From the NCBI GenBank assembly GCA_947475735.1, contig CANJLQ010000013.1, positions 1 to 64,000 on the forward strand: 64,000 bases of DNA, given 5' to 3'. Below the pieces are notes generated by a model. The model made no database searches and was not told the origin of the DNA. It was given only the letters and a program-made list of their open reading frames with translations. Position 1 is the first letter of the stretch, and the number at the start of each line of letters is the position of its first letter. This DNA comes from Caulobacteraceae bacterium. GTDB lineage: Bacteria; Pseudomonadota; Alphaproteobacteria; Caulobacterales; Caulobacteraceae. A program made the position numbers and the translations under genes. Positions 1 to 64,000 of this stretch are shown here, in pieces.

Positions 1-197
1 ATGGTGATCACCACCTCGGCGTCCTTGACGGCGTCCGCGACCGAGCTCGCCTTCCTGCATCCCGCCGACGCGGCCTTGTCCAGCGCCCCGGCCGACAGGT
101 CGAATGCCGCGACGGCGTGGCCGGCCTTGGCCTGATTGGCCGCCATGCCGCCGCCCATGTTTCCCAGGCCGATGAAGGCGATCTTGGTGGCGGTCAT
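1..197 (-). CDS. mmsB: 3-hydroxyisobutyrate dehydrogenase, N-terminal fragment
   Basis: Only the first 65 residues are present because the gene runs off the left edge. The fragment opens with a Rossmann dinucleotide-binding motif (GLGNMGGGMA) followed by FDLS, the typical start of the 3-hydroxyisobutyrate dehydrogenase branch of the beta-hydroxyacid dehydrogenases. This enzyme oxidises 3-hydroxyisobutyrate to methylmalonate semialdehyde in valine breakdown. A 3-hydroxyisobutyryl-CoA hydrolase, which catalyses the preceding step, lies about 2 kb upstream on the same strand and supports the assignment. The catalytic Lys and the C-terminal domain are outside the window, so a related enzyme such as tartronate semialdehyde reductase cannot be fully excluded. 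Confidence 0.82.
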   Translation of the reverse strand, partial: MTATKIAFIGLGNMGGGMAANQAKAGHAVAAFDLSAGALDKAASAGCRKASSVADAVKDAEVVIT

Positions 198-318
198 GTC
201 GGCGTCTCCCGGAAGCGTTTTGTGTTTCGCTCCGGTTAGCCCCTGGCCCGCTGAACCGCCAGACCCGTCAGGCCGGCTTCCTGAACCTCAGCATGAACTG
301 GCTGGTCCGGCCCCGGAT

Positions 319-1035
319 CTAGTCGTCGAAGACATTGGCGGTCAGCGGATCGGCGTCGTTCAGCAGAAGATCGCTCTCGGCCTCCAGCACGAAACCCGCG
401 GCCTCCACCTCGCGCCGCAGATCGGCGATGTCGATCCTGTGCAGGCTGTCGGCGACGCCCAGACCCGCGTCCGAAGCCGCCGCATGGTCGATGATGACAT
501 AGAGGCCGCCGGGCTTCAGGGCGGCGAACACAGCCGCGTTCACCCTGGCGGCGGTGTCCGCGGGGAAAGGCTGCAGATGCAGGTCGTGATAGTTCTGGGC
601 CGTGAACACGAGGTCCAGCCCGGTCGGGAACTCGGGTGCGCCGATCGGCGACCGGATGGCTGACACATTGTCGTTGGCCTCGTCGACGGCCGTCAGGCTT
701 TCACCGTAGCTGGCCTGAAAGCCGATGAACTCCGCCGGCTGCCATGCGACGACGTGACCCTGATCCCCTACGGCGCTCGCGAAGACCCGCGTGAAATAGC
801 CGCCGCCGATGATTATGTCGGCGATCCGCTGGCCGGGCTCGACCTCGGCGAAGGCCAGGGTCTCTGCGGTCTTGCGGGCCGCATCGCGCGCCCGGTCCGC
901 CTCGGGGCGAGCGGTGTCGGCCAGAACGGGGGCGTAGCCCCCCGTCTCCTGGCCCGGCGGCGCGAAGGCGGCTGTCGCGAACAAAAGAGCCGCCGAGGCG
1001 ACCAGGACAAGGGACCGGTTGAACGCGACGCGCAT
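319..1035 (-). CDS. exported class I methyltransferase-like protein, tail removed by an in-frame TAG
   Basis: This is a 238-residue protein with an N-terminal hydrophobic signal (LVLVASAALLFATAAFA). A methyltransferase-like fold follows: ADIIIGGGYFTR stands at the glycine-rich loop and LKPGGLYVIIDH at the post-strand-4 region. It is paralogous to the lipoprotein encoded at 1472-2242. The annotated product ends NVFDD, but after the TAG the same frame continues IRGRTSQFMLRFRKPA to a TGA at 268. The paralogue reads IRGRSDQFVYRFRKPG at the same place, so the last 16 residues look lost by a nonsense change. SAM is cytoplasmic, so the catalytic role of an exported methyltransferase fold is unclear. 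The substrate is unknown. Confidence 0.8.
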   Translation of the reverse strand: MRVAFNRSLVLVASAALLFATAAFAPPGQETGGYAPVLADTARPEADRARDAARKTAETLAFAEVEPGQRIADIIIGGGYFTRVFASAVGDQGHVVAWQPAEFIGFQASYGESLTAVDEANDNVSAIRSPIGAPEFPTGLDLVFTAQNYHDLHLQPFPADTAARVNAAVFAALKPGGLYVIIDHAAASDAGLGVADSLHRIDIADLRREVEAAGFVLEAESDLLLNDADPLTANVFDD

Positions 1036-1163
1036 CGAAACCTCCTCGAACGCCCCAGTGGCGTGACACGCTTCTACGTCCTCGCCCGGCTCTGGTCAGG
1101 AACTCATGGCGAACCTGTCGCCGAATTCATGGTATCGCTACGCCGCAGAACAGGAGAGACGCC

Positions 1164-1475
1164 GTGGCCGCCCAACTCGTCGTGACCTACCGCACGCCTT
1201 CCGATATCGCGGCGTTCGACCGACATTATCGCGACATCCATGCGCGCCTAGCCCACCAGATCCCGGGCCTGCGTCGCTTCGAGACCACCACTGGGCCGGT
1301 CATGACGCCGGAGGGCCCCTCCGACGTCCATCTGATCGCTATCCTGCACTTCGACGATCTGGCGGCCATCGCAGCAGCTTTCGCCAGTGCCGAGGGGCAG
1401 GCCGCCGCCGCCGACGTGGCCACCTTCGCGACCGGCGGTGCCTCGATGCTGATGTATGAAACGACGGCGGCTTAG
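1164..1475 (+). CDS. EthD-family small protein
   Basis: The gene encodes 103 residues from a GTG start placed 5-6 bases after an AGGAGAG ribosome-binding site. The dimeric alpha/beta-barrel (EthD/DUF3291-like) signature is visible in the early FDRHYRDIHARLA segment and the central H-rich/acidic strand (DVHLIAILHFDD). EthD proteins were first met in ethyl tert-butyl ether degradation clusters, but most members have no defined activity. It lies between two paralogous exported methyltransferase-like genes on the opposite strand. Its stop codon overlaps the stop codon of the second one, so the two genes converge tail to tail. The function cannot be specified further. Confidence 0.75.
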   Translation: MAAQLVVTYRTPSDIAAFDRHYRDIHARLAHQIPGLRRFETTTGPVMTPEGPSDVHLIAILHFDDLAAIAAAFASAEGQAAAADVATFATGGASMLMYETTAA

Positions 1476-2242
1476 CCCGGCTTTCTGAAGCGATAGACGA
1501 ACTGGTCGCTACGGCCCCGGATCGTCTCGTCGAAAACCGACAGGCTGTGGTCGTCGGCGGGGTTGCGCACGGCGTCGCTCTCACCCTCGAAAACGAAGCC
1601 CGCCGCCTCGACCTGCGCCCGCAAGGCCGAACCCTCAATTCGGTGCAGGGTGCCGACCACGCTGATCCCCGCCCCCGCCGCCGCCTGGTGATCCAGGATG
1701 ACATACAGCCCGCCCGGCTTCAGCGCGCGGAACACGGCCGCGTTCATGGCGGCCACATCGACGCCGAACCGGTCGATGACGAAGTCGTGGTACTCCTGGC
1801 CCATCCAGACCACGTCCAGCGGCTCGGGGAAGGACAGGTCCTCCAGGGCGCCCGTCACTCGCGTGACGTTGGGATAGTCGGACGCGAGGGTGTCGCCGAA
1901 CGCGTTCTCCCGCGCCGCCGTCTGGTTCGGCACGAAGGCGTAGACGCGCCCTTCGGACCCCACGGCCCGCGCGAACAGTCGGGTGAAATAGCCTTCCTCC
2001 GGCCGAACATCGGCGATGCGTTCGCCGCCTTCGATGCCGATGAAGGCCAGCATGTCCGCCGGCTTGCGCAGCGGATCACGCGCCACTTCGGCGGCGGGCC
2101 GCAGCGGATCGGCGATCGCCTGGGCGTAGTCGGCGACGGCCCCAGCCGACGCGGCAGACTCCGACGGCGACTGGACGGTATCCATCGATCCGCACCCCAG
2201 CAGGGCGAAGGCGGAAACGGCGAGCAGCAGCGACTTCGACAT
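1472..2242 (-). CDS. methyltransferase-like lipoprotein
   Basis: This is a 256-residue paralogue of the protein at 319-1035. It begins with a lipoprotein signal ending in the lipobox LLGC, so it is probably anchored to a membrane facing the periplasm. The region equivalent to the SAM-binding loop reads ADVRPEEGYFTRLFA, without the glycine cluster of a working class I methyltransferase, whereas LKPGGLYVILDH is kept. The C-terminus (IRGRSDQFVYRFRKPG) is intact and shows what the paralogue has lost. It probably arose by duplication. The degenerate loop suggests a binding or structural role rather than methyl transfer, but that is inference. Confidence 0.8.
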   Translation of the reverse strand: MSKSLLLAVSAFALLGCGSMDTVQSPSESAASAGAVADYAQAIADPLRPAAEVARDPLRKPADMLAFIGIEGGERIADVRPEEGYFTRLFARAVGSEGRVYAFVPNQTAARENAFGDTLASDYPNVTRVTGALEDLSFPEPLDVVWMGQEYHDFVIDRFGVDVAAMNAAVFRALKPGGLYVILDHQAAAGAGISVVGTLHRIEGSALRAQVEAAGFVFEGESDAVRNPADDHSLSVFDETIRGRSDQFVYRFRKPG

Positions 2243-2304
2243 GGAGAATCCTCGATCGGCGACCGTTCGAGTCTACGCGCCAGAACTGACGCGGATGCAA
2301 GCCG

Positions 2305-3351
2305 TCAGACCAGCGGCGTCCATTCCTCGTCCGGGGCAAGCGGCGCGAACAGGGCGTCCAGATCGGCGTCCGACACGTCCGCCAGCGTCGAAGGCGACCA
2401 CTGCGGCGCATTGTCCTTGTCCACGATCACGGCCCGGACTCCTTCCTGGAAGTCGTGGGTGCGGACCACCCGGCCGCCCAGCCGATACTCCATCGCCATG
2501 ACGTCGGCGAAGTCGGTCATCGCCCGGCCCGCCCGGAGCTGGCGCAGGGTCACCTTAAGCGATTGAGGGGATTTCGTCTTCAGGATGGCCAGCTGAGCCG
2601 ACGCCCACTCCGACCCGTCCTGCTCCAGGGCTTCGAAGATCGCCTCCACTGTCGGGTGGGCGAACAGCCGGTCGATCGCCTCGCGATACGGTGCCAGCGG
2701 CGCCGGGCCGGGATCGTGGGCCAGCCGAAGCGCCGCCTGCCCCGGGTCCTCGCCGTCCAGCAAGGCGTGCTTGAAGTCCGCCAGCGCCTCCGACGCGACG
2801 ACGAAGTTGTGGATGCCCAAGGCGTAGGTGTCCGCCGCCTTCAGCCGCGCTCCGGTCAGCGCCAGCCAGGTCCCGGTCTCGCCCGGCAACCGGGGCAGGA
2901 ACCAGCCGCCGCCGACATCGGGGAACAGGCCGATCCCGGTCTCGGGCATCGCATAGGTCGTGCGTTCGGTGGCCACCCGAACCGTCGCCGGCTCCGAGAC
3001 GCCTACGCCGCCCCCCATAACGATGCCGTCCACGATCGCCACGATGGGCTTGGGATAGACGAACATCAGATGGTTCAGCCGGTACTCGGCATGGAAGAAG
3101 GCACGGGCCTCGACGGCGTCGCACGCCCCGCTTTCGGCGATCATGCGGATGTCTCCGCCCGCGCAGAAGCCTCGCTCGCCACTGTGGTCGATCAGGACGG
3201 ACGTCACACCGGCATCGTCACGCCATTCCATAAGCGCCTGCGTCATCGCCTCGCACATCGCCAGGTTCAGCGCGTGCAGAGCCCGGGGTCGATCCAGTGT
3301 GATCCGACCGATTCCGTGGTCGATGCGGGTCTGGACTTCGGGCTGGCTCAT
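2305..3351 (-). CDS. 3-hydroxyisobutyryl-CoA hydrolase (enoyl-CoA hydratase family)
   Basis: The 348-residue crotonase-fold enzyme hydrolyses 3-hydroxyisobutyryl-CoA in valine catabolism. The evidence is the RITLDRPRALHALN opening, the oxyanion-hole segment RGFCAGGDIRM, the long MGGGVGVS helix and the PETGIGLFPDVGG block that separates this branch from true hydratases. The ATG at 3351 fits the family's usual N-terminus. The ORF track extends to a TTG at 3438, which would add 29 unconserved residues. The product feeds mmsB at the left edge of the window. The reading of pathway context is solid. Substrate preference within the family is inferred from motif similarity. Confidence 0.85.
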   Translation of the reverse strand: MSQPEVQTRIDHGIGRITLDRPRALHALNLAMCEAMTQALMEWRDDAGVTSVLIDHSGERGFCAGGDIRMIAESGACDAVEARAFFHAEYRLNHLMFVYPKPIVAIVDGIVMGGGVGVSEPATVRVATERTTYAMPETGIGLFPDVGGGWFLPRLPGETGTWLALTGARLKAADTYALGIHNFVVASEALADFKHALLDGEDPGQAALRLAHDPGPAPLAPYREAIDRLFAHPTVEAIFEALEQDGSEWASAQLAILKTKSPQSLKVTLRQLRAGRAMTDFADVMAMEYRLGGRVVRTHDFQEGVRAVIVDKDNAPQWSPSTLADVSDADLDALFAPLAPDEEWTPLV

Positions 3352-3468
3352 CGTCGGCGCATAGCCCGGCGCGCGACCCAAAGAAAAGCCCGACGCGAAC
3401 GCCGGGCTGAAAAGGTTGGTGATGGTGGGTGTCCTCAAAGGAAGACGCCCTTTGGTCGGTCGATTTGG

Positions 3469-4200
3469 TTAACGAGGCGTTTCGTCCTGTCGCGCAGGAA
3501 GCCACGTCACCTGCCGCGCCCCGCCCGGCGCCGTCCAGATCAGCCGCCAGCCACCGGGCATCGGCGTCAGGCCCTCGGTGCCGATGATGTCGAGTCGCGG
3601 CGCGAAGGATCGGTCGTCGACCTGAATGACCTCGGGCAATCCGGCCGGGGCCACGCTCCAGCGGCCGTCCGGGCCGACGGCGATAGGGCGCTGGACCCCG
3701 GCGGTCACGGTCACGGTCGTCGAGGCCTCTGCCCGCCCCGACAGGAAGAAGGCCTTGCCGTCGCTGTCGACCGCGTCGAGCTCCGGCCCCGGATCGAAGC
3801 GGCGGGTCGGGGCACCAGCGCTGACGAAGGCGATGGGTCCGCCGGCGGTCCCGGAAACCAGCAGACGCCCTGGCGCGGGATAGCGGGCCTGGCCGGAGCG
3901 GATTTCGGCGGTGAAGAGCGTATCGTCGGACGGGCGGGGAGTGATCAGTCGGAACCGTCCAGCTTCGTCCGCGGCCGCCGCGAAGTCCTGGCCGCTCGGG
4001 GAGACCAGCACGACGCGCCCGGAGGGTGACGCCGTTCCCGTCAGGATGAGAGAGCCGCTCTCCACCGCCGCCGTCTCGATCGTCGGCGGGGTGATCCACG
4101 CGGTCTCTGTTCTCGACGATGCGGGGGCCGGCGGTTCGGAGCCGCAGCCGGCGATCCCGAGCGACATCACCGTCGCAAGGGCGATCCATCGCGTCTTCAT
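3469..4200 (-). CDS. hypothetical lipoprotein with a carboxypeptidase-regulatory/Ig-like repeat
   Basis: The ATG at 4200 gives 243 residues beginning MKTRWIALATVMSLGIAGC, a clear lipoprotein signal with lipobox IAGC. After an Ala/Pro-rich linker come beta-rich segments such as GSLILTGTASPSGRVVL and EAGRFRLITP, the kind of pattern seen in carboxypeptidase-regulatory or Ig-like modules. No catalytic motif is visible. The longer ORF start at 4326 would place the signal internally and is not credible. The 260 bases upstream, up to the divergent small secreted gene, contain the promoter region of both. The function is unknown; a cell-envelope location is inferred. Confidence 0.7.
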   Translation of the reverse strand: MKTRWIALATVMSLGIAGCGSEPPAPASSRTETAWITPPTIETAAVESGSLILTGTASPSGRVVLVSPSGQDFAAAADEAGRFRLITPRPSDDTLFTAEIRSGQARYPAPGRLLVSGTAGGPIAFVSAGAPTRRFDPGPELDAVDSDGKAFFLSGRAEASTTVTVTAGVQRPIAVGPDGRWSVAPAGLPEVIQVDDRSFAPRLDIIGTEGLTPMPGGWRLIWTAPGGARQVTWLPARQDETPR

Positions 4201-4325
4201 GTTCACTCTGTCCCCTTCACCCGCCGAGCCCATAGCGTCGCCGGCATCGTCTGTCGCCTTCCACGGTCCGCCGCCGCCTGACGCTTGCGAAGCCTGTCTC
4301 AGGGTTCCAACACGCCCTTGCAACA

Positions 4326-4346
4326 TGATCGCTGATCAGTGATCAT
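4326..4346. promoter_or_regulatory. imperfect TGATCA palindrome in a divergent promoter region
   Basis: Three GATC-containing half sites are packed in about 20 bases (TGATCGCTGATCAGTGATCA), forming a nearly perfect palindrome centred on TGATCA. It lies between the divergent lipoprotein (start 4200) and the small secreted protein (start 4461), roughly 45 bases upstream of the -35 element proposed below. It may be an operator for a dimeric regulator. The regulator is unknown, and such palindromes can arise by chance. Confidence 0.3.
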
Positions 4347-4389
4347 TGTTCATGTCGGTGCCGACCGTCGTGGTCTTTGAAAACTCGTA

Positions 4390-4420
4390 TTGACAGTTTT
4401 TATTTAGGACGCACTATCTT
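4390..4420 (+). promoter_or_regulatory. candidate sigma-70-type promoter
   Basis: A perfect TTGACA hexamer is followed by an AT-rich spacer and a weak -10 (ACTATC or TATCTT, spacing 17-19), about 40 bases upstream of the ATG of the small secreted protein at 4461. The surrounding AT content is clearly above that of the window. The assignment rests on consensus matching only. Confidence 0.45.
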
Positions 4421-4460
4421 CACGGGGCCATTCAGCCCCCTCGAACTCGGAGATCTCCCC

Positions 4461-4760
4461 ATGCGCTCTCTTCTGTCGATTGCCGTCCTCTGCCTTGCCC
4501 TCGCCACTCCGGCGGCGGCTCAGGACCTCGCGGGCACGCACCTTGTTCTCGCCGATGCCGCCACTGCGCCGACGCGTCCCACCATCGTGGACGGCGCCAA
4601 CTGGCGTTGTGACGGATCGACCTGCACCGCGTCGGGCGGCGCCAATCAACCGGCTGCTCGGGCCTGCCGCCGCGTCGTCGCGCGTTTGGGCGCCGTGACC
4701 CAGTTCACCTGGCGCGGAACGGCGCTGACGGCCGAACAACTCGCGGCGTGCAACGCCTAG
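4461..4760 (+). CDS. small secreted protein, CC_3452-like
   Basis: The ATG at 4461 gives 99 residues with a classical signal peptide (LLSIAVLCLALATPAAAQ). The mature domain contains two pairs of cysteines in WRCDGSTCTASG and RACRRVV...AACNA, probably two disulfides. I recognise this as resembling a short secreted Caulobacterales family (CC_3452-like), of unknown role. The ORF-track start at 4377 would bury the signal peptide. A good promoter lies directly upstream. It converges with gltX across a 9-bp-stem hairpin. Confidence 0.65.
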   Translation: MRSLLSIAVLCLALATPAAAQDLAGTHLVLADAATAPTRPTIVDGANWRCDGSTCTASGGANQPAARACRRVVARLGAVTQFTWRGTALTAEQLAACNA

Positions 4761-4770
4761 AACTCTGCCG

Positions 4771-4793
4771 GGAGGGCGGTCCAGCCGCCCTCC
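4771..4793. terminator. hairpin between convergent genes
   Basis: GGAGGGCGG and CCGCCCTCC form a perfect 9-bp stem with a 5-base loop, filling the 33-base gap between the stop codons of the small secreted protein and gltX. Neither side has a real T-run, so it is a weak or factor-assisted bidirectional terminator at best. Confidence 0.45.
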
Positions 4794-6143
4794 TCAGGCC
4801 GCCTCGCCCTTCAGCCGTCGCACGATCCGTTCGCGCCCGATCAAGGGGACCAGCGTCGCCATGTCCGGGCCGCGCTCCTGTCCCGTCAGGATGTGCCGAA
4901 GAGGCATGAACAGCGCCTTGCCCTTGGAACCCGTCTTCGCCTTGACCGCCTCGGTCCAGATCGCCCACGACCCAGCCTCGATGGTGTCCGGCAGGACCTC
5001 CAGCGCCGCCGCGGCGAAGGCCGGATCCTCGATCAGGGGCTCCACCGGCCCGCGAACCATCCGCGTCAGATCGACGACGTCGCCGAAGCGGGTCAGGTTG
5101 CCGCGCAGGGCTTCCCACACCGTCTCGCCGAGATCGCAGTCCAGGGCCGCGAGCCGCGTCTGTGCCTGGGCATAGGGCATGGCGTGCAGGGCCTGGGCGT
5201 TCAGCCGGTCCAGGTCCTCGGTGTCATAACGCGCCGGCGAACGCCCCATCTTGTCGAAGCTGAAGCCTCGGCCCAGAACATCCAGGGTCTCGGCGACTTC
5301 GAGAGCATCGGACGTGCCGATACGCCCCAGATGGCTCGTGATGGCCAGCGGCTCATAGCCCTGATCCCGCATGTCGGCGACCGACAGCGAGCCCAGCCGC
5401 TTGGACAAGGCCGCGCCATCGGACCCAACCAGAAGCGGCATGTGGGCGAAGCGCGGCACCGCGGACCCCATGCCCAAAGCGATCAGGGCTTCGAAGATTT
5501 CGATCTGTGTCCCGGTGTTGGTGGTGTGGTCCTCGCCACGGATCACATGGGTGATCGCCATGTCCAGATCATCGACCACGGACGGCAACGTATAGAGATA
5601 CAGCCCGTCCTCACGGATCAGGACCGGGTCCGACATCGAGGCGGTGTCCACCTCGGCGTGCCCCCGCGACAGGTCCTCCCAGGCCACCCTTCGGCCGTCC
5701 AGTTTGAAGCGCCAGTGCGGCTTGCGGCCCTCGGCCTCCAGAGCCGCCTTGTCGGTCTCGGTCAGTTCCAGCGCCGCCCGGTCGTAGATGGGTGGCAGGC
5801 CGCGCGACAGCTGGACCTTGCGCCGCCGATCCAGTTCCTCGGCGGTCTCATAGGCCGGATACAACCGCCCCGCCGCCTTCAGCCGCTCGGCCGCTTCGTG
5901 GTAGCGGTCAAACCGCTTGGACTGGTTGTACCGCTCGTCCCAGACAAGACCGAGCCAGGTCAGGTCGTCCTCGATGCCCTGCTCGAACTCCGGCGTCGAG
6001 CGTGCCAGGTCGGTGTCGTCGATGCGCAGCACGAACTGACCGCCCTGCCCTTTCGCGAACAGCCAGTTCACCAGGGCGGTGCGGACATTGCCGACGTGCA
6101 GCTTGCCGGTGGGCGACGGGGCGAAACGGACCTTGACGGACAT
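4794..6143 (-). CDS. gltX: glutamate--tRNA ligase
   Basis: The gene encodes 449 residues of class I aminoacyl-tRNA synthetase. The HIGH-type motif is PSPTGKLHVGN (residues 10-20). The KMSKS-type motif is ALSKR (245-249). RGEDHTTNT lies between them, as in the bacterial GltX catalytic core. The start at 6143 is set by the conserved VKVRFAPSPTG opening; the ORF track runs 77 residues too far upstream. The sequence is of the alphaproteobacterial type in which two GltX paralogues commonly exist, so this copy may be the one charging tRNA-Glu or mis-charging tRNA-Gln for GatCAB. That split cannot be settled from this window. It is divergent from alr. Confidence 0.93.
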   Translation of the reverse strand: MSVKVRFAPSPTGKLHVGNVRTALVNWLFAKGQGGQFVLRIDDTDLARSTPEFEQGIEDDLTWLGLVWDERYNQSKRFDRYHEAAERLKAAGRLYPAYETAEELDRRRKVQLSRGLPPIYDRAALELTETDKAALEAEGRKPHWRFKLDGRRVAWEDLSRGHAEVDTASMSDPVLIREDGLYLYTLPSVVDDLDMAITHVIRGEDHTTNTGTQIEIFEALIALGMGSAVPRFAHMPLLVGSDGAALSKRLGSLSVADMRDQGYEPLAITSHLGRIGTSDALEVAETLDVLGRGFSFDKMGRSPARYDTEDLDRLNAQALHAMPYAQAQTRLAALDCDLGETVWEALRGNLTRFGDVVDLTRMVRGPVEPLIEDPAFAAAALEVLPDTIEAGSWAIWTEAVKAKTGSKGKALFMPLRHILTGQERGPDMATLVPLIGRERIVRRLKGEAA

Positions 6144-6273
6144 GGCGGACGGACTTTCGGGGAGGCGAGGCGCGTAGGTCGTCCGCCGCGCCCGCCAAGT
6201 CAAGGCGACCGGCCCATCCTCGCCTCGCGCAGATTTCGCTGTCCCGGCAACGATCTTGCGGCATAAGGCGGCC

Positions 6274-7308
6274 ATGACCGCCCTGGCCATTCTGACCGTC
6301 GATCTGGACGCGCTTTCGCACAACTTCCATGCGCTGGAAGCCCTGACCCGCGTGCCCGTGCATCCGGTCGTCAAGGCGGACGGCTACGGATTGGGGGCTA
6401 CGCCGGTCGCGACACGGCTGATGGCCGAAGGGGCGCGAACCTTTTTCGTGGCCCGACTGACGGAGGGTGTGACCCTGCGCGCGGCGCTCGGCCCCGAGCC
6501 CACGATCTATGTACTCGACGGCTGCGCAGGCGAGGCAGCCCCCGCGCTGCGGGCGGCGTTCCTGCGTCCCGTGATCAATCACCCGGACCAGCTGACCGCC
6601 TGGCTCGGGTCGGGCGGTGGGGCCTGTGGAATGCAGATCGACACCGGAATGAACCGGCTGGGCTTCCGACCGGAGGACGCGCCCGAGCCCTTCGAGGGCC
6701 TGGAGTTGGTCATGAGCCATCTGGCCTGCGCCGACGAGCCCGACCAGCCGATGAACAGCCGCCAGCGGAACGCTTTCGCCGACATCTCCGCGCGTTACCC
6801 GGCGGTTCTGAAGTCCTTCGCCAACTCCGGCGGCTGTTTTCTGGGCCCGAATTTTGCCTTCGACGCCGTCCGTCCCGGCATCTGCCTCTACGGTGGAGGA
6901 CCGGAAGGCCGCCCCGACGCCCGGCTGAAGCCCGTCGCGACCTTGACCGCCGAGGTGCTTCAGGTCCGCGACGTCCCTGCCGGCGAAAGCGTCGGCTACT
7001 CGCGGGGTTTCGTGGCCGAGACGCCGCGCCGGATCGGGACGTGCGGCGCGGGCTACGCAGACGGCGTGCTGCGGTCCGCCAGCGGCGTGGGTCAGGTCTG
7101 GGCCGGGGGTGGCCTGTGCCCGATCCTGGGGCGAGTCTCGATGGACGTGATCGCGGTGGACATCACCGGGGCCGACGTCAGCGTCGGCGACCGGGTCGAG
7201 CTGTTCGGGGCCAACCGGCGTCTGGATGAGGCCGCAATAGCCGCCGGCACGATTTCTTACGAACTGCTGACCTCGATCACGTCGCGCGTCGGTCGTCGCT
7301 ACCTGTGA
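6274..7308 (+). CDS. alr: alanine racemase
   Basis: The 344-residue PLP enzyme interconverts L- and D-alanine for peptidoglycan synthesis. The PLP-binding lysine lies in VVKADGYGLG (Lys34), the opposite-face catalytic tyrosine in CGAGYADG (Tyr261), and the QIDTGMNRLGF segment is typical of Alr. The ATG at 6274 gives the normal N-terminus; a TTG 18 bases upstream is possible. It is divergent from gltX with a 130-base gap. D-serine-type racemases share the fold, but the motif set is that of housekeeping Alr. Confidence 0.92.
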   Translation: MTALAILTVDLDALSHNFHALEALTRVPVHPVVKADGYGLGATPVATRLMAEGARTFFVARLTEGVTLRAALGPEPTIYVLDGCAGEAAPALRAAFLRPVINHPDQLTAWLGSGGGACGMQIDTGMNRLGFRPEDAPEPFEGLELVMSHLACADEPDQPMNSRQRNAFADISARYPAVLKSFANSGGCFLGPNFAFDAVRPGICLYGGGPEGRPDARLKPVATLTAEVLQVRDVPAGESVGYSRGFVAETPRRIGTCGAGYADGVLRSASGVGQVWAGGGLCPILGRVSMDVIAVDITGADVSVGDRVELFGANRRLDEAAIAAGTISYELLTSITSRVGRRYL

Positions 7309-7375
7309 CGCCGAGCCGGGGTTGAAGTCGGCGGGGGCGCGTTCCAAAGTCCGCGCCGCTTCGCTGGAGTCTCGC

Positions 7376-8749
7376 ATGCGTCTTATCGCCCTCGCCGCCC
7401 TTCTCGCCGCACTGCCGGCCTCCGCCCTGGCCCAGACGCCGGCGGCCGTCGAGCAGCCGCTGCTGCATGAGGTCGTCGGCCAGGTCTCGCCGGATCGCTT
7501 GCTGGCGGACGTCACGGCCCTGGTCGGCTTCGGTACGCGTCACACCATGTCCGAGACCCAGTCGGAAACGCGCGGCATCGGCGCGGCCCGACGCTGGACC
7601 GAGCGGGAGTTCCGCCGCATTTCCGGCGAGTGCGGCAACTGCCTAGAGATCGCCCTGCCCGCCGATATGGTGACCGGTCCGCGCATCCCGACGCCGGTCG
7701 AGGTCGTCAACGTCGTCGCCATTCAGCGCGGCACCGGCGATCCCAACCGCGTCATCGTTATCTCCGGTCACATCGACAGCCGCGTGTCCGACGTCATGGA
7801 CTTCACCTCCGACGCCCCCGGCGCCAATGACGATGCCTCGGGCGTCGCCGCCGTTCTGGAAGCCGCCCGGGTGCTGTCCAGGCACCGGTTCGACGCGACC
7901 CTGGTCTACGCCGTCCTGTCGGGCGAGGAACAGGGCCTGTTCGGCGGGCGCATCCTGGCCGACTACGCCAAGGCCCAGGGCTGGGTCGTCGAGGCCAATC
8001 TGAACAACGACATCGTCGGCAACTCCCAGGGCCAGTCCGGCGTGCGCGACACCACCCGCGTGCGCGTCTTCTCCGAAGGCACCAAGACCGTCGAGACCAC
8101 CGCCCAGGCCGACCGCCGACGTTACAACGGCGGTGAGGTCGACAGCTCCTCTCGCAACCTGGCCCGCTACCTCGACGGCATCGCCGACCGCTATCTGACC
8201 AACTTCGACGTCGACATGATCTATCGCACCGACCGTTTCGGACGCGGGGGCGACCAGGTCGAGATGCTGCGCGCCGGTTTCCCCGCCGTCCGCATTTCCG
8301 AAGGGGCCGAGAACTACGACCACCAGCACCAGGACCTGCGGACCGAGAACGGCGTCGTCTATGGCGACACCATCGACGAGATGGACTTCGACTACCTGGG
8401 TCAGGTCGCCCGTCTGAACATCGCCACCATGGCCGCCCTGGCCAACGCGCCCATGGTGCCGTCGGGTGTCACGATCGCCGGTGCCGTGCGCCCCGACACG
8501 ACCCTGACCTGGACCGCCGCGCCGGGGGCCGCCGGCTACCGCGTCTGGTGGCGCTCCACGACCGCGCCGCAATGGACCCACAGCCGCTGGGCCGGTAACG
8601 CCACGACCCTGGTCCTCGCCGGCATCCCCATCGACGACTATTTCTTCGGCGTCTCGGCCGTGTCCGAAGACGGCTACGAGAGCCCGGTCGTCTTCCCCGG
8701 CCCGGCCGGAGCCTTCGTCTCTGTCGGCGATCCGGCCCCCGCCAACTGA
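7376..8749 (+). CDS. secreted M28-family zinc aminopeptidase with a C-terminal Fn3-like domain
   Basis: The ATG at 7376 gives 457 residues beginning with a signal peptide that ends in ALAQ. Di-zinc ligands of M28 peptidases are visible as SGHIDS (His132), GANDDASG (Asp152) and the catalytic SGEEQG (Glu184/185). After about residue 360 the sequence changes to a beta-sandwich (LTWTAAPGAAGYRVWWRS) resembling a fibronectin type III domain. It probably acts in the periplasm or outside the cell on short peptides. The purN ATG follows its stop codon by two bases, suggesting cotranscription. Confidence 0.88.
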   Translation: MRLIALAALLAALPASALAQTPAAVEQPLLHEVVGQVSPDRLLADVTALVGFGTRHTMSETQSETRGIGAARRWTEREFRRISGECGNCLEIALPADMVTGPRIPTPVEVVNVVAIQRGTGDPNRVIVISGHIDSRVSDVMDFTSDAPGANDDASGVAAVLEAARVLSRHRFDATLVYAVLSGEEQGLFGGRILADYAKAQGWVVEANLNNDIVGNSQGQSGVRDTTRVRVFSEGTKTVETTAQADRRRYNGGEVDSSSRNLARYLDGIADRYLTNFDVDMIYRTDRFGRGGDQVEMLRAGFPAVRISEGAENYDHQHQDLRTENGVVYGDTIDEMDFDYLGQVARLNIATMAALANAPMVPSGVTIAGAVRPDTTLTWTAAPGAAGYRVWWRSTTAPQWTHSRWAGNATTLVLAGIPIDDYFFGVSAVSEDGYESPVVFPGPAGAFVSVGDPAPAN

Positions 8750-8751
8750 AC

Positions 8752-9354
8752 ATGGACGTCGCAGAAGGCCGCGTCCGCGTGGCCGTCCTGATCTCCGGAG
8801 CCGGCTCCAACATGGCCGCGTTGATCGATTCCGGCCGGCAACCCGACGCGCCCTATGAGGTCGTGCTCGTCCTTTCCAACGACCCCGAGGCCGGCGGGCT
8901 GGCCATCGCCGAGGCCAAGGGTGTCGAGACGGTCGCCGTCGATCACCGCCCCTTCGGCCGGGACCGGGCCGCGCACGAAGCGGCGATCCAGGCGGAGCTG
9001 CAGGATGCGCGCGTCGAGGTCGTCGCCCTCGCCGGCTACATGCGCCTGCTGACGCCCTGGCTGGTCGGCCGGTGGACGGGCCGAATGATCAACATCCATC
9101 CCAGCCTGCTGCCCAGATATCCCGGCCTGGACACCCACGCCCGCGCCCTCGCCGCCGGAGACGACCGCGCCGGGTGTTCGGTCCACCTGGTCACCGAGGG
9201 CGTCGACGAAGGCGCTGTTCTGGCTCAGGCCGAGGTGCCGGTGCTGGCTGCCGACACGCCCCAGACCCTCGCCCAGCGGGTTCTGGTCGCCGAGCACTCT
9301 CTGTATCCGTCCGCCCTCGCGGACTTCTGCCGCTCGCGCATTAGAAGTTCGTAA
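8752..9354 (+). CDS. purN: phosphoribosylglycinamide formyltransferase
   Basis: The 200-residue folate-dependent GART carries out the third step of purine synthesis. The P-loop-like LISGAGSNMAAL, the catalytic set INIHPSLLP (Asn114, His116) and VDEG (Asp152) are all present. The gene is two bases downstream of the M28 peptidase and not next to purM, its usual partner in Proteobacteria, so it appears to have been relocated or to be read from the peptidase promoter. Confidence 0.93.
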   Translation: MDVAEGRVRVAVLISGAGSNMAALIDSGRQPDAPYEVVLVLSNDPEAGGLAIAEAKGVETVAVDHRPFGRDRAAHEAAIQAELQDARVEVVALAGYMRLLTPWLVGRWTGRMINIHPSLLPRYPGLDTHARALAAGDDRAGCSVHLVTEGVDEGAVLAQAEVPVLAADTPQTLAQRVLVAEHSLYPSALADFCRSRIRSS

Positions 9355-9425
9355 TCTAGGCGGTTTGATCGGGACAGACCCCGTTTCGCGGGTCAGTGTG
9401 CGGCCGATTTTTCACGGGGTAGCCC

Positions 9426-11486
9426 ATGTCCAGACTTCGCCTTCTCACCTGCGCTGCGGGCGCCGCCCTGCTGCTGGCGCAGCCCGTTCTCGCTCAGACC
9501 CAGCCTCTCGCCGTCGAAATCCCGTCCGAGGATCAGGCCGAGATCGGCGTCTTCGGCTTCGATCTGAACGGCATGGACACCACGGTGCGCCCGGGCGCCG
9601 ACTTCAACCAGTTCGCCAACGGCGGCTGGCTGACCAACACCCCGATACCATCGGACCGCGCCTCGTACGGCCAGTTCCATGTCCTGGCCGACCGGTCCGA
9701 GGCCAATCTGCGCGCCATCATCGAGGAAAGCGCCGCCGATCCGTCGCGCAGCCCCGAGGCCGCCCGCATCGGGGCCTTCTTCGCCAGCTTCATGGACGAA
9801 GCGGCGGTGAACGCCCTGGGCGCCTCTCCCTTGGAGTCCGACCTCGCGGACGTCCGCGCCGCCGACAGTCATGAGAAGATGGCCGCGCTGATGGGACGCA
9901 CCCACTACGGCTTCGGGGTCAGCCTGTTCGGGGCCCAGACCTTCGAGGACCTGCGCACGCCCGACCGCATAGCGGCCTATGTGGCCCAGGGCGGCCTCGG
10001 GATGCCTGACCGCGACTATTATCTTCAGGACAGCTTCGCCACCCAGAAGGCCGCCTACCGAACCTATATCGAACGGGCCCTGACGCTCGCCGGTTGGGCC
10101 GAGCCGGCCGCAGCGGCTGACGCCGTTCTGGCCTTCGAGACGGCGATCGCCGCCGAACACTGGACCCAGGTCCAGAGCCGCCAGCTCGACAAGATCTACA
10201 ATCCCATGACCGTTGCCGAACTGAGCGCCGCTGCACCCGGCTTTGACTGGGCCGGCTGGGCCGAGACGACGGGTCTGGGAACCGACCGCACCCTGATCGC
10301 CGCCACCAACACCGCCTTCCCCGGCATGGCGCGCATCTATGCGGAGACGCCGATCGAGACGCTCCAGGCCTGGCAGGCCTTCCACACCATTCACCAGGCC
10401 GCCCCCTATCTGTCCCAGCCCTTCGTCGACGCCCGGTTCGACTTTGTCGGCAAGGCGCTGAGCGGCCAGCAGGAGCAGCGTCCCCGTTGGAAGCGCGGCG
10501 TTCAGCTGGTGGACGACTCTCTCGGCGAGGCCCTGGGCCGCGAATATGTCGCCCGGCACTTCCCGGCGGAATCCAAAGCCCAGATGGAAGAGCTGGTCGC
10601 CAATCTGCGCGCGGCCATGACGCGCCGGATCGAGGGTCTGGACTGGATGAGCCCGGAGACGAAGCAGCAGGCCCTCTACAAGATGAGCCGCTTCGGCGTG
10701 AAGATCGGCTACCCCGAGGAATGGCGGAGCTATGATGGGCTGGAGCTGGTGCCGGGCGACCTGTACGGGAACGTCGAGCGGTCCACGGCCTTCGAGTGGG
10801 CCTTCAACCTCGGCAAGCTCGACCGCCCGGTGAACCCGCTGGAATGGGGCATGACGCCTCAGACCGTGAACGCCTACTACAACCCGCCGCGCAACGAGAT
10901 CGTCTTCCCGGCCGCGATCCTTCAGGCCCCGTTCTTCGACCCGCGGGCGGACCCTGCCATCAACTACGGCGGTATCGGCGCAGTCATCGGCCATGAGATC
11001 ACCCACGGCTTCGACGACCAGGGCCGCAAGACCGACGGCGACGGCGTCCTGCGCGACTGGTGGACGGCCGAGGATGCCGCGAAGTTCACCGAGCGGGCCG
11101 CCGTTCTGGGGGCCCAATATTCGGCGCTCAGCCCGATCGACGGAGCGAACGTCAACGGCGACCTCACCATGGGCGAGAACATCGCCGACCTGGGCGGTCT
11201 GCTGCTGGCGCTGGACGCCTACCGCATGTCGCTGAACGGACAGCCGGCCCCGGTGCTGAACGGCTTCACCGGCGACCAGCGGGTCTTCCTCGGCTGGGCC
11301 CAGGTGTGGCGCTCGAACGCCCGCGACGAATATCTGCGCCAGCAGGTCACCGTCGACCCCCACGCGCCCGAGCGCTACCGGGCCGGCGTCACGCCGCGCA
11401 ACATCGACGCCTGGTACGCGGCGTTCGGCGTCCAGCCCGGCGACGAGCAGTATCTGGCCCCGGATACCCGGGCCCGCATCTGGTAG
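9426..11486 (+). CDS. secreted M13-family (neprilysin-like) metallopeptidase
   Basis: The gene encodes 686 residues with a signal peptide (LLTCAAGAALLLAQPVLAQ). The zinc-binding HEITH motif is at residues 523-527 (IGHEITHGFDDQG) and the third ligand in ENIADLGG (Glu584). The NAYYNPPRNEIVFPAAI substrate-binding segment and a final RIW, close to the conserved C-terminal tryptophan, are also kept, as in full-length M13 peptidases. It is expected to cleave oligopeptides in the periplasm. A strong hairpin terminator follows 20 bases after the stop. Confidence 0.92.
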   Translation: MSRLRLLTCAAGAALLLAQPVLAQTQPLAVEIPSEDQAEIGVFGFDLNGMDTTVRPGADFNQFANGGWLTNTPIPSDRASYGQFHVLADRSEANLRAIIEESAADPSRSPEAARIGAFFASFMDEAAVNALGASPLESDLADVRAADSHEKMAALMGRTHYGFGVSLFGAQTFEDLRTPDRIAAYVAQGGLGMPDRDYYLQDSFATQKAAYRTYIERALTLAGWAEPAAAADAVLAFETAIAAEHWTQVQSRQLDKIYNPMTVAELSAAAPGFDWAGWAETTGLGTDRTLIAATNTAFPGMARIYAETPIETLQAWQAFHTIHQAAPYLSQPFVDARFDFVGKALSGQQEQRPRWKRGVQLVDDSLGEALGREYVARHFPAESKAQMEELVANLRAAMTRRIEGLDWMSPETKQQALYKMSRFGVKIGYPEEWRSYDGLELVPGDLYGNVERSTAFEWAFNLGKLDRPVNPLEWGMTPQTVNAYYNPPRNEIVFPAAILQAPFFDPRADPAINYGGIGAVIGHEITHGFDDQGRKTDGDGVLRDWWTAEDAAKFTERAAVLGAQYSALSPIDGANVNGDLTMGENIADLGGLLLALDAYRMSLNGQPAPVLNGFTGDQRVFLGWAQVWRSNARDEYLRQQVTVDPHAPERYRAGVTPRNIDAWYAAFGVQPGDEQYLAPDTRARIW

Positions 11487-11506
11487 CCGCGTCGCCTGCG
11501 AACATG

Positions 11507-11541
11507 GAAAAGGCCCCGGATCGCTCCGGGGCCTCTTTTCT
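11507..11541. terminator. bidirectional intrinsic terminator
   Basis: A 10-bp perfect stem (AGGCCCCGGA with TCCGGGGCCT, loop TCGC) is followed by TCTTTTCTT on the plus strand and preceded by AAAA, which becomes a T-run on the minus strand. It therefore serves both the M13 peptidase (plus) and ndk (minus). Its 9-bp core stem and loop recur at 55621-55644. Confidence 0.85.
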
Positions 11542-11545
11542 TGGA

Positions 11546-11581
11546 CGCTAACGCTCGGCTCGCGCAGCCTCGCTGCTTGAG
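11546..11581 (-). repeat. copy of the CTCAAGCAGCGAGGCT interspersed repeat
   Basis: On the minus strand this segment reads CTCAAGCAGCGAGGCTGCG and then CGAGCCGAGCGTTAGCG, matching the 42-bp repeat units at 63873-63914 and 63925-63966 with only a few differences. It sits between the terminator and the end of ndk. It contains nested inverted repeats and is intergenic, as expected for a short palindromic interspersed element. Confidence 0.75.
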
Positions 11582-11602
11582 TTCCCGACAAGTCTGGTTG
11601 GC

Positions 11603-12022
11603 TTAGCCGACGATCTGGTCGTCGGTGAAGAACTGGGCGATCTCGATCTGGGCGTTCTCCAGCGAGTCCGAGCCGTGGACCGAGTTCTCGCCGATCGACA
11701 GGGCGAACTGTTTGCGGATCGTGCCCTCGGCGGCCTGTTCCGGGTTCGTCGCGCCCATGACTTCGCGGTATTTGGCGACGGCGTTGTCGCCTTCCAGCAC
11801 CTGCACCACGACCGGCTCGGCGGTCATCTGGCCGACCAGTTCACCGTAGAACGGGCGCTCGGCGTGGACTTCGTAGAATTTCTTGGCCTGGGCCTCGGTC
11901 AGCTTGACCCGGCGCTGGGCGACGATGCGCAGGCCCGCGCCCTCGATCACGGCGTTGATCGCGCCGGTCAGGTTACGGCGCGTGGCGTCGGGCTTGAGGA
12001 TCGAGAAGGTACGTTCGGCCAT
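11603..12022 (-). CDS. ndk: nucleoside diphosphate kinase
   Basis: The 139-residue enzyme transfers the gamma-phosphate of ATP to nucleoside diphosphates. The phospho-histidine is in ENSVHGSDS (His116), and FSILKPDA at the N-terminus is diagnostic. The ATG at 12022 is the family start; the ORF track runs 94 residues too far. It is divergent from the ABC-F ATPase with an 85-base gap. Confidence 0.95.
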
Positions 12023-12107
12023 GGGATGACTTCTTGTTTGGGAGATTGAAGGTCGCGGGCTTATAGCGACGCCCCTCCCCCGCGCCAACCCGCAGTCTGA
12101 CCCTTCT

Positions 12108-13991
12108 ATGCTCCAGATCACCAACCTGACCTTCAATGCTTGGGGCCGCCAGTTTCTGGACGACGCCTCGGTCAGCCTGCCACCCGGATCCAAGGTCGGT
12201 CTGGTGGGCCGCAACGGCATCGGCAAGTCGACCCTGTTCAAGATCATCCTGGGCGAACTCGCCGGCAACGGCGACGAGGTCAGCCTGCCCAAGACCGCCC
12301 GCATCGGCTCGGTCGATCAGGAGCATCCGGCGACCCCCGTCAGCGTGCTGGAGACCATCCTGGAGGCGGACACCGAGCGCCACGAACTGCTTGGCCGCCT
12401 CGAAACCGCCGAGCCCGAGGAGATGGGCGAGATCTGGGCCCGGCTGATCGAGATCGACGCCGACGGCGCGCCCAGCCGCGCGGCCGAGATTCTGGCCGGT
12501 CTCGGATTCAACCACGAGGATCAGCAGCGACCCATGTCGCACTATTCCGGCGGCTGGCGGATGCGCGTCGCTCTGGCGGCCGCCCTGTTCGCCCAGCCCG
12601 ACATGCTGCTGCTGGACGAACCGACCAACTATCTCGACCTGGAAGGGGCGCTCTGGCTCGAAGCGCGGCTTAAGAAGTACCCGGCGACGGCGCTGATCAT
12701 CTCCCACGACCGCGAGATGCTGAACGAGGTCTGCACCCACATTCTGCATCTCTCGAACCGCAAGCTGGAGATCTACACCGGCAACTACGACCAGTTCGAG
12801 CAGGCCCGCGCCGAAAAGGCTCGGCTGCAGCTGTCGGCCAAAGCCAAGCAGGACGCCGAACGCGCCCACCTTCAGGCCTTTGTGGATCGCTTCAAGGCCA
12901 AGGCCTCAAAGGCCGCCCAGGCGCAGAGCCGCATGAAGCGCCTGGCCAAGATGCAGCCCGTTTCGACCACCATAGAGGAACGCGTCGCCCCCTTCACCCT
13001 GCCTTCGCCGCCGCGACCGCTGGCCCCACCCCTGATCCGGCTGGAGCGGGCTAACGTCGGCTATGAGACCGGCAAGCCGATCCTGCGAAACCTGAACCTG
13101 CGCATGGACCTGGACGACCGCATTGGCCTGCTCGGCGTCAACGGCGCGGGCAAGTCGACCTTCGCCAAGATGATCGCCGGTGCCCTGAACGTCTCCGAGG
13201 GAGAGCTTCACCGCGACAAGAAGATGCGCGTGGGCTGGTTCCACCAGCACCAGATCGAGGCCATGGATCCGACCGACACGCCGCTGGAGATCATCCGCCG
13301 CGCCATGCCCGAAGCGCCCGAGAGCGCCCGCCGCTCCAAGCTGGCCCAGTTCGGCCTCGGCTACGAAAAGCAGGAGACCAAGGTCGAGGCTCTGTCCGGC
13401 GGCGAACGCGCCCGCCTGTTGCTCAACATGGTGGCCATGGACGCGCCCCACGTCCTGATCCTGGACGAACCGACCAACCACCTGGACATCGACAGTCGCC
13501 GGGCCCTCCTGGATGCCCTTAACGAGTATTCTGGCGCGGTCATCCTGATCACTCACGACCGCTCGCTGATGGAGCTGGTGGCTGACCGCCTGTGGCTCGC
13601 GGCCGATGGCACCGTCCGGCCCTATGAGGGCGACATGGACGACTATGCCCGCTTCGTTCTGGAGCGCGCCAAACAGGCCGCGGTCAAACCGAGCCAGATC
13701 AAGGCCGAAGCGCCCCAGGCCGCCCCGACCCACACCGCCGCCAAGGCCGAACGCAAAAAGGGCGGACCCTCACCCTCGACCCTGCGTCATGCCGCCAAGA
13801 AGGCCGAGGAGCGCGTCGCCGCTTTGACCGCCGAAATCGCCCGCATCGACGACGACTTGGCCAACGCCGCCGTGTCCAATCCCAAGGCGTTGGAGGGACT
13901 GACCCGCGCCCGCGCGAAGTCGCAGTCCGATCTGGACGCCGCCGAAGCCGCCTGGATGCAGGCCGAGGAAGCCCTGGCCGAGGTCGCCTAA
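12108..13991 (+). CDS. ABC-F family ATPase
   Basis: The 627-residue protein carries two ABC ATPase domains without membrane segments. The first has Walker [10 protein letters not shown], signature YSGGWRMR and Walker [12 protein letters not shown]. The second has [17 protein letters not shown] and [12 protein letters not shown] charged linker joins the domains, and a coiled-coil tail rich in Ala, Glu and Arg follows residue about 560. ABC-F proteins act on the ribosomal E site or in antibiotic protection. The C-terminal coiled coil resembles Uup or YheS-type members, but which subgroup it belongs to is not certain. Confidence 0.9.
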
Positions 13992-14809
13992 CCGCGAAGC
14001 TCGCGCAGCACGGCGGGGATCAGGTCGGGCAGATCCTCGGCGATCAGGCCCGGTCCGAACCGCTCGCCGGCCGCGCCGTGGATCCAGCAGGCGGCGCAGG
14101 CGGCGTCGAAACTGTCCATGTGCTGAGCCATCAAGCCGCCGATCAGACCCGCCAGCACGTCGCCGCTGCCAGCGGTCGCCAGCCAGGGCGATCCGTTGGG
14201 ATTGCGTCTCACCCGACCGTCCGGCGACGCGATCACAGTCTGGGCCCCCTTCAGCACGACATGAGCGCCAGCGGTCGAGGCCGCCTTCAGGGCCGCCGCT
14301 TCCCGGCCCAGCAACAATAGGCCGGGAAACACCCGCTCGAACTCGCCCTCATGGGGTGTCAGCACATCGTCGCGGTCCAGGCTCTCGAACAGATCGACGC
14401 CGCGCCCCCTGAAGATCGTCAGGGCGTCGGCATCCACCACCAGGGCGGCACCGGTCCGGGCCAGAGCCGCCAGATTCTGAACGGTCGCATCGTTCAACCC
14501 CGCCGCCGGACCAATGACGACGCAGTCCATCGCTTCGGCGATGGCTTCGAGCGCGTCGGGCGATGCGAAACTTTCGACCATCACAGCCTCCAGGGCACCG
14601 GCCACGACGGGTGCTGCATCGGGTGGCGACAGCACCTTCACCAGACCCGCGCCGACCCGCAGACCGGCCCGTGCCGCGAGCCGGGCCGCCCCCGTGCTCA
14701 ACGGACCGCCCGACACCACGCCCAGCCGTCCGCGCGAATGTTTGTGCGTCGCCGCGTCCGGCCAGGGAAAACGCGCGCACCACAGCGACGGGTCGTTCAG
14801 TTCGGCCAT
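13988..14809 (-). CDS. nnrD: ADP-dependent NAD(P)H-hydrate dehydratase (stand-alone domain)
   Basis: The 273-residue ribokinase-like protein repairs hydrated NAD(P)H. The sequence shows [14 protein letters not shown] at the nucleotide entry, [18 protein letters not shown] and the phosphate-binding [12 protein letters not shown]. It corresponds to the C-terminal half of bifunctional YjeF/Nnr proteins; the NAD(P)HX epimerase half is absent here, so an epimerase should be encoded elsewhere. Its stop overlaps the ABC-F stop by four bases, tail to tail. Confidence 0.88.
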
Positions 14810-14836
14810 TCGATCCTCCGTCTCCGGAACGCCTGA

Positions 14837-15277
<441 letters not shown>

Positions 15278-15333
15278 TTTAGTTCAGTTCTCAAGCTTCC
15301 TCCCCAGAAGAAACGCGAAAAGGATCATCACTC

Positions 15334-16740
15334 ATGAGCGCCAAGAAAATCCTGCAGGAGATCAAGGACAAGGACGTGAAATACGTCGACGTCCGCTTCA
15401 CCGACACGCGCGGCAAGCTGCAGCACGTCACCTTCGACATCGACCTGGTCGACGAGGAATTCCTCGAAGAGGGCACGATGTTCGACGGCTCCTCGATCGC
15501 CGGCTGGAAGGCGATCAACGAGAGCGACATGCTGCTCAAGCCCGACCTGACCACGGCCTACATCGACCCCTTCTACCAGCAGACCACGATGTTCCTGTTC
15601 TGCGACGTGATGAACCCGGACACGGGCGAACCCTACAACCGCGACAGCCGCTCGATGGCCAAGAAGGCCCTGGCCTATGTCCAGTCGTCGGGCGTGGGCG
15701 ACGCGGTCTATTTCGGGCCGGAAGCCGAGTTCTTCATCTTCGACGACGTGCGCTGGTCGACCCAGCCGCACGACACCGGCTACGCCTATGACTCGACCGA
15801 ACTGCCGGCCAACACGGGCGCGGAGTACACCGAGGGCAACATGGGCCACCGCCCGGGGCCCAAGGGCGGCTATTTCCCCGTCAATCCGGTCGACTCGGGC
15901 CAGGACCTGCGCGGCGAGATGCTGGGCGTCATGCGCGACCTGGGCCTGCAGCCCGAGAAGCACCACCACGAGGTGGCCCCGGCCCAGCACGAGCTCGGCC
16001 TGAAGTTCTCTGACCTGCTGACCATGGCCGATCGGCTGCAGCTCTATAAGTACGTCATCCACAATGTGGCGGCGGCCTACGGCAAGACGGCCACCTTCAT
16101 GGCCAAGCCCATGTACGCCGACAACGGCTCGGGCATGCACGTGCACCAGTCGATCTGGCGCGACGGCAAGCCCCTGTTCGCGGGCGACAAATACGCGGGG
16201 CTGTCGGACTACTGTCTGTGGTACATCGGCGGGATCATCAAGCACGCCAAGGCCATCAACGCCTTCGCCAACTCCACCACCAACTCCTACAAGCGTCTGG
16301 TCCCGGGCTACGAAGCCCCGGTCAAGCTGGCCTATTCGTCGCGCAACCGCTCGGCCTCGATCCGGATTCCGTGGGTCTCCTCGCCCAAGGCCAAGCGCAT
16401 CGAAGCCCGATTCCCGGACCCGATGGGCAACCCCTATCTGACGTTCGTGGCCCTGCTGATGGCGGGCCTGGACGGCATCGAGAACCGCATCGATCCGGGT
16501 GCTCCGGCAGACAAGAACCTCTACGACCTGCCGCCCGAAGAGCGCGGCTCGATTCCCGAGGTCTGCGGCAGCCTGAAGGAAGCCCTCGAAAGCCTCGACA
16601 AGGACCGCGCCTTCCTCAAGAAGGGCGGCGTCATGGATGACGACTTCATCGACAGCTACATCGAGCTGAAGATGGAAGAGGTGATGCGGCTGCAGCTCCA
16701 CCCGCACCCGGTCGAGTTCGACATGTACTACAGCTGCTGA
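15334..16740 (+). CDS. glnA: type I glutamine synthetase
   Basis: The 468-residue enzyme makes glutamine from glutamate, ammonia and ATP. Conserved blocks include FDGSSIAGW, the metal-binding [18 protein letters not shown], the ATP-binding [12 protein letters not shown] and the adenylylation site NLYDLPPE with Tyr397. The presence of this tyrosine means activity can be shut down by GlnE. It forms an operon with glnB and ends at a strong terminator. Confidence 0.97.
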
Positions 16741-16762
16741 TCCGGCGACGGATCACGAGCGG

Positions 16763-16797
16763 AGGGCCGGGCGGCGACGCCCGGCCCTTTCCTTTTG
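16763..16797 (+). terminator. intrinsic terminator after glnBA
   Basis: AGGGCCGGGC and GCCCGGCCCT form a perfect 10-bp stem with a 6-base loop, followed by TTCCTTTTGGG. It starts 22 bases after the glnA stop codon and separates it from the methyltransferase gene. Confidence 0.85.
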
Positions 16798-16822
16798 GGC
16801 AGGGCTCCGGCAGCAAGGTCGG

Positions 16823-17596
16823 ATGGACGCAAACCGTTTCCGATCTCTCGCAGAGGCCGCGCCGCCGGACCTGCGGAACAAGCTGTTGGGCCTGCCCGCA
16901 ATCGTCGCCGACTGGGTCGCGCCGTACGGGGGCCTCGCCGGCCGCAAGATCATGGATTTCGGCTGCGGGCTGGGCGAGCTCGCGGCGGGCCTGGCCTATG
17001 CCGAGCCCACGGCCGTCGTGATCGGCCTTGAGGTGACCGATCAGCCGCAGGGCCTTGGGGATGTCCTGAAGGGCATAGATCTGACGCCACCGCCGAACCT
17101 GTCGTTCCGCGAGGTCCCGCTAGGTGAGTCCGGCGCCGAGGATGGGTTCGACCTGATCGTCAGCTGGTCGGTGTTCGAGCATATCCAGAGGAACCAGTTC
17201 GACGCGGTGATGGCGCGGCTGATCACTCGCCTGAAGCCCGGCGGCCTCTTGTTCATGCAGGTGTCGCCTCTGTTCTTCAGCCCCGAGGGCTCGCACTTCT
17301 GGGCGCTCGGTTACACGGACTGGCAGCACCTGACCCGTGAACTGAGCGAGGTCCGCGAGGACCTCGATGCGTCGTCTCTGAACGATCGGCAGCGCGAGCT
17401 GCACTGGAAGCTGTTCCTGCGCCTGAACCGCTTCACGGCGACCGATTTCGAAACGCGGCTGACAGCCTCGGGCTACACCGTCCTGCGTCGCCAGATCGAC
17501 CGCACTGATCGCGAGCCGCCGCCAGAGCTCCTGACCGCCTACGACCGCGATGCCCTGCTCACTGGACAGATCGTCCTGCTGCTCCGGCGGGACTAG
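16823..17596 (+). CDS. class I SAM-dependent methyltransferase
   Basis: The gene encodes 257 residues with no signal peptide. Motif I is MDFGCGLGELAAGLA (near residue 48), motif II is IGLEVTD, and LIVSWSVFEHI followed by LKPGGLLFMQVSP gives motif IV and the post-IV region. It resembles methyltransferases found near surface-polysaccharide and sulfotransferase genes, but here it stands between glnA and tatC and gives no substrate clue. Its stop overlaps the tatC stop by four bases. Confidence 0.82.
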   Translation: MDANRFRSLAEAAPPDLRNKLLGLPAIVADWVAPYGGLAGRKIMDFGCGLGELAAGLAYAEPTAVVIGLEVTDQPQGLGDVLKGIDLTPPPNLSFREVPLGESGAEDGFDLIVSWSVFEHIQRNQFDAVMARLITRLKPGGLLFMQVSPLFFSPEGSHFWALGYTDWQHLTRELSEVREDLDASSLNDRQRELHWKLFLRLNRFTATDFETRLTASGYTVLRRQIDRTDREPPPELLTAYDRDALLTGQIVLLLRRD

Positions 17597-18471
17597 GCTG
17601 GCAGGCCCTCGGCCTCATCCTCACGCTTGCGGCGCAGCTCGATCAGGCGGACGCACCAGATCGAGATCTCGTAGAGGATCACCAGGGGGATCGCGAGCAT
17701 CAGCTGGCTGATCGGATCGGGCGGCGTGACGATGGCCGCCAGCACCACGACCGCGACGATGGCGTAGCGACGGCCCTCGCTCATCAGCTTGGACGAGATC
17801 AGGCCCGCCAGCCCCAACAGCGTCATCACGACCGGCAATTGGAAGCACAGGCCAAACGCCAGGATCAGCGCCGTCACCAGGTTCAGATACTCCGACACCT
17901 TGGGCAGCAGGGCGACCGCGACCGTCTCGGAACTGATCTGCTGGCTCAGCGAGAACCACATCACGAACGGCAGCATGATGAAATAGACCAGCGCAGCCCC
18001 CAGGCAGAACAAAAGCGGCGAGGCGATCAGGAACGGCAGGAAGGCCCCCTTCTCGTTGCGATACAGGCCCGGGGCCACGAACCGCCACAGCTGGAACGCC
18101 AGCACCGGAAACGCGAGAAACACCGCACCGAAACCCGCCAGCTTCATCTTGGTGAACAGGATCTCCAGCGGCGCCGTGTAGATCAACTGCGCGGCTTCGG
18201 CCGTGGTCGGCGGCAGGGGCGCGAAACCCGCCGTGACCTGGATCAGCAGGATCGGCGATACATTGTGCCCATCGCTTCCGGCATAGAGGGCGCTGGCCGC
18301 CGCGAACGGCTTGACCAGGAACACATAGATCGGTCCCGCGAAGAAAAAGCACACGATGAAGGCGACGCCAAACGCCGCCACGCACCAGATCAACCGCCCG
18401 CGCAGCTCGATAAGATGATCCATCAGCGGCGCCCGCGACGCCTCGATCTCGGCTTCGTCGCGATCGGTCAC
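17593..18471 (-). CDS. tatC: twin-arginine translocase subunit TatC
   Basis: The 292-residue integral membrane protein has six predicted transmembrane segments. The conserved cytoplasmic N-terminus (LMDHLIELRGRLIW) recognises twin-arginine signals, and the motif FRNEKGAF-like LYRNEKGAFLPF follows TM2. The C-terminal tail is charged. It overlaps tatB by four bases (ATGA), so translation is coupled. It works with TatA and TatB to export folded proteins such as the oligopeptidase at 33133-35349, whose signal is of Tat type. Confidence 0.95.
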   Translation of the reverse strand: MTDRDEAEIEASRAPLMDHLIELRGRLIWCVAAFGVAFIVCFFFAGPIYVFLVKPFAAASALYAGSDGHNVSPILLIQVTAGFAPLPPTTAEAAQLIYTAPLEILFTKMKLAGFGAVFLAFPVLAFQLWRFVAPGLYRNEKGAFLPFLIASPLLFCLGAALVYFIMLPFVMWFSLSQQISSETVAVALLPKVSEYLNLVTALILAFGLCFQLPVVMTLLGLAGLISSKLMSEGRRYAIVAVVVLAAIVTPPDPISQLMLAIPLVILYEISIWCVRLIELRRKREDEAEGLPA

Positions 18472-19058
18472 GTGTCAGTCTTCGGCTTGCGCGGCTTGCG
18501 AGCGACGCTCGGAACCCCGGCAACGGCCACTGGGGCGGCACGCTTTCGCGCCGCTTTCGGCTTGGTCGCGGGAACGACGTCCGCGGCTTTGGCGGCGCGA
18601 GGCTTCACGGTCCGCGCCGGCTTGGCCGTCTCAGCCACGGCGGCGTCGGCGACAGGCGCGTCGGACACGGGCAGCGGGGTCATGACCGGTTCGGGAAACT
18701 CCGGGCTATCCAGGGCCAGCGGCGGCGCTGACGTCGGGATCGCCGGCTTGTCGAGTTCGGACTTGATGTCCTTGAAGGCGGCGTCGGCCTCGGCCCCCAG
18801 CCGCACCATCCCCTGCCCGACCGGGCCCTGGCCTTGACGCAGCGCCTCGACCTCCTTGCGCAGATCGTCGAGTTCGGACTGGCGCGCCATCTCATCGAAG
18901 CTGGCCCGGAACTCATTGGCCATGCCGCGCATCTTCGCGACCCACTTGCCGAGCTGCCGCAGCATGCCGGGCAGCCGCTCGGGGCCGACCACGATCAGGG
19001 CGACTGCGGCGATCACGAGATATTCGAGGCCCCCGATCCCGGGGCCGAGGCCGCCCAT
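18468..19058 (-). CDS. tatB: Sec-independent translocase protein TatB
   Basis: The 196-residue protein has one N-terminal transmembrane helix (EYLVIAAVALIVVGPERLP), then an amphipathic helix (LRQLGKWVAKMRGMANEFR) and a long Ala/Lys/Pro-rich tail typical of alphaproteobacterial TatB. The conserved Glu in GGLEYL and Pro in VGPERLP are present. It is the middle gene of tatABC, 25 bases after tatA. Confidence 0.93.
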   Translation of the reverse strand: MGGLGPGIGGLEYLVIAAVALIVVGPERLPGMLRQLGKWVAKMRGMANEFRASFDEMARQSELDDLRKEVEALRQGQGPVGQGMVRLGAEADAAFKDIKSELDKPAIPTSAPPLALDSPEFPEPVMTPLPVSDAPVADAAVAETAKPARTVKPRAAKAADVVPATKPKAARKRAAPVAVAGVPSVARKPRKPKTDT

Positions 19059-19083
19059 CCGTCAGGCTCTTTCCGCCGATGGC

Positions 19084-19299
19084 CTAGCGCTTCAGTTCTT
19101 CTTTTTCCGCCTCGGTGCGCGGCAGGCTGGACACGCCTTCTGCCGGTCCGGACTTGTCGTCGTCCTTCAGGCCCTCGCGGAAGGCCTTGATGCCCTTGGC
19201 GGCGTCGCCCATCAGGCCCGACAGCTTGCCCCGCCCGCCGAACAGCAGCGCCACGACGACGATGACGATGGCCCAGTGCCAGATGCTCATAGCGCCCAC
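19084..19299 (-). CDS. tatA: Sec-independent translocase protein TatA
   Basis: The 71-residue pore-forming subunit has one membrane helix ([20 protein letters not shown]) followed by the amphipathic [19 protein letters not shown]. The GTG at 19299 is preferred because GAGGAGAG lies about 6 bases upstream; the ATG at 19290 is the alternative. It is the first gene of tatABC. In Caulobacter relatives the scpAB genes usually lie upstream; here a Doc toxin module occupies that place. Confidence 0.94.
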
Positions 19300-19388
19300 G
19301 GCGAACTCTCCTCGAACAGGCCGGCTCGGCCCGCGTCAAACATACGGTCCCTATAGTCCACCGGATGGCGACGCGCCAAGGGAATGCG

Positions 19389-19781
19389 TCAGGAGGGCGC
19401 GGTGTTGTCGCGCAGCCAGGCCGCAAGGGCGTCGATATCGATCTCTCCGGCCGCGACGCCAATGATGGTGTTGATTGCATCCACCTTGTCGGCCCTCAAC
19501 GGCCGATCGTTCAAAGCAAGAAACAGAATCAACGCGGCGTATGCCGACCGCTTGTTGCCATCGACGAACGGGTGGTTGGACGCGATCCCGACGGCATAAG
19601 TCGCCGCCAGCACGAGCAGATCGGTCTCCCCCTCGTAAAAGAAGCGATTGACCGGTCTCTGAAGGGCGGACTCCAGAAGCCCCGCATCCCGGATGCCGGC
19701 GGGTCCCCCGTGCAAAGCCAGCGAGCGATCATGCAGGCTGACGATCGCCTGTTGCTCGACCCAGACCGGCTCTCGCGTCAC
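19389..19781 (-). CDS. doc: Fic/Doc-family toxin
   Basis: The 130-residue Doc-type death-on-curing protein carries the Fic loop HPFVDGNKR at residues 70-78. Doc toxins phosphorylate EF-Tu, whereas classical Fic proteins AMPylate. The loop here has an Asp-Gly-Asn-Lys-Arg form that is intermediate between HPFx(D/E)GNGR and Doc HxFxNANKR. An N-terminal IRDAGLLESALQRP helix is typical of Doc. It overlaps the upstream antitoxin gene by four bases. Confidence 0.88.
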   Translation of the reverse strand: MTREPVWVEQQAIVSLHDRSLALHGGPAGIRDAGLLESALQRPVNRFFYEGETDLLVLAATYAVGIASNHPFVDGNKRSAYAALILFLALNDRPLRADKVDAINTIIGVAAGEIDIDALAAWLRDNTAPS

Positions 19782-20005
19782 TTCGCCAAGGCTCGAAACA
19801 CGTCCCTGTGCTCGTCCATGAGCTTCTCGCCCAAGGCGATCTGCTGCTGAACCTTGTCGTCATAGGGCGAAACGCGCATCGACCCGTCGGGCGCTCGGGT
19901 GAGATACAGCGTTGATCCCTTCTCGACGCCAAGCTCGATCAGCGCCTCTTTTGGTAACACGACGCCGACGGAGTTTCCGACCTGGGTGACTTTCAAGGCG
20001 ATCAT
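19778..20005 (-). CDS. AbrB/MazE-type antitoxin
   Basis: The 75-residue protein has an N-terminal SpoVT-AbrB swapped-hairpin DNA-binding fold ([18 protein letters not shown]) and a C-terminal helix that would neutralise the toxin. The ATG at 20005 is preceded by GAAGGAG; the ORF-track start lies upstream within the operator region. It overlaps doc by four bases. Pairing of an AbrB-type antitoxin with Doc rather than Phd is a known but less common arrangement. Confidence 0.87.
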
Positions 20006-20029
20006 GACTGGCGCTCCTTCGGGCCGGCT

Positions 20030-20049
20030 ATATAACACCCGTTATAACG
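20030..20049. promoter_or_regulatory. TATAAC/GTTATA inverted elements between antitoxin and rnhA
   Basis: The sequence contains TATATAACACCCGTTATAAC with a perfect CGTTATAACG palindrome at 20040-20049. It starts 24 bases upstream of the antitoxin start and ends two bases before the rnhA ATG. AbrB-type antitoxins usually repress their own operon at such sites, so this is the likely autoregulatory operator, and it would sit on any rnhA promoter too. Confidence 0.5.
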
Positions 20050-20051
20050 GA

Positions 20052-20510
20052 ATGCGAGTTCGCTTGACCCACGTCATCATCCACACCGACGGTGCCTGCA
20101 AAGGCAATCCCGGCCCTGGCGGCTGGGGCGCGATCCTCCAGGCCGGGGGCAAGACCAAGGAAATGTCGGGCGGCGAGCCCCTGACGACCAACAACCGCAT
20201 GGAGCTGACCGCCGCCATCATGGCGCTGGAGGCCCTGACCCGCCCCTGCAAGATCGATCTGCACACGGACAGCAAATACGTCATGGACGGCATCACCGGC
20301 TGGATCCACGGCTGGAAGGCGCGGGGCTGGAAGACGGCGGACAAGAAGCCGGTCAAGAACGACGACCTGTGGAAGCGGCTCGACGCCGCCCGCGCCCGGC
20401 ACGAGGTCAAATGGCACTGGGTCAAGGGTCACGCCGGCCACGCGCTGAACGAGCGGGCCGACCAGTTGGCCAACCGTGGCATCGAGGAGATGCGCGCGGC
20501 GAAAGCCTAG
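20052..20510 (+). CDS. rnhA: ribonuclease HI
   Basis: The 152-residue enzyme degrades the RNA strand of RNA-DNA hybrids. Catalytic acidic residues are seen in [36 protein letters not shown] and the C-terminal NERADQLA. The ATG at 20052 or a TTG at 20064 would both give complete proteins. The gene is divergent from the Doc module with only 46 bases between start codons. Its stop overlaps the stop of the NfeD-type gene. Confidence 0.94.
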
Positions 20511-20965
20511 ACGGCGCGGACCTTCAGGTCACCGCCTCGGCTGGCCTCGACGATCACGCTGTCGCCGACCGGCGGGCCTTCGCCATCGATCTCCGCCGCC
20601 CATTCGGCGCCCGACACAAAGACCCGTCCGCGTCCGTCGACGAAGGGCGCGACCACCCGGGCGCGCTGCCCGATGAGGCGCGCGTCGCGGTCGTTGATGT
20701 CGGGCCGGTCGTCCGGGTTCACCCTCTGGATCAGACGACGCGAGAACAGGGTCGCCACGACCGTCAACGCCGCGAACAGCCCCACTTCGCCCGCAAAGCC
20801 GATCTGAAGTCCCAGCGCCGTCAGCACGGCCACCACGCCCGCCGCCACCGCTGGCCACAGCAGCCACTCGGTCGAGGCCGCCGCCTCGACGGCCAGCAGC
20901 AGCACGCCGATGGCCAGCCAGATCCAGAAAGGCTGGCTGTTATAGACGTCGATCACCGCATCCAT
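20507..20965 (-). CDS. NfeD-family membrane protein
   Basis: The 152-residue protein has two N-terminal membrane segments ([17 protein letters not shown] and [19 protein letters not shown]). A C-terminal OB-fold NfeD domain follows ([27 protein letters not shown]). NfeD proteins partner with SPFH/stomatin proteins encoded next door. Here the stomatin gene ends 15 bases upstream, so the pair forms an operon probably linked to membrane microdomains. Confidence 0.9.
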
Positions 20966-20980
20966 CGCCGTCGTCTCCGG

Positions 20981-21958
20981 TCAGGCCGTAGGGGGAACGC
21001 TGGCGCCCCGCGAGGCGCGCGGGGTCGGCGCAGGCGCGGCCCGGGCGGGTCCCTGCTGCTCGCGAGCCAGGCCGACCAGCTCGCCGATGCCGGCGATGGT
21101 GCCGACCAGACCGCTCATCTCGGCCGGCACGATGACGGTCTTGGCCGTCGGATTGCGCGCCAGCGCGGCGAAGGCGTCGACGTAGCGTTGGGCCACGAAG
21201 TAGTTGATGGCGTTCACATCGCCGCGCGCGATCGCCTCGGACACCATAGCCGTCGCCTTGGCCTCGGCCTCGGCCTCGCGCTCGCGCGCTTCGGCGTCGC
21301 GGAAGGCGGCTTCCTTGCGACCTTCGGCCTGCAGGATGGCGGCCTGCTTGGCTCCTTCGGCGCGGGCGATGGCGGCCTGTTTCTCGCCCTCGGCCTCGGT
21401 GATGACGGCGCGGCGCTCGCGCTCGGCCTTCATCTGGCGGGCCATGGCGTTGGTGATGTCGACCGGCGGCGTCAGATCCTTTATCTCGATCCGGTTGACC
21501 TTGACCCCCCACGGTTCGGTCGCCGCATCGATCACGGTCAGCAGGCGCGAGTTGATGTTGTCGCGCTGGAAAAGCACCTCGTCCAGATCCATAGACCCGA
21601 CCACGGTCCGCAGGTTGGTCGAGCACAGCTGAGTGATGGCGTAGGGCAGGTTCTCGACCCGATAGGCGGCGCTGGGCGCGTCCATTACCTGGATGAAGAC
21701 GATGGCGTCCACCTTCACCATGGCGTTGTCCTTTGTGATGACCTCCTGCTGGGGCACGTCCAGGACCTGCTCCATCATGTTCATCCGCCGCCCGATCCGC
21801 TCGACGAACGGCACCAGGATGCTGATCCCGGGCTTCAGGGTCTTGGTGTATTTGCCGAACCGCTCGACCGTCAGTTCGCGGCCCTGGGGCACGATCTTGA
21901 CCAGGCTGAACAGGAAGACGGCCGCGAAAACGACGAGGGCCAGAACGAAATAGGTCAT
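20981..21958 (-). CDS. SPFH/stomatin (Band 7) protein
   Basis: The ATG at 21958 gives 325 residues. A single N-terminal transmembrane helix (FVLALVVFAAVFLFSLV) is followed by the SPFH domain (IVPQGRELTVERFGKY, LKPGISILVPFVERI). A long Ala/Glu-rich coiled coil follows (AERERRAVITEAEGEKQAA), and the C-terminus is Pro-rich. It belongs to the QmcA/stomatin-like branch. The ORF-track start is 138 residues too far upstream. Confidence 0.92.
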   Translation of the reverse strand: MTYFVLALVVFAAVFLFSLVKIVPQGRELTVERFGKYTKTLKPGISILVPFVERIGRRMNMMEQVLDVPQQEVITKDNAMVKVDAIVFIQVMDAPSAAYRVENLPYAITQLCSTNLRTVVGSMDLDEVLFQRDNINSRLLTVIDAATEPWGVKVNRIEIKDLTPPVDITNAMARQMKAERERRAVITEAEGEKQAAIARAEGAKQAAILQAEGRKEAAFRDAEAREREAEAEAKATAMVSEAIARGDVNAINYFVAQRYVDAFAALARNPTAKTVIVPAEMSGLVGTIAGIGELVGLAREQQGPARAAPAPTPRASRGASVPPTA

Positions 21959-22038
21959 CGGATACTCCTGCCCCGCAAGGGTAGCCGCAGCCCGCCGGGT
22001 TCGCCACAGAAACCGGAGGCCGCTCGATTCGCGAAGGC

Positions 22039-22461
22039 TTACGGTTCGGACGTGGAGGCGGCGCTGTCGCGCAAAACCAGGGCCGCTTCGATGATCCGCC
22101 GGGTCTCGCTCCACCCGACCCGCGTCAGCGCTTCCGCGACCGGAAAAAAGCCCGCCTCGGCCGCGTCGTCTCCCGCCACCGGTTCGCCGCCGAGCCACTC
22201 GGCGGCGAAGTCGATCAGCACATAGTGGCGATCCAGGTCCGGAAAGACGCCGTCCACAACGTCGATGAGGCCGATCAGCCGCGCCTCCACCCCAGTCTCC
22301 TCGCGCAGTTCGCGTATCGCGGCTGCCCGCACCGCCTCGCCCGGCTCGATTCGCCCGCCCGGCAGGCTCCATTCACCGATCCGCGGCGGGGTGCCGCGCC
22401 GGATCAGCAGGACCTCGTCCCCGCGCAGGCAGACGATACCAACGGCAGGCACAGGGGTCAT
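22039..22461 (-). CDS. NUDIX hydrolase
   Basis: The 140-residue protein has a complete Nudix box (GGRIEPGEAVRAAAIRELRE followed by ETGV). WSLPGG precedes the box. The substrate is probably a nucleoside diphosphate derivative such as ADP-ribose, but the sequence does not define it. The ATG at 22461 has AAGGA at a good distance; an ATG two codons earlier is too close to it. The gene is divergent from a Phd/VapC module with shared regulatory repeats between them. Confidence 0.88.
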   Translation of the reverse strand: MTPVPAVGIVCLRGDEVLLIRRGTPPRIGEWSLPGGRIEPGEAVRAAAIRELREETGVEARLIGLIDVVDGVFPDLDRHYVLIDFAAEWLGGEPVAGDDAAEAGFFPVAEALTRVGWSETRRIIEAALVLRDSAASTSEP

Positions 22462-22475
22462 CGGCATCCTTCGGG

Positions 22476-22501
22476 TTGGACCACCCAACTTGGACCATCC
22501 A
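22476..22501. promoter_or_regulatory. tandem TTGGACCAYCCA operator-like repeats
   Basis: TTGGACCACCCA (22476-22487) and TTGGACCATCCA (22490-22501) form a direct repeat with a 14-base period, 25 bases upstream of the antitoxin start and just upstream of the divergent NUDIX gene. Phd-type antitoxins repress their own operons by binding such repeats, so this is the likely autoregulatory operator. Binding is inferred from position. Confidence 0.5.
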
Positions 22502-22525
22502 GTCGGGCGTGGTATCTGGCAGGTC

Positions 22526-22795
22526 ATGACGACCATGAACATCGCTGAGGCCAAGTCCAAGCTCTCCGAACTCGTCGCCCGCGCCGAAGCCGGCGAGGAG
22601 GTCGTGATCGCGCGCAACGGTCGGCCTGCGGTTCGCCTCGTGGCGGCACCTTCCGTCGAAGGCTCGCCACGACGCCGCGCCATTGGTCTTTGGGATCATC
22701 TCGGCCTTGAGCTGGGCGACGACCTCTTCTTCAAGCGCGATCTGGAGTTGGAAGAGGCGGTCGATGCCACCCGAATCTTTCCGCCTGATGCATGA
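22526..22795 (+). CDS. Phd/YefM-type antitoxin
   Basis: The 89-residue protein has the Phd/YefM N-terminal DNA-binding domain (MNIAEAKSKLSELVARAEAG, VVIARNGRPAVRLV). The acidic C-terminal tail (DLELEEAVDATRI) is expected to occupy the toxin active site. The ORF track begins 87 residues too early. It overlaps the toxin gene by four bases, the usual arrangement for coupled toxin-antitoxin translation. Confidence 0.9.
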   Translation: MTTMNIAEAKSKLSELVARAEAGEEVVIARNGRPAVRLVAAPSVEGSPRRRAIGLWDHLGLELGDDLFFKRDLELEEAVDATRIFPPDA

Positions 22796-23172
22796 GACTG
22801 CTGCTGGACACACACGCCTTCGCATGGGCGCTCGCGAAATCCTCAAAGCTCTCACCCCGGGTTCTCGATCAGATCACCGACCCGAACAACGACGTGTGGG
22901 TCAGCGCAGCGACCATCTACGAGCTGGACTACAAACGTCCGGTCGATGCTGAAATCGCCGTTCTGCCGGCCGATCTGGCGGCCGCAGGTCTTCGGCTCGG
23001 CTATCGTTGGCTCGACATAGAACCCGAGCACGCGCGGATCGCCGCGAATCTGGACAGGTCGCATAAGGACCCCTGGGATCGTCTGATCGCCGCCCAGGCG
23101 GTGGCCGAAAGCCTCGACCTGGTAACAAAGGATACGGCCATGGCTGGACTGGGCGCGCGGGTGATGTGGTGA
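22792..23172 (+). CDS. vapC: VapC-like PIN-domain toxin
   Basis: The 126-residue PIN ribonuclease has acidic metal ligands at the expected places: LLLDTH (Asp6), TIYELD (Glu44), DPWDRLIAAQA (Asp96) and TKDTA (Asp114). PIN toxins cleave tRNA or rRNA. The Phd-type partner upstream is typical of this PIN subgroup. Its last few codons overlap the possible upstream start of the FAD oxidase gene. Confidence 0.92.
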   Translation: MRLLLDTHAFAWALAKSSKLSPRVLDQITDPNNDVWVSAATIYELDYKRPVDAEIAVLPADLAAAGLRLGYRWLDIEPEHARIAANLDRSHKDPWDRLIAAQAVAESLDLVTKDTAMAGLGARVMW

Positions 23173-23174
23173 CT

Positions 23175-24572
23175 ATGCCCCCCTCCGCCATCGCCGATCT
23201 GAAAGCCGCGCTCGGCCCTTCCGGCTGGACCGAGGACGCGCAGGAGATCGCGCCCTGGCTGACCGAATGGCGCAACAAGTGGCAGGGCCACACGCCGCTG
23301 ATGCTGAAACCCGGCTCGACCGCCGAAGTCGCCCGAGCCGTGGAGATTTGCGGCTCCCACGGCGTCGCCATCGTGCCTCAGGGCGGCGACACGGGTTTGG
23401 TCGGCGGCCAGATCCCTTATGGCGAGGTGCTGCTATCGACCCGACGCCTGCGGGCGATCCGCGACGTGACCCCGCTGGACGACGCCATGACGGTAGAGGC
23501 CGGCGTGACCCTGCTGGAGGCCCAACAGGCGGCGACAGCGGCGGGCCGCTTCTTTCCGCTTAGCCTCGCGGCAGAGGGCACGGCGACCATCGGCGGGGTC
23601 ATCTCGACGAACGCCGGCGGAACGGCCGTTCTGCGCTACGGCATGATGCGCGACCTGGTCCTGGGCATCGAGGCGGTCATGCCCGACGGCCAGGTCTTCA
23701 ACGGGCTGAAACGCCTGCGCAAGGACAACACCGGCTATGACCTCAAGCAGCTGCTGATCGGCGCCGAGGGCACCTTGGGCGTCGTCACTGCGGCGACGCT
23801 GAAGCTGTTCCCGATCCTGCGCAGCCGGGCGACCGCGGTCGTCGGTCTGGAGACCCCTGGGGCCGCGATCCAGCTCCTCGCCACGGCCAAGGCCGAGACC
23901 GGCGGCGGGGTCGAGGCCTTCGAGCTGATGAAGCGCATCGGCGTCGAGTTCGCCCTCCGTCACGTTCCCGGCGTGCGGGAACCTCTGGACAGCATCCAAC
24001 CCTGGTACGTCCTGATCGAGCTGACGTCCGGCGAACCCGGCGCAGCCGAGGCCGGCATGGAGCGCATTCTGGAGGCGGCCTTCGACCAGGGCCTGATCAC
24101 CGACGCCGCCATCGCCCAGAACGAGACCCAGACCCGCGACTTCTGGAAGCTGCGCGAGGAACAGTCCGCCGCCCAGAAACCCGAAGGCGGTGGCTGGAAG
24201 CACGACGTATCCGTGCCCGTCAGCCAGATCGCCGACTTCCTTGAAGAGGCCACCCAAGCCGTCGAAAGGTTCGAGCCCGGTGCCCGGGTCAGCGCCTTCG
24301 GCCACGTCGGCGACGGCAACATGCACTACGACATCCTGTGTCCCCCGGGCGGCGACCTGAAGGCCTTCCTCGGTCGCTGGGAGGCCGGGTCCCAGGTCGT
24401 TCACGACATCGTGGCCCGCTACGACGGCTCGATCTCCGCCGAGCATGGCCTAGGCCGCCTCAAAACCGACGAGGCCCGCCGCTACAAGTCTCCGCTGGAG
24501 GTCTCGACCATGCAGGCGATCCGGTTGGCCATCGATCCGAAGCGGATCATGAACCCGGCGGTGTTGTTCTGA
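23175..24572 (+). CDS. FAD-linked oxidase, D-lactate/D-2-hydroxyglutarate dehydrogenase type
   Basis: The 465-residue flavoprotein has an FAD_binding_4 domain (VAIVPQGGDTGLVGGQ, SLAAEGTATIGGVISTNAGG). Its C-terminal FAD-oxidase domain contains GHVGDGNMHYD and ends with IDPKRIMNPAVLF. These motifs place it in the GlcD/D2HGDH group, oxidising a D-2-hydroxyacid with electrons passed to quinone or an electron-transfer flavoprotein. The substrate is not resolvable by eye. A GTG three codons upstream overlaps the vapC stop and could be used, so it may be cotranscribed with the toxin operon. Confidence 0.87.
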   Translation: MPPSAIADLKAALGPSGWTEDAQEIAPWLTEWRNKWQGHTPLMLKPGSTAEVARAVEICGSHGVAIVPQGGDTGLVGGQIPYGEVLLSTRRLRAIRDVTPLDDAMTVEAGVTLLEAQQAATAAGRFFPLSLAAEGTATIGGVISTNAGGTAVLRYGMMRDLVLGIEAVMPDGQVFNGLKRLRKDNTGYDLKQLLIGAEGTLGVVTAATLKLFPILRSRATAVVGLETPGAAIQLLATAKAETGGGVEAFELMKRIGVEFALRHVPGVREPLDSIQPWYVLIELTSGEPGAAEAGMERILEAAFDQGLITDAAIAQNETQTRDFWKLREEQSAAQKPEGGGWKHDVSVPVSQIADFLEEATQAVERFEPGARVSAFGHVGDGNMHYDILCPPGGDLKAFLGRWEAGSQVVHDIVARYDGSISAEHGLGRLKTDEARRYKSPLEVSTMQAIRLAIDPKRIMNPAVLF

Positions 24573-24638
24573 TCGTCGCGCCCCGCTTCAAACCGTCGCC
24601 GAACGCGCCTAAACCGCCCGCCTGACGAACGGAGCGCC

Positions 24639-25415
24639 TTGCCCTTGCTGATCGTGCTGTCCCCGGCCAAGCGGCTGGACTTTTCCGAGCCGCCCGTGGC
24701 CGTCGAACCGACGATGCCGCGCCTGACCGAGGACACGGCCAGCCTCGCGCGCACCGCCCGGCGTCAGACCAAGGCGGACCTGCGCCGTCTCATGGGCATC
24801 TCGGACGACCTCGCTCGACTGAACCGCGAACGCTTCCAGGCCTTCGATCCCGAATCGCAGGACGGCACGCCCGCCGCCTGCGCCTTCGCCGGCGATGTCT
24901 ACCAGGGACTGGACGCCCGCTCCCTCGACAGCGACGCCCTAACCTTCGCCCAGGACCGCATCCGCATCCTGTCGGGCCTCTACGGCATTCTGCGCCCGCT
25001 CGACCGCATCCAGCCCTATCGGCTGGAGATGGGCACCCGGCTGAAGACTCGTCGAGGCTCCAGCCTCTACGACTTCTGGGGCGACCGGCTGTCGAAGCAG
25101 TTGAACGCGGACGCCGAAGGGCACGCCGACCCCACCCTGGTGAACCTCGCCAGCCAGGAGTATTTCGGCGCGGTCGACGCCAAGGCATTGAAGATCCCCG
25201 TCGTCACCTGCCACTTCCGCGAGGCGAAGGACGGCGAGAGCCGGATCATTTCCTTCTTCGCCAAGAAGGCGCGCGGGACCATGGCCCGCTTCGCCATCGA
25301 GGAGCGCATCGAACGGGTCACCGATCTGAAGGCCTTCGACCGCGACGGCTATCGGCTGGACAAGGCCGCCTCGACTGACCTGGACTGGATATTCATCCGG
25401 TCGGGAAATTCCTGA
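24639..25415 (+). CDS. yaaA: peroxide stress protein YaaA
   Basis: The 258-residue protein has the family opening LIVLSPAKRLDF, the central YQGLDARSL, RILSGLYGILRPLD and the closing FFAKKARGTMARF. YaaA lowers free intracellular iron under hydrogen peroxide stress and binds DNA. Translation most likely starts at the TTG at 24639, with CGGAGC upstream. There is no in-frame ATG close to the conserved N-terminus. Confidence 0.93.
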   Translation: MPLLIVLSPAKRLDFSEPPVAVEPTMPRLTEDTASLARTARRQTKADLRRLMGISDDLARLNRERFQAFDPESQDGTPAACAFAGDVYQGLDARSLDSDALTFAQDRIRILSGLYGILRPLDRIQPYRLEMGTRLKTRRGSSLYDFWGDRLSKQLNADAEGHADPTLVNLASQEYFGAVDAKALKIPVVTCHFREAKDGESRIISFFAKKARGTMARFAIEERIERVTDLKAFDRDGYRLDKAASTDLDWIFIRSGNS

Positions 25416-25526
25416 GGTCCAGGCCTCACCCCTGTCGCCTTCGCAGGCGCGAACGGCTAGGGTCTTCCGAACCCTGACCCCGGCGTCGAAAGGCGGCGGC
25501 AAGAAACCAGAACGGACGACAGCCTC

Positions 25527-26375
25527 ATGTTCCAGTGGCCCGGAAAGAAGGACGGCGAGCAGACCGAACGTCCCGTCTATCGCAACCCCGACGACCTGCG
25601 CGGCCAGGTCGCCGTCATCTCGGGCTCCACCTCCGGCATCGGCCTCGCCCTGGCCCGCGCGGTCGCCTCGCGCGGTGGCGACGTCGTCCTGAACGGCCTG
25701 GGCGACCCGTCGGAGATCGAGCGCACCCGGGCGGAGCTGGAAGCCAGCTGCGGCGTCCGCGTCCGTTACCACGCCGCGAATATGCTGAAGGGCGACGAGG
25801 TGGCCGACATGGTCGCCTATGCCAAGCACCAGCTGGGTCGGCTGGACATCCTGGTGAACAACGCCGGCGTTCAGCACGTCGAAGCGGTCGAGCGGTTCCC
25901 GTCCGAGAAGTGGGAACAGATCATCGCCATCAACCTGTCCTCGACCTTCTACGCCACCCGCGCCGCCATCCCGATCATGAAGGCGCAAGGGAGGGGCCGG
26001 ATCGTCAACATCGCCTCCGCCCACGGCCTGGTCGCCAGCCCGTTCAAGTCGGCCTACGTCGCCGCCAAGCACGGCGTGATCGGCTTCACCAAGACCGTTG
26101 CGCTCGAGGTCGCTCGCGACGGCATCACCTGCAACGCCATCTGCCCCGGCTACGTCGAGACCCCGCTGGTCCAGGCCCAGATCGCCGACCAGGCCAAGGC
26201 CCGCGGAATCTCCAAGGAAAAGGTCATCACCGACGTGATCCTGGAAGCCCAGCCGACCAAGCAGTTCGTCACGACCGACCAGCTGGCGGGCATCTTCCTC
26301 TACCTCGTGTCGGACCTGGGGGCCTCCGCCAACGGGGCCAGCTTCTCCATCGACGGCGGCTGGACCGCGCAATAG
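25527..26375 (+). CDS. bdhA: 3-hydroxybutyrate dehydrogenase (SDR family)
   Basis: The 282-residue short-chain dehydrogenase has NAD-binding SGSTSGIGLALA, the NNAGVQH strand and the catalytic YVAAKHG. The C-terminal PTKQFVTTDQLAG and FSIDGGWTAQ blocks are characteristic of 3-hydroxybutyrate dehydrogenases. It oxidises (R)-3-hydroxybutyrate to acetoacetate during polyhydroxybutyrate turnover. The N-terminus carries about 25 extra residues (MFQWPGKKDGEQTERP). A patatin-like gene follows 17 bases later, a common pairing in polyhydroxybutyrate-producing bacteria. Confidence 0.9.
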   Translation: MFQWPGKKDGEQTERPVYRNPDDLRGQVAVISGSTSGIGLALARAVASRGGDVVLNGLGDPSEIERTRAELEASCGVRVRYHAANMLKGDEVADMVAYAKHQLGRLDILVNNAGVQHVEAVERFPSEKWEQIIAINLSSTFYATRAAIPIMKAQGRGRIVNIASAHGLVASPFKSAYVAAKHGVIGFTKTVALEVARDGITCNAICPGYVETPLVQAQIADQAKARGISKEKVITDVILEAQPTKQFVTTDQLAGIFLYLVSDLGASANGASFSIDGGWTAQ

Positions 26376-26392
26376 GCACAGCCGGGGGGCAT

Positions 26393-27439
26393 ATGGCGAA
26401 GGACCAGGACGCGCGGCCCACGCGGCGCCCGATCTGTCTGGCGTTGCAGGGCGGCGGGGCGCACGGCGCGTTTCAGTGGGGTGTCCTGGATCGACTGCTG
26501 GAGGCGGACGTTCTCGATATTCGCGCCGTCACCGCCGCCTCGGCCGGAGCGATGAACGCCGCGGCGCTGATCTCGGGCCTCGCCCACGGCGGCGCAGAGG
26601 GCGGACGGACGGCGCTGGACAAGCTGTGGCGCGAGACGAACCAGTCCGGCGGCAAGAACGTCTTTGGCGACTCCTCGATCTGGTCCAGCGCGATGTCGCC
26701 CAGCTGGCTGACGGATTCGCCCTTCTGGAAGGCGTCGGAGACGTTGGCGATGGCGATGTCGCCCTATGAGTTCAATCCGTTCAACCTGAACCCGCTGAAC
26801 CGCGTGCTGAAGGCCTCGATCGATTTCGAGGCCGTTCGGGCTTCCGACATCAAGCTGTTCGTGGCCGCCACGGCCGTCCGTCACGCCAAGTCGCGCATCT
26901 TCACCTCGGCCGAAATCACCGATCAGGTCCTGCTGGCGTCATCCTGCCTGCCGCATCTGTTCCAGGCCGTGACGATCGAGGGCGAGCCCTACTGGGACGG
27001 CGGATACCTCGCCAATCCGCCGTTGTGGCCCCTTTTCTACGAGGACACGCCGGACGACATCCTGCTGATGACCCTGAACCCGTTCGAGCGGCGCGAAGCT
27101 CCGCGCGCGGCGGGAGAGATCGTCGATCGCCTGAACGAGGTCGTCTTCAACGCCCCCCTGGCCGCCGAACTCCGCGCCGTCGCCTTCGTGCAGGAGCTGA
27201 TCCAGGAAGGCCGCCTGATGCCGTCCGCGCGCGACCGCTACCGCAACATCCTGATGCACGCCATCGAGGCCGACGGCTGGCTGGGCGACCTGTCGCTGGG
27301 GTCGAAGTTCAACACCGAATGGACCTTCCTGAACGACCTGAAGGCGCGCGGGCGGGCGGCGGCGGACGAGTGGCTGGGGAGTTGCGTCGATAGCGTGGGG
27401 CGGACGTCCAGCGTGGATTTGCAGGCGCGGTTTGGGTGA
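26393..27439 (+). CDS. patatin-like phospholipase
   Basis: The 348-residue patatin-fold hydrolase shows the oxyanion loop LQGGGAHGAFQWGVLD and the nucleophile elbow TAASAGAMNA (Ser50). The dyad Asp lies in YWDGGYLANPP. The elbow has Ala where the usual GxSxG has its first Gly. It lies downstream of bdhA in what looks like a two-gene operon, so it may act in polyhydroxybutyrate or membrane-lipid turnover. A depolymerase role is only inferred. Confidence 0.88.
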   Translation: MAKDQDARPTRRPICLALQGGGAHGAFQWGVLDRLLEADVLDIRAVTAASAGAMNAAALISGLAHGGAEGGRTALDKLWRETNQSGGKNVFGDSSIWSSAMSPSWLTDSPFWKASETLAMAMSPYEFNPFNLNPLNRVLKASIDFEAVRASDIKLFVAATAVRHAKSRIFTSAEITDQVLLASSCLPHLFQAVTIEGEPYWDGGYLANPPLWPLFYEDTPDDILLMTLNPFERREAPRAAGEIVDRLNEVVFNAPLAAELRAVAFVQELIQEGRLMPSARDRYRNILMHAIEADGWLGDLSLGSKFNTEWTFLNDLKARGRAAADEWLGSCVDSVGRTSSVDLQARFG

Positions 27440-27468
27440 TGTGAGCGCGGCAACTCCGCAATCAACTC

Positions 27469-27981
27469 CTAACCGTTGTTGCGCCGAACCATTTCGGACC
27501 AGAACTCGATTTCGCGAACCTTGCTTGGCCAGATCTCCGCGTCCCAACCATTCTCTTCGCGATTGAAATAGTCGCGAAGGTCCGCCCCGTAATGGATGAT
27601 GTCCGATTGGTAGACCGAGAAGACCGGATTTCCGGCCTCGTTTGGGCTCTCGGGAATGTATCGGTGGCCGAAAATGGGAACCAGCCTGGGTGCCTGATGA
27701 ATGACGCCTCTCAGGACTTCGGCACGTTCCGCTGGCGCATTAGGTCGATCTCCCCACTCTGACCACCAGAGCCCATTCTGCTCTACGTCGAACAGCAGGC
27801 CTTCGAACGGCCAAGCCAACTGGGCACGAACCATCTGCGCGTCGTTCCAGTCGGTGCCGCCGACCGGACGGCGATGCAGCAGCAGTTCGATCAGGTCGGG
27901 CGGAAACGACAACTCGAAGCGGGATTGCGCTCGTTCGAGCTCGGCCGCTGAATACCCTGCCGTCCAAGTGAGCGAAGCCAT
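27469..27981 (-). CDS. SMI1/KNR4 (SUKH) family protein
   Basis: The 170-residue protein has the SUKH layout: an early FPPDLIELLLHRRPVGG, the tryptophan-rich LWWSEWGDRP, LVPIFGHRYIPESPN and FSVYQSDIIHYG. Members often act as immunity proteins against polymorphic toxins. No toxin gene lies beside it, and the base composition is visibly less GC-rich than neighbouring genes. It may be an acquired orphan immunity gene; that role is inference. Confidence 0.8.
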   Translation of the reverse strand: MASLTWTAGYSAAELERAQSRFELSFPPDLIELLLHRRPVGGTDWNDAQMVRAQLAWPFEGLLFDVEQNGLWWSEWGDRPNAPAERAEVLRGVIHQAPRLVPIFGHRYIPESPNEAGNPVFSVYQSDIIHYGADLRDYFNREENGWDAEIWPSKVREIEFWSEMVRRNNG

Positions 27982-28037
27982 AATCCGAGCCTACCGATCC
28001 AGCGACCCTTCACGTTCTCAAGAGCCAGACGCTCTGA

Positions 28038-29000
28038 CTACCCCACAAACCCCGCGGCGCGAAGCAGTCGGTCGTTGATGGCCTCCCCCAGCCCCCTTGT
28101 CGGCACCGGCGCGACCGCGATCCCAGCCGGCTCCTCCCGATCCGCCTCGCGGAGCATCCGGAACAGGTTGGCCGCCGCCTCGCGGAGATCGCCGGTCAGG
28201 CTGAGGCTCCAGCGGGCCTCGCCGACGCCGGGGCCGAACCCCAGCAAGATTTCGCCCTCCCCCGCTGCCTCAGCGTTCAGTCGCAAGGGCGCGCGGGGGG
28301 CGTAGTGGCGGGTCAGGCGGCCGGGGGAGCGGTGGCCCTCGGCGCTCTCGGTCAAGCGGCCGACGACGGCCTCGATCTCGGCCCGCGTGACCGAGCCGGG
28401 GCGAAGCAGCGAGACCACGCCCCCCAGCACCGAGACGACGGTGCTCTCCACCCCCACGGCGCATGGTCCCCCGTCCAGCGCAGCGGCGGCGAAGGCACCG
28501 GTTTCCTCCATGGCGTCGGCATAGGTCGTCGGGCTAGGCCGGCCCGAGCGGTTGGCCGACGGCGCCACGACCGGCCCGCCGAAGGCCGCCAGCACGGCTA
28601 GGGCGCGCGCATGGCCGGGCACGCGCACGGCGACGCTGTCCAGACCGGCGCGGGCGAGGTCCGACACCCCCGCCCGGTGCGGCGCGACGATCGTCAGGGG
28701 ACCGGGCCAGAAGGCCTCGGCCAGGCGGCGCGCCTGCTCGTCGAAGACAGCGATGCGCTCGGCGGCGACGGCATCCTCCACGTGGGAAATCAGGGGGTTG
28801 AAACGGGGTCTGCCCTTGGCTTCGAAGATCTTCGCCACGGCCTGGGCGTTTGCGGCATCGGCGGCGAGGCCATAGACCGTCTCGGTCGGCAGGATCAGCA
28901 AATCCCCCGCCCGGAGGGCCTGAACGGCCGCGCTCAGCCCGCCGGACGGGTCGCCAGGACCACGTCCACCCTCACCTGCCGTCCCAACACTGCGTTCCAA
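28038..29000 (-). CDS. tsaC: L-threonylcarbamoyladenylate synthase (Sua5/YwlC type)
   Basis: The gene encodes up to 320 residues comprising a YrdC domain (LPTETVYGLAADA, KGRPRFNPLISHV, VAPSANRSGRPSPT) and a C-terminal Sua5 domain. It makes the threonylcarbamoyl-AMP used for the t6A modification of tRNAs decoding ANN codons. The only visible start is a TTG at 29000, which places the first 67 bases inside the YceI gene; the exact start is uncertain. It is the last gene of a cybB-yceI-tsaC run on the minus strand. Confidence 0.9.
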   Translation of the reverse strand: MERSVGTAGEGGRGPGDPSGGLSAAVQALRAGDLLILPTETVYGLAADAANAQAVAKIFEAKGRPRFNPLISHVEDAVAAERIAVFDEQARRLAEAFWPGPLTIVAPHRAGVSDLARAGLDSVAVRVPGHARALAVLAAFGGPVVAPSANRSGRPSPTTYADAMEETGAFAAAALDGGPCAVGVESTVVSVLGGVVSLLRPGSVTRAEIEAVVGRLTESAEGHRSPGRLTRHYAPRAPLRLNAEAAGEGEILLGFGPGVGEARWSLSLTGDLREAAANLFRMLREADREEPAGIAVAPVPTRGLGEAINDRLLRAAGFVG

Positions 29001-29500
29001 GGCCCACGCGTCCCGATGCCGAAGGCCGCCCGATCCAGCGAGAAGCCACCGGTCATCTGCGCCGTCCGCCCGTCGGTGCGCAAGGTCACGGGAAAGGTCA
29101 CCGGCCGGGTCACGCCCTTCATGGTGATGTCCGCCTGGGCGCTGAACCGCTGTCCGCCCGCCGGCTCCAGCGATCTCAGGCGAAAGGCGATGCGGGGATA
29201 GGCGGCGCTGTCGAGGAAGGCCGGGCCCAGCGCCGTCCGCGTCAGGGCGGAATCGTCCATACGGAGCGACGACGCCTCGACCTCGATGCCGACGCGGGCC
29301 GTCTCGGGCACCTCCGGATCGAACCGGATGTCTCCGCTCCAGCGCTCGAATCGCCCCACCCGCGCGCCCAGCGCCGAGCCGACCCGCATGGTGATGGTCG
29401 ATTCATCGCGAATCACCTCCCACGGCCGCACGTCCGCTCGAACGACGCTCGCGATCAGCAGGCCGACACCGAACAACAGGGTGGCGACGGCGCGCATCAT
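28934..29500 (-). CDS. YceI-family periplasmic protein
   Basis: The 188-residue lipocalin-like YceI protein has a signal peptide (VATLLFGVGLLIASVVRA). The beta-barrel pattern includes STITMRVGSALGARVGRF, FDPEVPETARVGIEVEA and the DITMKGVTRPVTFPV signature. YceI proteins bind isoprenoid lipids. It follows a cytochrome b561 gene with a one-base gap, a pairing often seen in Proteobacteria, which suggests a shared role in quinone-linked electron transfer. Confidence 0.9.
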   Translation of the reverse strand: MMRAVATLLFGVGLLIASVVRADVRPWEVIRDESTITMRVGSALGARVGRFERWSGDIRFDPEVPETARVGIEVEASSLRMDDSALTRTALGPAFLDSAAYPRIAFRLRSLEPAGGQRFSAQADITMKGVTRPVTFPVTLRTDGRTAQMTGGFSLDRAAFGIGTRGPWNAVLGRQVRVDVVLATRPAG

Positions 29501-29501
29501 C

Positions 29502-30053
29502 CTAGGGCCGGCGGGGAATGATCGGGATCATCCGGTGCAGGACGTTGTCGCGGTCCACGAAGTGATGCTTCAGCGCGCCGAGCACATGCAGCGCCAAGAG
29601 CACATACAGCACTTTCACCCCTGCCTCGTGGGCGTCCATGAACTGTCCCGCCAGCTCCCGGCTCTGCGGCAGGGGCAGCAGGGGCCAGTTGAACAGGCCG
29701 AAATAGTTGATGTCGCGCCCGACCGCGCTGGACGCCGCCCAGCCGCCGAGCGGCAGGCCGATCAGCAGCAGATAGAAGCCGATCTGCGTCGCCCGCGCCG
29801 CCAGCCTCTGCCAGCCGGGCGTCCCGGGGGGCAGCGGCAGCGCCGGGTTGGCGAACCGCCAGCCGATCCGGGCCAGGGTGACGACCAGGATGGTCAGACC
29901 CAGCGCCTTGTGCACGCTGACGAACTCGCGCGAGATCGGTCCCTCCGTCGCCTCATGCGTCGTGATCAGCAGCACCTGGGCCAGCACCGCCAGGGCGATC
30001 CCCCAGTGGAACAGCAGCGAAACGGTCGAGTAGCGGTTGCGGGGTTCGGCCAT
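29502..30053 (-). CDS. cybB: cytochrome b561
   Basis: The 183-residue membrane protein has four transmembrane helices and histidines suited to bind two b hemes, seen in LFHWGIAL, SVHKALG, MDAHEAG and LHVLGALKHH. It transfers electrons between quinol and periplasmic acceptors such as superoxide. The ATG at 30053 gives the family N-terminus (RYSTVSLLFHWG); the ORF track carries on 410 residues into antisense of the acyl-CoA dehydrogenase. yceI and tsaC follow on the same strand. Confidence 0.92.
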   Translation of the reverse strand: MAEPRNRYSTVSLLFHWGIALAVLAQVLLITTHEATEGPISREFVSVHKALGLTILVVTLARIGWRFANPALPLPPGTPGWQRLAARATQIGFYLLLIGLPLGGWAASSAVGRDINYFGLFNWPLLPLPQSRELAGQFMDAHEAGVKVLYVLLALHVLGALKHHFVDRDNVLHRMIPIIPRRP

Positions 30054-30173
30054 GGTCCACCGGAAAGGTCGTGTGTGCGCGACAGCTTGGCCTAGTCCCG
30101 CGCGAAGGCCAAGTCTTGCCTGCCGTGGCGGCATGGCCGCAAAGAGGACGAAACGTTCCGGAGGACCGCCCCC

Positions 30174-31961
30174 ATGACCTATCGCGCGCCCGTTCGCGAC
30201 CTGGCCTTCTGCCTGACCGCCGTCGCGGGGATCGACGACCTCGCCGCCACCGGCGCCTTTCCGGACTATGACGCCGATGTGCTCAACGCGGTGCTGGAGG
30301 CGGCGGGCCAGTTCTCGGAAGGCGTGCTGGCCCCGCTGAACCGTCCGGGCGATCTGGCCGGAGCGAAATACGCCAACGGTGCCGTCACGGCCGCTCCCGG
30401 GTTCGCCGACGCCTATCGTCAGTTCGCCGAGGGTGGCTGGACCGGTCTGGCGGCGCCCGCCCACGCCGGGGGACAGGGCCTGCCCAAGGCGCTGGAACTG
30501 GCGGCCTATGAGACGGTCCACTCGGCCAACATGGCTTTCGGCCTGTGCCCCATGCTGTCTCTCGCCGCCATCGAGGCGATCGAGGAACATGGCACCCAGC
30601 ACCAGAAGACCGCCTATCTCCCGCGCATGGTCTCGGGCGAATGGACCGGCGCCATGTGCCTGACCGAGCCCCAGGCCGGCTCGGATCTGGGTGCCCTGAC
30701 CGCCACGGCGACGCCGAACGGCGACGGCACCTATGCTCTGACGGGTCAGAAGATCTACATCACCTGGGGCGACCACGACGCGACGGACAACATCGTCCAC
30801 ATGGTCCTGGCCCGCCTGCCCGATGCCCCTCCCGGGCCGAAGGGAATCAGCCTGTTCCTGGCCAACAAGCGGATCGTGAAGGACGACGGCTCGCTGGGCG
30901 ATCGCAACAGCTTCCGACCGGTCGGCATCGAGCACAAGCTGGGCATCCACGCCTCCCCCACCTGCGTGATGCACTACGAGGGCGCCACCGCCGAGCTGGT
31001 CGGCCGCCCGCACGAAGGCCTGGCCCACATGTTCACCATGATGAACGCGGCGCGCGTCGGCGTCGGGGTGGAGGGTGTCGGCATCGCCGAGCGCGCCTAT
31101 CAGCACGCCCTGGCCTATGCGCTCGACCGTCGTCAGGGTCGCTCGGTCTGGACCGGCGAGGCCGGCGCGCCGATCTTTGACCACCCGGACGTGCGCCGGA
31201 CCCTGTCGGTCATGAAGGCCCGGATCGAGGCCGCCCGCGCCATCTGCCTGTCGACCGGCGTCGCCGCGGACTTGGCCCGCCACGCCGGGACCGAGGAGGC
31301 CCGGCGGACGTGGAAGGCGCGAGAGGACCTGCTGACCCCCATCGCCAAGGCCTGGTCAACCGACATGGGCGTGGACGTCGCCTCCCAGGGCGTTCAGATC
31401 CACGGCGGCATGGGTTTCGTCGAGGAGACCGGCGCCGCCCAGTTCTATCGCGATGCCCGCATCGCCCCCATCTACGAGGGCACCAACGGCATACAAGCCA
31501 TGGACCTGGTGGGCCGCAAGCTGTCCCAGGACGGCGGGGCCTCGGCCAAGGCTGTGATCGCCGAGATGAAGGCGACGCTGGCCGAGATGACCGACCTCTA
31601 CGCCGGCAAGCCTCTCGAACGGTTCGCCGCCGCCATCGAAGCCGTCCAGGACGCCACGCTCTGGCTGCTGGACGCCAAGTCCGACGCCGCGCGGGGTGCC
31701 GACGTGCTGGCCGCCGCTGATGCCTATCTGAAGCTCATGGGCGACGTCATCGGCGGCTGGATGCTGGCCAAAGGGGCCTTGGCGGCAAAGGCGCGACTGG
31801 CCGCTGGCAACGGTGATCCTGCTTGGCTGGAAGGTAAGATCGCCCTCTACGAAGTCTATGCCGCCAACGTCCTGGGTCACTGCTCCAGCCGCCTCGCCGC
31901 CGTCGGCCAGGGCGGCGCGCTGCTGCAGCGGATGACGCGAGAGGCGCTGGGCGCCGCGTGA
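30174..31961 (+). CDS. acyl-CoA dehydrogenase, long C-terminal-extended type
   Basis: The 595-residue protein is a flavin acyl-CoA dehydrogenase with CLTEPQAGSDLGAL, the GQKIYITWGDHD strand and the active-site segment PIYEGTNGIQAMDLVG. The extra N- and C-terminal helices make it about 200 residues longer than short-chain members, as in the FadE/DUF3141-linked group acting on long-chain substrates. It is divergent from cybB. A strong repeat-containing spacer follows it. Confidence 0.9.
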   Translation: MTYRAPVRDLAFCLTAVAGIDDLAATGAFPDYDADVLNAVLEAAGQFSEGVLAPLNRPGDLAGAKYANGAVTAAPGFADAYRQFAEGGWTGLAAPAHAGGQGLPKALELAAYETVHSANMAFGLCPMLSLAAIEAIEEHGTQHQKTAYLPRMVSGEWTGAMCLTEPQAGSDLGALTATATPNGDGTYALTGQKIYITWGDHDATDNIVHMVLARLPDAPPGPKGISLFLANKRIVKDDGSLGDRNSFRPVGIEHKLGIHASPTCVMHYEGATAELVGRPHEGLAHMFTMMNAARVGVGVEGVGIAERAYQHALAYALDRRQGRSVWTGEAGAPIFDHPDVRRTLSVMKARIEAARAICLSTGVAADLARHAGTEEARRTWKAREDLLTPIAKAWSTDMGVDVASQGVQIHGGMGFVEETGAAQFYRDARIAPIYEGTNGIQAMDLVGRKLSQDGGASAKAVIAEMKATLAEMTDLYAGKPLERFAAAIEAVQDATLWLLDAKSDAARGADVLAAADAYLKLMGDVIGGWMLAKGALAAKARLAAGNGDPAWLEGKIALYEVYAANVLGHCSSRLAAVGQGGALLQRMTREALGAA

Positions 31962-32010
31962 TGCCGAGCTTCGTCCCATGAAGAGCGTGGATAGGGAGCG
32001 TTTCACCCCA

Positions 32011-32147
32011 CTCCGTCATCCTCGGACTTGATCCGAGGATCGGGCGTTGTGCGCGCTCGTCCGGCCAGGTGAGGCAGGGTCGCGCGACATGGACCCACCG
32101 ACGGTGCTGCCAATCCGATCCTCGGATCAAGTCCGAGGATGACGGAG
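32011..32147. repeat. paired 33-bp inverted REP-like elements
   Basis: Two copies of a 33-base sequence containing CATCCTCGGACTTGATCCGA face each other exactly (32011-32043 and 32115-32147) with a 71-base spacer. Each copy is itself a hairpin (CCTCGGA, TCCGAGG). This is the well-known alphaproteobacterial palindromic repeat type, here in a BIME-like arrangement after the acyl-CoA dehydrogenase. ORFs across it read GLDPRI and DPRIKSEDD, typical repeat artefacts. Confidence 0.85.
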
Positions 32148-32174
32148 TTGGGTCCAGGGAGCCCAAAACTCAAC

Positions 32175-32195
32175 GGAGCAGGAGTATGCTGCTCC
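32175..32195. terminator. hairpin GGAGCAG/CTGCTCC
   Basis: A 7-bp stem with a 7-base loop stands between the REP pair and the next repeat in the convergent spacer after the acyl-CoA dehydrogenase. There is no T-run, so a terminating function is doubtful. Confidence 0.3.
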
Positions 32196-32234
32196 AGGAT
32201 GATACGACGGCGATCTGCGTCCGATTGTGAAAAC

Positions 32235-32269
32235 TTGCACCCTTTGGACTCGGTGCCTCCCGAGTCCAA
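32235..32269. repeat. TTGGACTCG hairpin repeat, copy 1
   Basis: TTGGACTCGG and CCGAGTCCAA form a 10-bp perfect stem with a 6-base loop, next to TTGCACCC. Read on the minus strand, the same order of stem and GGGTGCAA occurs at 39679-39714. The copy ends six bases before the stop codon of the trypsin-like protease gene, so it may also serve as its terminator. Confidence 0.75.
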
Positions 32270-32275
32270 TCCGGC

Positions 32276-33046
32276 TCAGTCCAGCAATCCGATCGCCTCC
32301 CGAATGAACACCGCGTGGGTGACCACGCCGATGTCCAGCTGATCCTCCCCCACCCGTACTTCCTGGCTCAGCAGGCCGGCGATGAAGGCGTTTTCCGGCT
32401 CGGTCGCGCCGGGGCGCTTGCGGGCGCTCGGCGTCCAGAACACCGGGCCGCCGGAGTTGCCGGGGAAGACGGTGAAGTCGAGCAGGAAGGTCGGAAAGGC
32501 CGTGACCGGCGAAAGCGGATAGCTGGCGATCCGCCCCACCCTCAGGATTGGAAACCCGGCCCGGTTCGCCGACAGCCCGCGCGGGAAGCCCAGTGACAAC
32601 AGCTCGTCGCCCGGCCCCACCTGCCAGGCGTCGAAGGCGTTCTCGTCCGCCAGCCAGCCCAGGGGAATGGCGGCACGGGCGAAAGCGTCCGGTGCCGCGA
32701 CCTCCATCACCGCCACGTCGCGCTCCGGATGGCGGGTCCACAGCGGCTCGCCGGCGTCGTCCCGGATGGTCAGGGGCTGGGGGTCGAACCGCCAGCTTCC
32801 GTCGGGCAGGGCCGTGCGCCAGCCGATCCGGGCCTCCGGATCCTCCATCCGCTCCAGCACGTGGGCCGCGGTGACCAGCACGACGCGCGGCGTCCCGTCC
32901 GGACGGGGGGCCTGGATCAGAAAGCCGGTCCCGACCGTGCGGGTGTCGGGGCCCGAGGGCTGGTCCAGCTGAACCGTCGCCTCGATCAGCCCGACCGTCA
33001 GATCCCAGACGGGCGGCGGGATCTCTGCGGGCGGAACCTGGATCAT
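32276..33046 (-). CDS. trypsin-like serine protease domain protein
   Basis: The 256-residue protein has the S1-type triad: VTAAHVL (His), ERDVAVMEV (Asp) and FPGNSGGPV (Ser). It lacks a PDZ domain and an obvious signal peptide. The ATG at 33046 precedes a hydrophilic N-terminus (IQVPPAEIPPPVWDL); the ORF-track start is 18 residues upstream. It may be a cytoplasmic or non-classically located protease. The gene is divergent from the oligopeptidase B gene 86 bases away. Confidence 0.82.
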   Translation of the reverse strand: MIQVPPAEIPPPVWDLTVGLIEATVQLDQPSGPDTRTVGTGFLIQAPRPDGTPRVVLVTAAHVLERMEDPEARIGWRTALPDGSWRFDPQPLTIRDDAGEPLWTRHPERDVAVMEVAAPDAFARAAIPLGWLADENAFDAWQVGPGDELLSLGFPRGLSANRAGFPILRVGRIASYPLSPVTAFPTFLLDFTVFPGNSGGPVFWTPSARKRPGATEPENAFIAGLLSQEVRVGEDQLDIGVVTHAVFIREAIGLLD

Positions 33047-33132
33047 GGGAAGACTCGGCGATGCGAAGACGGCATTTGACGGCGGCCTATCGGGTCGCAC
33101 ACCTTGGCGATCCAGCCTAGAGGGACACTCCG

Positions 33133-35349
33133 ATGAACCGCCGCCAATTCGTCGCCACGACCGCCGCTTCGGCCCTGGTCGCCGCGTCCTCCCCCGCCCT
33201 CGCCCGCCCCGGAGCCCAGATGTCGCCTGTCCCGCCCGTCGCCAAGAAGATCCCGGTCACCATCACCCAGGTCGGCCGGACACGGACCGATGACTATCAG
33301 TGGATGAAGGACGACAACTGGCAGGCGGTCCTGCGCGATCCGACCCTGATCAAGGCCGACGTGAAGGAGAATCTGGAGGCCGAGAACGCCTATCGCGAGG
33401 CCATGATGGCCTCGACCCTGCCGCTCCAGACCCAGATGTTCGAGGAGATGAAGGGGCGCATCAAGGAGGACGATAGCTCGGTCCCCTCCCCCGACGGTCC
33501 CTGGGAATACTTCGTCGAGTACCGCACGGGCGACCAGCATCCCCGCTACATGCGGGTCGAGCGCCAGGGGACCTTCACCGTCGACGGCGAGACCGTGACG
33601 AAGAATTTCCTCGTCGCCCCGACACCCCAGCTGCTGCTTGACGCCAACGCCCTGGCCGAGGGCAAGGCCTACTCCGAGGTCGCCGCCACCGAGCACAGCC
33701 CCGACCACACCCTGTTCGCCTATGCCGAGGACGCCCAGGGATCGGAGGTCCATCAGATCTACACCCGCGACCTGGCGACGGGCGAGCTGCTGCCCGACCC
33801 GATCCAGTCGGCCAATGGCAACTTCACCTTCTCGCCCTGCAGCCGCTGGATCTTCTGGACCAACCGCGACGACAACGGCCGCCCGGACAAGATCTTCCGC
33901 CGGCCCTCGCGGGGCGGCGAGACCACCCTGGTCTATCAGGAAGAGGACGAGGGCATGTTCCTCGGCGTCGGCCGTAGCGCCGACGACCGGTTCATCCTGA
34001 TCAGCATCCAAAACCAGGAGACGGCGGAGGCCCGCTACATCCCCGCCGATGCGCCGACGTCGCAACCCCGCCTGATGGCCGAACGGGTCGTGGGCCAGCT
34101 GTACGACGTCGATCACTGGGGCGACCGCTGGGTCATCCGCACCAACGCCGACGACGCCGTCGACTTCAAGATCGTCGAGGCCCCGACGGCCTCGCCCGAC
34201 CCGGGTGCCTGGATCGATCTGGTCCCGCACCGGCCCGGCCGATTCATCGAGGGCGTCGGCCTGGTCAAGGACTTCATCGCCCGCCAGGAGCGCGCCGACG
34301 CCAACACCAAGATCGTCATCCGCGACCGCGCCGGCACCGAGCACGAGATCGCGGTCGACGAGCCCGCCTTCGCCCTGTCGTTGGCCGGGGCGTCGGAGTT
34401 CGAGACGACCAAGATGCGTTACGGTTACAACTCGCCGTCCACGCCGACCTCGACCTACGACTACGACCTGGCGACACGCGAGCGGACGCTGAGGAAGGTC
34501 CAGGAGATCCCCTCAGGCCACAATGCGGCGGACTATGTGGTCGAGCGGCTGAACGCCCCGGCCGAGGACGGGCAGCTGGTCCCTGTGACCGTCCTGCGCC
34601 GCCGATCCACCCCGGTGGACGGGTCCGCGCCGCTGCTTCTGTACGGCTACGGCTCCTACGGCATCCCCATGCCCGCCAGCTTCTCGACGGGTCGTCTGTC
34701 GCTGGTCGATCGCGGCTGGATCTACGCCATCGCCCACATCCGGGGCGGTTCCGACAAGGGCTGGGGTTGGTTCCTGGACGGACGCAAGTTCAAGAAGAAG
34801 AACACCTTCACCGACTTCACCGCCGCCGCCGATCACCTGATCGCCCGCGACTACACCCGCGCCGGCAACATCGTGGCCCAGGGCGGATCGGCCGGGGGGC
34901 TGCTGATGGGGGCCGTGACAAACATGCGCCCCGAGCTGTGGGCCGGGATCATCGGCCAGGTGCCGTTCGTCGATGTCATCAACACCATGTCGGACACCAG
35001 CCTGCCGCTGACACCGCCGGAGTGGCCCGAATGGGGCAATCCGCTGGAAGACCCCGAGGCCTACGACTACATGATGAGCTACAGCCCCTACGATCAGGTG
35101 GGCCCTAAGGCCTATCCGGCGATCCTCGCGACCGGCGGTCTGTCCGACCCCCGCGTGACCTACTGGGAGCCGCAGAAGTGGGTCGCCAAGCTGCGGCCCG
35201 CGACCACCTCGGGCAACCCGGTCCTGCTGAAGATCAACATGGAGGCCGGTCACGGCGGGGCGTCGGGACGGTTCGACTATCTGAAAGAGGTCGCCCACGA
35301 TTACGCCTTCGCCGTCTGGGCGATCGAGCGGGGGTGGGAGCGGGCGTGA
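33133..35349 (+). CDS. ptrB: oligopeptidase B (S9A) with a twin-arginine signal
   Basis: The 738-residue prolyl-oligopeptidase-family enzyme has a beta-propeller followed by an alpha/beta hydrolase domain. The catalytic triad is Ser586 (GGSAGGLLM), Asp672 (GLSDPRV) and His707 (EAGHGGASG). It cleaves after basic residues. The N-terminus MNRRQFVATTAASALVAA with ALA before the mature part is a twin-arginine signal, so the enzyme is expected to be exported folded through TatABC, unlike the cytosolic enterobacterial PtrB. A GNAT gene overlaps its stop codon. Confidence 0.9.
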   Translation: MNRRQFVATTAASALVAASSPALARPGAQMSPVPPVAKKIPVTITQVGRTRTDDYQWMKDDNWQAVLRDPTLIKADVKENLEAENAYREAMMASTLPLQTQMFEEMKGRIKEDDSSVPSPDGPWEYFVEYRTGDQHPRYMRVERQGTFTVDGETVTKNFLVAPTPQLLLDANALAEGKAYSEVAATEHSPDHTLFAYAEDAQGSEVHQIYTRDLATGELLPDPIQSANGNFTFSPCSRWIFWTNRDDNGRPDKIFRRPSRGGETTLVYQEEDEGMFLGVGRSADDRFILISIQNQETAEARYIPADAPTSQPRLMAERVVGQLYDVDHWGDRWVIRTNADDAVDFKIVEAPTASPDPGAWIDLVPHRPGRFIEGVGLVKDFIARQERADANTKIVIRDRAGTEHEIAVDEPAFALSLAGASEFETTKMRYGYNSPSTPTSTYDYDLATRERTLRKVQEIPSGHNAADYVVERLNAPAEDGQLVPVTVLRRRSTPVDGSAPLLLYGYGSYGIPMPASFSTGRLSLVDRGWIYAIAHIRGGSDKGWGWFLDGRKFKKKNTFTDFTAAADHLIARDYTRAGNIVAQGGSAGGLLMGAVTNMRPELWAGIIGQVPFVDVINTMSDTSLPLTPPEWPEWGNPLEDPEAYDYMMSYSPYDQVGPKAYPAILATGGLSDPRVTYWEPQKWVAKLRPATTSGNPVLLKINMEAGHGGASGRFDYLKEVAHDYAFAVWAIERGWERA

Positions 35350-35894
35350 TCCGCGAGGCCGTCCAGGACGATATCCCGGCCATCACGGCCCTGTATGGCC
35401 GGGAGGTGTTGACCGGCACGGCGACCTTCGAGCTGGAGCCCCCGTCTGCCGCCGAGATGACGGTCCGGTTTCAGGCAGTTCAAGCCAAGGGGTTGCCCTG
35501 GCTCGTCGCTGAGGTGGATGGGGCCTTCGCGGGCTATGCCTACGCCTCGCCGTTCAGGCCCCGCCCCGCCTATCGCTACGGCGTCGAAGGCTCGATCTAT
35601 GTCGAGGACCGGGCACGCGGTCGCGGCGTGGGGCGGGCGCTGCTGACGACGCTGATCGATCGCGTTCGGGGCCTCGGCCTACGCCACCTGATCGGCGCGA
35701 TCAGCGACAGCGAGACCTGCGAAGCCTCGCTGGCGCTGCATCGCTCGCTCGGGTTCCGGGCGGTCGGCCGCTACGCCCAGGTCGGCTGGAAGTTCGATCG
35801 CTGGCTGGACGTCCACCTGATGCAGCTGGACCTCGATCCTGCGGGCATCCCGCCCAGGGGCGCGGGGCTGGATCTCGGCGGCGGCCTGGCCTGA
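35346..35894 (+). CDS. GNAT N-acetyltransferase, phosphinothricin acetyltransferase-like
   Basis: The 182-residue acetyltransferase begins at a GTG overlapping the ptrB stop (GTGA). The sequence IREAVQDDIPAITALYGREVLTGTATFE and the acetyl-CoA-binding DRARGRGVGRALL place it in the Pat/YncA group, which acetylates amino-acid-like substrates such as methionine derivatives or phosphinothricin. Coupled translation with the peptidase may be accidental packing or may link peptide breakdown to amino acid modification. Confidence 0.85.
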   Translation: MIREAVQDDIPAITALYGREVLTGTATFELEPPSAAEMTVRFQAVQAKGLPWLVAEVDGAFAGYAYASPFRPRPAYRYGVEGSIYVEDRARGRGVGRALLTTLIDRVRGLGLRHLIGAISDSETCEASLALHRSLGFRAVGRYAQVGWKFDRWLDVHLMQLDLDPAGIPPRGAGLDLGGGLA

Positions 35895-35897
35895 GCC

Positions 35898-36356
35898 TCA
35901 GTGTGGCGCGATGTCGGCCGGCGGCGTCATCAGCCAAGGAGCGAGCCGGAACCGCCGCGGCGCCGTGCCCACGGTCCGGTGCAGGATGAACTGGCGCGCA
36001 AACCCGACCACGGCCTGGATCGTCTGGGCGTCGAACGGCTTGCACACGGCACCGAGCGCGCCGGCGAAACCCTCGGGAATCTGCTCGGGGTTGGCGGTCA
36101 GGAAGACCACGGCCGTGCCGTGCTCGCTGACCAGCCGTTGCGCGATCTGCGGGCCCGTCAGGCCATCGAGGAGATTGACGTCAACCAGCGCCAGGGACGG
36201 CCGTTCACGCTCGGCTATGGCGAACGCGCCTTCCCTGTCCATGGCGCAGCCGACCACGTCGCAGCCCAGATCTCCGAGCACGAGCTCCAGCTCCATCGCA
36301 AGAATGGCCTGATCCTCGACGATCATGACCCGAAGGTCATAGGCCTCTTCAACCAC
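35898..36356 (-). CDS. single-domain response regulator receiver
   Basis: The protein has about 152 residues, almost entirely a CheY-like receiver. The acidic pocket is IVEDQ, the phospho-acceptor Asp59 lies in ALVDVNLLDG, the switch Thr in VFLTAN and the Lys in VCKPFD. A short tail with no DNA-binding domain follows. The GTG at 36356 is my choice; a TTG at 36413 (ORF track) and an ATG at 36326 are alternatives. It is divergent from the histidine-kinase-like gene, suggesting a signalling pair. Confidence 0.85.
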   Translation of the reverse strand: MVEEAYDLRVMIVEDQAILAMELELVLGDLGCDVVGCAMDREGAFAIAERERPSLALVDVNLLDGLTGPQIAQRLVSEHGTAVVFLTANPEQIPEGFAGALGAVCKPFDAQTIQAVVGFARQFILHRTVGTAPRRFRLAPWLMTPPADIAPH

Positions 36357-36481
36357 GCGCGCCCATTCCAACCCTACGGTTAATCTTACTGTGTCGGTTA
36401 CCGGACACTGCAAACGCGCGCTTGGCGAAAGGGTTCACCCTGGCGTATTGAAAAGTCAGTATTTCAACGCCCGGGGGGCGA

Positions 36482-37084
36482 ATGACCGCCGACGCGGAAA
36501 TCCGGATCGCCGAGCTCGAGCGGCGGCTGCTGGGGGGCTATCAGCTGCTCCAGGCGCTTGTCGGGATCCGGCTGCGAAGCGTCACCGATCCCGAGAGCCG
36601 TCGTCATCTCACCTGGCTGAGCGACGTGGTGGCTGCGATGGGGCTTCTGACCCGGCGCACGGCCGAAGGCGGCCCGGTCGATTTCGCCGCCTATCTGGAG
36701 GACGCGGCCGGCTTCTGGCAACGAGCCTGCGAGGGCCGGGCCATCCGGATCGATATCCGCGCGGCGGCCGCCGACCTGCCCGAGAGCCACGCTCTGCCGC
36801 TGGCCATCATCCTGCATGAACTGATGTCGAACTGCGTGCGGCATGCCTTTCCGGCGGATCGGCGCGGCTCGGTCGCCATCGCCTATTCGCGGGCGTCCGA
36901 CGGCGTCAGCCTGGTGGTGCGCGATTCGGGCGTCGGGGCGGCAGACCTGGTCCACGGCGACGGTCTGGCGCTGGTCGAAGGGCTGGTGGCCCATCTGGGC
37001 GGCGCGATGGCGATCGAATCCGCACCTGAGAGCGGTGTCGGGGTGCGGGTCAGACTGCCGATCCGTAGCGAACGCCCGCACTGA
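36482..37084 (+). CDS. HWE/HisKA_2-type histidine-kinase-like protein lacking the phospho-His
   Basis: The 200-residue protein has a dimerisation helix pair and an HATPase domain of the HWE/HisKA_2 type: N-box LHELMSNCVRHAFP, G1 region VRDSGVGA and GDGLALVEGLVAHLGG. The family signature HHRVKNNLQ, which holds the phospho-accepting His, is replaced by ERRLLGGYQ, while the following block (LRSVTDPESRRHL) still matches. No sensor domain is present. It may be an ATP-binding partner or phosphatase for the neighbouring receiver rather than an autokinase. Confidence 0.82.
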   Translation: MTADAEIRIAELERRLLGGYQLLQALVGIRLRSVTDPESRRHLTWLSDVVAAMGLLTRRTAEGGPVDFAAYLEDAAGFWQRACEGRAIRIDIRAAAADLPESHALPLAIILHELMSNCVRHAFPADRRGSVAIAYSRASDGVSLVVRDSGVGAADLVHGDGLALVEGLVAHLGGAMAIESAPESGVGVRVRLPIRSERPH

Positions 37085-37126
37085 CGAGTGCGCGTCATCG
37101 CTGCCAAGGCGGTGAGGGAGCGGCGG

Positions 37127-37200
37127 TGGCTGGGGAACTAGGACTCGAACCTAGAATGACGGTACCAAAAACCGGAGTGTTACCATTACACCATTCCCCA
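37127..37200 (-). tRNA. tRNA-Gln (anticodon TTG)
   Basis: The reverse strand folds as a full cloverleaf. The acceptor TGGGGAA pairs with TTCCCCA. The D-arm is GTGTAATGGTAACAC. The anticodon loop TTTTGGT carries TTG. The T-arm is CTAGG-TTCGAGT-CCTAG, and CCA is encoded. The start TGGGGAA is typical of bacterial tRNA-Gln. Confidence 0.95.
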
Positions 37201-37356
37201 GCAGGACCGGCGCACCGGGACCCTGAGGCCCCGGGAGGCGGTCAGATACGCCAAGGTCGGAGGCGATGCAACACCCGCCCGGACGACTATTTCAGAGACC
37301 TGCCGAACGTCGCTTGCAGCCCCCGGAGCCCCTCGCTATAAGCCGCGTCCTTAAGT

Positions 37357-37433
37357 CGGAGTGTGGCTCAGTCTGGTAGAGCACTGCGTTCGGGACGCAG
37401 GGGTCGGAGGTTCGAATCCTCTCACTCCGACCA
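37357..37433 (+). tRNA. tRNA-Pro (anticodon CGG)
   Basis: The sequence folds with acceptor CGGAGTG/CACTCCG and D-arm GCTCAGTCTGGTAGAGC. The anticodon stem CTGCG/CGCAG encloses TTCGGGA (anticodon CGG). The T-arm is GGAGG-TTCGAAT-CCTCT, the discriminator is A and CCA is encoded. The C1 start is characteristic of bacterial tRNA-Pro. Confidence 0.95.
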
Positions 37434-37463
37434 TTTCTTTCTTGCCGGATCCCGCCGGCGTCC

Positions 37464-38072
37464 TCAGCCGTTCGGACCGGGCCGGTAGCGGTCCTCGAGC
37501 TCTTCCACCCAGGGGCCGTCCCGGTCGTCGTCGACGCGATATAGCGTCAGACCATCGCCCAGAAGCCTGCCTTCGATGAACAGCAGCCTCGCGAGCGGGC
37601 GGCTGCCGTTGTCGTACAAGACGATGTCCCCCTGATCCTGGCCGTAGTAGCGGATCGCGTCGAAGCGGCGCGGGCAGTCGGTGCGCTCGACGCCTCTGAG
37701 GCCGAAGATCCCGCCCCGATCGCGCAGGGTCAGCACACACTCCGACGCGTCACGGCTGCCGTCGTCCAGCCGCCACTCACCGAAAACCTCCGCCGTCTCC
37801 AGGACCGGGTTGGCGCGTCGCTGGAGCGCAATCGATTCGGGTGACCGGCGCGGCGCATTGGCTCCGGCGATCGCCCCGGCGAGCGCGCCGATAGCGGCCT
37901 CGCTGTCGAAGTTGGCGGACGAGCTGCGCGACCGCGTCGTCGTCGTGGTGCGGTTGCCCTCGCGTTCGACGGTGGTCGTCGTCGTGGTCGTGCTCGACGA
38001 CTGGGCGAAGCCGGGACCGGTCACGGCAACGGCTGCGAGCGCCAGAAGTGTGGTGGCGAGCTTGATCATCAT
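37464..38072 (-). CDS. secreted protein with an AprI/Inh-like protease-inhibitor domain
   Basis: The gene encodes 202 residues with a signal peptide ending in GFAQ. A low-complexity Ser/Thr stretch follows (SSSTTTTTTTV) and then a Gly/Ala-rich segment. The C-terminal 100 residues (GEWRLDDGSRD, CVLTLRDRGG, CPRRFDAIRYYGQ, GDIVLYDNGSRPLARL) resemble the eight-stranded AprI/Inh metalloprotease inhibitor fold with its conserved cysteine pair. Family membership is by pattern only. It would act in the periplasm. Confidence 0.65.
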   Translation of the reverse strand: MMIKLATTLLALAAVAVTGPGFAQSSSTTTTTTTVEREGNRTTTTTRSRSSSANFDSEAAIGALAGAIAGANAPRRSPESIALQRRANPVLETAEVFGEWRLDDGSRDASECVLTLRDRGGIFGLRGVERTDCPRRFDAIRYYGQDQGDIVLYDNGSRPLARLLFIEGRLLGDGLTLYRVDDDRDGPWVEELEDRYRPGPNG

Positions 38073-38118
38073 GTCCTCCCGAGCGAGACCTTCACGCTAG
38101 TTTGGCGGCATCGGGCAA

Positions 38119-39132
38119 TCAACGTTCGGTGGCCACACGGGACAGCCGCGCGCCGACGGCTTCGATCGTTCGGTCTGAAAGCGCCCTGCGTCGCGCCAGC
38201 AGGTCGGGCGAACCGGCGTCGTAGTCGGCCATCAGACGACGCACGAAGGAGCCGTCGCGAACCTCGGTCAGGACCGCGTCCATCGCCCCACGCGCGGCGT
38301 CGCCTATGACGCGCGGGCCGGTCAGATAGGCCCCGTACTCGGCGGTGTTGGAGATCTTGGCGAAGGCCCCAGCGACGCCGCGTTCGTACATCAGGTCGGT
38401 CACCAGCTTGACCTCGTAGAAGCATTCGAACCAGGCGACCTCGGGCGGGTAGCCGGCGTCGACCAGCTTCATGAAGGCCGCGTCGATCAGCTCGGCGACG
38501 CCGCCGCACAGGACCACCTGTTCGCCGAATAGGTCGCTCTCGCATTCGGCGGCGAAGGTGGTTTCCAGGATGCCCTTGCGTCCACAGCCCAAGGCCGCCG
38601 CATAGGAAAGGCCCAGCGCATGGGCACCGCCCGTCGCGTCCTGGTGCACGCCGAACAGGCAGAAGACCCCCTCCCCCGCCTCGTACAGGTCACGGATGCG
38701 CGGACCGATGCCCTTGGGGGAGGCCAGGACAACGTCGAGGTCCGAGCGGGGCGTGACAAGGCCGAACCGGACCGACAGGCCGTGGGCGAAGATCAGGGCT
38801 GCGCCCGGCCGGATGTTGGGCTCGATCTCGTCGCGGTACAGGTCGCGGTGAGCCTCGTCGGAGACCATGACGGCGACGACATCGGCCCCAGACGTCGCCT
38901 CCCCCGCCGTCTGAACGCTGAAGCCGTCAGTCTCCGCCCTCGCTCGCGTCGTCGAGCCCGCCTTCAGCCCCACGACGATGCCGGCGACGCCGCTGTCACG
39001 CAGGTTCAGCGCGTGAGTGCGGCCCTGGCTGCCGTAGCCGATGACGGCGACGCGTTTGCCGCGGATGATCGACAGGTCGCAGTCCTTGTCCTTGAAGACA
39101 GGCAGAGGGGGGGACGATAGGGTCTGGCTCAT
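38119..39132 (-). CDS. ilvC: ketol-acid reductoisomerase, divergent class I form
   Basis: The 337-residue protein has the NADP-binding VAVIGYGSQGRTHALNLRDSG, the FAHGLSVRFGL strand, and the metal-site regions LETTFAAECESDLFGEQ and YFECxxE-like WFECFYEVKL. These identify it as KARI, the second enzyme of valine/isoleucine synthesis. Usually strict blocks deviate: ASPKGIGPRIRDLYEAG replaces the usual APKGPGHxVRxEY, and VSDEAHRDLY is unusual. It is not next to ilvBN. It could be a second, specialised KARI. Its start codon overlaps that of the divergent DUF924 gene. Confidence 0.85.
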   Translation of the reverse strand: MSQTLSSPPLPVFKDKDCDLSIIRGKRVAVIGYGSQGRTHALNLRDSGVAGIVVGLKAGSTTRARAETDGFSVQTAGEATSGADVVAVMVSDEAHRDLYRDEIEPNIRPGAALIFAHGLSVRFGLVTPRSDLDVVLASPKGIGPRIRDLYEAGEGVFCLFGVHQDATGGAHALGLSYAAALGCGRKGILETTFAAECESDLFGEQVVLCGGVAELIDAAFMKLVDAGYPPEVAWFECFYEVKLVTDLMYERGVAGAFAKISNTAEYGAYLTGPRVIGDAARGAMDAVLTEVRDGSFVRRLMADYDAGSPDLLARRRALSDRTIEAVGARLSRVATER

Positions 39133-39673
39133 GCCCGGTCTCATAACGCCTTCCACCATCGTCGGCTTCTGAAAAGAGGCGGGCCCGGGCCGCTGGTACA
39201 AGAAGGACCCGCAGTTCGACTGGCGGGTGCGCGAGGAGATGCGGGCCGCCCATTTCGCCGCCGCGCGGCGTCAGCTGGACGACTGGATGGGCACGGCCGA
39301 GGGGGCCCTGGCCCTGATGATCGTGCTGGATCAGTACCCCCGGAACAGCTTTCGCGGCACGGCGCATCAGTTCGCGACCGACCCTCTGGCCCTGATGTTC
39401 GCCCGGGACGCCATCGCGCGCGGCTATCCGGCGGCGTTTGACCCCGATTTGCGCCAGTTCCTGTTCATGCCGCTGATGCACTCGGAGGATCTGGCCGATC
39501 AGGACGCGCTGCTGCCGCTGGTCGCCGACATGCCGGAGACGCTGAAGTTCGCCCGCGTCCACCGGGACATCATCGTGCGCTTCGGGCGGTTTCCGCACCG
39601 GAACGCGGCCCTGGGGCGGGAGACGACGGCCGAGGAGCAGGCCTTCCTGGATCAGGGCGGGTTCGGGGGTTAA
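39131..39673 (+). pseudogene. DUF924-family gene interrupted by an in-frame TGA
   Basis: Reading from the ATG at 39131 gives MPGLITPSTIVGF, then TGA (39170-39172), then KEAGPGRWYKKDPQFDWRVRE. The stop stands exactly where DUF924 proteins have the conserved Trp of their FW motif, so a single G-to-A change (TGG to TGA) explains it. The rest, to GRETTAEEQAFLDQGGF, is a complete DUF924 domain (VLDQYPRNSFRG, FPHRNAALGR). The ORF track shows only the part from a GTG at 39227. A truncated protein could still be made from internal starts. Confidence 0.82.
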
Positions 39674-39678
39674 GCTCC

Positions 39679-39714
39679 GTTGGACTCGCCGGACACCGAG
39701 TCCAACGGGTGCAA
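39679..39714. repeat. TTGGACTCG hairpin repeat, copy 2
   Basis: GTTGGACTCG and CGAGTCCAAC form a 10-bp stem around an 8-base loop, followed by GGGTGCAA. The same stem, a similar loop ending in CAC and the same GGGTGCAA appear on the minus strand at 32235-32269. This copy lies six bases after the DUF924 stop codon. Confidence 0.75.
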
Positions 39715-39893
39715 CTCCTGATGCTGAGGGTGAGAAGTCGGGCCTATCGCGCTGAATTTGGACAGACCGCGTCTGGTGTGTAGCCAGATCGGGTGTGCAG
39801 TGTTTGGACTCTGGCCTGCGACAATCCACACGAATCGGCCGCCGGACGACGCCAACGCTTGGCGATCCGGTGATTCGCTTTCAACGTGGTCGG

Positions 39894-40751
39894 ATGACCG
39901 CCCTGGCCCAACTGGATGACCTGCAAGCTCGCATGGCGGCCGCGCCCGCCGACCATCCCGAGTTCCAGTATCTGAACCTGCTGCGCGACATCCTGGACAA
40001 CGGAACGCGCCGGGACGACCGGACGGGCACGGGGACGCTGGGCGTCTTCGGCCGACAGATGCGGTTCGACCTGTCGAAGGGCTTTCCACTGCTGACCACC
40101 AAGAAGCTGCATCTGCGGTCGATCATCGTCGAGCTGCTGTGGTTCCTGCGGGGCGAGACCAACGTCGCCTGGCTGCGCGAGAACGGCTGCACCATCTGGG
40201 ACGAATGGGCCGACGAGGCGGGTGAGCTGGGGCCTGTCTATGGCAAGCAGTGGCGGTCGTGGGCGGCGCCCAATGGCCAGTCGATCGACCAGATCGCGCG
40301 CCTGATCGAGGGGCTGAAGACCGACCCCAACAGCCGCCGCCATATCGTGTCCGCCTGGAACCCGGCCGACATCGAGGACATGGCCCTGCCGCCCTGTCAC
40401 TGCCTGTTCCAGTTCTTTGTCGCCGGCGGGAAGCTGAGTTGCCAGCTATATCAGCGCTCGGCCGACGTGTTCCTGGGCGTGCCGTTCAACATCGCGTCCT
40501 ATGCCCTGCTGACGATGATGGTGGCCAAGGTGACGGGGCATCACCCCGGTGAGTTCGTCCACACCTTCGGCGACGCGCACCTGTATCTGAACCACGTCGA
40601 GCAGGCGGAACTGCAACTGGCCCGGCAACCGCTGGCGTTCCCGACGATGACCGTGGCGGATCGGCGGGACGTGTTCGCGTTCGAGGCCGCGGACTTCGTG
40701 CTGTCAGACTATCAGGCGCACCCGCACATCAAGGCCCCGGTCGCGATCTAA
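39894..40751 (+). CDS. thyA: thymidylate synthase
   Basis: The 285-residue enzyme makes dTMP from dUMP with methylene-tetrahydrofolate. Conserved blocks are [27 protein letters not shown], the nucleophile loop [12 protein letters not shown], the arginine/dUMP block [16 protein letters not shown] and [12 protein letters not shown]. The ATG at 39894 gives the family N-terminus. folA follows but is separated by an atypical 670-base insertion. Confidence 0.96.
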
Positions 40752-40820
40752 GCTGCGCGTGGCAGCTTTACGACCCACCAAGTTGGAACTAGAACAAAGC
40801 CGCAACCATAGGAGCAAAAC

Positions 40821-41000
40821 ATGGCTGGTTCTTCAGGCGCGAAACCGCCCGTTCGGGTCTTCCTTGCTGATTCGGTTTCCACTGCACGTCAGGTCGCTAC
40901 GTCACCAACTCCCCAAGCTGCGACCACGCCGCTTAAGGTCCAGGGCAGCGTATCGACCACCAGCCAGATCGCTAAACCACCAACAAAATCCGGCGGTTGA
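40821..41000 (+). CDS. 59-residue hypothetical protein in the thyA-folA insertion
   Basis: A TAGGAGC ribosome-binding site stands 4-6 bases before this ATG. The product is a Ser/Thr/Pro/Ala/Val-rich, low-complexity peptide (MAGSSGAKPPVRVFLADSVS...) with no cysteine and no membrane helix. It is absent from the supplied ORF track, whose longer frame covers the same bases. The next ORF starts two bases after the stop. I do not recognise the protein. Confidence 0.5.
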   Translation: MAGSSGAKPPVRVFLADSVSTARQVATSPTPQAATTPLKVQGSVSTTSQIAKPPTKSGG

Positions 41001-41001
41001 T

Positions 41002-41433
41002 TTGGAGCCGCGGGACTACATTGCCCTGGCGTCTACCGGCATCACAACGCTATCCCTGTTAGTCGCCGCGCTAGCCTTTACTCGCACTTCGCTCACGAAC
41101 GAGTTCAATCTATGCAGGAGCTTGTCGGAAGAGATCGAAACCCGGTGGGCCCTGTTGCACAGTGAGACTGAGCCAGCAGCTTATTACGACAAGCTCGTGG
41201 ACTTGCTGAATCACTACGAGCGAGCAGCTATGTACATCAACAGCGTAACATTATTTCGCTCGCGCAGTTTCATTGGACTCAAGAAGCAGATGGTCGAGTC
41301 TCTCGTTCGCAATTGGAACGAGGAAGCCTTTCAGACATGCTTCGAGACCCGCTGCAGCTCGCAAGATACTTTTACTGAAATCAAAACATTACTTTGCAGA
41401 GAAGGTCACGTGAGGGTGCTTGCGTGTATTTAG
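41002..41433 (+). CDS. hypothetical single-pass membrane protein in the thyA-folA insertion
   Basis: From a TTG at 41002 the ORF encodes 143 residues. One N-terminal membrane helix (YIALASTGITTLSLLVAALAF) is followed by a soluble, helical, charged region with aromatic residues (YYDKLVDLLNHYERAAMYI). The upstream part of the ORF-track frame (40759-41001) overlaps the better-supported small ORF and is probably not translated. Codon use is far more AT-rich than in thyA or folA, a sign of transfer. The last ten bases overlap folA. Confidence 0.55.
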   Translation: MEPRDYIALASTGITTLSLLVAALAFTRTSLTNEFNLCRSLSEEIETRWALLHSETEPAAYYDKLVDLLNHYERAAMYINSVTLFRSRSFIGLKKQMVESLVRNWNEEAFQTCFETRCSSQDTFTEIKTLLCREGHVRVLACI

Positions 41434-41942
41434 CCCTGGTCGTCGCGCGGGCCCGCAACGGCGTCATCGGTCGGGATGGCGACCTGCCCTGGCGGCTGCG
41501 GAGCGACCTGCAGCGGTTCAAGGCGATCACGCTCGGCAAGCCCTGCATCATGGGGCGGTCGACCTGGGAGAGCTTGCCGCTCAAGCCCCTGCCCGGCCGG
41601 CTGAACCTCGTCCTGACGCGGGACCTGTCCTACGAGGAGGCGGGCAAGGCCAATGGGGCAGTCGTGTGCTCCAACCTGGCCGATGCGGTCGACATCGCGC
41701 GAGAGACCGCCGAGGACGACGGGGTCGAGGAGATCTGCGTGATCGGCGGAACGGCCCTGTTCGAGGCGACCCTGCCCCGCGCGCGGCGTCTTTACATCAC
41801 CGAAGTCGAGGCCGAGCCGGAGGGGGACGCCTGGTTTCCGGCCTTCGACGAAAGCCTCTTTGCCGAGACGATGAACGAGCGGCATGATGCGGGCGACAAG
41901 GACGACCACGCCTTCACCTTCCGGGTTCTGGACCGCATCTGA
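41424..41942 (+). CDS. folA: dihydrofolate reductase
   Basis: The 172-residue enzyme reduces dihydrofolate released by ThyA. Typical blocks are VVARARNGVIGRDGDLPWRL, the LGKPCIMGRSTWESLP strand and IGGTALFEATLPRARRLYITEV. A GTG at 41424 gives the normal N-terminus. Its start overlaps the end of the inserted hypothetical gene, so it may be translated from the same message. Confidence 0.95.
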   Translation: MYLALVVARARNGVIGRDGDLPWRLRSDLQRFKAITLGKPCIMGRSTWESLPLKPLPGRLNLVLTRDLSYEEAGKANGAVVCSNLADAVDIARETAEDDGVEEICVIGGTALFEATLPRARRLYITEVEAEPEGDAWFPAFDESLFAETMNERHDAGDKDDHAFTFRVLDRI

Positions 41943-41959
41943 GATCAGGAGTCGCCGCC

Positions 41960-42277
41960 ATGCTGACCTCGACCACCAACGACATTTCCGGCCACCGGAT
42001 CGTGCGCCACATCGGTGTGGTGCGGGGCGTGACCGTGCGGTCGCGGAACCTGGTGTCCGACGCCATCGGCGGGGTGCAGTCGATGCTGGGCGGACGCGTC
42101 GGAGCCTATGTGAAGCTGGCCGAAGCCGGGCGCCAGGAAGCGTTCGACCTGCTGATCGAACACGCCCGCGCGGCGGGTGCCAACGCGATCCTGGCCATCC
42201 GCTATGAGTCCAACGAGATCATGCCGGGTGTGACCGAGGTTCTGGCCTATGGGACGGCGGTGGTGGTCGAAAAATAG
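41960..42277 (+). CDS. YbjQ family (UPF0145) protein
   Basis: The 105-residue protein has the pattern of the heavy-metal-binding-like YbjQ family: TNDISGHRIVRHIGVVRGVTVR, the RGxSLG-equivalent SRNLVSDAIGGV, and GANAILAIRYESNEI. It forms pentamers in known structures and its function is unclear. It lies 17 bases after folA. Its stop codon is the first bases of the heptamer repeat at 42274-42366. Confidence 0.88.
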   Translation: MLTSTTNDISGHRIVRHIGVVRGVTVRSRNLVSDAIGGVQSMLGGRVGAYVKLAEAGRQEAFDLLIEHARAAGANAILAIRYESNEIMPGVTEVLAYGTAVVVEK

Positions 42278-42366
42278 GGATTAGGGATTAGGGATTAGAG
42301 CCAAAGGGCCAGAGGCAGAGCGGTTAGGCGCGCACAGACCATGCCTAATCCCTAATCCCTAATCCC
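42274..42366. repeat. GGGATTA heptamer inverted repeat between convergent genes
   Basis: Three GGGATTA units (42277-42297) are mirrored by three TAATCCC units (42346-42366). With one flanking base this is a perfect 22-bp inverted repeat around a 46-base loop. The stop codons of both convergent genes lie in it: YbjQ ends at 42277, and the sterol desaturase reads its last residues GIRD and its stop from the right arm. It may work as a bidirectional transcription stop. Confidence 0.85.
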
Positions 42367-43094
42367 TTCGCTTCCGGCATCGCGTCGGTCCCGCAGACCC
42401 GGTCCCAGAAGCGGAAGTAGAGGCCGAAGTTCGTCTTCATATGAGTGTGGTGGCGGCTGTGGTGGGTCGCGGTGATCAGCTCTGACCCCACACGGCCGCG
42501 CACCCAGCGATCAGGCCACATCTCCCAGCCGCAATGGTTCATGACGGCGGTCGCGGTCATGAAGGCCAGCATCACCGCCAGCATCCAGAGGTTCATCGGG
42601 ATCACGAAGGCCAGTAGCGGCAGGAGCCACGCCGTCAGCGCCGCCTCGGCCGGGTCGAAGGCGAAGCTGGCGAAGGGGCTGGGGTCGCGGGCGCGGTGAT
42701 GGGCGGCATGAGCCCAGGGGAAGAACCGGCGATCGTGCAGCAAGCGATGCGTCCAGTAATAGTGGGTGTCCTGGATCACCAGCAGCAGGACGAAGCTGAC
42801 CGGCAGCCACCACAGCGGATAGGCCGCCGGATCGACGTAGATCATCGTGCCGCCCGCCTTCCAAGCCTCCAGGGCGATGGCGGCCGGCAAGGCATAGATC
42901 GGCGTGGACATCAGCGAGAACTTGATCTCGTGCGCGATCAGCTTTCGCGACGGGCGCTCGCGGTTCAGCCGCGTGCCGACGCCCTTGGCCCTGCCCCAGG
43001 TCAGCCACCACACCCCGCCCGCGATCAGCAAATAGCGCGCCCCGATAATGAGGGTCAGCCAGACGGTGGTGACGAGGACAGCGGTGACGGTCAT
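42345..43094 (-). CDS. sterol desaturase/fatty acid hydroxylase family protein
   Basis: The 249-residue membrane protein has histidine boxes HYYWTHRLLH, AHAAHHRARD and HHSRHHTH that hold a di-iron centre, and four to five hydrophobic segments. Members hydroxylate or desaturate lipids, including carotenoids and hopanoids. The substrate is unknown. The last residues (GLGIRD) come from the heptamer repeat, so the original C-terminus may have been altered. It follows the OYE gene on the minus strand. Confidence 0.85.
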   Translation of the reverse strand: MTVTAVLVTTVWLTLIIGARYLLIAGGVWWLTWGRAKGVGTRLNRERPSRKLIAHEIKFSLMSTPIYALPAAIALEAWKAGGTMIYVDPAAYPLWWLPVSFVLLLVIQDTHYYWTHRLLHDRRFFPWAHAAHHRARDPSPFASFAFDPAEAALTAWLLPLLAFVIPMNLWMLAVMLAFMTATAVMNHCGWEMWPDRWVRGRVGSELITATHHSRHHTHMKTNFGLYFRFWDRVCGTDAMPEAKGLGIRD

Positions 43095-43120
43095 GACGCC
43101 AGTCTAGACGCGTGTTCGCC

Positions 43121-44218
43121 CTAGTGCAGCACTGCCATATGGCCGCGCTCGAAGGCGGACAGTTCGTCCTGGCGGCCTTCCTTGACCTTGAGCACCCAGT
43201 GAGGGTCGGACAGGAGGGCACGGCCAACGGCGATGAGGTCGAACTCCTCGCGCTCCATGCGCTGGATCAGGCCGTCCAGGGAGGCGGGCCGGGAGCCCGC
43301 GCCGCCGAAGGCCGCGATGAACTCGCCGTCAAGGCCGACGGAGCCGACGCTGATGGTGGGCTTGCCGGTAATCTTCTTGGCCCAGCCGGCGAAGTTGAGG
43401 TCCGCCCCCTCGAACTCCGGCTCCCAGAAGCGGCGCTGGGAGCAGTGAAAGACATCGACCCCGGCGTCGGACAGGGGCAGCAGCCATTCGGCCATCTCGT
43501 CGGGGTTCAGGGCGATCTTGGCGTCGTAATCCTGCTGCTTCCACTGCGACAGGCGGATGATCAGGGGGATGTCGGGACCCAGCCCCTCGCGGACGGCCTT
43601 GACCACCTCGACGCCGAAGCGGGCCCGCTCGGCGATCGTCGGCCCGCCCCATCGGTCGCCCCGCGCGTTCAGGCCGGCCCAGTAAAACTGATCGATCAGA
43701 TAGCCGTGGGCGGAATGGATCTCGGCGGCGTCGAAGCCGAGGTCTCGGGCCGCGCGGGCCGACTTGCCGAAGGCGGCGATGGTGTCGGCGATGTCCTCCT
43801 CGGTCATCGGCTCGTATTTCTGCTTGCCCGGCGCGACGAGGCCGGAGGGGCTGTCGACCTGGCCGAGCGGCTGCCACTCCGCCCCCTGCCCGCGCGCCGA
43901 GCCAACGTGCCAGATCTGGGGCGCGATCAGGCCGCCGGCGGCGTGGACCTCGTCGACGACGGTTTTCCAGTGCGGCAGGGCCTCGCCGTGGAAGACGGGA
44001 ACGGCGGCGTCGTTGCGGGCGGCGGGGCGTTCGACGACCGTGCCTTCGGTGATGATCAGTCCGACCTCGCCTTCCGCGCGGCGGCGGTAGTAGGCGGCGA
44101 CGTCGGAGGTGGGGATGCCACCCGGGCTGAACGACCGGGTCATGGGAGCCATGACGATCCGGTTGGGCAGGGTCAGGCCCTTGATCGTGAAGGGGCGGAA
44201 CAGGGTCTCGACGCTCAT
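43121..44218 (-). CDS. NADH:flavin oxidoreductase, old yellow enzyme family
   Basis: The 365-residue FMN TIM barrel has RIVMAPMTRSFSPGGIPT at the flavin site and LIAPQIWHVGSAR. The substrate-binding pair is in FDAAEIHSAHGYLIDQF, and ARGDRWGGP and GRALLSDPHW follow. This is the classical OYE pattern, which reduces activated double bonds with NAD(P)H. The physiological substrate is not defined. It lies between mrp and the sterol desaturase on the same strand. Confidence 0.88.
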   Translation of the reverse strand: MSVETLFRPFTIKGLTLPNRIVMAPMTRSFSPGGIPTSDVAAYYRRRAEGEVGLIITEGTVVERPAARNDAAVPVFHGEALPHWKTVVDEVHAAGGLIAPQIWHVGSARGQGAEWQPLGQVDSPSGLVAPGKQKYEPMTEEDIADTIAAFGKSARAARDLGFDAAEIHSAHGYLIDQFYWAGLNARGDRWGGPTIAERARFGVEVVKAVREGLGPDIPLIIRLSQWKQQDYDAKIALNPDEMAEWLLPLSDAGVDVFHCSQRRFWEPEFEGADLNFAGWAKKITGKPTISVGSVGLDGEFIAAFGGAGSRPASLDGLIQRMEREEFDLIAVGRALLSDPHWVLKVKEGRQDELSAFERGHMAVLH

Positions 44219-44277
44219 CGATGTCTCTCTCGGCAGTGGCCGGTCAGGGTGACCGCTGGCGTTGCCTTTGAAAACCC

Positions 44278-45327
44278 TCAGAGACCGAGTTTTTCCGACA
44301 GAGCCCTCGCCGTGACGTCGAACCGGGTTGCGATATCGCCTTGAGCCAGCGGCGCGCCGGCGTCAGCCGCCTCGCGCACCGAGCCGTCAAGCGGAAGGTC
44401 GCCTAGAAAATCGATCACCAGCCGCGCGGCCTCGTCTTTGGCCCCGCCTCTGCCAAAGATGTCGCCGGTCATGTTCTCGATCAGGCCGAGGGTCGGGACG
44501 TTCACACGCTGGAACAGGGTGTGGGCGCGGCGGGCATCGGCGAGGGCCACCTCCTGCGGCGTGGAGACGATCACCACCCCGTCCAAAGGGGTCTTCTGAA
44601 TCAGGGTGAGTTGCACGTCGCCGGTACCGGGCGGCAGATCGACCACGAGGATGTCGAGGGGCTTTTCGGCCGTGCCCCAGCGGGTCTGGGTCAGCATCTG
44701 GGTCAGGGCCTGCGAGGCCATGGGGCCGCGCCAGATCATGGCGTCGTCGGACTTGGTCAGGAGGCCGACGGACATGGCCAGGAGGCCGTGCGCCCGGTGC
44801 GGTTCCATCATGCCGTCGCGGTATTCAGGCTGCCCTGATAGCCCGAGCATGGTCGGGATGCTGGGGCCGTGGACGTCGGCGTCAAGAATTCCGGTGACGA
44901 GGCCCCGGCGGGCGAAGGCGGCGGACAGGTTGACGGCCACGGTCGACTTTCCGACGCCGCCCTTGCCGCTGGCCACGGCGAGGACGCGGCGAACGTGGGC
45001 GGGGCGATCGGTCGGGACGGGCGCGCGAGGACGACCCTGATCGACCGCCTCGCGCGACAGACTGGCCCTGCGGGCGGGCGGCGGGGCCTCGGACGTCAGG
45101 ATGACGGAGACGCGGCTCATACCGGGCATGGCCGCCAACGCCGCCTCGGCCGCGTCGCGCACCGGGGCGTAACCCGCGGCGCGGTCGGCGGGCACCTCGA
45201 TGACGAAGCCGGCGCGGTCGGCGGCGACGGTCAGCCCTTTCACCACGCCCGCCTCGACCAGGCCCCGGCCCGTCGCGGGATCGGGGATGGCGTTCAGCAC
45301 GGCTTCGACGGCGGCGCGGTCGATCAC
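44278..45327 (-). CDS. mrp: Mrp/NBP35-family iron-sulfur carrier ATPase
   Basis: The 349-residue protein starts at a GTG. The N-terminal 90 residues are a MIP18/DUF59-like domain (VEAVLNAIPDPATGRGLVEAG). The ATPase domain follows with a deviant Walker A (SGKGGVGKST), LDADVHGPSIP and VVDLPPGTGDVQLT. It carries Fe-S clusters to target enzymes. The CPxC motif near the C-terminus of many Mrp proteins is not obvious here: the region around ENMTGDIFGRGGA has no cysteines, which is unusual. Confidence 0.88.
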   Translation of the reverse strand: MIDRAAVEAVLNAIPDPATGRGLVEAGVVKGLTVAADRAGFVIEVPADRAAGYAPVRDAAEAALAAMPGMSRVSVILTSEAPPPARRASLSREAVDQGRPRAPVPTDRPAHVRRVLAVASGKGGVGKSTVAVNLSAAFARRGLVTGILDADVHGPSIPTMLGLSGQPEYRDGMMEPHRAHGLLAMSVGLLTKSDDAMIWRGPMASQALTQMLTQTRWGTAEKPLDILVVDLPPGTGDVQLTLIQKTPLDGVVIVSTPQEVALADARRAHTLFQRVNVPTLGLIENMTGDIFGRGGAKDEAARLVIDFLGDLPLDGSVREAADAGAPLAQGDIATRFDVTARALSEKLGL

Positions 45328-45397
45328 AGGAGGCGGCCTCGGTTGCAGGGCGGGGACGCGCGTTCTATCGGCTGAACCTGCTGCACGCGAGCCCGAG

Positions 45398-46291
45398 TTG
45401 TCCTCCACCCGCTCCCTCACCCTGATCGCAGGCCCGACCGCCTCGGGAAAGTCGCGGCGCGCGCTGGAGATGGCCGATGCGACAGGGGCCGTCATCGTCA
45501 ACGCCGACAGCCAGCAGCTGTATGCCGACCTGCGCATCCTGACCGCCCGCCCCTCGCGCGACGAGGAAATGCGCGTGCCGCATCACCTGTATGGCGTGGC
45601 CGATGCCGCCGAGGCCTGGTCGGTCGGGCGCTGGACGCGGGCGGTCATGCCGCTGCTGGAGAGGTTCCGCGCAGAGGGGCGGCCGGTGCTGATCGTGGGG
45701 GGGACGGGCCTGTATTTTTCCGCTCTGACGCGCGGGCTGGCAGACATTCCCGAGGTTCCCGCCGCGGCGCGGGACGAGGCCACGGCCCTGTTCGACACGG
45801 AAGGCGAGACCGCCTTTCGCCTGCGTCTGGCGACGTTCGACCCACCGGCCGAGGCGACCATCGAGGCGGGCGACCGCCAGCGGCTGACGCGGGCCTATGC
45901 GGTGGCGCGGGCGACGGGGCGGTCGCTGTCGGATTGGAAAGCCTCGACACGCCCGCTGCTGGCCCCCGGCAGCTACGACCGCCTGGTGATCGAGCCGGAA
46001 CGCGAGGCGCTGTACGCCGCCTGCGACGCGCGGGTGGACTGGATGCTGGCCCACGGGGCGGTGGAGGAGGTGCGAGCCCTGGCCGCGCGCGGGCTGGACT
46101 CCGCCTTGCCCGTGATGAAGGCGGTCGGGGTGCGCGAGCTGACGGGCCATCTGGCGGGCGACACGACCCGCGCCGAGGCCACGGCGGCCATGAAAAAGGC
46201 GACGCGGAACTATGCCAAGCGACAGCTGACCTGGTTCAGAAACCAGTGCGGGGGCTGGGCGCGGACCCAGCCGACGACCGGTCAGTCCTGA
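45398..46291 (+). CDS. miaA: tRNA dimethylallyltransferase
   Basis: The 297-residue enzyme prenylates A37 of tRNAs reading UNN codons. It has the P-loop IAGPTASGKS, NADSQQLY, the catalytic VGGTGLYFSAL and QRLTRAYAV. The C-terminus (TRNYAKRQLTWFRNQ) is typical. Start is a TTG at 45398, since the conserved N-terminus begins there; the ORF track extends into antisense of mrp. It is divergent from mrp. Confidence 0.93.
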   Translation: MSSTRSLTLIAGPTASGKSRRALEMADATGAVIVNADSQQLYADLRILTARPSRDEEMRVPHHLYGVADAAEAWSVGRWTRAVMPLLERFRAEGRPVLIVGGTGLYFSALTRGLADIPEVPAAARDEATALFDTEGETAFRLRLATFDPPAEATIEAGDRQRLTRAYAVARATGRSLSDWKASTRPLLAPGSYDRLVIEPEREALYAACDARVDWMLAHGAVEEVRALAARGLDSALPVMKAVGVRELTGHLAGDTTRAEATAAMKKATRNYAKRQLTWFRNQCGGWARTQPTTGQS

Positions 46292-46310
46292 GGGGCCGCG
46301 TCTGCACGCG

Positions 46311-46439
46311 TCACGGCAGGTCGTCGCGGGCCGAGCGCCTGCGCTTGCGCCTCACGGGCCAGCCCATTCTTTCCGAGACCAGAATCCAGACAAGGACGAA
46401 AGCCACTGCAGCGCAAAGCGCGACGACCGCACCCAGCAT
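46311..46439 (-). CDS. 42-residue membrane protein
   Basis: The reverse strand holds an ATG ORF with AGAGGAAG 5 bases upstream. It encodes MLGAVVALCAAVAFVLVWIL, a complete transmembrane helix, then VSERMGWPVRRKRRRSARDDLP, a strongly basic tail. It is shorter than the ORF-track cut-off. It fills most of the space between miaA and the kinase-phosphatase gene. The good ribosome-binding site, full helix and positive tail support a real small protein. I do not recognise the family. Confidence 0.6.
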   Translation of the reverse strand: MLGAVVALCAAVAFVLVWILVSERMGWPVRRKRRRSARDDLP

Positions 46440-46569
46440 AGCGTCTTCCTCTTTTCGATGAGCAATGCGGGGAGGCACTGCTGGCTGGAGCTTAGCACAT
46501 CTCGCGCAAGCGCCCCAACCATCAACGTTGCGGAGCGCGCTTACGTCGGTCGCGGAACGCGCAAGGGCG

Positions 46570-48264
46570 TCATCGCACCATCCAGCTCACCAGCAGCAGA
46601 ACGAAAAGCCCCGCGCTGACCGCCTGCCAGAAGCGAACCGGCTCGCGCTCCATCAGCGACAGGTCGCGGCGGGGCGGGACGGCGGCGGCGCTGCCGCTTT
46701 CGAGGACGTGGATCAGCTCTTCGACATCAGCGAAACGGTCGGCAGGGTCGACGGACAGGGTGCGAAGGATCGCCGCTTCCAGCCAGGCGGGCATGTCGGG
46801 GCGGTGAACCGTCGGGCGGGTCGGTCGATCGAAGCGTATCCGGCTGAAGTCTGTCTCCTGGCCGCTGGGGTATTCGGCGGTGAACAGGCGGTACAGGGTG
46901 ACGCCCAGGGCGTACTGGTCGGTCAGGGCGTCGCCGGAATTGCCGGCGAACATCTCGGGGGCGCGATATCCTGGCGTGCCGGGAGCTTCTGCCTCGGCGA
47001 ACTCCTCGATCCGGGGAAGGCGGGCGACGCCGAGGTCGATCAACTTCAGACCGCCGTTCGATTCCAGGATCACATTGTCAGGCTTGATGTCGCGATGGAC
47101 GATCTTCAGCCGGTGCAGGGCAGCGACCGCGCGCGCGAGGCGGATGGACAGGTCGACGCCCTCGGGGATCGGGAACGGGTCCTCGGCGACGCGGGCGTGC
47201 AGGGTATGCCCGACGTACAGGGGCTGGGCGATATAGAGGCGGCTCTGACGGCCGGGGTCGAGGCTCAGCGTCTTGCCGACATAGGGACTGTCGATGCGCC
47301 GGCCGATGAAGCTCTCGCGCAGGAAGGCTCCGCGCGCGCCGCTCTCGGACAGAAGTTTCGGCTTGGGGAACTTCAGCACCAGCCGTTCGCCGCCCTCGCC
47401 GTCGCGCGCCTGGAACACCCGCGTGTACTTGCCGTCAGAGATCAGACGTTCCAGCAGAAACCCATCGATGCGGTCGCCGGCCGTAGGCACCGCCGGAATG
47501 GGCAAGCCTGCCGCTTCGGCCCCGATGGCGTCCTGATCGACCGCCCCAATGCGGATGACGTCGATGACGATGGCGGTGGCGTTGTCGCGCGTCTCGGCGA
47601 GACCGGCGGCATCGACGATGGCCTGGGCGTCCGCCTCGGGCGACGCGCGCCGAGAAAGCAAGCGCGTCAGTTCCGCCTCCGAGAGGACGCCGTGCGCGCC
47701 GTCGGTGGTCAGCAGCAGCCGGTCATAGGGCTTGAGCGCCACCGTGCTGGTGTCCAGGCGCAGATCCGGCTCGATCCCCAGGGCGCGGTACAGGACATGG
47801 CTGAGCCCCGGCTGGCTGAGGGTGTGGTCTTCGGTCAGGCGCGTCAGCAGGCCGTCGCGGAAATGCCAGGCGCGGCTATCGCCGACGTGCAGCACCGTCG
47901 CCTCGCGCGCCCTCATGACCAGGGCGGTGAAGGTCGTGGCCGCCCCGGCCATGTCCGGATCGGATCGGCCCTTCGCATGGAGCCAGCGATTGTAGCCCGA
48001 CAGCGCCGCCACGCCGGCGGCCGCCACGCCCTTCAGCGGGTTCTGATCGACATAGGCGTCGATGAAGCTGCGGCCCGCGAGTTCCGACGCCACCCGACCG
48101 GCCCTCGATCCACTGACGCCGTCGGCGACCAGGGCGATCATGCCGCGCAGGGCCTGTTCCGAGGGGCTGCCGAGGTGGACGGCACCGAAATCCTGATTGT
48201 CTTTCCGCGGCCCGAGCGCCGTGGCGAACCCTGCCGCGATCTCCAGCTTGCCGTCCGCATCCAT
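46570..48264 (-). CDS. PP2C phosphatase-Ser/Thr kinase fusion with a C-terminal membrane anchor
   Basis: The 564-residue protein has a PP2C-type phosphatase at residues 1-235 (metal motifs DNQDFG, ADGVSGS, VGDSRAW, TTDGAHG, RDNATAIV). A Hanks-type kinase follows at about 260-520 (LKFPKP, IVHRDIKPDN, LIDLGVAR, GTPGYRAPE), with DLG in place of DFG. One C-terminal helix (VSAGLFVLLLVSWMV) anchors it. This bifunctional architecture is known, often near nitrate genes, which are absent here. Both activities appear intact. The start at 48264 has GGGGAG upstream. Confidence 0.92.
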   Translation of the reverse strand: MDADGKLEIAAGFATALGPRKDNQDFGAVHLGSPSEQALRGMIALVADGVSGSRAGRVASELAGRSFIDAYVDQNPLKGVAAAGVAALSGYNRWLHAKGRSDPDMAGAATTFTALVMRAREATVLHVGDSRAWHFRDGLLTRLTEDHTLSQPGLSHVLYRALGIEPDLRLDTSTVALKPYDRLLLTTDGAHGVLSEAELTRLLSRRASPEADAQAIVDAAGLAETRDNATAIVIDVIRIGAVDQDAIGAEAAGLPIPAVPTAGDRIDGFLLERLISDGKYTRVFQARDGEGGERLVLKFPKPKLLSESGARGAFLRESFIGRRIDSPYVGKTLSLDPGRQSRLYIAQPLYVGHTLHARVAEDPFPIPEGVDLSIRLARAVAALHRLKIVHRDIKPDNVILESNGGLKLIDLGVARLPRIEEFAEAEAPGTPGYRAPEMFAGNSGDALTDQYALGVTLYRLFTAEYPSGQETDFSRIRFDRPTRPTVHRPDMPAWLEAAILRTLSVDPADRFADVEELIHVLESGSAAAVPPRRDLSLMEREPVRFWQAVSAGLFVLLLVSWMVR

Positions 48265-48340
48265 GACCTGTCTCCCCGCCACGAAAGAGACTTCACTTCG
48301 TAACTTGGATGCAAGGGCTTGCCGCCCTATATTGATCCCG

Positions 48341-48745
48341 CCGGAGCTTGCTCCGGATATGGCGATAAACGCGCTTGTAATAAGCGGACCGGACCCGGGT
48401 GCGATTCCCGGCGGCTCCACCATTCCTCCTCCGCGTTATCGGCGGGCGATCATGGGGCCGACTAGCATCGACGGACGTGTAAAGAAGACTGCTTTCGCTC
48501 GTCCTGGCCCACCGTATCGGGCCATTTTCTAACTGCGAACGATAACTTCGCTGGAGAAGTCCGTCTCGCCGCGTAATGCGGTTCGTCAGACTTCGAACAC
48601 TTAAGTCCTAGGGGTTCAGATCCCTGGGCGGGGCCCGGAGGGCGCCTGGCAACAGAAGCCCTCCACTCGCCCTCATCAAGGTGCCCTCCTCGTTCTTGAA
48701 AAAGGTGGGCGGGAGCCTGGCAACAGAATCCCGGCACTTTCCCGG
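48341..48745 (+). ncRNA. ssrA: circularly permuted two-piece tmRNA
   Basis: The 3' tRNA half comes first: T-arm CCGGG-TGCGATT-CCCGG, then CGGCTCC and ACCA (48412-48422). The 5' half follows after a short spacer: GGGGCCG (48454-48460), which pairs with CGGCTCC and gives a G3-U70 pair, the alanine identity mark, then ATCGACGG. The tag ORF (48535-48576) reads ANDNFAGEVRLAA and stop. Two copies of GCCTGGCAACAGAA in hairpins (48644 and 48715) suit the downstream pseudoknots. This order is the alphaproteobacterial split tmRNA. The outer ends are estimates. Confidence 0.92.
48535..48576 (+). other. tmRNA proteolysis-tag reading frame
   Basis: GCG AAC GAT AAC TTC then codes A-N-D-N-F, continuing AGEVRLAA and TAA. 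With the tRNA-borne alanine the added tag is 14 residues, AANDNFAGEVRLAA, the same length as the Caulobacter tag AANDNFAEEFAVAA. The first six residues, bound by SspB, and the terminal alanines, bound by ClpX, are kept. Confidence 0.92.
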
Positions 48746-48806
48746 CAAGGCCACTTCCGCCGAACGTCCAGCCCGGCTATCTGTCGCCGCGCTAGCGAGA
48801 GTACCC

Positions 48807-49292
48807 ATGGCCGACGACGTCCAGCCGATCGACGAGATGCAGTACGAGAAGCTCGCGCAGGACGCCCTGCGCGGTGTGATCCGCGCCGCGCTCGAACGCG
48901 CGGCGGGGCCGTCCGGCATCCCCGGCGCCCACCACTTCTACATCACCTTCAAGACCCGGGCCCCCGGCGTGTCGGTGCCGCCCGACGTGGTGGCCAAGTA
49001 CCCTGACGAGATGACCGTCGTTCTGCAGCACCAGTATTGGGACCTGGCGGTCGAGCACGATCTGTTCTCGGTGATGCTGAAGTTCGGCGGCATGCCCAAG
49101 GTGCTGACCGTGCCCTATTCGGCGGTCACGCGCTTCTATGACCCCAGCGTGCAGTTCCTGCTGCAGTTCGAGGCCCCGGAGCCGGTGGCCCAGGCCGTCG
49201 CCGAACTGCCCGCGCCCAAGCGCGCCGACCCGCCGCCGTCCGGCGACGACGGACCCAAGGTCGTCTCGCTGGACCAGTTCCGCAAGAAGTAG
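48807..49292 (+). CDS. sspB: ClpXP adaptor SspB, alphaproteobacterial type
   Basis: The 161-residue protein has the SspB fold pattern (YEKLAQDALRGVIRAALE, HFYITFKTRAPGV, MTVVLQHQYWDL, KVLTVPYSAVTRFYDPSV). A disordered Pro/Asp linker leads to the ClpX-docking tail KVVSLDQFRKK. It captures ssrA-tagged proteins for ClpXP. The gene starts about 60 bases after the tmRNA gene, so tag donor and tag receptor are neighbours here. The ATG at 48807 is the family start; the ORF track begins inside the tmRNA. Confidence 0.93.
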   Translation: MADDVQPIDEMQYEKLAQDALRGVIRAALERAAGPSGIPGAHHFYITFKTRAPGVSVPPDVVAKYPDEMTVVLQHQYWDLAVEHDLFSVMLKFGGMPKVLTVPYSAVTRFYDPSVQFLLQFEAPEPVAQAVAELPAPKRADPPPSGDDGPKVVSLDQFRKK

Positions 49293-49347
49293 GGTTCACG
49301 TCGCCGGCAGGCGCGCTAACCTCCGGGCATCGGCTCCGGAGACGCCT

Positions 49348-50085
49348 GTGGTCAGAACCCTCGTCATCGTTCTCGTCTGGCTGACCGCAGGGTCGGCTCA
49401 GGCACAGAGCCGCTTCGACGGCTGGGCCTCCGCCATCGTGGCCGCGGACTGGCGGACCAGCGCGGGTGAGCCGATCCAGGCTTTCGACAACGCCCGCCGC
49501 GACCTGACCTCGGGCTTCCTGGCGGCCGGGTTTAGCCGCGCGGACATGGTCGATGTGACGCTGAGGCCCGACGTGCAGCCCGTCACGACCGCTCAGGAAG
49601 CGATCTATCGCATCGCCGAGGTCACGGCGCGAGCTCCACGCGGCTGCCTGATCTACATCACCTCGCACGGCGTGCCGCAGGAGATCGTCTTCGGACCCGA
49701 CATCAGGCTGACGCCTCCGACGCTCGCCGGGCTGTTGAGAAATTGGTGCGGAGAGAGACCGACCGTCCTGGTGCTCTCGGCCTGTTTCTCGGGCTCCTTC
49801 GTGGATGCGCTGGCGGGGCCGAACCGAATGATCCTGACGGCGGCGCGGCGCGACCGGGCGTCGTTCGGGTGCAGCGAGGATGCGGTCTATCCCTACTTCG
49901 ACGGCTGCGTGATCGAGCGGTTGCCGACGAGCACGGACTTCATTGCCCTGGGCAATTCGGTGCGGTCGTGCGTCAAAGATCGCGAGGAGGCGGAGGGCCT
50001 GACCCCGGCCTCGGAGCCCCAGGTCTTCATCGGAGCCAATATGCAGCTGCTGGCGCCGACGCTGAGGTTCCAGCGGCCATCCTGA
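49348..50085 (+). CDS. secreted C13-like (caspase-fold) cysteine peptidase
   Basis: From a GTG with GGAGACG upstream, the gene encodes 245 residues with a signal peptide ending in GSAQA. The caspase-haemoglobinase-fold dyad is visible as YITSHGV (His107) and VLSACFSGSF (Cys146). This matches peptidase C13-like proteins of bacteria. The mature protein would be periplasmic. It is 55 bases downstream of sspB on the same strand and could be cotranscribed. The target specificity is unknown. Confidence 0.83.
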   Translation: MVRTLVIVLVWLTAGSAQAQSRFDGWASAIVAADWRTSAGEPIQAFDNARRDLTSGFLAAGFSRADMVDVTLRPDVQPVTTAQEAIYRIAEVTARAPRGCLIYITSHGVPQEIVFGPDIRLTPPTLAGLLRNWCGERPTVLVLSACFSGSFVDALAGPNRMILTAARRDRASFGCSEDAVYPYFDGCVIERLPTSTDFIALGNSVRSCVKDREEAEGLTPASEPQVFIGANMQLLAPTLRFQRPS

Positions 50086-50140
50086 CACCACGGTGGCAAC
50101 AGGAGACGCGCAGACAGGCGGAACCACGTTGGAGAGAACA

Positions 50141-50548
50141 ATGCTGACCGGAGGCTGTCACTGCGGGGCGATCCGCTACGAGACCTCGAACGAGGCGATT
50201 CACCATGCCCTGTGCCACTGCATCGATTGCCGGAAGGCCGCCGGAGCCCCCGCCGTCGCCTGGGCGCTGGCTCCGGCCGATCAGGTGACGATCACGGGCG
50301 ATCCCGTCTGGTACGCATCGTCCGAGCATGGGCGGCGCGGCTTCTGCGCCGTCTGCGGCACGGGCCTGTTCTACACCAACGCCGTCATCTTCCCCGACCA
50401 GATCGATATCCAGAGCGCGACGCTGGACGATCCCGATGCGATCCCCTTGCAGGGCCAGATCCAGATCGCCGAGCGCATCGGCTGGATGGGGCATCTGGAC
50501 CGGTTGCCGACCTTCGACCGCTACCCCGCCCCGCCCGAGGCCCCCTGA
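50141..50548 (+). CDS. GFA (Gfa/CENP-V) domain protein
   Basis: The 135-residue zinc protein has the cysteine pattern GGCHCGAIRYE, CHCIDCRKAAG and FCAVCGTGLFY of the glutathione-dependent formaldehyde-activating enzyme/CENP-V fold. The start is the ATG at 50141, just after GGAGAGAACA. Most members have no shown formaldehyde activity, so only the fold is assigned. It converges with the RusA-like gene, overlapping by 28 bases. Confidence 0.86.
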   Translation: MLTGGCHCGAIRYETSNEAIHHALCHCIDCRKAAGAPAVAWALAPADQVTITGDPVWYASSEHGRRGFCAVCGTGLFYTNAVIFPDQIDIQSATLDDPDAIPLQGQIQIAERIGWMGHLDRLPTFDRYPAPPEAP

Positions 50549-50898
50549 CGCGGGTAGGCGCGGATGGTGATGCGCTCGCGCTCGCCCTCGCGCCGCTCGA
50601 CCAGCAGGCGCGCCACCTGGGCGTCGTCGTGGAACAGATAACCCTTGATGGCGTCCAGCAGGGCCTTGGCGAGATTGTCGAGGTCCATCCACGGCGGATC
50701 GCCGACGTGCTCCATGACGATCTCGACGACGAAGTCGCCGTAGGACGGTCGCGAGCCCCGCCATTCCTTCCGGAAAAACTCGTAGACCAGCGGTTTGTAG
50801 TACTTCGCCTGGGTTGTCAGGCCGTCGATCATGACCACGACGGCGTCGCCCTCCTCGCGCGCGCGGACCTTGCCGGAGACGATCCAGTCCGAGTTCAC
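50521..50898 (-). CDS. RusA-like Holliday junction resolvase family protein
   Basis: The gene encodes 125 residues from a GTG (an ATG at 50946 is possible). The C-terminal [19 protein letters not shown] and [10 protein letters not shown] carry the Asp residues of the RusA metal site (D.DN..K...D, DD..V). RusA resolvases are usually phage-borne; no other phage gene is nearby, so this is a chromosomal copy or relic. The overlap with the GFA gene at the 3' end is tail to tail. Confidence 0.78.
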
Positions 50899-50978
50899 GC
50901 GCGTCCGCCTTGTCCGATCATGGCTCCGTGCTACACGCCTCGGCATCCTCCCGCCACGCCTTCGCGAGCCCCGCCCCC

Positions 50979-52370
50979 ATGTCCGAACACCGCACCGAGA
51001 CCGACACCTTCGGCCCGATCCAGGTCGCCGCCGACCGCTATTGGGGAGCGCAGGCGCAGAGGTCGCTGGGCAACTTCAAGATCGGCTGGGAGAAACAGCC
51101 CCTGCCGATCGTGCGGGCGCTGGGCATCGTCAAGCGCGCGGCGGCGGAGACCAACATGGCGCTGGGCCGGCTGGATCCGGCGATCGGCGACGCCATCGTC
51201 AGGGCGGCCGACGAGGTCATCGAGGGCAAGCTGAACGACCACTTCCCGCTGGTGGTCTGGCAGACGGGGTCGGGCACCCAGTCCAACATGAACGCCAATG
51301 AGGTGATCTCGAACCGCGCCATCGAAATGCTGGGCGGCAAGATGGGCTCCAAGAAGCCGGTCCACCCCAACGATCACGTCAACATGAGCCAGTCGTCAAA
51401 CGACACCTATCCCACGGCCATGCACGTCGCCTGCGCAGAGGAGGTCGTCCACCGCCTGCTGCCGGCGCTCCAGACGCTGCACAACGCCCTGAACGACAAG
51501 GCGCAGGCCTGGAAGGACATCATCAAGATCGGCCGCACCCACACCCAGGACGCCACGCCCCTGACCCTGGGCCAGGAGTTCTCAGGCTATGTCCAACAGG
51601 TCGCCAAGGGCATCGAACGCATCGAGAGCACCCTGCCCGACCTGATGCAGCTGGCCCAGGGCGGCACGGCCGTCGGCACCGGGCTGAACGCCCCCATCGG
51701 CTTCGCGGAAGGCGTGGCCGACAAGATCGCCCAGATCACCGGTCTGAAGTTCACGACCGCCCCGAACAAGTTCGAGGCCCTGGCCGCCCACGACGCCATG
51801 GTCATGAGCCACGGGGCGATCAACACGGTGGCCGCGTCGTTGTTCAAGATCGCCAACGACATCCGCTTCCTCGGCTCCGGCCCGCGCTCGGGCCTCGGCG
51901 AACTGGCCCTGCCGGAGAATGAGCCGGGGTCGTCCATCATGCCGGGCAAGGTCAATCCGACCCAGTGCGAGGCCCTGACGCAGGTCTGTGTCCAGGTGTT
52001 CGGCAACCATGCGGCGATCACCTTTGCCGGGTCACAGGGGCACTTCGAGCTGAACGTGTTCAACCCGGTGATGGCCTACAACTTCCTGCAGTCGGTGCGT
52101 CTGATGGCGGACGCTGCCGTCAGCTTCACCGAGAACTGCGTGGTCGGGATCGAGCCCCGGATCGACAACATCGAACGCGGCCTGAACAACTCCCTGATGC
52201 TGGTCACGGCCCTGAACGGCAAGCTGGGCTACGACGCCTGCGCCAAGATCGCCAAGACGGCGCACAAGAACGGCACGACGCTGCGCGAGGAAGCCGTCGG
52301 TGGGGGCTATCTGACCGACGCGGAGTTCGACGAGGCCGTGCGACCCGAGAAGATGATCTCGCCGGGATAA
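50979..52370 (+). CDS. fumC: fumarate hydratase class II
   Basis: The 463-residue TCA-cycle enzyme converts fumarate to malate. Key blocks are [43 protein letters not shown] and the signature [11 protein letters not shown]. The ATG at 50979 gives the family N-terminus ([12 protein letters not shown]). It lacks an iron-sulfur cluster, unlike class I fumarases. Confidence 0.96.
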
Positions 52371-52380
52371 GTTTGGGACC

Positions 52381-52773
52381 CTACGGTTTGTCGCGGATCG
52401 TCGCGCCGACGGGGGCCAGCGCCAGCTTGGCGAGCTCGAAATCCTTGATGGCGAAGGGGATGCCGATGATCGTGATGGCCTCGAAAAAGGCGATGATCAG
52501 GTGCGCCAGGGCGATGTACCAACCGGCGAAGATGAACCAGATCACGTTCAGCCCGACGCCGAAGCAGCCGATGCCCTGACCGCCCGGTTCGCCGGCCCAG
52601 ACGACCTCACGCCCGAACGGCCAGAAGGAGTAGCTGGCGATACGCCAGGCGGCGAAGCTCCAGGGCAGGCCGACGATAGTGATGGCCAGGATCGCCCCGC
52701 CGAGCAGCCACAACAGGCCGCTGATCCAGCCGCCGAGGATGAACCACAGGATGTTCAGGATCAGTCGGATCAT
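52381..52773 (-). CDS. YccF-domain membrane protein
   Basis: The 130-residue protein has four hydrophobic segments and two copies of the YccF half (ILWFILGGWISGLLWLLGG and NVIWFIFAGWYIALAHLI). Each copy is followed by an ITI(V/I)GLPW or IIGIPFA motif. The function is unknown. It converges with fumC, whose stop is 11 bases away. Confidence 0.88.
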   Translation of the reverse strand: MIRLILNILWFILGGWISGLLWLLGGAILAITIVGLPWSFAAWRIASYSFWPFGREVVWAGEPGGQGIGCFGVGLNVIWFIFAGWYIALAHLIIAFFEAITIIGIPFAIKDFELAKLALAPVGATIRDKP

Positions 52774-52823
52774 GGGGCAGATTCCTCGTCGGCCGGTCGC
52801 CGACCGACCCTAGATAGGCGAAA

Positions 52824-52847
52824 GGCCCCGCTGATATCAGCGGGGCC
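52824..52847. terminator. perfect 24-bp palindrome
   Basis: GGCCCCGCTGAT and ATCAGCGGGGCC form a 12-bp perfect self-complementary element in the gap between the YccF gene and the DUF2171 gene. An AAA on the left becomes a short T-run for the minus strand, so it probably terminates the DUF2171 transcript. Confidence 0.6.
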
Positions 52848-52879
52848 AGGGTGAATTCGTCGTAAGGCGCCTGGGAAGC

Positions 52880-53119
52880 TTAGTGCGGCTTTTCGGTCCA
52901 GCGTTCCTTGGCCTCGTCCTTGGTCAAGGTCAGGCGGACCTTGTCGTCATCGACATAATCGACCCAGCTTACGGGGATCATGTGGTGCTTGAAGCCGCCG
53001 GCGAGGTCCAGCTTGGCGAGCTCGATCTGGTCGCCCAGCACGTGGTCGACGCGGCCGACGTGGCCACCGTCCGAACCGACGACTTCGAGGTGTTCCTTGA
53101 TGAGGCTGACGTCTACCAT
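52880..53119 (-). CDS. DUF2171 domain protein
   Basis: The 79-residue PRC-barrel-like protein begins VDVSLIKEHLEVVGSDGGHVG and continues RVDHVLGDQIELAKLD with a closing IPVSWVDYVDDDKVRL. This is the DUF2171 pattern, found as stress-linked small proteins. The ATG at 53119 has GGAGAC upstream. The ORF track starts 126 residues too early. Confidence 0.85.
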   Translation of the reverse strand: MVDVSLIKEHLEVVGSDGGHVGRVDHVLGDQIELAKLDLAGGFKHHMIPVSWVDYVDDDKVRLTLTKDEAKERWTEKPH

Positions 53120-53185
53120 GGGGAGGTCTCCTTGCGGTTGGGGGGACCCTGAAACGCCGGACCGACCCGGCGGTTGCGAGGCGCG

Positions 53186-53362
53186 ATGGGCGAGATCGTC
53201 AATCTGAACCGGGCCCGAAAGGCACGCGACAAGGCCGCCGCCAAGGCTGACGCCGCCGTCAATCGCGCTGCCCATGGCCGCACCAAGGGCGAGCGTCAGG
53301 CCGCCGAGGCGGAACGTGCCCGGCTGGCGAGATTGCTGGATCAGTCCAAGCGCGAGGACTGA
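53186..53362 (+). CDS. DUF4169 family protein
   Basis: The 58-residue, highly basic helical protein begins GEIVNLNRARKARDKAAAKA. This matches the small alphaproteobacterial DUF4169 family, usually beside a ribbon-helix-helix gene; here that gene is 2 kb away at 55372. The start is the ATG at 53186. The next small ORF begins one base after its stop. Confidence 0.85.
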   Translation: MGEIVNLNRARKARDKAAAKADAAVNRAAHGRTKGERQAAEAERARLARLLDQSKRED

Positions 53363-53363
53363 C

Positions 53364-53525
53364 ATGGCCGGCGATCCCAAGCCACCGGACCGCACGCGGC
53401 ACGGCCTGATCGCCCTCATCGCCCTGCGGCAAGCCAAGGCCATCAAGGCGCGAGAGGCGCGAGAGGCGGCGGCACGGTCGGCGGGCGATGCGCCCAAGCC
53501 GAAGAAGCGCGGCTGGTTCGGCTAA
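53364..53525 (+). CDS. 53-residue basic hypothetical protein
   Basis: The ATG one base after the DUF4169 stop codon opens a 53-residue frame: MAGDPKPPDRTRHGLIALIA, an Ala/Arg/Lys-rich helix and KPKKRGWFG. Position and composition suggest a real small gene translated together with DUF4169. Its stop overlaps the end of the divergent EamA gene. I do not recognise the family. Confidence 0.55.
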   Translation: MAGDPKPPDRTRHGLIALIALRQAKAIKAREAREAAARSAGDAPKPKKRGWFG

Positions 53526-54436
53526 TCCTGTCGCGGCGCGCGGATCAGCAGCACCTGCCCGCCGAGAACCAGCGCCAGGCCCGCGGCGGCGGGCCAGCCA
53601 AAGCGGGCACCTTCGAACAGCATCGACACCAGCATGGCGATCGGCGGCGTCAGGGCCGAGATATAGCTGGCCAGGGCATAGCCTCGCGCCCGGGCGACGG
53701 CGAAATAGGTCACGAAGGCCACGACCGAACCGAACACAGTGAGATAGATCAGCGAGATCAGGTAGCCAGGGCTGAGATCGATGGTGAAGGTCGCGCCGGT
53801 CGCCAATCCGTACAGCGCCAGCATGCCGGTGCCGTAGGCCATGGCCCAGCCGGTCTGGGGCAGGATGGCGGAACCCTCCTGCTGACCGCGCCACGAAAAG
53901 TAGTTGCCGACGGCAGAGCCGGCGACCGCAAGGAGGGCCAAACCGATGCCGAGAAGAGCGCGCTGGTCCAGGCCCTCGGCCATCGCCTCGCCGCCCGACA
54001 GGACGCCGACACCGACGATCCCCAAGGCCGCGCCGAACCAGGCGGCCCGCGCCGCTTTCTGGCCCACGACGACGCGGAACAGGACGAGGTTCAGGAAGGC
54101 CAGGGTTGCGAACACGACCGCCACGATCGCAGAAGTGACGTTCGCCTCCGCAGCATAGGTGAAGGAATAGCTGATCGCGAAGACGAACGCCCCCTGCCCC
54201 ACGGCGGCCAAGTGTTGGGCCCGGGTCAGACGCAGCGACCGGCCGGTGGCTGCGCAGCCGATCAGCAGGATGATCGCCGCCAGTCCGAACCGCCACGTCA
54301 GGGAAGCCGCCGGATCGACCGTGCCGAGCTGCCAGGTGATGGCGTACCAGGTGGTGCCCCAGATCACGGCGCACAGCACCACGCCGGCGACGGCCAGCGC
54401 TCCGGCCGAGGGTGTGCGGAACGACGAGAAGGTCAA
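53522..54436 (-). CDS. EamA/DMT-superfamily transporter
   Basis: The 304-residue protein has ten hydrophobic segments in two homologous EamA halves (ALAVAGVVLCAVIWGTTWYA; LIYLTVFGSVVAFVTYFAVAR). WGTTWYA is typical of the first helix. Members export amino acids or metabolites. The substrate cannot be told. The ATG at 54436 is used; the longer ORF track frame is a different reading frame. Confidence 0.87.
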   Translation of the reverse strand: MTFSSFRTPSAGALAVAGVVLCAVIWGTTWYAITWQLGTVDPAASLTWRFGLAAIILLIGCAATGRSLRLTRAQHLAAVGQGAFVFAISYSFTYAAEANVTSAIVAVVFATLAFLNLVLFRVVVGQKAARAAWFGAALGIVGVGVLSGGEAMAEGLDQRALLGIGLALLAVAGSAVGNYFSWRGQQEGSAILPQTGWAMAYGTGMLALYGLATGATFTIDLSPGYLISLIYLTVFGSVVAFVTYFAVARARGYALASYISALTPPIAMLVSMLFEGARFGWPAAAGLALVLGGQVLLIRAPRQD

Positions 54437-54534
54437 ATCGGCCTCGGTCGGCGGCGGGGACGCCGAGCCGCTTGCGCCCTAAGCCGCGCCGTTGCAACCG
54501 CCGAAGCGTGGCAGCGACATCGAGACCACCCGGG

Positions 54535-55296
54535 TCAGGCGCGGAGCTTCAGGGCCGCCCGGTTCGCCTCCGGCACGGCGGCATAGACCGTGGCCGCCCC
54601 GATCCTCAAGCGCGCCCGCGCTCGCTCCAGGGGTTCGGCGAACAGGGCGTCGTAGTCGAGGCCCGGCAGCCAGTGCGCGGCCCGACCGTTGCGCCAGGCC
54701 TGCAGCACCGCCCGGCGGGCCGGGATCGAGGGGTTCTCGCGCTGGATCTCGCGCGCCGCGCCCCAGCCGATGAAGCCGAAGCCGAGATTGTGCGTCTGGC
54801 CATAGGAGAAGCTGACGACGCAAGCCTCTCCCAGGGCATCGGTGCCGTAGCCCGTCAGCACATGCCAGATGTCATGGACGTCACGCAGGCGCCGCGAGTA
54901 CCAGACGACGGGATGGGGAGCGTCGATCTCGGGCGCCACCTCTCGCGCCGTTTCGGCCAAGCCGTCGGCGGTAAAGCCTCGGGCCTCGCGAAAAGCACGG
55001 TATTCCGCGCCGACGGTGCCGGGTTCGAAGCGCGCCAGCCAGACGGGGTCGTCCAGCTTGTGCGCCAGTTCGTCGCGCAGGAAGGCCTGTCGGCCACCCT
55101 CGACCGTCCGGAGCATCCGGTTATAGCCCCTGGCCCCCGAGCCACCGGTCAGGGCCCGCATGATCTCGAACACCTGGGCGGTGTCTTCCTTGTCGCGGAT
55201 CAGCTTGCGAAAGGCGCGCAGCGCGGTGAGGGGCCGCAGGCGCTGGGGCTGGAGCGCCTGGAAGTCGTCCGGATAGACGGCGGCGGACATCGTCAT
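54535..55296 (-). CDS. coq4: Coq4-family ubiquinone biosynthesis protein
   Basis: The 253-residue protein carries the Coq4 metal motif RDVHDIWHVLTGYG and the following LGEACVVSFSYGQTHNLGFGF. Coq4 removes the C1 carboxyl and hydroxylates in quinone synthesis and organises the Coq complex in mitochondria; alphaproteobacterial homologues are presumed alike. The ATG at 55296 has GAGGGAAG upstream; a second ATG two codons later is possible. ubiX lies 700 bases away on the other strand. Confidence 0.88.
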   Translation of the reverse strand: MTMSAAVYPDDFQALQPQRLRPLTALRAFRKLIRDKEDTAQVFEIMRALTGGSGARGYNRMLRTVEGGRQAFLRDELAHKLDDPVWLARFEPGTVGAEYRAFREARGFTADGLAETAREVAPEIDAPHPVVWYSRRLRDVHDIWHVLTGYGTDALGEACVVSFSYGQTHNLGFGFIGWGAAREIQRENPSIPARRAVLQAWRNGRAAHWLPGLDYDALFAEPLERARARLRIGAATVYAAVPEANRAALKLRA

Positions 55297-55371
55297 CGCT
55301 TCCCTCGGGCTGCAGAGCCGATAGTCTATCGCAACCCACCGCCCGACCCAAGCGGTCAGACCCGAGATCCC

Positions 55372-55602
55372 ATGCTGAAGAAACGCTCCGTCGTCCTTGC
55401 CGGCCACGCCACCTCGGTGGCGCTGGAGCCTGAGTTCTGGGCGGTTCTGGACCGGGTGGCGGCCGAGAAGAACCTGAGCCATGCGGGGCTGCTGGCCTGG
55501 GTCGACCAGACGCGCGGCCGCCGCTCTCTAGCCTCGGCTTGTCGTCTGTTGGCGCTGGAACATGCCGCCGCCATGCCGACAGGACCGCGCTTTCATCACT
55601 GA
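55372..55602 (+). CDS. ribbon-helix-helix domain protein
   Basis: The 76-residue protein begins MLKKRSVVLAGHATSVALEP and continues EFWAVLDRVAAEKNLSHAGLLAWVD. This RHH_4-type pattern occurs in small DNA-binding proteins common in alphaproteobacteria. A toxin partner is not seen, and the family is usually stand-alone. A hairpin follows 18 bases after the stop. Confidence 0.85.
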   Translation: MLKKRSVVLAGHATSVALEPEFWAVLDRVAAEKNLSHAGLLAWVDQTRGRRSLASACRLLALEHAAAMPTGPRFHH

Positions 55603-55615
55603 CGCTGGGACCACG

Positions 55616-55644
55616 AAAAACGGCCCCGGATCGCTCCGGGGCCG
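55616..55644. terminator. hairpin terminator, same stem as at 11511
   Basis: CGGCCCCGGA and TCCGGGGCCG form a 10-bp stem around TCGC. AAAAA on the left side is a T-run for the minus strand, so it mainly terminates the DUF465 transcript that ends at 55670. It also lies after the ribbon-helix-helix gene. Confidence 0.8.
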
Positions 55645-55669
55645 TCGTCGATTGTGGGAGGCGTCGCGC

Positions 55670-55843
55670 CTATCCTGCGCGGGCCTCCAGACTGGTGATC
55701 TGCTCCTTCAGTCGGAGCTTCTTCCGCTTCAACTCCCTGACCTGCATCTCATCCACGGAGGGTCGGCCGAACTCGCGCTGAATGGTCTCATCCAGCTTGC
55801 GGTGACGGTTTCCCAGTTCGCGGATACGAGCTTCGATGGTCAT
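55670..55843 (-). CDS. DUF465 (YdcH-like) protein
   Basis: The 57-residue helical hairpin protein reads MTIEARIRELGNRHRKLDET and then ELKRKKLRLKEQITSLE, the DUF465 pattern. The ATG at 55843 fits other members; MEAQAM five codons earlier is possible. A second DUF465 gene lies at 57104-57328, so the pair flanks ubiX and its neighbour. The function is unknown. Confidence 0.85.
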   Translation of the reverse strand: MTIEARIRELGNRHRKLDETIQREFGRPSVDEMQVRELKRKKLRLKEQITSLEARAG

Positions 55844-55982
55844 GGCTTGCGCCTCCATGTCTAAGGGACGAGGGTAGTGAGCGCCCGGATTGACGACCTG
55901 TAGAATCACGTTTCGGTGACGCAACACACCGTTATCCAAACTTGCGGATGCTCCCATCCTCACCGACAGCCTCCCCCCGAAA

Positions 55983-56600
55983 ATGGACCAAGATGTGAAC
56001 GGAGCCGCACGAACCCCGCCTCGCCTGGTGGTGGGCATTTCAGGGGCGTCGGGCGTGATCTATGGCGCGCGTGTGCTTGACGCGCTGAACGATCTGGGCG
56101 TCGAGAGCCATCTGGTCGTCACCCGCGCCGCGCTGCTGACGTTGTCGCAGGAAACTGATCTGTCGCCGGACGATCTGACGTCCAAGGCCACGGTCCTGCA
56201 CAAGCTGAACGACGTGGGGGCCACGATCGCCTCGGGCTCGTTCCGGACGCTGGGCATGATCGTCGCGCCCTGCTCGGTGCGCACCATGAGCGAGATCGCC
56301 ACCGGCGTGACCTCCACCCTGCTAACCCGCGCCGCGGACGTGGTGTTGAAGGAGCGTCGGCCGCTGGTTCTGATGGTGCGCGAGACGCCGTTCCACCTCG
56401 GCCATCTACGGACCATGACGGCCCTGTCGGAGATGGGCGCGATCATCGCTCCACCCTTGCCAGCGCTGTATGCCCGGCCCGCGTCGATCGCGGAGATGAT
56501 CGATCAGTCGGTGGGGCGGGCGCTGGATCTGTTCGGACTGGACTGGGGGGCCGTGCGTCGCTGGGACGGGCTGAAGGGTCCGACCTCGGAGGAGGCGTGA
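55983..56600 (+). CDS. ubiX: flavin prenyltransferase
   Basis: The 205-residue enzyme makes the prenylated FMN cofactor used by the UbiD decarboxylase in ubiquinone synthesis. It has LVVGISGASGVIYGARVL, APCSVRTMSEIATGVTSTL (FMN site), ETPFHLGHLRTM and PALYARPASI. A TIGR02444 gene starts within its last codons. The start is the ATG at 55983, with no strong ribosome-binding site. Confidence 0.94.
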   Translation: MDQDVNGAARTPPRLVVGISGASGVIYGARVLDALNDLGVESHLVVTRAALLTLSQETDLSPDDLTSKATVLHKLNDVGATIASGSFRTLGMIVAPCSVRTMSEIATGVTSTLLTRAADVVLKERRPLVLMVRETPFHLGHLRTMTALSEMGAIIAPPLPALYARPASIAEMIDQSVGRALDLFGLDWGAVRRWDGLKGPTSEEA

Positions 56601-57064
56601 GCGCGTTCTGGGACTGGGCGCTGGCCGCCTATCGCGCGCCCGCCGTTTCGGAGGCCTGTCTGGATCTGCAGGACGGCGCGGGCCAGAACGTGCCGCTGTT
56701 GCTATGGGCGGCCTGGACGGCTGAGACCGGGCGAACGCTGGACGAGGACACCATCGAGGCGGCCTGCGACGCGGCTCGGGCGTGGGAAGGTGTCGCCGTG
56801 CTGCCGCTTCGGAACGTTCGACGCACGCTGAAGAAGCCCATTCCCGACATCGGCGACGCGGGGCGCGAGGCCCTTCGCGAACAGGTCAAGGCGGTGGAAC
56901 TGGCGGCCGAGCGTTTCCTGATGGCCGATCTGGAAGCCTTGATCGACGCTCCCGGCGGACCGGCGAGACCTGCGATCGACGCCCTGGTCGCGGTGGCGCG
57001 GGTGTGGAGCCGGGTGGTGCCGCGCCCGGCGCTGACGGTGCTCGCCGAACGGCTTCCGGCGTGA
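56597..57064 (+). CDS. TIGR02444-like hypothetical protein
   Basis: The gene encodes 155 residues from a GTG that overlaps the ubiX stop (GTGA). It opens SAFWDWALAAYRAPAVSEAC and contains LQDGAGQNVPLLLWAAWTA, the TIGR02444 pattern, then long helices. No catalytic motif is seen. Overlap with ubiX suggests joint translation. The function is unknown. Confidence 0.82.
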   Translation: MSAFWDWALAAYRAPAVSEACLDLQDGAGQNVPLLLWAAWTAETGRTLDEDTIEAACDAARAWEGVAVLPLRNVRRTLKKPIPDIGDAGREALREQVKAVELAAERFLMADLEALIDAPGGPARPAIDALVAVARVWSRVVPRPALTVLAERLPA

Positions 57065-57103
57065 CGCGGCCTCGGCTATAAGCCCGCCTGCTCAGGGTTC
57101 CCG

Positions 57104-57328
57104 ATGAACGACGACCAACCCTTTCTGACCGAGGAAGAACTGGCGCTGCACGCCCAGGTCAAGCTGCTGCGGCTGGAGCATGCGGACCTCGACGCCTCGA
57201 TCGAGGCCCTGTCGCACATGCCGATCCCCGATCAGCTGCTGATCGCCCGGCTGAAGCGAAAGAAGCTGCTGCTGCGCGACGAGATCGTGAAGATCGAGAG
57301 CCGGATCCTGCCCGATATCATCGCCTAG
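57104..57328 (+). CDS. DUF465 (YdcH-like) protein
   Basis: The 74-residue protein contains LRLEHADLDASIEAL and LLIARLKRKKLLLRDEIVKI, the DUF465 helical hairpin, with an acidic N-terminal extension (DDQPFLTEEELALH). It is a paralogue of the protein at 55670-55843. It lies 40 bases after the TIGR02444 gene. Confidence 0.86.
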   Translation: MNDDQPFLTEEELALHAQVKLLRLEHADLDASIEALSHMPIPDQLLIARLKRKKLLLRDEIVKIESRILPDIIA

Positions 57329-57334
57329 AGAGCA

Positions 57335-58888
57335 TCATCGCCTGACGGCCCCCAGGGCCTCTCGCGCGGCCTCGGCCTCGGCGAGCAGGGCCTTGCGCTT
57401 CTCGGGCCCGAAATTCTCCAGCGTGCGATAGGGCATGGCGAGGCGAACGTTGTCGCGCAGCCGGTCGCGATTGCGCTCCAGAAAGCCCCAGTACAACCGG
57501 TTGAACGGACAGGCCCCCTCGCCTGCCTTGGCCTTGACGTCGTAGCGGCAGGGCCCGCAGTAGTCGCTCATCCGGTCGATGTAGGCCCCCGACGCCGCAT
57601 AGGGCTTCGACCCTACGATGCCGCCGTCGGCGAAGGTCGCCATGCCCCGGGTATTGGGCATCTCCACCCATTCGTAGGCGTCGGCGTAGACGGTCATGTA
57701 CCAGTCGTCGAGCGCGTCCGGATGGACGCCCAGCAGCATGGCGAGATTGCCCGTCACCATCAGCCGCTGGATGTGATGCGCATAGGCGTGGTCGCGGGTC
57801 GAGGCGACGGCGTCGGCGACGCAGGCCATGTCGGTCTCTCCCGACCAGAAGACCCACGGCAGGGTCCGGTCGGCATCGAGGAAGTTCCGCTCGCGATACT
57901 CCGGCACCTTCAGCCAGTAGATGCCGCGCACGAACTCGCGCCAGCCCAGGATCTGGCGGATGAAGCCCTCGACGGCGTTCAAGGGCGCGCGGCCAGCGCG
58001 GTACTCGGCCTCGGCCCGGCGGCAGATGTCGAGGGGGTCGAGCAGGCCGAGGTTGAGCGAGGTCGAGATGAGGCCGTGCCACATCCAGGGCTGCCCCTCG
58101 GACATGGCGTCCTGCCAGTCGCCGAAGCCGGGCAGGATGTTCGACAGGAAGTCGGAGAGCACCGTCTCGGCGTGCTCGGCCGTGGTGGGCCAGCCGAAGG
58201 CGTCCAGAGTGCCAAAATGATCGGGGAACAGGCGGGCGACATCAGCGATGGCATCGGTCGCGACGGCGTCGGGCTTGATACGCAGCCGGGCCGGAGGGCG
58301 CAGGCCCTTCGTCAGCTTTTTGCGGTTTTCGGCATCGTAGTTCCACTGCCCACCGACCGGCTGGTCGCCGTCCAGCAGCAGGCCGGTCTCCTTGCGCATC
58401 TCGCGGTAAAAGAACTCCATCCGAAGCTGCTTCTTGCCGGATGCCCAGCGACGGAACCGGTCGTGAGAGCAGAAAAAGCGAGCGTCCGGGCGGATTTCGA
58501 CGGGCACGGAGGCGACGCCGGCGAAGGCCGCCAGGGCCTGGGCCAAGCGCCACTCGCCGCATTCGGTGATTGCCACGGCGGTCAATTGCAGGTCGTCGAG
58601 CGCCCGGTGCAGTTCGCCCACGATCGAATGGGCGTTGGCGGGGTCGTCGATGCGGACGTAGCGGACCGTCACGCCCCGGGCTTCCAAGCGTAGGGCGAAG
58701 CTGCGCATGGCAGCGAAGATCAGGGCGATCTTCTGCTTGTGATGGCGGACGTAAGTGGCCTCGGCCTGCACCTCGGCCATCAGGACGACGTCGCGCGCTG
58801 GGTCGAGATCGGCAAGCGCGGACAGGCTGTCAGACAGCTGGTCACCCAGCACCAGCCTCAGCGTTCCGGTCGTGCTAGGCTGGGGCAT
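57335..58888 (-). CDS. phrB: iron-sulfur bacterial cryptochrome/photolyase (PhrB-like)
   Basis: The 517-residue flavoprotein repairs (6-4) photoproducts. The 4Fe-4S cluster ligands are Cys356, Cys444, Cys447 and Cys460 (MACVAD, DYCGPCRY, GACPFN), with the same spacing as Agrobacterium PhrB, where the ligands are 350, 438, 441 and 454. The N-terminal antenna domain starts TLRLVLGDQLS; FAD-domain blocks include RDHAYAHHIQRLMV. The start at 58888 is preferred because the ORF track runs through the sulfurtransferase. The start codon overlaps that of the divergent gene. Confidence 0.92.
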   Translation of the reverse strand: MPQPSTTGTLRLVLGDQLSDSLSALADLDPARDVVLMAEVQAEATYVRHHKQKIALIFAAMRSFALRLEARGVTVRYVRIDDPANAHSIVGELHRALDDLQLTAVAITECGEWRLAQALAAFAGVASVPVEIRPDARFFCSHDRFRRWASGKKQLRMEFFYREMRKETGLLLDGDQPVGGQWNYDAENRKKLTKGLRPPARLRIKPDAVATDAIADVARLFPDHFGTLDAFGWPTTAEHAETVLSDFLSNILPGFGDWQDAMSEGQPWMWHGLISTSLNLGLLDPLDICRRAEAEYRAGRAPLNAVEGFIRQILGWREFVRGIYWLKVPEYRERNFLDADRTLPWVFWSGETDMACVADAVASTRDHAYAHHIQRLMVTGNLAMLLGVHPDALDDWYMTVYADAYEWVEMPNTRGMATFADGGIVGSKPYAASGAYIDRMSDYCGPCRYDVKAKAGEGACPFNRLYWGFLERNRDRLRDNVRLAMPYRTLENFGPEKRKALLAEAEAAREALGAVRR

Positions 58889-59720
58889 GGCATCCTTTCT
58901 GATCTCCACCGAAGCGCTGGCGCGCGAGCTGAACGCGCCGAACCTGCGGATCGTCGACGCCAGTTGGCATCTCGACGGCCGCGACGCCCGCGCCGAGTTC
59001 GACCAGGCGCGCATCCCCGGCTCGGTCTTCTTCGACCTGGACGCGGTGTCTGACCACACCACGGACCTGCCGCACATGCTGCCCGACGCCGCAGCCTTCG
59101 CCGAGGCGGCGGGCGCGCTGGGCATCGCGGCGGACGACCGGATCGTCGTCTATGACACCCAGGGCCTGTTCTCGGCCGCACGGGTCTGGTGGACCTTCCG
59201 ATTGATGGGGGCCGAAGATGTACGGGTCCTGGACGGCGGCCTGCCAAAGTGGCGCGCCGAGGGCCGGCCACTGGCATCGGGTCCGGCAGAACCCACTAAG
59301 CCCTCCACCTTCACGCCCGGACCAAGGCGCGGCACCGTCGCCGACATGCCGTCGGTTCTGGCGGCCCTGACCGGCGACGCCCAGATCCTGGACGCGCGCC
59401 CCGCCCCGCGCTTCTCCGGCGCGACCGCCGAGCCGCGGCCCGGCCTGCGCTCCGGCCACATGCCGGGCGCACTGAACGTGCCGTTCAAGTCGGTGCTGGA
59501 CGCCGATGGCCGCCTGCTGCCCGCCGACACTCTCCGCGATCGCTTCCGCGAGGCCGGCGTGACCTTCGACCAGCCGATCATCACCAGCTGCGGCTCGGGC
59601 GTGACGGCGGCCATCGTGACGCTGGCGCTCGCCGAACTGGGTCAAGACAGCGCGCTTTACGACGGTGCCTGGGCCGAATGGGGGAGCCGCGCGGACACCG
59701 CCGTCGTCCCCGGCCCCTGA
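58887..59720 (+). CDS. sseA: 3-mercaptopyruvate sulfurtransferase (tandem rhodanese)
   Basis: The 277-residue protein has two rhodanese domains. The first lacks the catalytic cysteine, and the second has TSCGSGVTAAI, the CGSGVTA loop of mercaptopyruvate sulfurtransferases. It moves sulfur to cyanide or thiols. The ATG at 58887 shares two bases with the opposite-strand photolyase ATG. The stop is four bases from the end of the symporter gene. Confidence 0.9.
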   Translation: MASFLISTEALARELNAPNLRIVDASWHLDGRDARAEFDQARIPGSVFFDLDAVSDHTTDLPHMLPDAAAFAEAAGALGIAADDRIVVYDTQGLFSAARVWWTFRLMGAEDVRVLDGGLPKWRAEGRPLASGPAEPTKPSTFTPGPRRGTVADMPSVLAALTGDAQILDARPAPRFSGATAEPRPGLRSGHMPGALNVPFKSVLDADGRLLPADTLRDRFREAGVTFDQPIITSCGSGVTAAIVTLALAELGQDSALYDGAWAEWGSRADTAVVPGP

Positions 59721-59724
59721 TAGA

Positions 59725-61050
59725 TCAGGCGACGGTCGCCACGGTCGGCTGAGGCGCGGCCGGAGGAACCGGCTCGTCCTTCTCCCCACGAGAAACGACG
59801 GTAGCCAAAACCAGATCGCCCGTGACGTTGAGCACCGTGCGGCACATGTCGAGGAAGCGATCGACGCCGAGGATCAGGCCGATCCCCTCGGCCGGCACCC
59901 CCACCATCACCAGGATCATGGCGATGACCGGCAGCGATCCCGCCGGCACGCCCGCCGTGCCGACGCCTCCGAGAATGCAGACCAGCATGACCACCACCTG
60001 CTGGGTGATCGACAGCTCGATCTGAAAGAACTGGGCCAGGAACAGCACGGTGACCCCCTCGAACAGGGCGGTGCCGTTCTGGTTGGCCGTGGCCCCGACG
60101 GTCAGCACGAAACGGGAGATCTTCCTCGGCAGCTTCAGCTGTTCCTCCGCCGCCTTCAGCGCGACCGGCAGGGTGGCGTTGGACGAGGCCGTGGTGAAGG
60201 CGACCAGCATGGGTCGCTGGACCCCCTTGAAAAACCACAGCGGGCTGCGGCCCGCGCCGATCAGGACGACCAGCGGATAGACCACGAACATGTGGATCGC
60301 CATGGCCCCCACGGCCACGCCGACGAAGGCCGCCAGTCGCACCAGAAGGTCCCAGCCGAACAGGGCCGCGAGGTTGAACATCAGGCAGGCGATGGCGATC
60401 GGGGCCAGTTTGATGACCATGTTGATCAGCTTCATCGTGACCTCGAGGATGCCCTCGATGGTCCGCTGGAGTTGGTCGGTGTTCGGGCCCTTGGCCATGA
60501 CCAGGCCGATGCCGAACAGCAGGGCGAAGATCATGATCGGCAGAATCTGGTTGTCGGCCGCCGCGGTGAACACGTTCGACGGGATCAGATCGAGGAAGAA
60601 CTGGCCGAACTGGACGCTCTCGGGCGCATTCTCGACGATGCCTGCAGCCCCTTCCGCCCCCTCGGCCAGCAGGCGTTGCGCCAGGGCCGGATCGACGCCG
60701 TCCCCCGGGCGGAAATAGTTGACCATGCCCAGGCCGATGACCACGGCGATGGCCGAGACGATGACGGTCAGACTCAGGGTTTTGATCCCCGCGCGCCCGA
60801 GCGATTTCAGATCGCCCATCTCGGCCACGCCGATGACGAGGGCCGAGAACAGCAGGGGAATCACAAGCATGAACAGCAGACGCAGGAAGATCTGTCCTGC
60901 CGGCCCCGTGATGTTCGACGTCAGCCACTGGACCCAGACGGTCTCCGGCCCGACATACTGATTGACGTAGAGGCCGGCCCCCAGGCCGACGACAAAGCCG
61001 ATCAGCATCAGCCAGTGAAGCGGGATCCCGCCGCGTTTCGTCGTGTCCAT
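59725..61050 (-). CDS. dicarboxylate/amino acid:cation symporter (DAACS)
   Basis: The 441-residue GltP/DctA-like transporter has eight membrane segments and two re-entrant loops. The FTTASSNATLPVALKAAEE serine-rich loop, the TVGATANQNGTALFEG binding segment and GGVGTAGVPAGSL are characteristic. Substrates may be glutamate, aspartate or C4-dicarboxylates. The gene converges with sseA. The ABC substrate-binding lipoprotein gene lies upstream, 51 bases away on the same strand. Confidence 0.92.
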   Translation of the reverse strand: MDTTKRGGIPLHWLMLIGFVVGLGAGLYVNQYVGPETVWVQWLTSNITGPAGQIFLRLLFMLVIPLLFSALVIGVAEMGDLKSLGRAGIKTLSLTVIVSAIAVVIGLGMVNYFRPGDGVDPALAQRLLAEGAEGAAGIVENAPESVQFGQFFLDLIPSNVFTAAADNQILPIMIFALLFGIGLVMAKGPNTDQLQRTIEGILEVTMKLINMVIKLAPIAIACLMFNLAALFGWDLLVRLAAFVGVAVGAMAIHMFVVYPLVVLIGAGRSPLWFFKGVQRPMLVAFTTASSNATLPVALKAAEEQLKLPRKISRFVLTVGATANQNGTALFEGVTVLFLAQFFQIELSITQQVVVMLVCILGGVGTAGVPAGSLPVIAMILVMVGVPAEGIGLILGVDRFLDMCRTVLNVTGDLVLATVVSRGEKDEPVPPAAPQPTVATVA

Positions 61051-61101
61051 TCATCCCCCGAAGGCGCCGCCCGCTGCTCGTGGGTCGGCTCGTCTCGATC
61101 T

Positions 61102-62211
61102 CTAGCGGACCGGTAGGCCATAGATCAGGCCGCCCGGTCGAGCGTTCCATTGTGCATTCAACCCGCGGGCAAGGTCGAGGGGCGATTGCGAACCCAGGTT
61201 TCGCTCGAACACCTCGCCATAGTTACCGACGGCGCCGACCGCATCGACGGCCCAGGTGTCAGAAAGGCCCAGACGCTGGCCGAACTGACCCTCGGCCCCC
61301 AGCAGACGGCGGACGCGGGGATCGCGGGCCCCTTGTGCCTGTTCATCCACGGTATCCTGCGTCACGCCGTATTCCTCAGCCAGGATCAACGCGTTCAGAG
61401 TCCAGCGAACGACCGCCGTCCACTGTTCGTCGCCGCGCCGCGTGACGGGCCCCAGGGGCTCCTTGGAGATGACGTCGGGCAACAGGGCGTGTTGGGCGGG
61501 ATCGGCCAGCGTCGTGCGTGCGGCGGCCAGCGCCGAGATGTCGGCGGAAAAGGCGTCGCAGTCCTCGCGTCCGTAGGCTTGGCGCGCGGCCTCTTCGGTC
61601 GGCAGGACGACGGCGCGGTAGTCGATACCCCGGCTGCGGAAATAGTCCTCGGCGTTCAGGGCGCTGGTCGAGCCGGACTGGACGCAGACCCGCGCGCCGG
61701 TTAGCTCGGCCGCGCTCGACAGGTTCAGCGAGCGCCGGACCAGGAAGCCCTGGCCGTCGTAGTAGTTGACGCCGGCGAAGCTCAACTGGCCCCCCGTGTC
61801 CCGCTCCATCGTCCAGGAGGTGTTGCGCCACAGGACGTCGATGCGGCCATCGGCCAGGGCCTGGAACCGGTTCTCGGCGGTCAAGGGCACGAACCGCACC
61901 GCGTCGCCATCGCCCAGGATCGCCGCCGCCAGGCCTCGGCAGAAGTCGGCGTCGAACCCGCGCCATTCTCCGCGATTGTCGGTGTAGGCGAAGCCGACCA
62001 GCCCCTGATGCACGCCGCAGTTCAGGCGTCCGCGCCGCCTGATGGCCTGGAGCGTCGGGCTTTCGACCACCTCGCCCGGGCTCTGGACTGTGGTCGAGGC
62101 CGGCACTTCGACGGTGGTCTCGGGCTCCGCGTCTCGCCCGCAGCCGGCCAGAGTCGCGGCGGCCGCCAAGATCGCGGCCCAGCCCAGAACTCGCCTCACG
62201 CTTACGCTCAT
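61102..62211 (-). CDS. amino acid ABC-type substrate-binding lipoprotein (AapJ-like), orphan
   Basis: The 369-residue type II periplasmic binding protein begins with a lipoprotein signal (LAGC). Residues such as IRRRGRLNCGVHQGLVGFA, RGFDADFCRGLAAAILG, DVLWRNTSWTMERD and CVQSGSTSALNAEDYFR match the AapJ group of general L-amino acid ABC systems. No permease or ATPase gene is adjacent. The neighbouring DAACS symporter transports similar substrates. Lipidation, unlike soluble AapJ, suggests membrane tethering. Confidence 0.87.
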   Translation of the reverse strand: MSVSVRRVLGWAAILAAAATLAGCGRDAEPETTVEVPASTTVQSPGEVVESPTLQAIRRRGRLNCGVHQGLVGFAYTDNRGEWRGFDADFCRGLAAAILGDGDAVRFVPLTAENRFQALADGRIDVLWRNTSWTMERDTGGQLSFAGVNYYDGQGFLVRRSLNLSSAAELTGARVCVQSGSTSALNAEDYFRSRGIDYRAVVLPTEEAARQAYGREDCDAFSADISALAAARTTLADPAQHALLPDVISKEPLGPVTRRGDEQWTAVVRWTLNALILAEEYGVTQDTVDEQAQGARDPRVRRLLGAEGQFGQRLGLSDTWAVDAVGAVGNYGEVFERNLGSQSPLDLARGLNAQWNARPGGLIYGLPVR

Positions 62212-62311
62212 GTCCGTCCCGCGTCACGGTTGAGACGACTCGCGTCGTCCTGTCGCGCCCCGGTCGCTATAGAAGCCTTCAGGCGCCGGATCGCAACCCG
62301 TGGAGCACCGA

Positions 62312-63484
62312 ATGGACCCCCTTTCCGACCGCACCCGCCTGATCGCGGCCGCCACCCGGCGGGGCGGGGGACGGCGTGGGGTCAATCCACCGATCGAGCG
62401 GGCCTCGACGCTGCTGTCGGACCGGGTCGGCGACATGCGCGACAATTCGCTGGGCCCCGTCTACGGCATCGACGGCACCGCCTCCCAGGGCGCGCTCAAA
62501 GCCGCCGTCGCGGATCTGGAAGGCGCGGACCACTGCTGGCTGTCGCCGTCGGGCCTCGCGGCCGTCACCGTGCCGATCCTGGCCCTGACTCGGCCGGGCG
62601 ACGAGGTGCTGACGACCGACGCCGTGTACGGCCCCGTTCGCCGCTTCCTGACGCGGCATCTGTCGGCCCGAGGCGTGACGACGCGCTTCCATGCCCCCGA
62701 CGCCACGGCGGAGGCGGTCGCGGCCATGATCGGCGAGCGGACGCGACTGATCCTGATCGAATCGCCCAGCTCCCTGACATTCGAGATGATGGATGTGACG
62801 GCTCTCGCGGCGGCCGCCGGCGCGCGCGGCGTTCTCACGGTGATGGACAACACCTGGGCGGCCGGACTGGCGTTCAAGCCCCTGGCGCACGGCGTCGACG
62901 TCAGTGCTCAGGCCCTGACCAAATACGCGGGCGGGCACTCCGACCTGCTGCTGGGGTCGATCTGCGCGTCCCATCCGAAGGTCTCGAGGGCCATCGCGGA
63001 CACGATGGAGGACATCGGACTGTGCGTTTCGCCCGACGACGCCTGGCTGGCGCTGAGGGGGCTGCGGACCCTGCCGCTGCGCTATGCCGAGCAGGCGCGG
63101 TCGGGGCTGAAGGTCGCGGAATGGTTGACGGGACGGCCCGAGATCGCCCGCGTGATCCACCCCGCCCTGCCCGGCGATCCGGGCCATCCTCTGTGGTCAC
63201 GCGACTACACTGGCGCGGCCTCGATCTTCGGCGTCGTGATGCAGGGGGGAAGCGGGGCCGCCGCCGAGGCCTTCCTCGACGCCCTGAGCCTGTTCGGCCT
63301 TGGCTATTCGTGGGGCGGGTTCGAGAGCCTGATCACGCACGAGACGCCACAGCTCGCCTATCGGATCGCTAGACCAGAGCTGGAAGGGCCCCTGCTGAGG
63401 CTGCACATCGGGCTGGAGGACCCCGGTGAGCTGATCGCCGATCTGGAAGCCGGCCTGGAAGCCTGGAGCGCGGCGCTGGGCTAG
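62312..63484 (+). CDS. metC: cystathionine beta-lyase
   Basis: The 390-residue PLP enzyme of the Cys/Met metabolism family has VNPPIERASTLL, YGIDGTAS, DNTWAAGLAFKP and the PLP lysine in ALTKYAGGHSD (Lys204). The block YSWGGFESL is typical of MetC. The ATG at 62312 has GGAG upstream; a GTG at 62300 is the ORF-track start. It converts cystathionine to homocysteine. A cysteine desulfhydrase activity is also possible. Confidence 0.9.
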   Translation: MDPLSDRTRLIAAATRRGGGRRGVNPPIERASTLLSDRVGDMRDNSLGPVYGIDGTASQGALKAAVADLEGADHCWLSPSGLAAVTVPILALTRPGDEVLTTDAVYGPVRRFLTRHLSARGVTTRFHAPDATAEAVAAMIGERTRLILIESPSSLTFEMMDVTALAAAAGARGVLTVMDNTWAAGLAFKPLAHGVDVSAQALTKYAGGHSDLLLGSICASHPKVSRAIADTMEDIGLCVSPDDAWLALRGLRTLPLRYAEQARSGLKVAEWLTGRPEIARVIHPALPGDPGHPLWSRDYTGAASIFGVVMQGGSGAAAEAFLDALSLFGLGYSWGGFESLITHETPQLAYRIARPELEGPLLRLHIGLEDPGELIADLEAGLEAWSAALG

Positions 63485-63741
63485 CCGCCGATCTCTGGCA
63501 TCATCCCGGTGACGAAGCCGCGCATGCCGGTCTGGGGCTGCAGCATGCCGCGCAGGAAGTTGACCGTCACCCCGGCGCTGTCCTCGAACACGAAGCGACT
63601 CTGGGTGAAGCGGCAGTTGGAAAAGCCCGGCTGCTGCACGCCCTTGAACACCAGTTGGGCGTTCCTGAACTCGCAGTTGATGAAGGTGTTGCCGTCCACC
63701 AGCTGACGACCCTCCAGAACCTGATCGCGGATTTCGGGCAT
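63481..63741 (-). CDS. short pentapeptide-like hypothetical protein
   Basis: The 86-residue protein contains NTFINCEFRNAQLVF and FSNCRFTQSRFVFED. The loose [A/N]xFxx[C/N] periodicity suggests a short right-handed beta-helix. The tail (LRGMLQPQTGMRGFVTGMM) is hydrophobic and Gly-rich. The ATG at 63741 is used; the ORF track runs into the tRNA gene. Its stop overlaps the metC stop. The function is unknown. Confidence 0.65.
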   Translation of the reverse strand: MPEIRDQVLEGRQLVDGNTFINCEFRNAQLVFKGVQQPGFSNCRFTQSRFVFEDSAGVTVNFLRGMLQPQTGMRGFVTGMMPEIGG

Positions 63742-63762
63742 GGGCGGTCCTTCGAAACGAGA

Positions 63763-63839
63763 TGGCGCGCCCAGCAGGACTCGAACCTGCAACCGCCCGC
63801 TTAGAAGGCGGGTGCTCTATCCAGTTGAGCTATGGGCGC
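63763..63839 (-). tRNA. tRNA-Arg (anticodon TCT)
   Basis: The minus strand folds with acceptor GCGCCCA/TGGGCGC and D-arm AGCTCAACTGGATAGAGC. The anticodon loop TTCTAAG lies in a Gly/Cys-rich stem. The T-arm is GCAGG-TTCGAGT-CCTGC, and CCA is encoded. It decodes AGA and AGG, rare codons in this GC-rich genome. Confidence 0.95.
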
Positions 63840-63872
63840 GGACAGGGCGCAGGGGTTAGCCGCAACAGCCTC

Positions 63873-63966
63873 GCGGCTCAAGCAGCGAGCGCCCGCAGAG
63901 CGAGCGGTAGCCGCCTGAAGGCTTGCGGCTCAAGCAGCGAGGCTCCGCGAGCCGAGCGTTAGCCGC
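63873..63966. repeat. two tandem 42-bp CTCAAGCAGCGAG repeats
   Basis: Two units of equal length (63873-63914 and 63925-63966) begin GCGGCTCAAGCAGCGAG and end TAGCCGC, separated by 10 bases. They differ in the middle. Each is bounded by the inverted GCGGCT and AGCCGC. A third, shorter copy lies at 11546-11581. They follow the tRNA-Arg gene. Confidence 0.8.
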
Positions 63967-64000
63967 CCTTCCCGACTAATGCGTCCAGGGCTGTTTGCGG

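Follow-up and report, generated by a model that had tools for sequence, protein, structure and literature searches.

In class I SAM-dependent methyltransferases, the last strand completes the sheet of the fold. The predicted fold of the gene described here, gene A, is like that of several members of this class (PDB 3dh0 and the arsenite methyltransferases 5evj and 4fr0), at an identity of only 15-20% and with no curated family past its cut-off. The coding frame of A is interrupted near its 3' end by a TAG, for which two kinds of precedent exist. Many prokaryotic in-frame stops have low dN/dS and are mostly short-lived, and the authors who described them assume that most are without functional recoding (Belinky et al. 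2021, PMC7918605). The stop in A is like these in being in frame with low dN/dS around it. In contrast, the published stops are orthologous and found in related genomes, whereas that of A is private to one genome, so that conservation of the stop cannot be invoked. The second precedent is a recent nonsense mutation that turns a bacterial paralogue into an incipient pseudogene. Gene A shares with such cases a single in-frame stop, intact close relatives, continued conservation of the rest of the gene and of the downstream frame, and an adjoining intact paralogue, B. Unlike in a typical incipient pseudogene, the stop is very late, with 16 codons lost, so residual function of A is possible, and the base sits near a contig end.

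The window, that is, the whole stretch of DNA analysed (positions 1-64000), opens contig C13 and covers 64 kb of it; C13 is one of 26 contigs in a draft Brevundimonas genome. The features of its first part are as follows.

1..149, no strand: identical to the end of contig C10; position 1 of the window is a contig end
From 197, minus strand: dehydrogenase, running across the contig join, intact, 302 aa
268..270, minus strand: distal TGA; nearly all orthologues end at the same position
271..318, minus strand: former coding tail of A, IRGRTSQFMLRFRKPA, with the last beta strand (residues 246-252, read-through frame), from translation, alignment and AlphaFold2
319..321, minus strand: premature TAG; a sense codon in 68/68 aligned relatives
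319..1035, minus strand: gene A, methyltransferase-like, 238 aa, TAG-ended, with an N-terminal signal-like helix (translation); predicted class I methyltransferase fold (model and Foldseek)
1164..1475, plus strand: EthD family reductase-like ORF between A and B (TIGR02118, E=4e-25)
1472..2242, minus strand: paralogue B, intact (translation)
2305-3438, minus strand: 3-hydroxyisobutyryl-CoA hydrolase-like gene

The gene order in the window is thus hydrolase-like gene, B, EthD-family ORF, A, dehydrogenase, and B, A and the dehydrogenase occur together in the same order in the nearest relative. The dehydrogenase presumably resembles 3-hydroxyisobutyrate dehydrogenases. The methyltransferase-like pair and the EthD-family ORF are flanked by genes resembling those of valine degradation (window 1-3438).

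Translation of 268-1035 on the minus strand gives a protein ending in TANVFDD, a stop (TAG, 319-321), IRGRTSQFMLRFRKPA and a second stop (TGA, 268-270). This bears out the earlier note, which had described an in-frame TAG with a readable tail beyond it, running to a TGA. The C-terminus of B reads SVFDETIRGRSDQFVYRFRKPG and then a stop; the intact end of B is also given as VFDETIRGRSDQFVYRFRKPG. The note's count of 11/16 tail residues identical between A and B was right, and the chance of at least 11/16 identities is ~6e-10 at 7% per site. The note had also set DET of B against a D and the stop of A. This needs a small correction: D-D-stop of A faces D-E-T of B, and the stop therefore stands opposite the Thr of B rather than its Glu. 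Five tail residues (Q246, F247, F251, K253 and P254) do not vary across 40 aligned family members, among them B, and the rest of A aligns without a frameshift. The word CTAG, one copy of which is created by the premature stop, is depleted in window 1-64000, with 35 seen against 84 expected from a Markov estimate.

To place the stop among relatives, we aligned 68 distinct relatives of A, from the genus and a broader collection, across the site. The named relatives recovered were mostly Brevundimonas. All 68 have a sense codon at the position of the TAG (Ser in 47, Ala in 14, Gly in 3, Thr in 3 and Asp in 1), which rules out a natural shorter end common to orthologues, and the commonest codon, found in 35/68, is one substitution from TAG. 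Nearly all of them terminate where the distal TGA stands or only a few residues away, and in three the tail IRGRTSQFMLRFRKPA is present letter for letter in the same frame. The pattern that would have spoken against a lost tail, namely orthologues all ending at NVFDD with no similarity downstream, was not seen in the relatives. The genus search covered 131 genomes, and presence of A-like genes was counted over 101 genus genomes. An A-like gene (at least 56% identity) was found in 43/101, the source genome counted; the inner stop occurs only in the source genome, and all 42 other A-like genes lack one. The stop is young, judged from these alignments, and private to the source genome.

The age of the stop was further examined from substitution patterns. 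Compared with the nearest relative, at 80% DNA identity, the body of A has a dN/dS of ~0.15, and A departs from the family at 2/67 highly conserved columns, within a range of 0-8 among relatives. Its terminal branch (0.13) is ordinary. The low dN/dS upstream of the stop and the few departures suggest that A was functional until recently. The tail has no amino-acid change private to the source genome, whereas neutral drift along the full length of the branch should have produced ~13 nonsynonymous changes. This limits neutral drift of the tail to at most ~23% of the branch. The figure is rough, since synonymous sites approach saturation and the pair distance was assumed to divide equally between the two lineages. 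The claim that the tail was coding until recently is hence well founded: all aligned relatives read through, no private change has accumulated and, by the rough estimate, any neutral drift would span about a quarter of the branch or less. A long-standing pseudogene is ruled out by the same unaltered tail and the normal constraint on the body.

To examine what loss of the tail would do, we compared models of the two forms. AlphaFold2 predicted strands at 216-221 and 246-252 in the read-through frame (pLDDT 91.5). Both were absent from the model of the 238-residue form as encoded, which still had a confident core (pLDDT 90.8). Foldseek matched the read-through model to many class I SAM-dependent methyltransferases at E about 1e-10, and a profile search with A found 3dh0 at E=2.5e-11. 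Against Pfam, no family passed the cut-off, and NCBIfam gave only weak sub-cut-off matches. The glycine-rich IGGGYFTR loop of A, a putative SAM-dependent methyltransferase, aligns with motif I. Read through, A is thus predicted to adopt the Rossmann-like seven-stranded fold, and the encoded product would lack its last strand. Since the lost strand completes the sheet of the class I fold, the 238-residue product is probably misfolded or inactive in the light of these models; AlphaFold2 gives no stability measure, and at pLDDT 90.8 the truncated form could retain activity.

Collectively, these results make a recent, late nonsense substitution in A, now an incipient pseudogene beside intact B, the probable explanation. 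A single recent substitution in this lineage would have created the TAG from a codon for Ser, or a similar residue, close to the 3' end. Translation would end there and yield a 238-residue protein without the final beta strand of the methyltransferase sheet, and this product, probably misfolded or inactive, would make A an incipient pseudogene. The loss may be tolerated either by dispensability of A in the genus or by cover from B. Dispensability appears likely from sequence comparison, because ~58/101 genus genomes show no A-like match, only matches at ~50% identity or lower, and it fits the tolerance of a nonsense mutation. We infer that the base is real, that function has been lost and that A is redundant with B. 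The case against the nonsense mutation is that the base is known from one draft assembly, near a contig end.

A is patchy across the genus, with ~43/101 genomes carrying an A-like gene and the others only B-like or weaker matches. This suggests that the paralogue has been lost or transferred repeatedly.

The main rival to a nonsense mutation, itself rather unlikely, is that the TAG arose by mistake in base calling or assembly, close to the end of a draft contig, and that the real gene is intact. The stop lies only 318 bases from the contig end. C13 and C10 are adjacent, and the 149 bases that they share occur nowhere else in the assembly. A repeat therefore does not account for the break, which may mark a place of poor coverage. 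An error would also agree with the functional appearance of everything else about A (dN/dS and conserved columns) and with the creation by the substitution of the rare word CTAG. On the other hand, the stop falls within unique sequence, 170 bases past the overlap, the frameshift-free alignment of the rest of A and the intact dehydrogenase across the join argue against local error, and completeness of the genome is 99.99% and contamination 1.3%.

Readthrough is far less probable than either. In this explanation the TAG would be read through at some level, yielding two isoforms of which the longer is the active enzyme. The conserved tail is consistent with it, and so is the occurrence across prokaryotes of short-lived in-frame stops under purifying selection (PMC7918605). 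However, a recent mutation predicts a conserved tail equally well, and the stop itself is conserved in no relative. Within the 64-kb window, in which stop usage was counted, TAG ends 17/52 genes picked by codon composition, and the extensions of the 16 other TAG-ended genes are unrelated, non-conserved and, by inspection, random in appearance. A search for a CUA-anticodon (suppressor) tRNA found none among the 39 tRNA genes detected in the draft genome, which may miss a few. The suggestion in the earlier note that the tail might be reached by readthrough therefore gained no positive support: the stop is unconserved, TAG is an ordinary terminator in the window, and the tRNAs detected include none with anticodon CUA. 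Genome-wide recoding of TAG is rejected on the 16 other TAG-ended genes of the window, with their unrelated extensions, and on the same tRNA result. More doubtful again is a real TAG that is partly read through to give truncated and full-length methyltransferase, the late stop serving as a dosage switch. Least probable of all is a functional 238-residue protein for which loss of the tail was neutral or adaptive: the confident core of the truncated model agrees with it, but the tail holds the five invariant residues, its loss removes two strands from the model, and 0/68 relatives are truncated at the site.

A conserved tail past a stop is thus by itself no argument for readthrough. For annotation, gene A should be flagged as truncated, the functional end in relatives lying at 268-270. 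The locus has little general significance, and it offers a clean snapshot either of a dispensable paralogue very soon after a nonsense mutation, the explanation we favour, or of an error in a draft assembly close to the end of a contig.

Follow-up and report, generated by a model that had tools for sequence, protein, structure and literature searches.

The tmRNA encoded by ssrA serves in ribosome rescue. Its cleavage into two stable RNAs has been demonstrated in S. meliloti (PMC2873474) and in Orientia (PMC7335160). Mapping of each piece at its 5' and 3' ends in S. meliloti gave an acceptor piece of 82 nt and a coding piece of 214 nt (PMC2873474), and the Orientia pieces measure about 80 and 240 nt (PMC7335160). 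An SspB adaptor of alphaproteobacteria was described by Lessner et al. 2007, as cited in PMC3985003.

Here we report on an ssrA-sspB locus within a 64,000-nucleotide stretch of Caulobacteraceae DNA, hereafter the window. The organism is a relative of Brevundimonas, judging by the similarity of its SspB (91% to B. bacteroides). By sequence comparison the tmRNA gene is of a known kind, and the new element at the locus appears to be a labile, family-specific array of 3'-end hairpins.

The tmRNA gene and its tag adaptor

The identity of both genes is directly supported. A covariance-model scan (cmscan) gave a full-length match to RF01849 (alpha_tmRNA) at 48301-48667 on the forward strand, with 230.1 bits against a gathering score of 50, an E-value of 2e-65 and model positions 1-355 covered; a covariance-model search of the whole genome found this as the sole RF01849 match. 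RF04321 (tmRNA_permuted) also matched, at 48361-48576 with 121 bits. The gene was laid out as follows.

48301..48667, + strand: ssrA, permuted alpha-type tmRNA gene (RF01849 span from cmscan)
48328-48333, + strand: TATATT promoter-like box within the RF01849 5' flank
48341..48422, + strand: acceptor piece (tRNA 3' half, T-arm, CCACCA end), with the 5' end placed from the 82-nt S. meliloti piece
48423..48453, + strand: intervening sequence, presumably lost on maturation, from the model alignment and known two-piece tmRNAs
48454..48667, + strand: tmRNA coding piece of 214 nt, equal in length to the S. meliloti coding piece
48535..48576, + strand: tag reading frame, translated as ANDNFAGEVRLAA*

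The order is permuted, the acceptor half (CGGCGGCTCCACCA, with CCACCA at 48417-48422) being encoded before the coding half (GGGGCCG from 48454), and the tag translated from 48535-48576, ANDNFAGEVRLAA*, has the hydrophobic AA tail. From 48301 the Rfam match takes in 5' flanking columns on the promoter side, and the mature acceptor start probably lies near 48341. These features point to a functional alpha-type permuted ssrA gene predicted to yield a two-piece tmRNA. ARAGORN, which the first-pass annotation had proposed alongside the covariance model, listed three tRNAs and no tmRNA, and so misses the permuted gene despite its 230-bit Rfam score. On the opposite strand the divergent neighbour (window 46570-48264) encodes a PP2C-type phosphatase fused to a protein kinase (PF13672, PF00069), and its longest open frame extends into the tmRNA acceptor piece.

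The downstream gene sspB (48807..49292, + strand) encodes an SspB adaptor of 161 aa that matched PF04386 with an E-value of 2.5e-41 and 141.7 bits against a cut-off of 27. The first-pass annotation had described a permuted two-piece tmRNA gene adjoining sspB, and the two family matches bear this out. One Caulobacteraceae genome carries two adjacent SspB-domain matches (G047:C1:1349201-1350122).

Synteny was read directly by comparing the positions of RF01849 and PF04386 matches. Among 129 alphaproteobacterial genomes with both genes among the matches listed, 100 have sspB less than 1 kb downstream of ssrA on the same strand, and the median gap from the RF01849 model end to the SspB domain start is 112 bp in the class-level genomes listed; in 10 of the 129 the genes lie on different contigs, which leaves their order undecided. 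Within the Caulobacteraceae sspB falls within 1 kb in 88 of 112 genomes and at 1.7-3.9 kb in 13 more. In some genomes the order persists with further genes intervening, and in a minority ssrA and sspB are separated. Conservation of the linkage, which the first-pass annotation had wished to see compared across the Caulobacterales, is found there and extends further: the ssrA-sspB order is ancient and class-wide, not peculiar to the window, and offers a simple testable handle on any coupling of tag production and tag reception. The Caulobacter transcriptome papers found in our literature search do not mention sspB.

Hairpin copies and the inverted third strand

Between the tag reading frame and sspB lie the following elements.

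48636..48664, + strand: hairpin 1, the 3' end of the coding piece, with left arm GGAGGGC (48637-48643), core GCCTGGCAACAGAA (48644-48657) and right arm GCCCTCC (48658-48664)
48679..48689, + strand: inverted third strand (INV) AGGTGCCCTCC, the reverse complement of the hairpin-1 left arm plus GCCT, with 11 pairs including one G-U
48707..48735, + strand: hairpin 2, a copy of the tmRNA 3' hairpin with the same 14-nt core (48715-48728) and arms CGGGA/TCCCG that differ from those of hairpin 1 and are still complementary
48754..48781, + strand: putative sspB promoter, with CTTCCGCC at 48754-48761 and GCTATC at 48776-48781, corresponding to a conserved Caulobacteraceae block

The two hairpins share the exact 14-mer GCCTGGCAACAGAA, hairpin 2 being 71 bp further on and ending 71 bases before the sspB start, and a pattern search of the whole genome found the 14-mer nowhere else. 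Because 214 nt counted from 48454 end at 48667, just past hairpin 1 and coincident with the end of the Rfam match, hairpin 2 probably lies downstream of the RNA end and hairpin 1 alone probably belongs to the mature tmRNA. Both of the repeated hairpin loops that had been noted after the tag ORF are present, but the second is not part of the expected mature molecule. The predicted fold of the 230-nt array is not unusually stable (z -1.27).

Repeat distribution could be observed directly across genomes. In the Caulobacteraceae 55 of 179 loci carry 2-5 core copies after ssrA, most at a spacing of 70-78 bp (period about 75 bp); the 179 loci are a combined set in which some genomes are possibly represented twice, and the copy numbers are lower bounds, as short-read assemblies may collapse repeats. 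About a third of the genomes of the family have surplus copies and about two thirds have none. The repeats occur in several genera, e.g. Brevundimonas, Caulobacter and Phenylobacterium, with five copies in P. kunshanense. Larger spacers or an additional hairpin within the repeat unit were seen in G016 (L002), G076 (L092) and G115 (L117). Thirty ssrA loci examined in other alphaproteobacteria each have a single hairpin at the same place and lack surplus copies, and an exact-pattern search of 192 class genomes found, outside the family, at most one exact core at the ssrA locus, with the exception of G292. This genome carries two exact CCTGGCAACAGAA copies 2.3 kb apart (G292:C1:992219 and 994521), the first at ssrA; the RF01849 search listed two matches in it, and no SspB hit is among the matches listed. 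A dispersed mobile element was rejected as an origin of the repeats: across 119 Caulobacteraceae genomes the 14-mer core occurs at the ssrA locus, and the only other hits, one each in G075 and G043, fall within what looks like coding sequence. The literature searched does not mention the repeated 3' hairpin.

Copy number is labile, with 25 changes against 30.6 for shuffled labels on a 109-genome tree built from the tmRNA body alone. Several single-hairpin Brevundimonas carry arms like those of window copy 2 (TCGGGA/TCCCGGC), which fits a past deletion between copies, after which the tmRNA would end in the downstream hairpin.

INV-type stretches are 8-12 nt long, near-perfect reverse complements of the left arm plus GCCT, and mostly lie 35-42 nt past the core start (38-42 nt in 68 of 91 units). 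Many units carry such a strand, which can pair with the left arm in place of the right arm; INV-bearing units span 11 genera. A good INV accompanies 26 of 39 multi-copy and 5 of 72 single-copy Caulobacteraceae genomes. Left arm and INV are directly seen to co-vary, with 540 pairs against a mean of 461.5 and a maximum of 488 in 10,000 re-dealings (91 units, distinct arm pairs), a test that is optimistic in that the units were chosen for their INV match and the sequences are related. The match could also persist through inverted-repeat correction during replication, and the co-variation is no proof of RNA function.

The CAACAGAA loop is kept in 173 of 179 first copies compared with 62 of 80 surplus copies. 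Where the right arm of a surplus copy differs from that of copy 1, it still pairs with the left arm of its own copy: 92 pairs were counted, and 20,000 re-dealings gave 71.6 on average and 89 at most. Measured across Caulobacteraceae and other alphaproteobacteria, T makes up 71-82% of positions 3-4 after the hairpin-1 stem and 50-60% of position 5, falling to 21-27% beyond. A loop change from GGCAACAG to the self-complementary GGCGCCAG is common to surplus hairpins in two genera and occurs in no first copy (loci L132 in G105, L112 in G110, L117 in G115, L114 in G078 and L003 in G092).

Transcription of sspB and readings of the array

In the 90 bases before sspB, the Caulobacteraceae share a block located 3' of the hairpin or hairpins and 5' of the ATG, composed of CTTTCGCC or CTTGCGC followed by GCTATC or GCTAGG; the words CGCTA, TTGCG and GCTAT occur there about five times above shuffled sequence. 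We take the block to resemble the Caulobacter housekeeping promoter. A generic sigma-70 scan, with a consensus of the E. coli type, called no promoter at the block. Because this promoter-like block lies between the hairpins and the ATG, separate transcription of sspB is suggested and simple co-transcription disfavoured, while readthrough may still occur. The hairpins with their short T-run also occupy the place expected of a terminator. The earlier proposal that linkage could allow joint regulation of ssrA and sspB gains little here, since sspB is preceded by a conserved promoter-like motif of its own.

We give about an even chance to the reading that the array consists of 3'-end or terminator hairpins insulating ssrA from the sspB promoter, the surplus copies being labile tandem units. 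Hairpin 1 and its short T-run would probably terminate or protect the ssrA transcript besides ending the coding piece. The Caulobacteraceae 3'-end block, made up of the hairpin and the inverted third strand, would have become a tandem unit of about 75 bp whose copy number often changes, and hairpin 2 would be a surplus copy, most likely a weak back-up terminator or 3'-end barrier before the sspB promoter. We infer this termination and insulation, like the separate transcription of sspB, from sequence. In favour of the array reading are the identity of the two genes and their class-wide synteny, the T-rich positions after the hairpin-1 stem, the position of the surplus copies between ssrA and the conserved sspB block, the pairing kept by diverged arms, and the copy-2-like arms of single-hairpin Brevundimonas. 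Against it stand the relaxed loop of the surplus copies, the short T-run, which is weaker after them, and the genomes that keep the ssrA-sspB order with intervening genes; moreover, a surplus copy is dispensable, because about two thirds of Caulobacteraceae genomes lack one. A stronger version, which we regard as rather unlikely, would have a copy-variable array of alternative hairpins set both tmRNA 3'-end formation and ssrA-sspB transcriptional coupling and let the tmRNA swap its 3' hairpin by recombination.

A close rival, to which we grant a serious chance short of even, regards the surplus hairpins as neutral by-products without a role at the RNA level: the long inverted repeat of left arm and INV would provoke replication slippage that duplicates and deletes units of about 75 bp, and exchange with copy 1 by recombination would keep the surplus units similar. 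The very labile copy number, the association of a good INV with the multi-copy state, the relaxed surplus loops and the loop variants that surplus copies often share with copy 1 of the same genome (all five are CCTGCCAAC in G101) agree with this, but diverged surplus copies keep complementary arms and INV holds a nearly fixed position across 11 genera. The same strand might instead form a two-state RNA switch, in which the left arm pairs with either the right arm or INV and the choice governs how the 3' end is processed or whether transcription runs on into sspB. The pairings covary and are mutually exclusive, and fold prediction gives mixed ensembles in several genomes (G057, G070 and G071 among them) and favours INV pairing in G063 and G076; yet the model for the window gives probabilities of 1.00 for left arm with right arm and 0.00 for left arm with INV, most genomes lack INV, no consistent T-run follows it, and we know of no ligand or sensor. 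We think such a switch unlikely. That the repeats are attachment-site scars of mobile elements integrating at the ssrA 3' end is very improbable, even though integration at tmRNA genes is common (PMC11915505) and many copies combine a conserved right half with a divergent left half: the period is mostly constant at about 75 bp, the units are without genes, and the inserts in G014 and G022 hold frames recognised from their translations as MCP-like, alpha/beta-hydrolase-like and pyruvate-kinase-like. No integrase was recognised in these two inserts.

Comparison with known systems

The repetition of the 3' hairpin makes this housekeeping RNA locus a variant specific to the family, and natural copy-number differences among close relatives make the effect of a hairpin array directly testable. 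With the alphaproteobacterial two-piece tmRNA (RF01849) the window locus shares the full-length match, permuted order, 214-nt coding length, ANDNF...LAA tag and 3' hairpin with a CAACAGAA loop; it differs in adding a surplus 3' hairpin copy and an inverted third strand downstream. The SspB protein, with a Pfam score far above the cut-off and its gene adjoining ssrA, the arrangement seen in most of the class, shows no notable difference from the alphaproteobacterial adaptor. Like intrinsic or tandem terminators, the hairpins lie between two genes and have a GC-rich stem with a short T-rich stretch behind it; they differ from such terminators in the highly conserved loop, the shortness of the T-run, the failure of a standard consensus terminator scan to call either window hairpin, and the probable place of hairpin 1 within the mature RNA.
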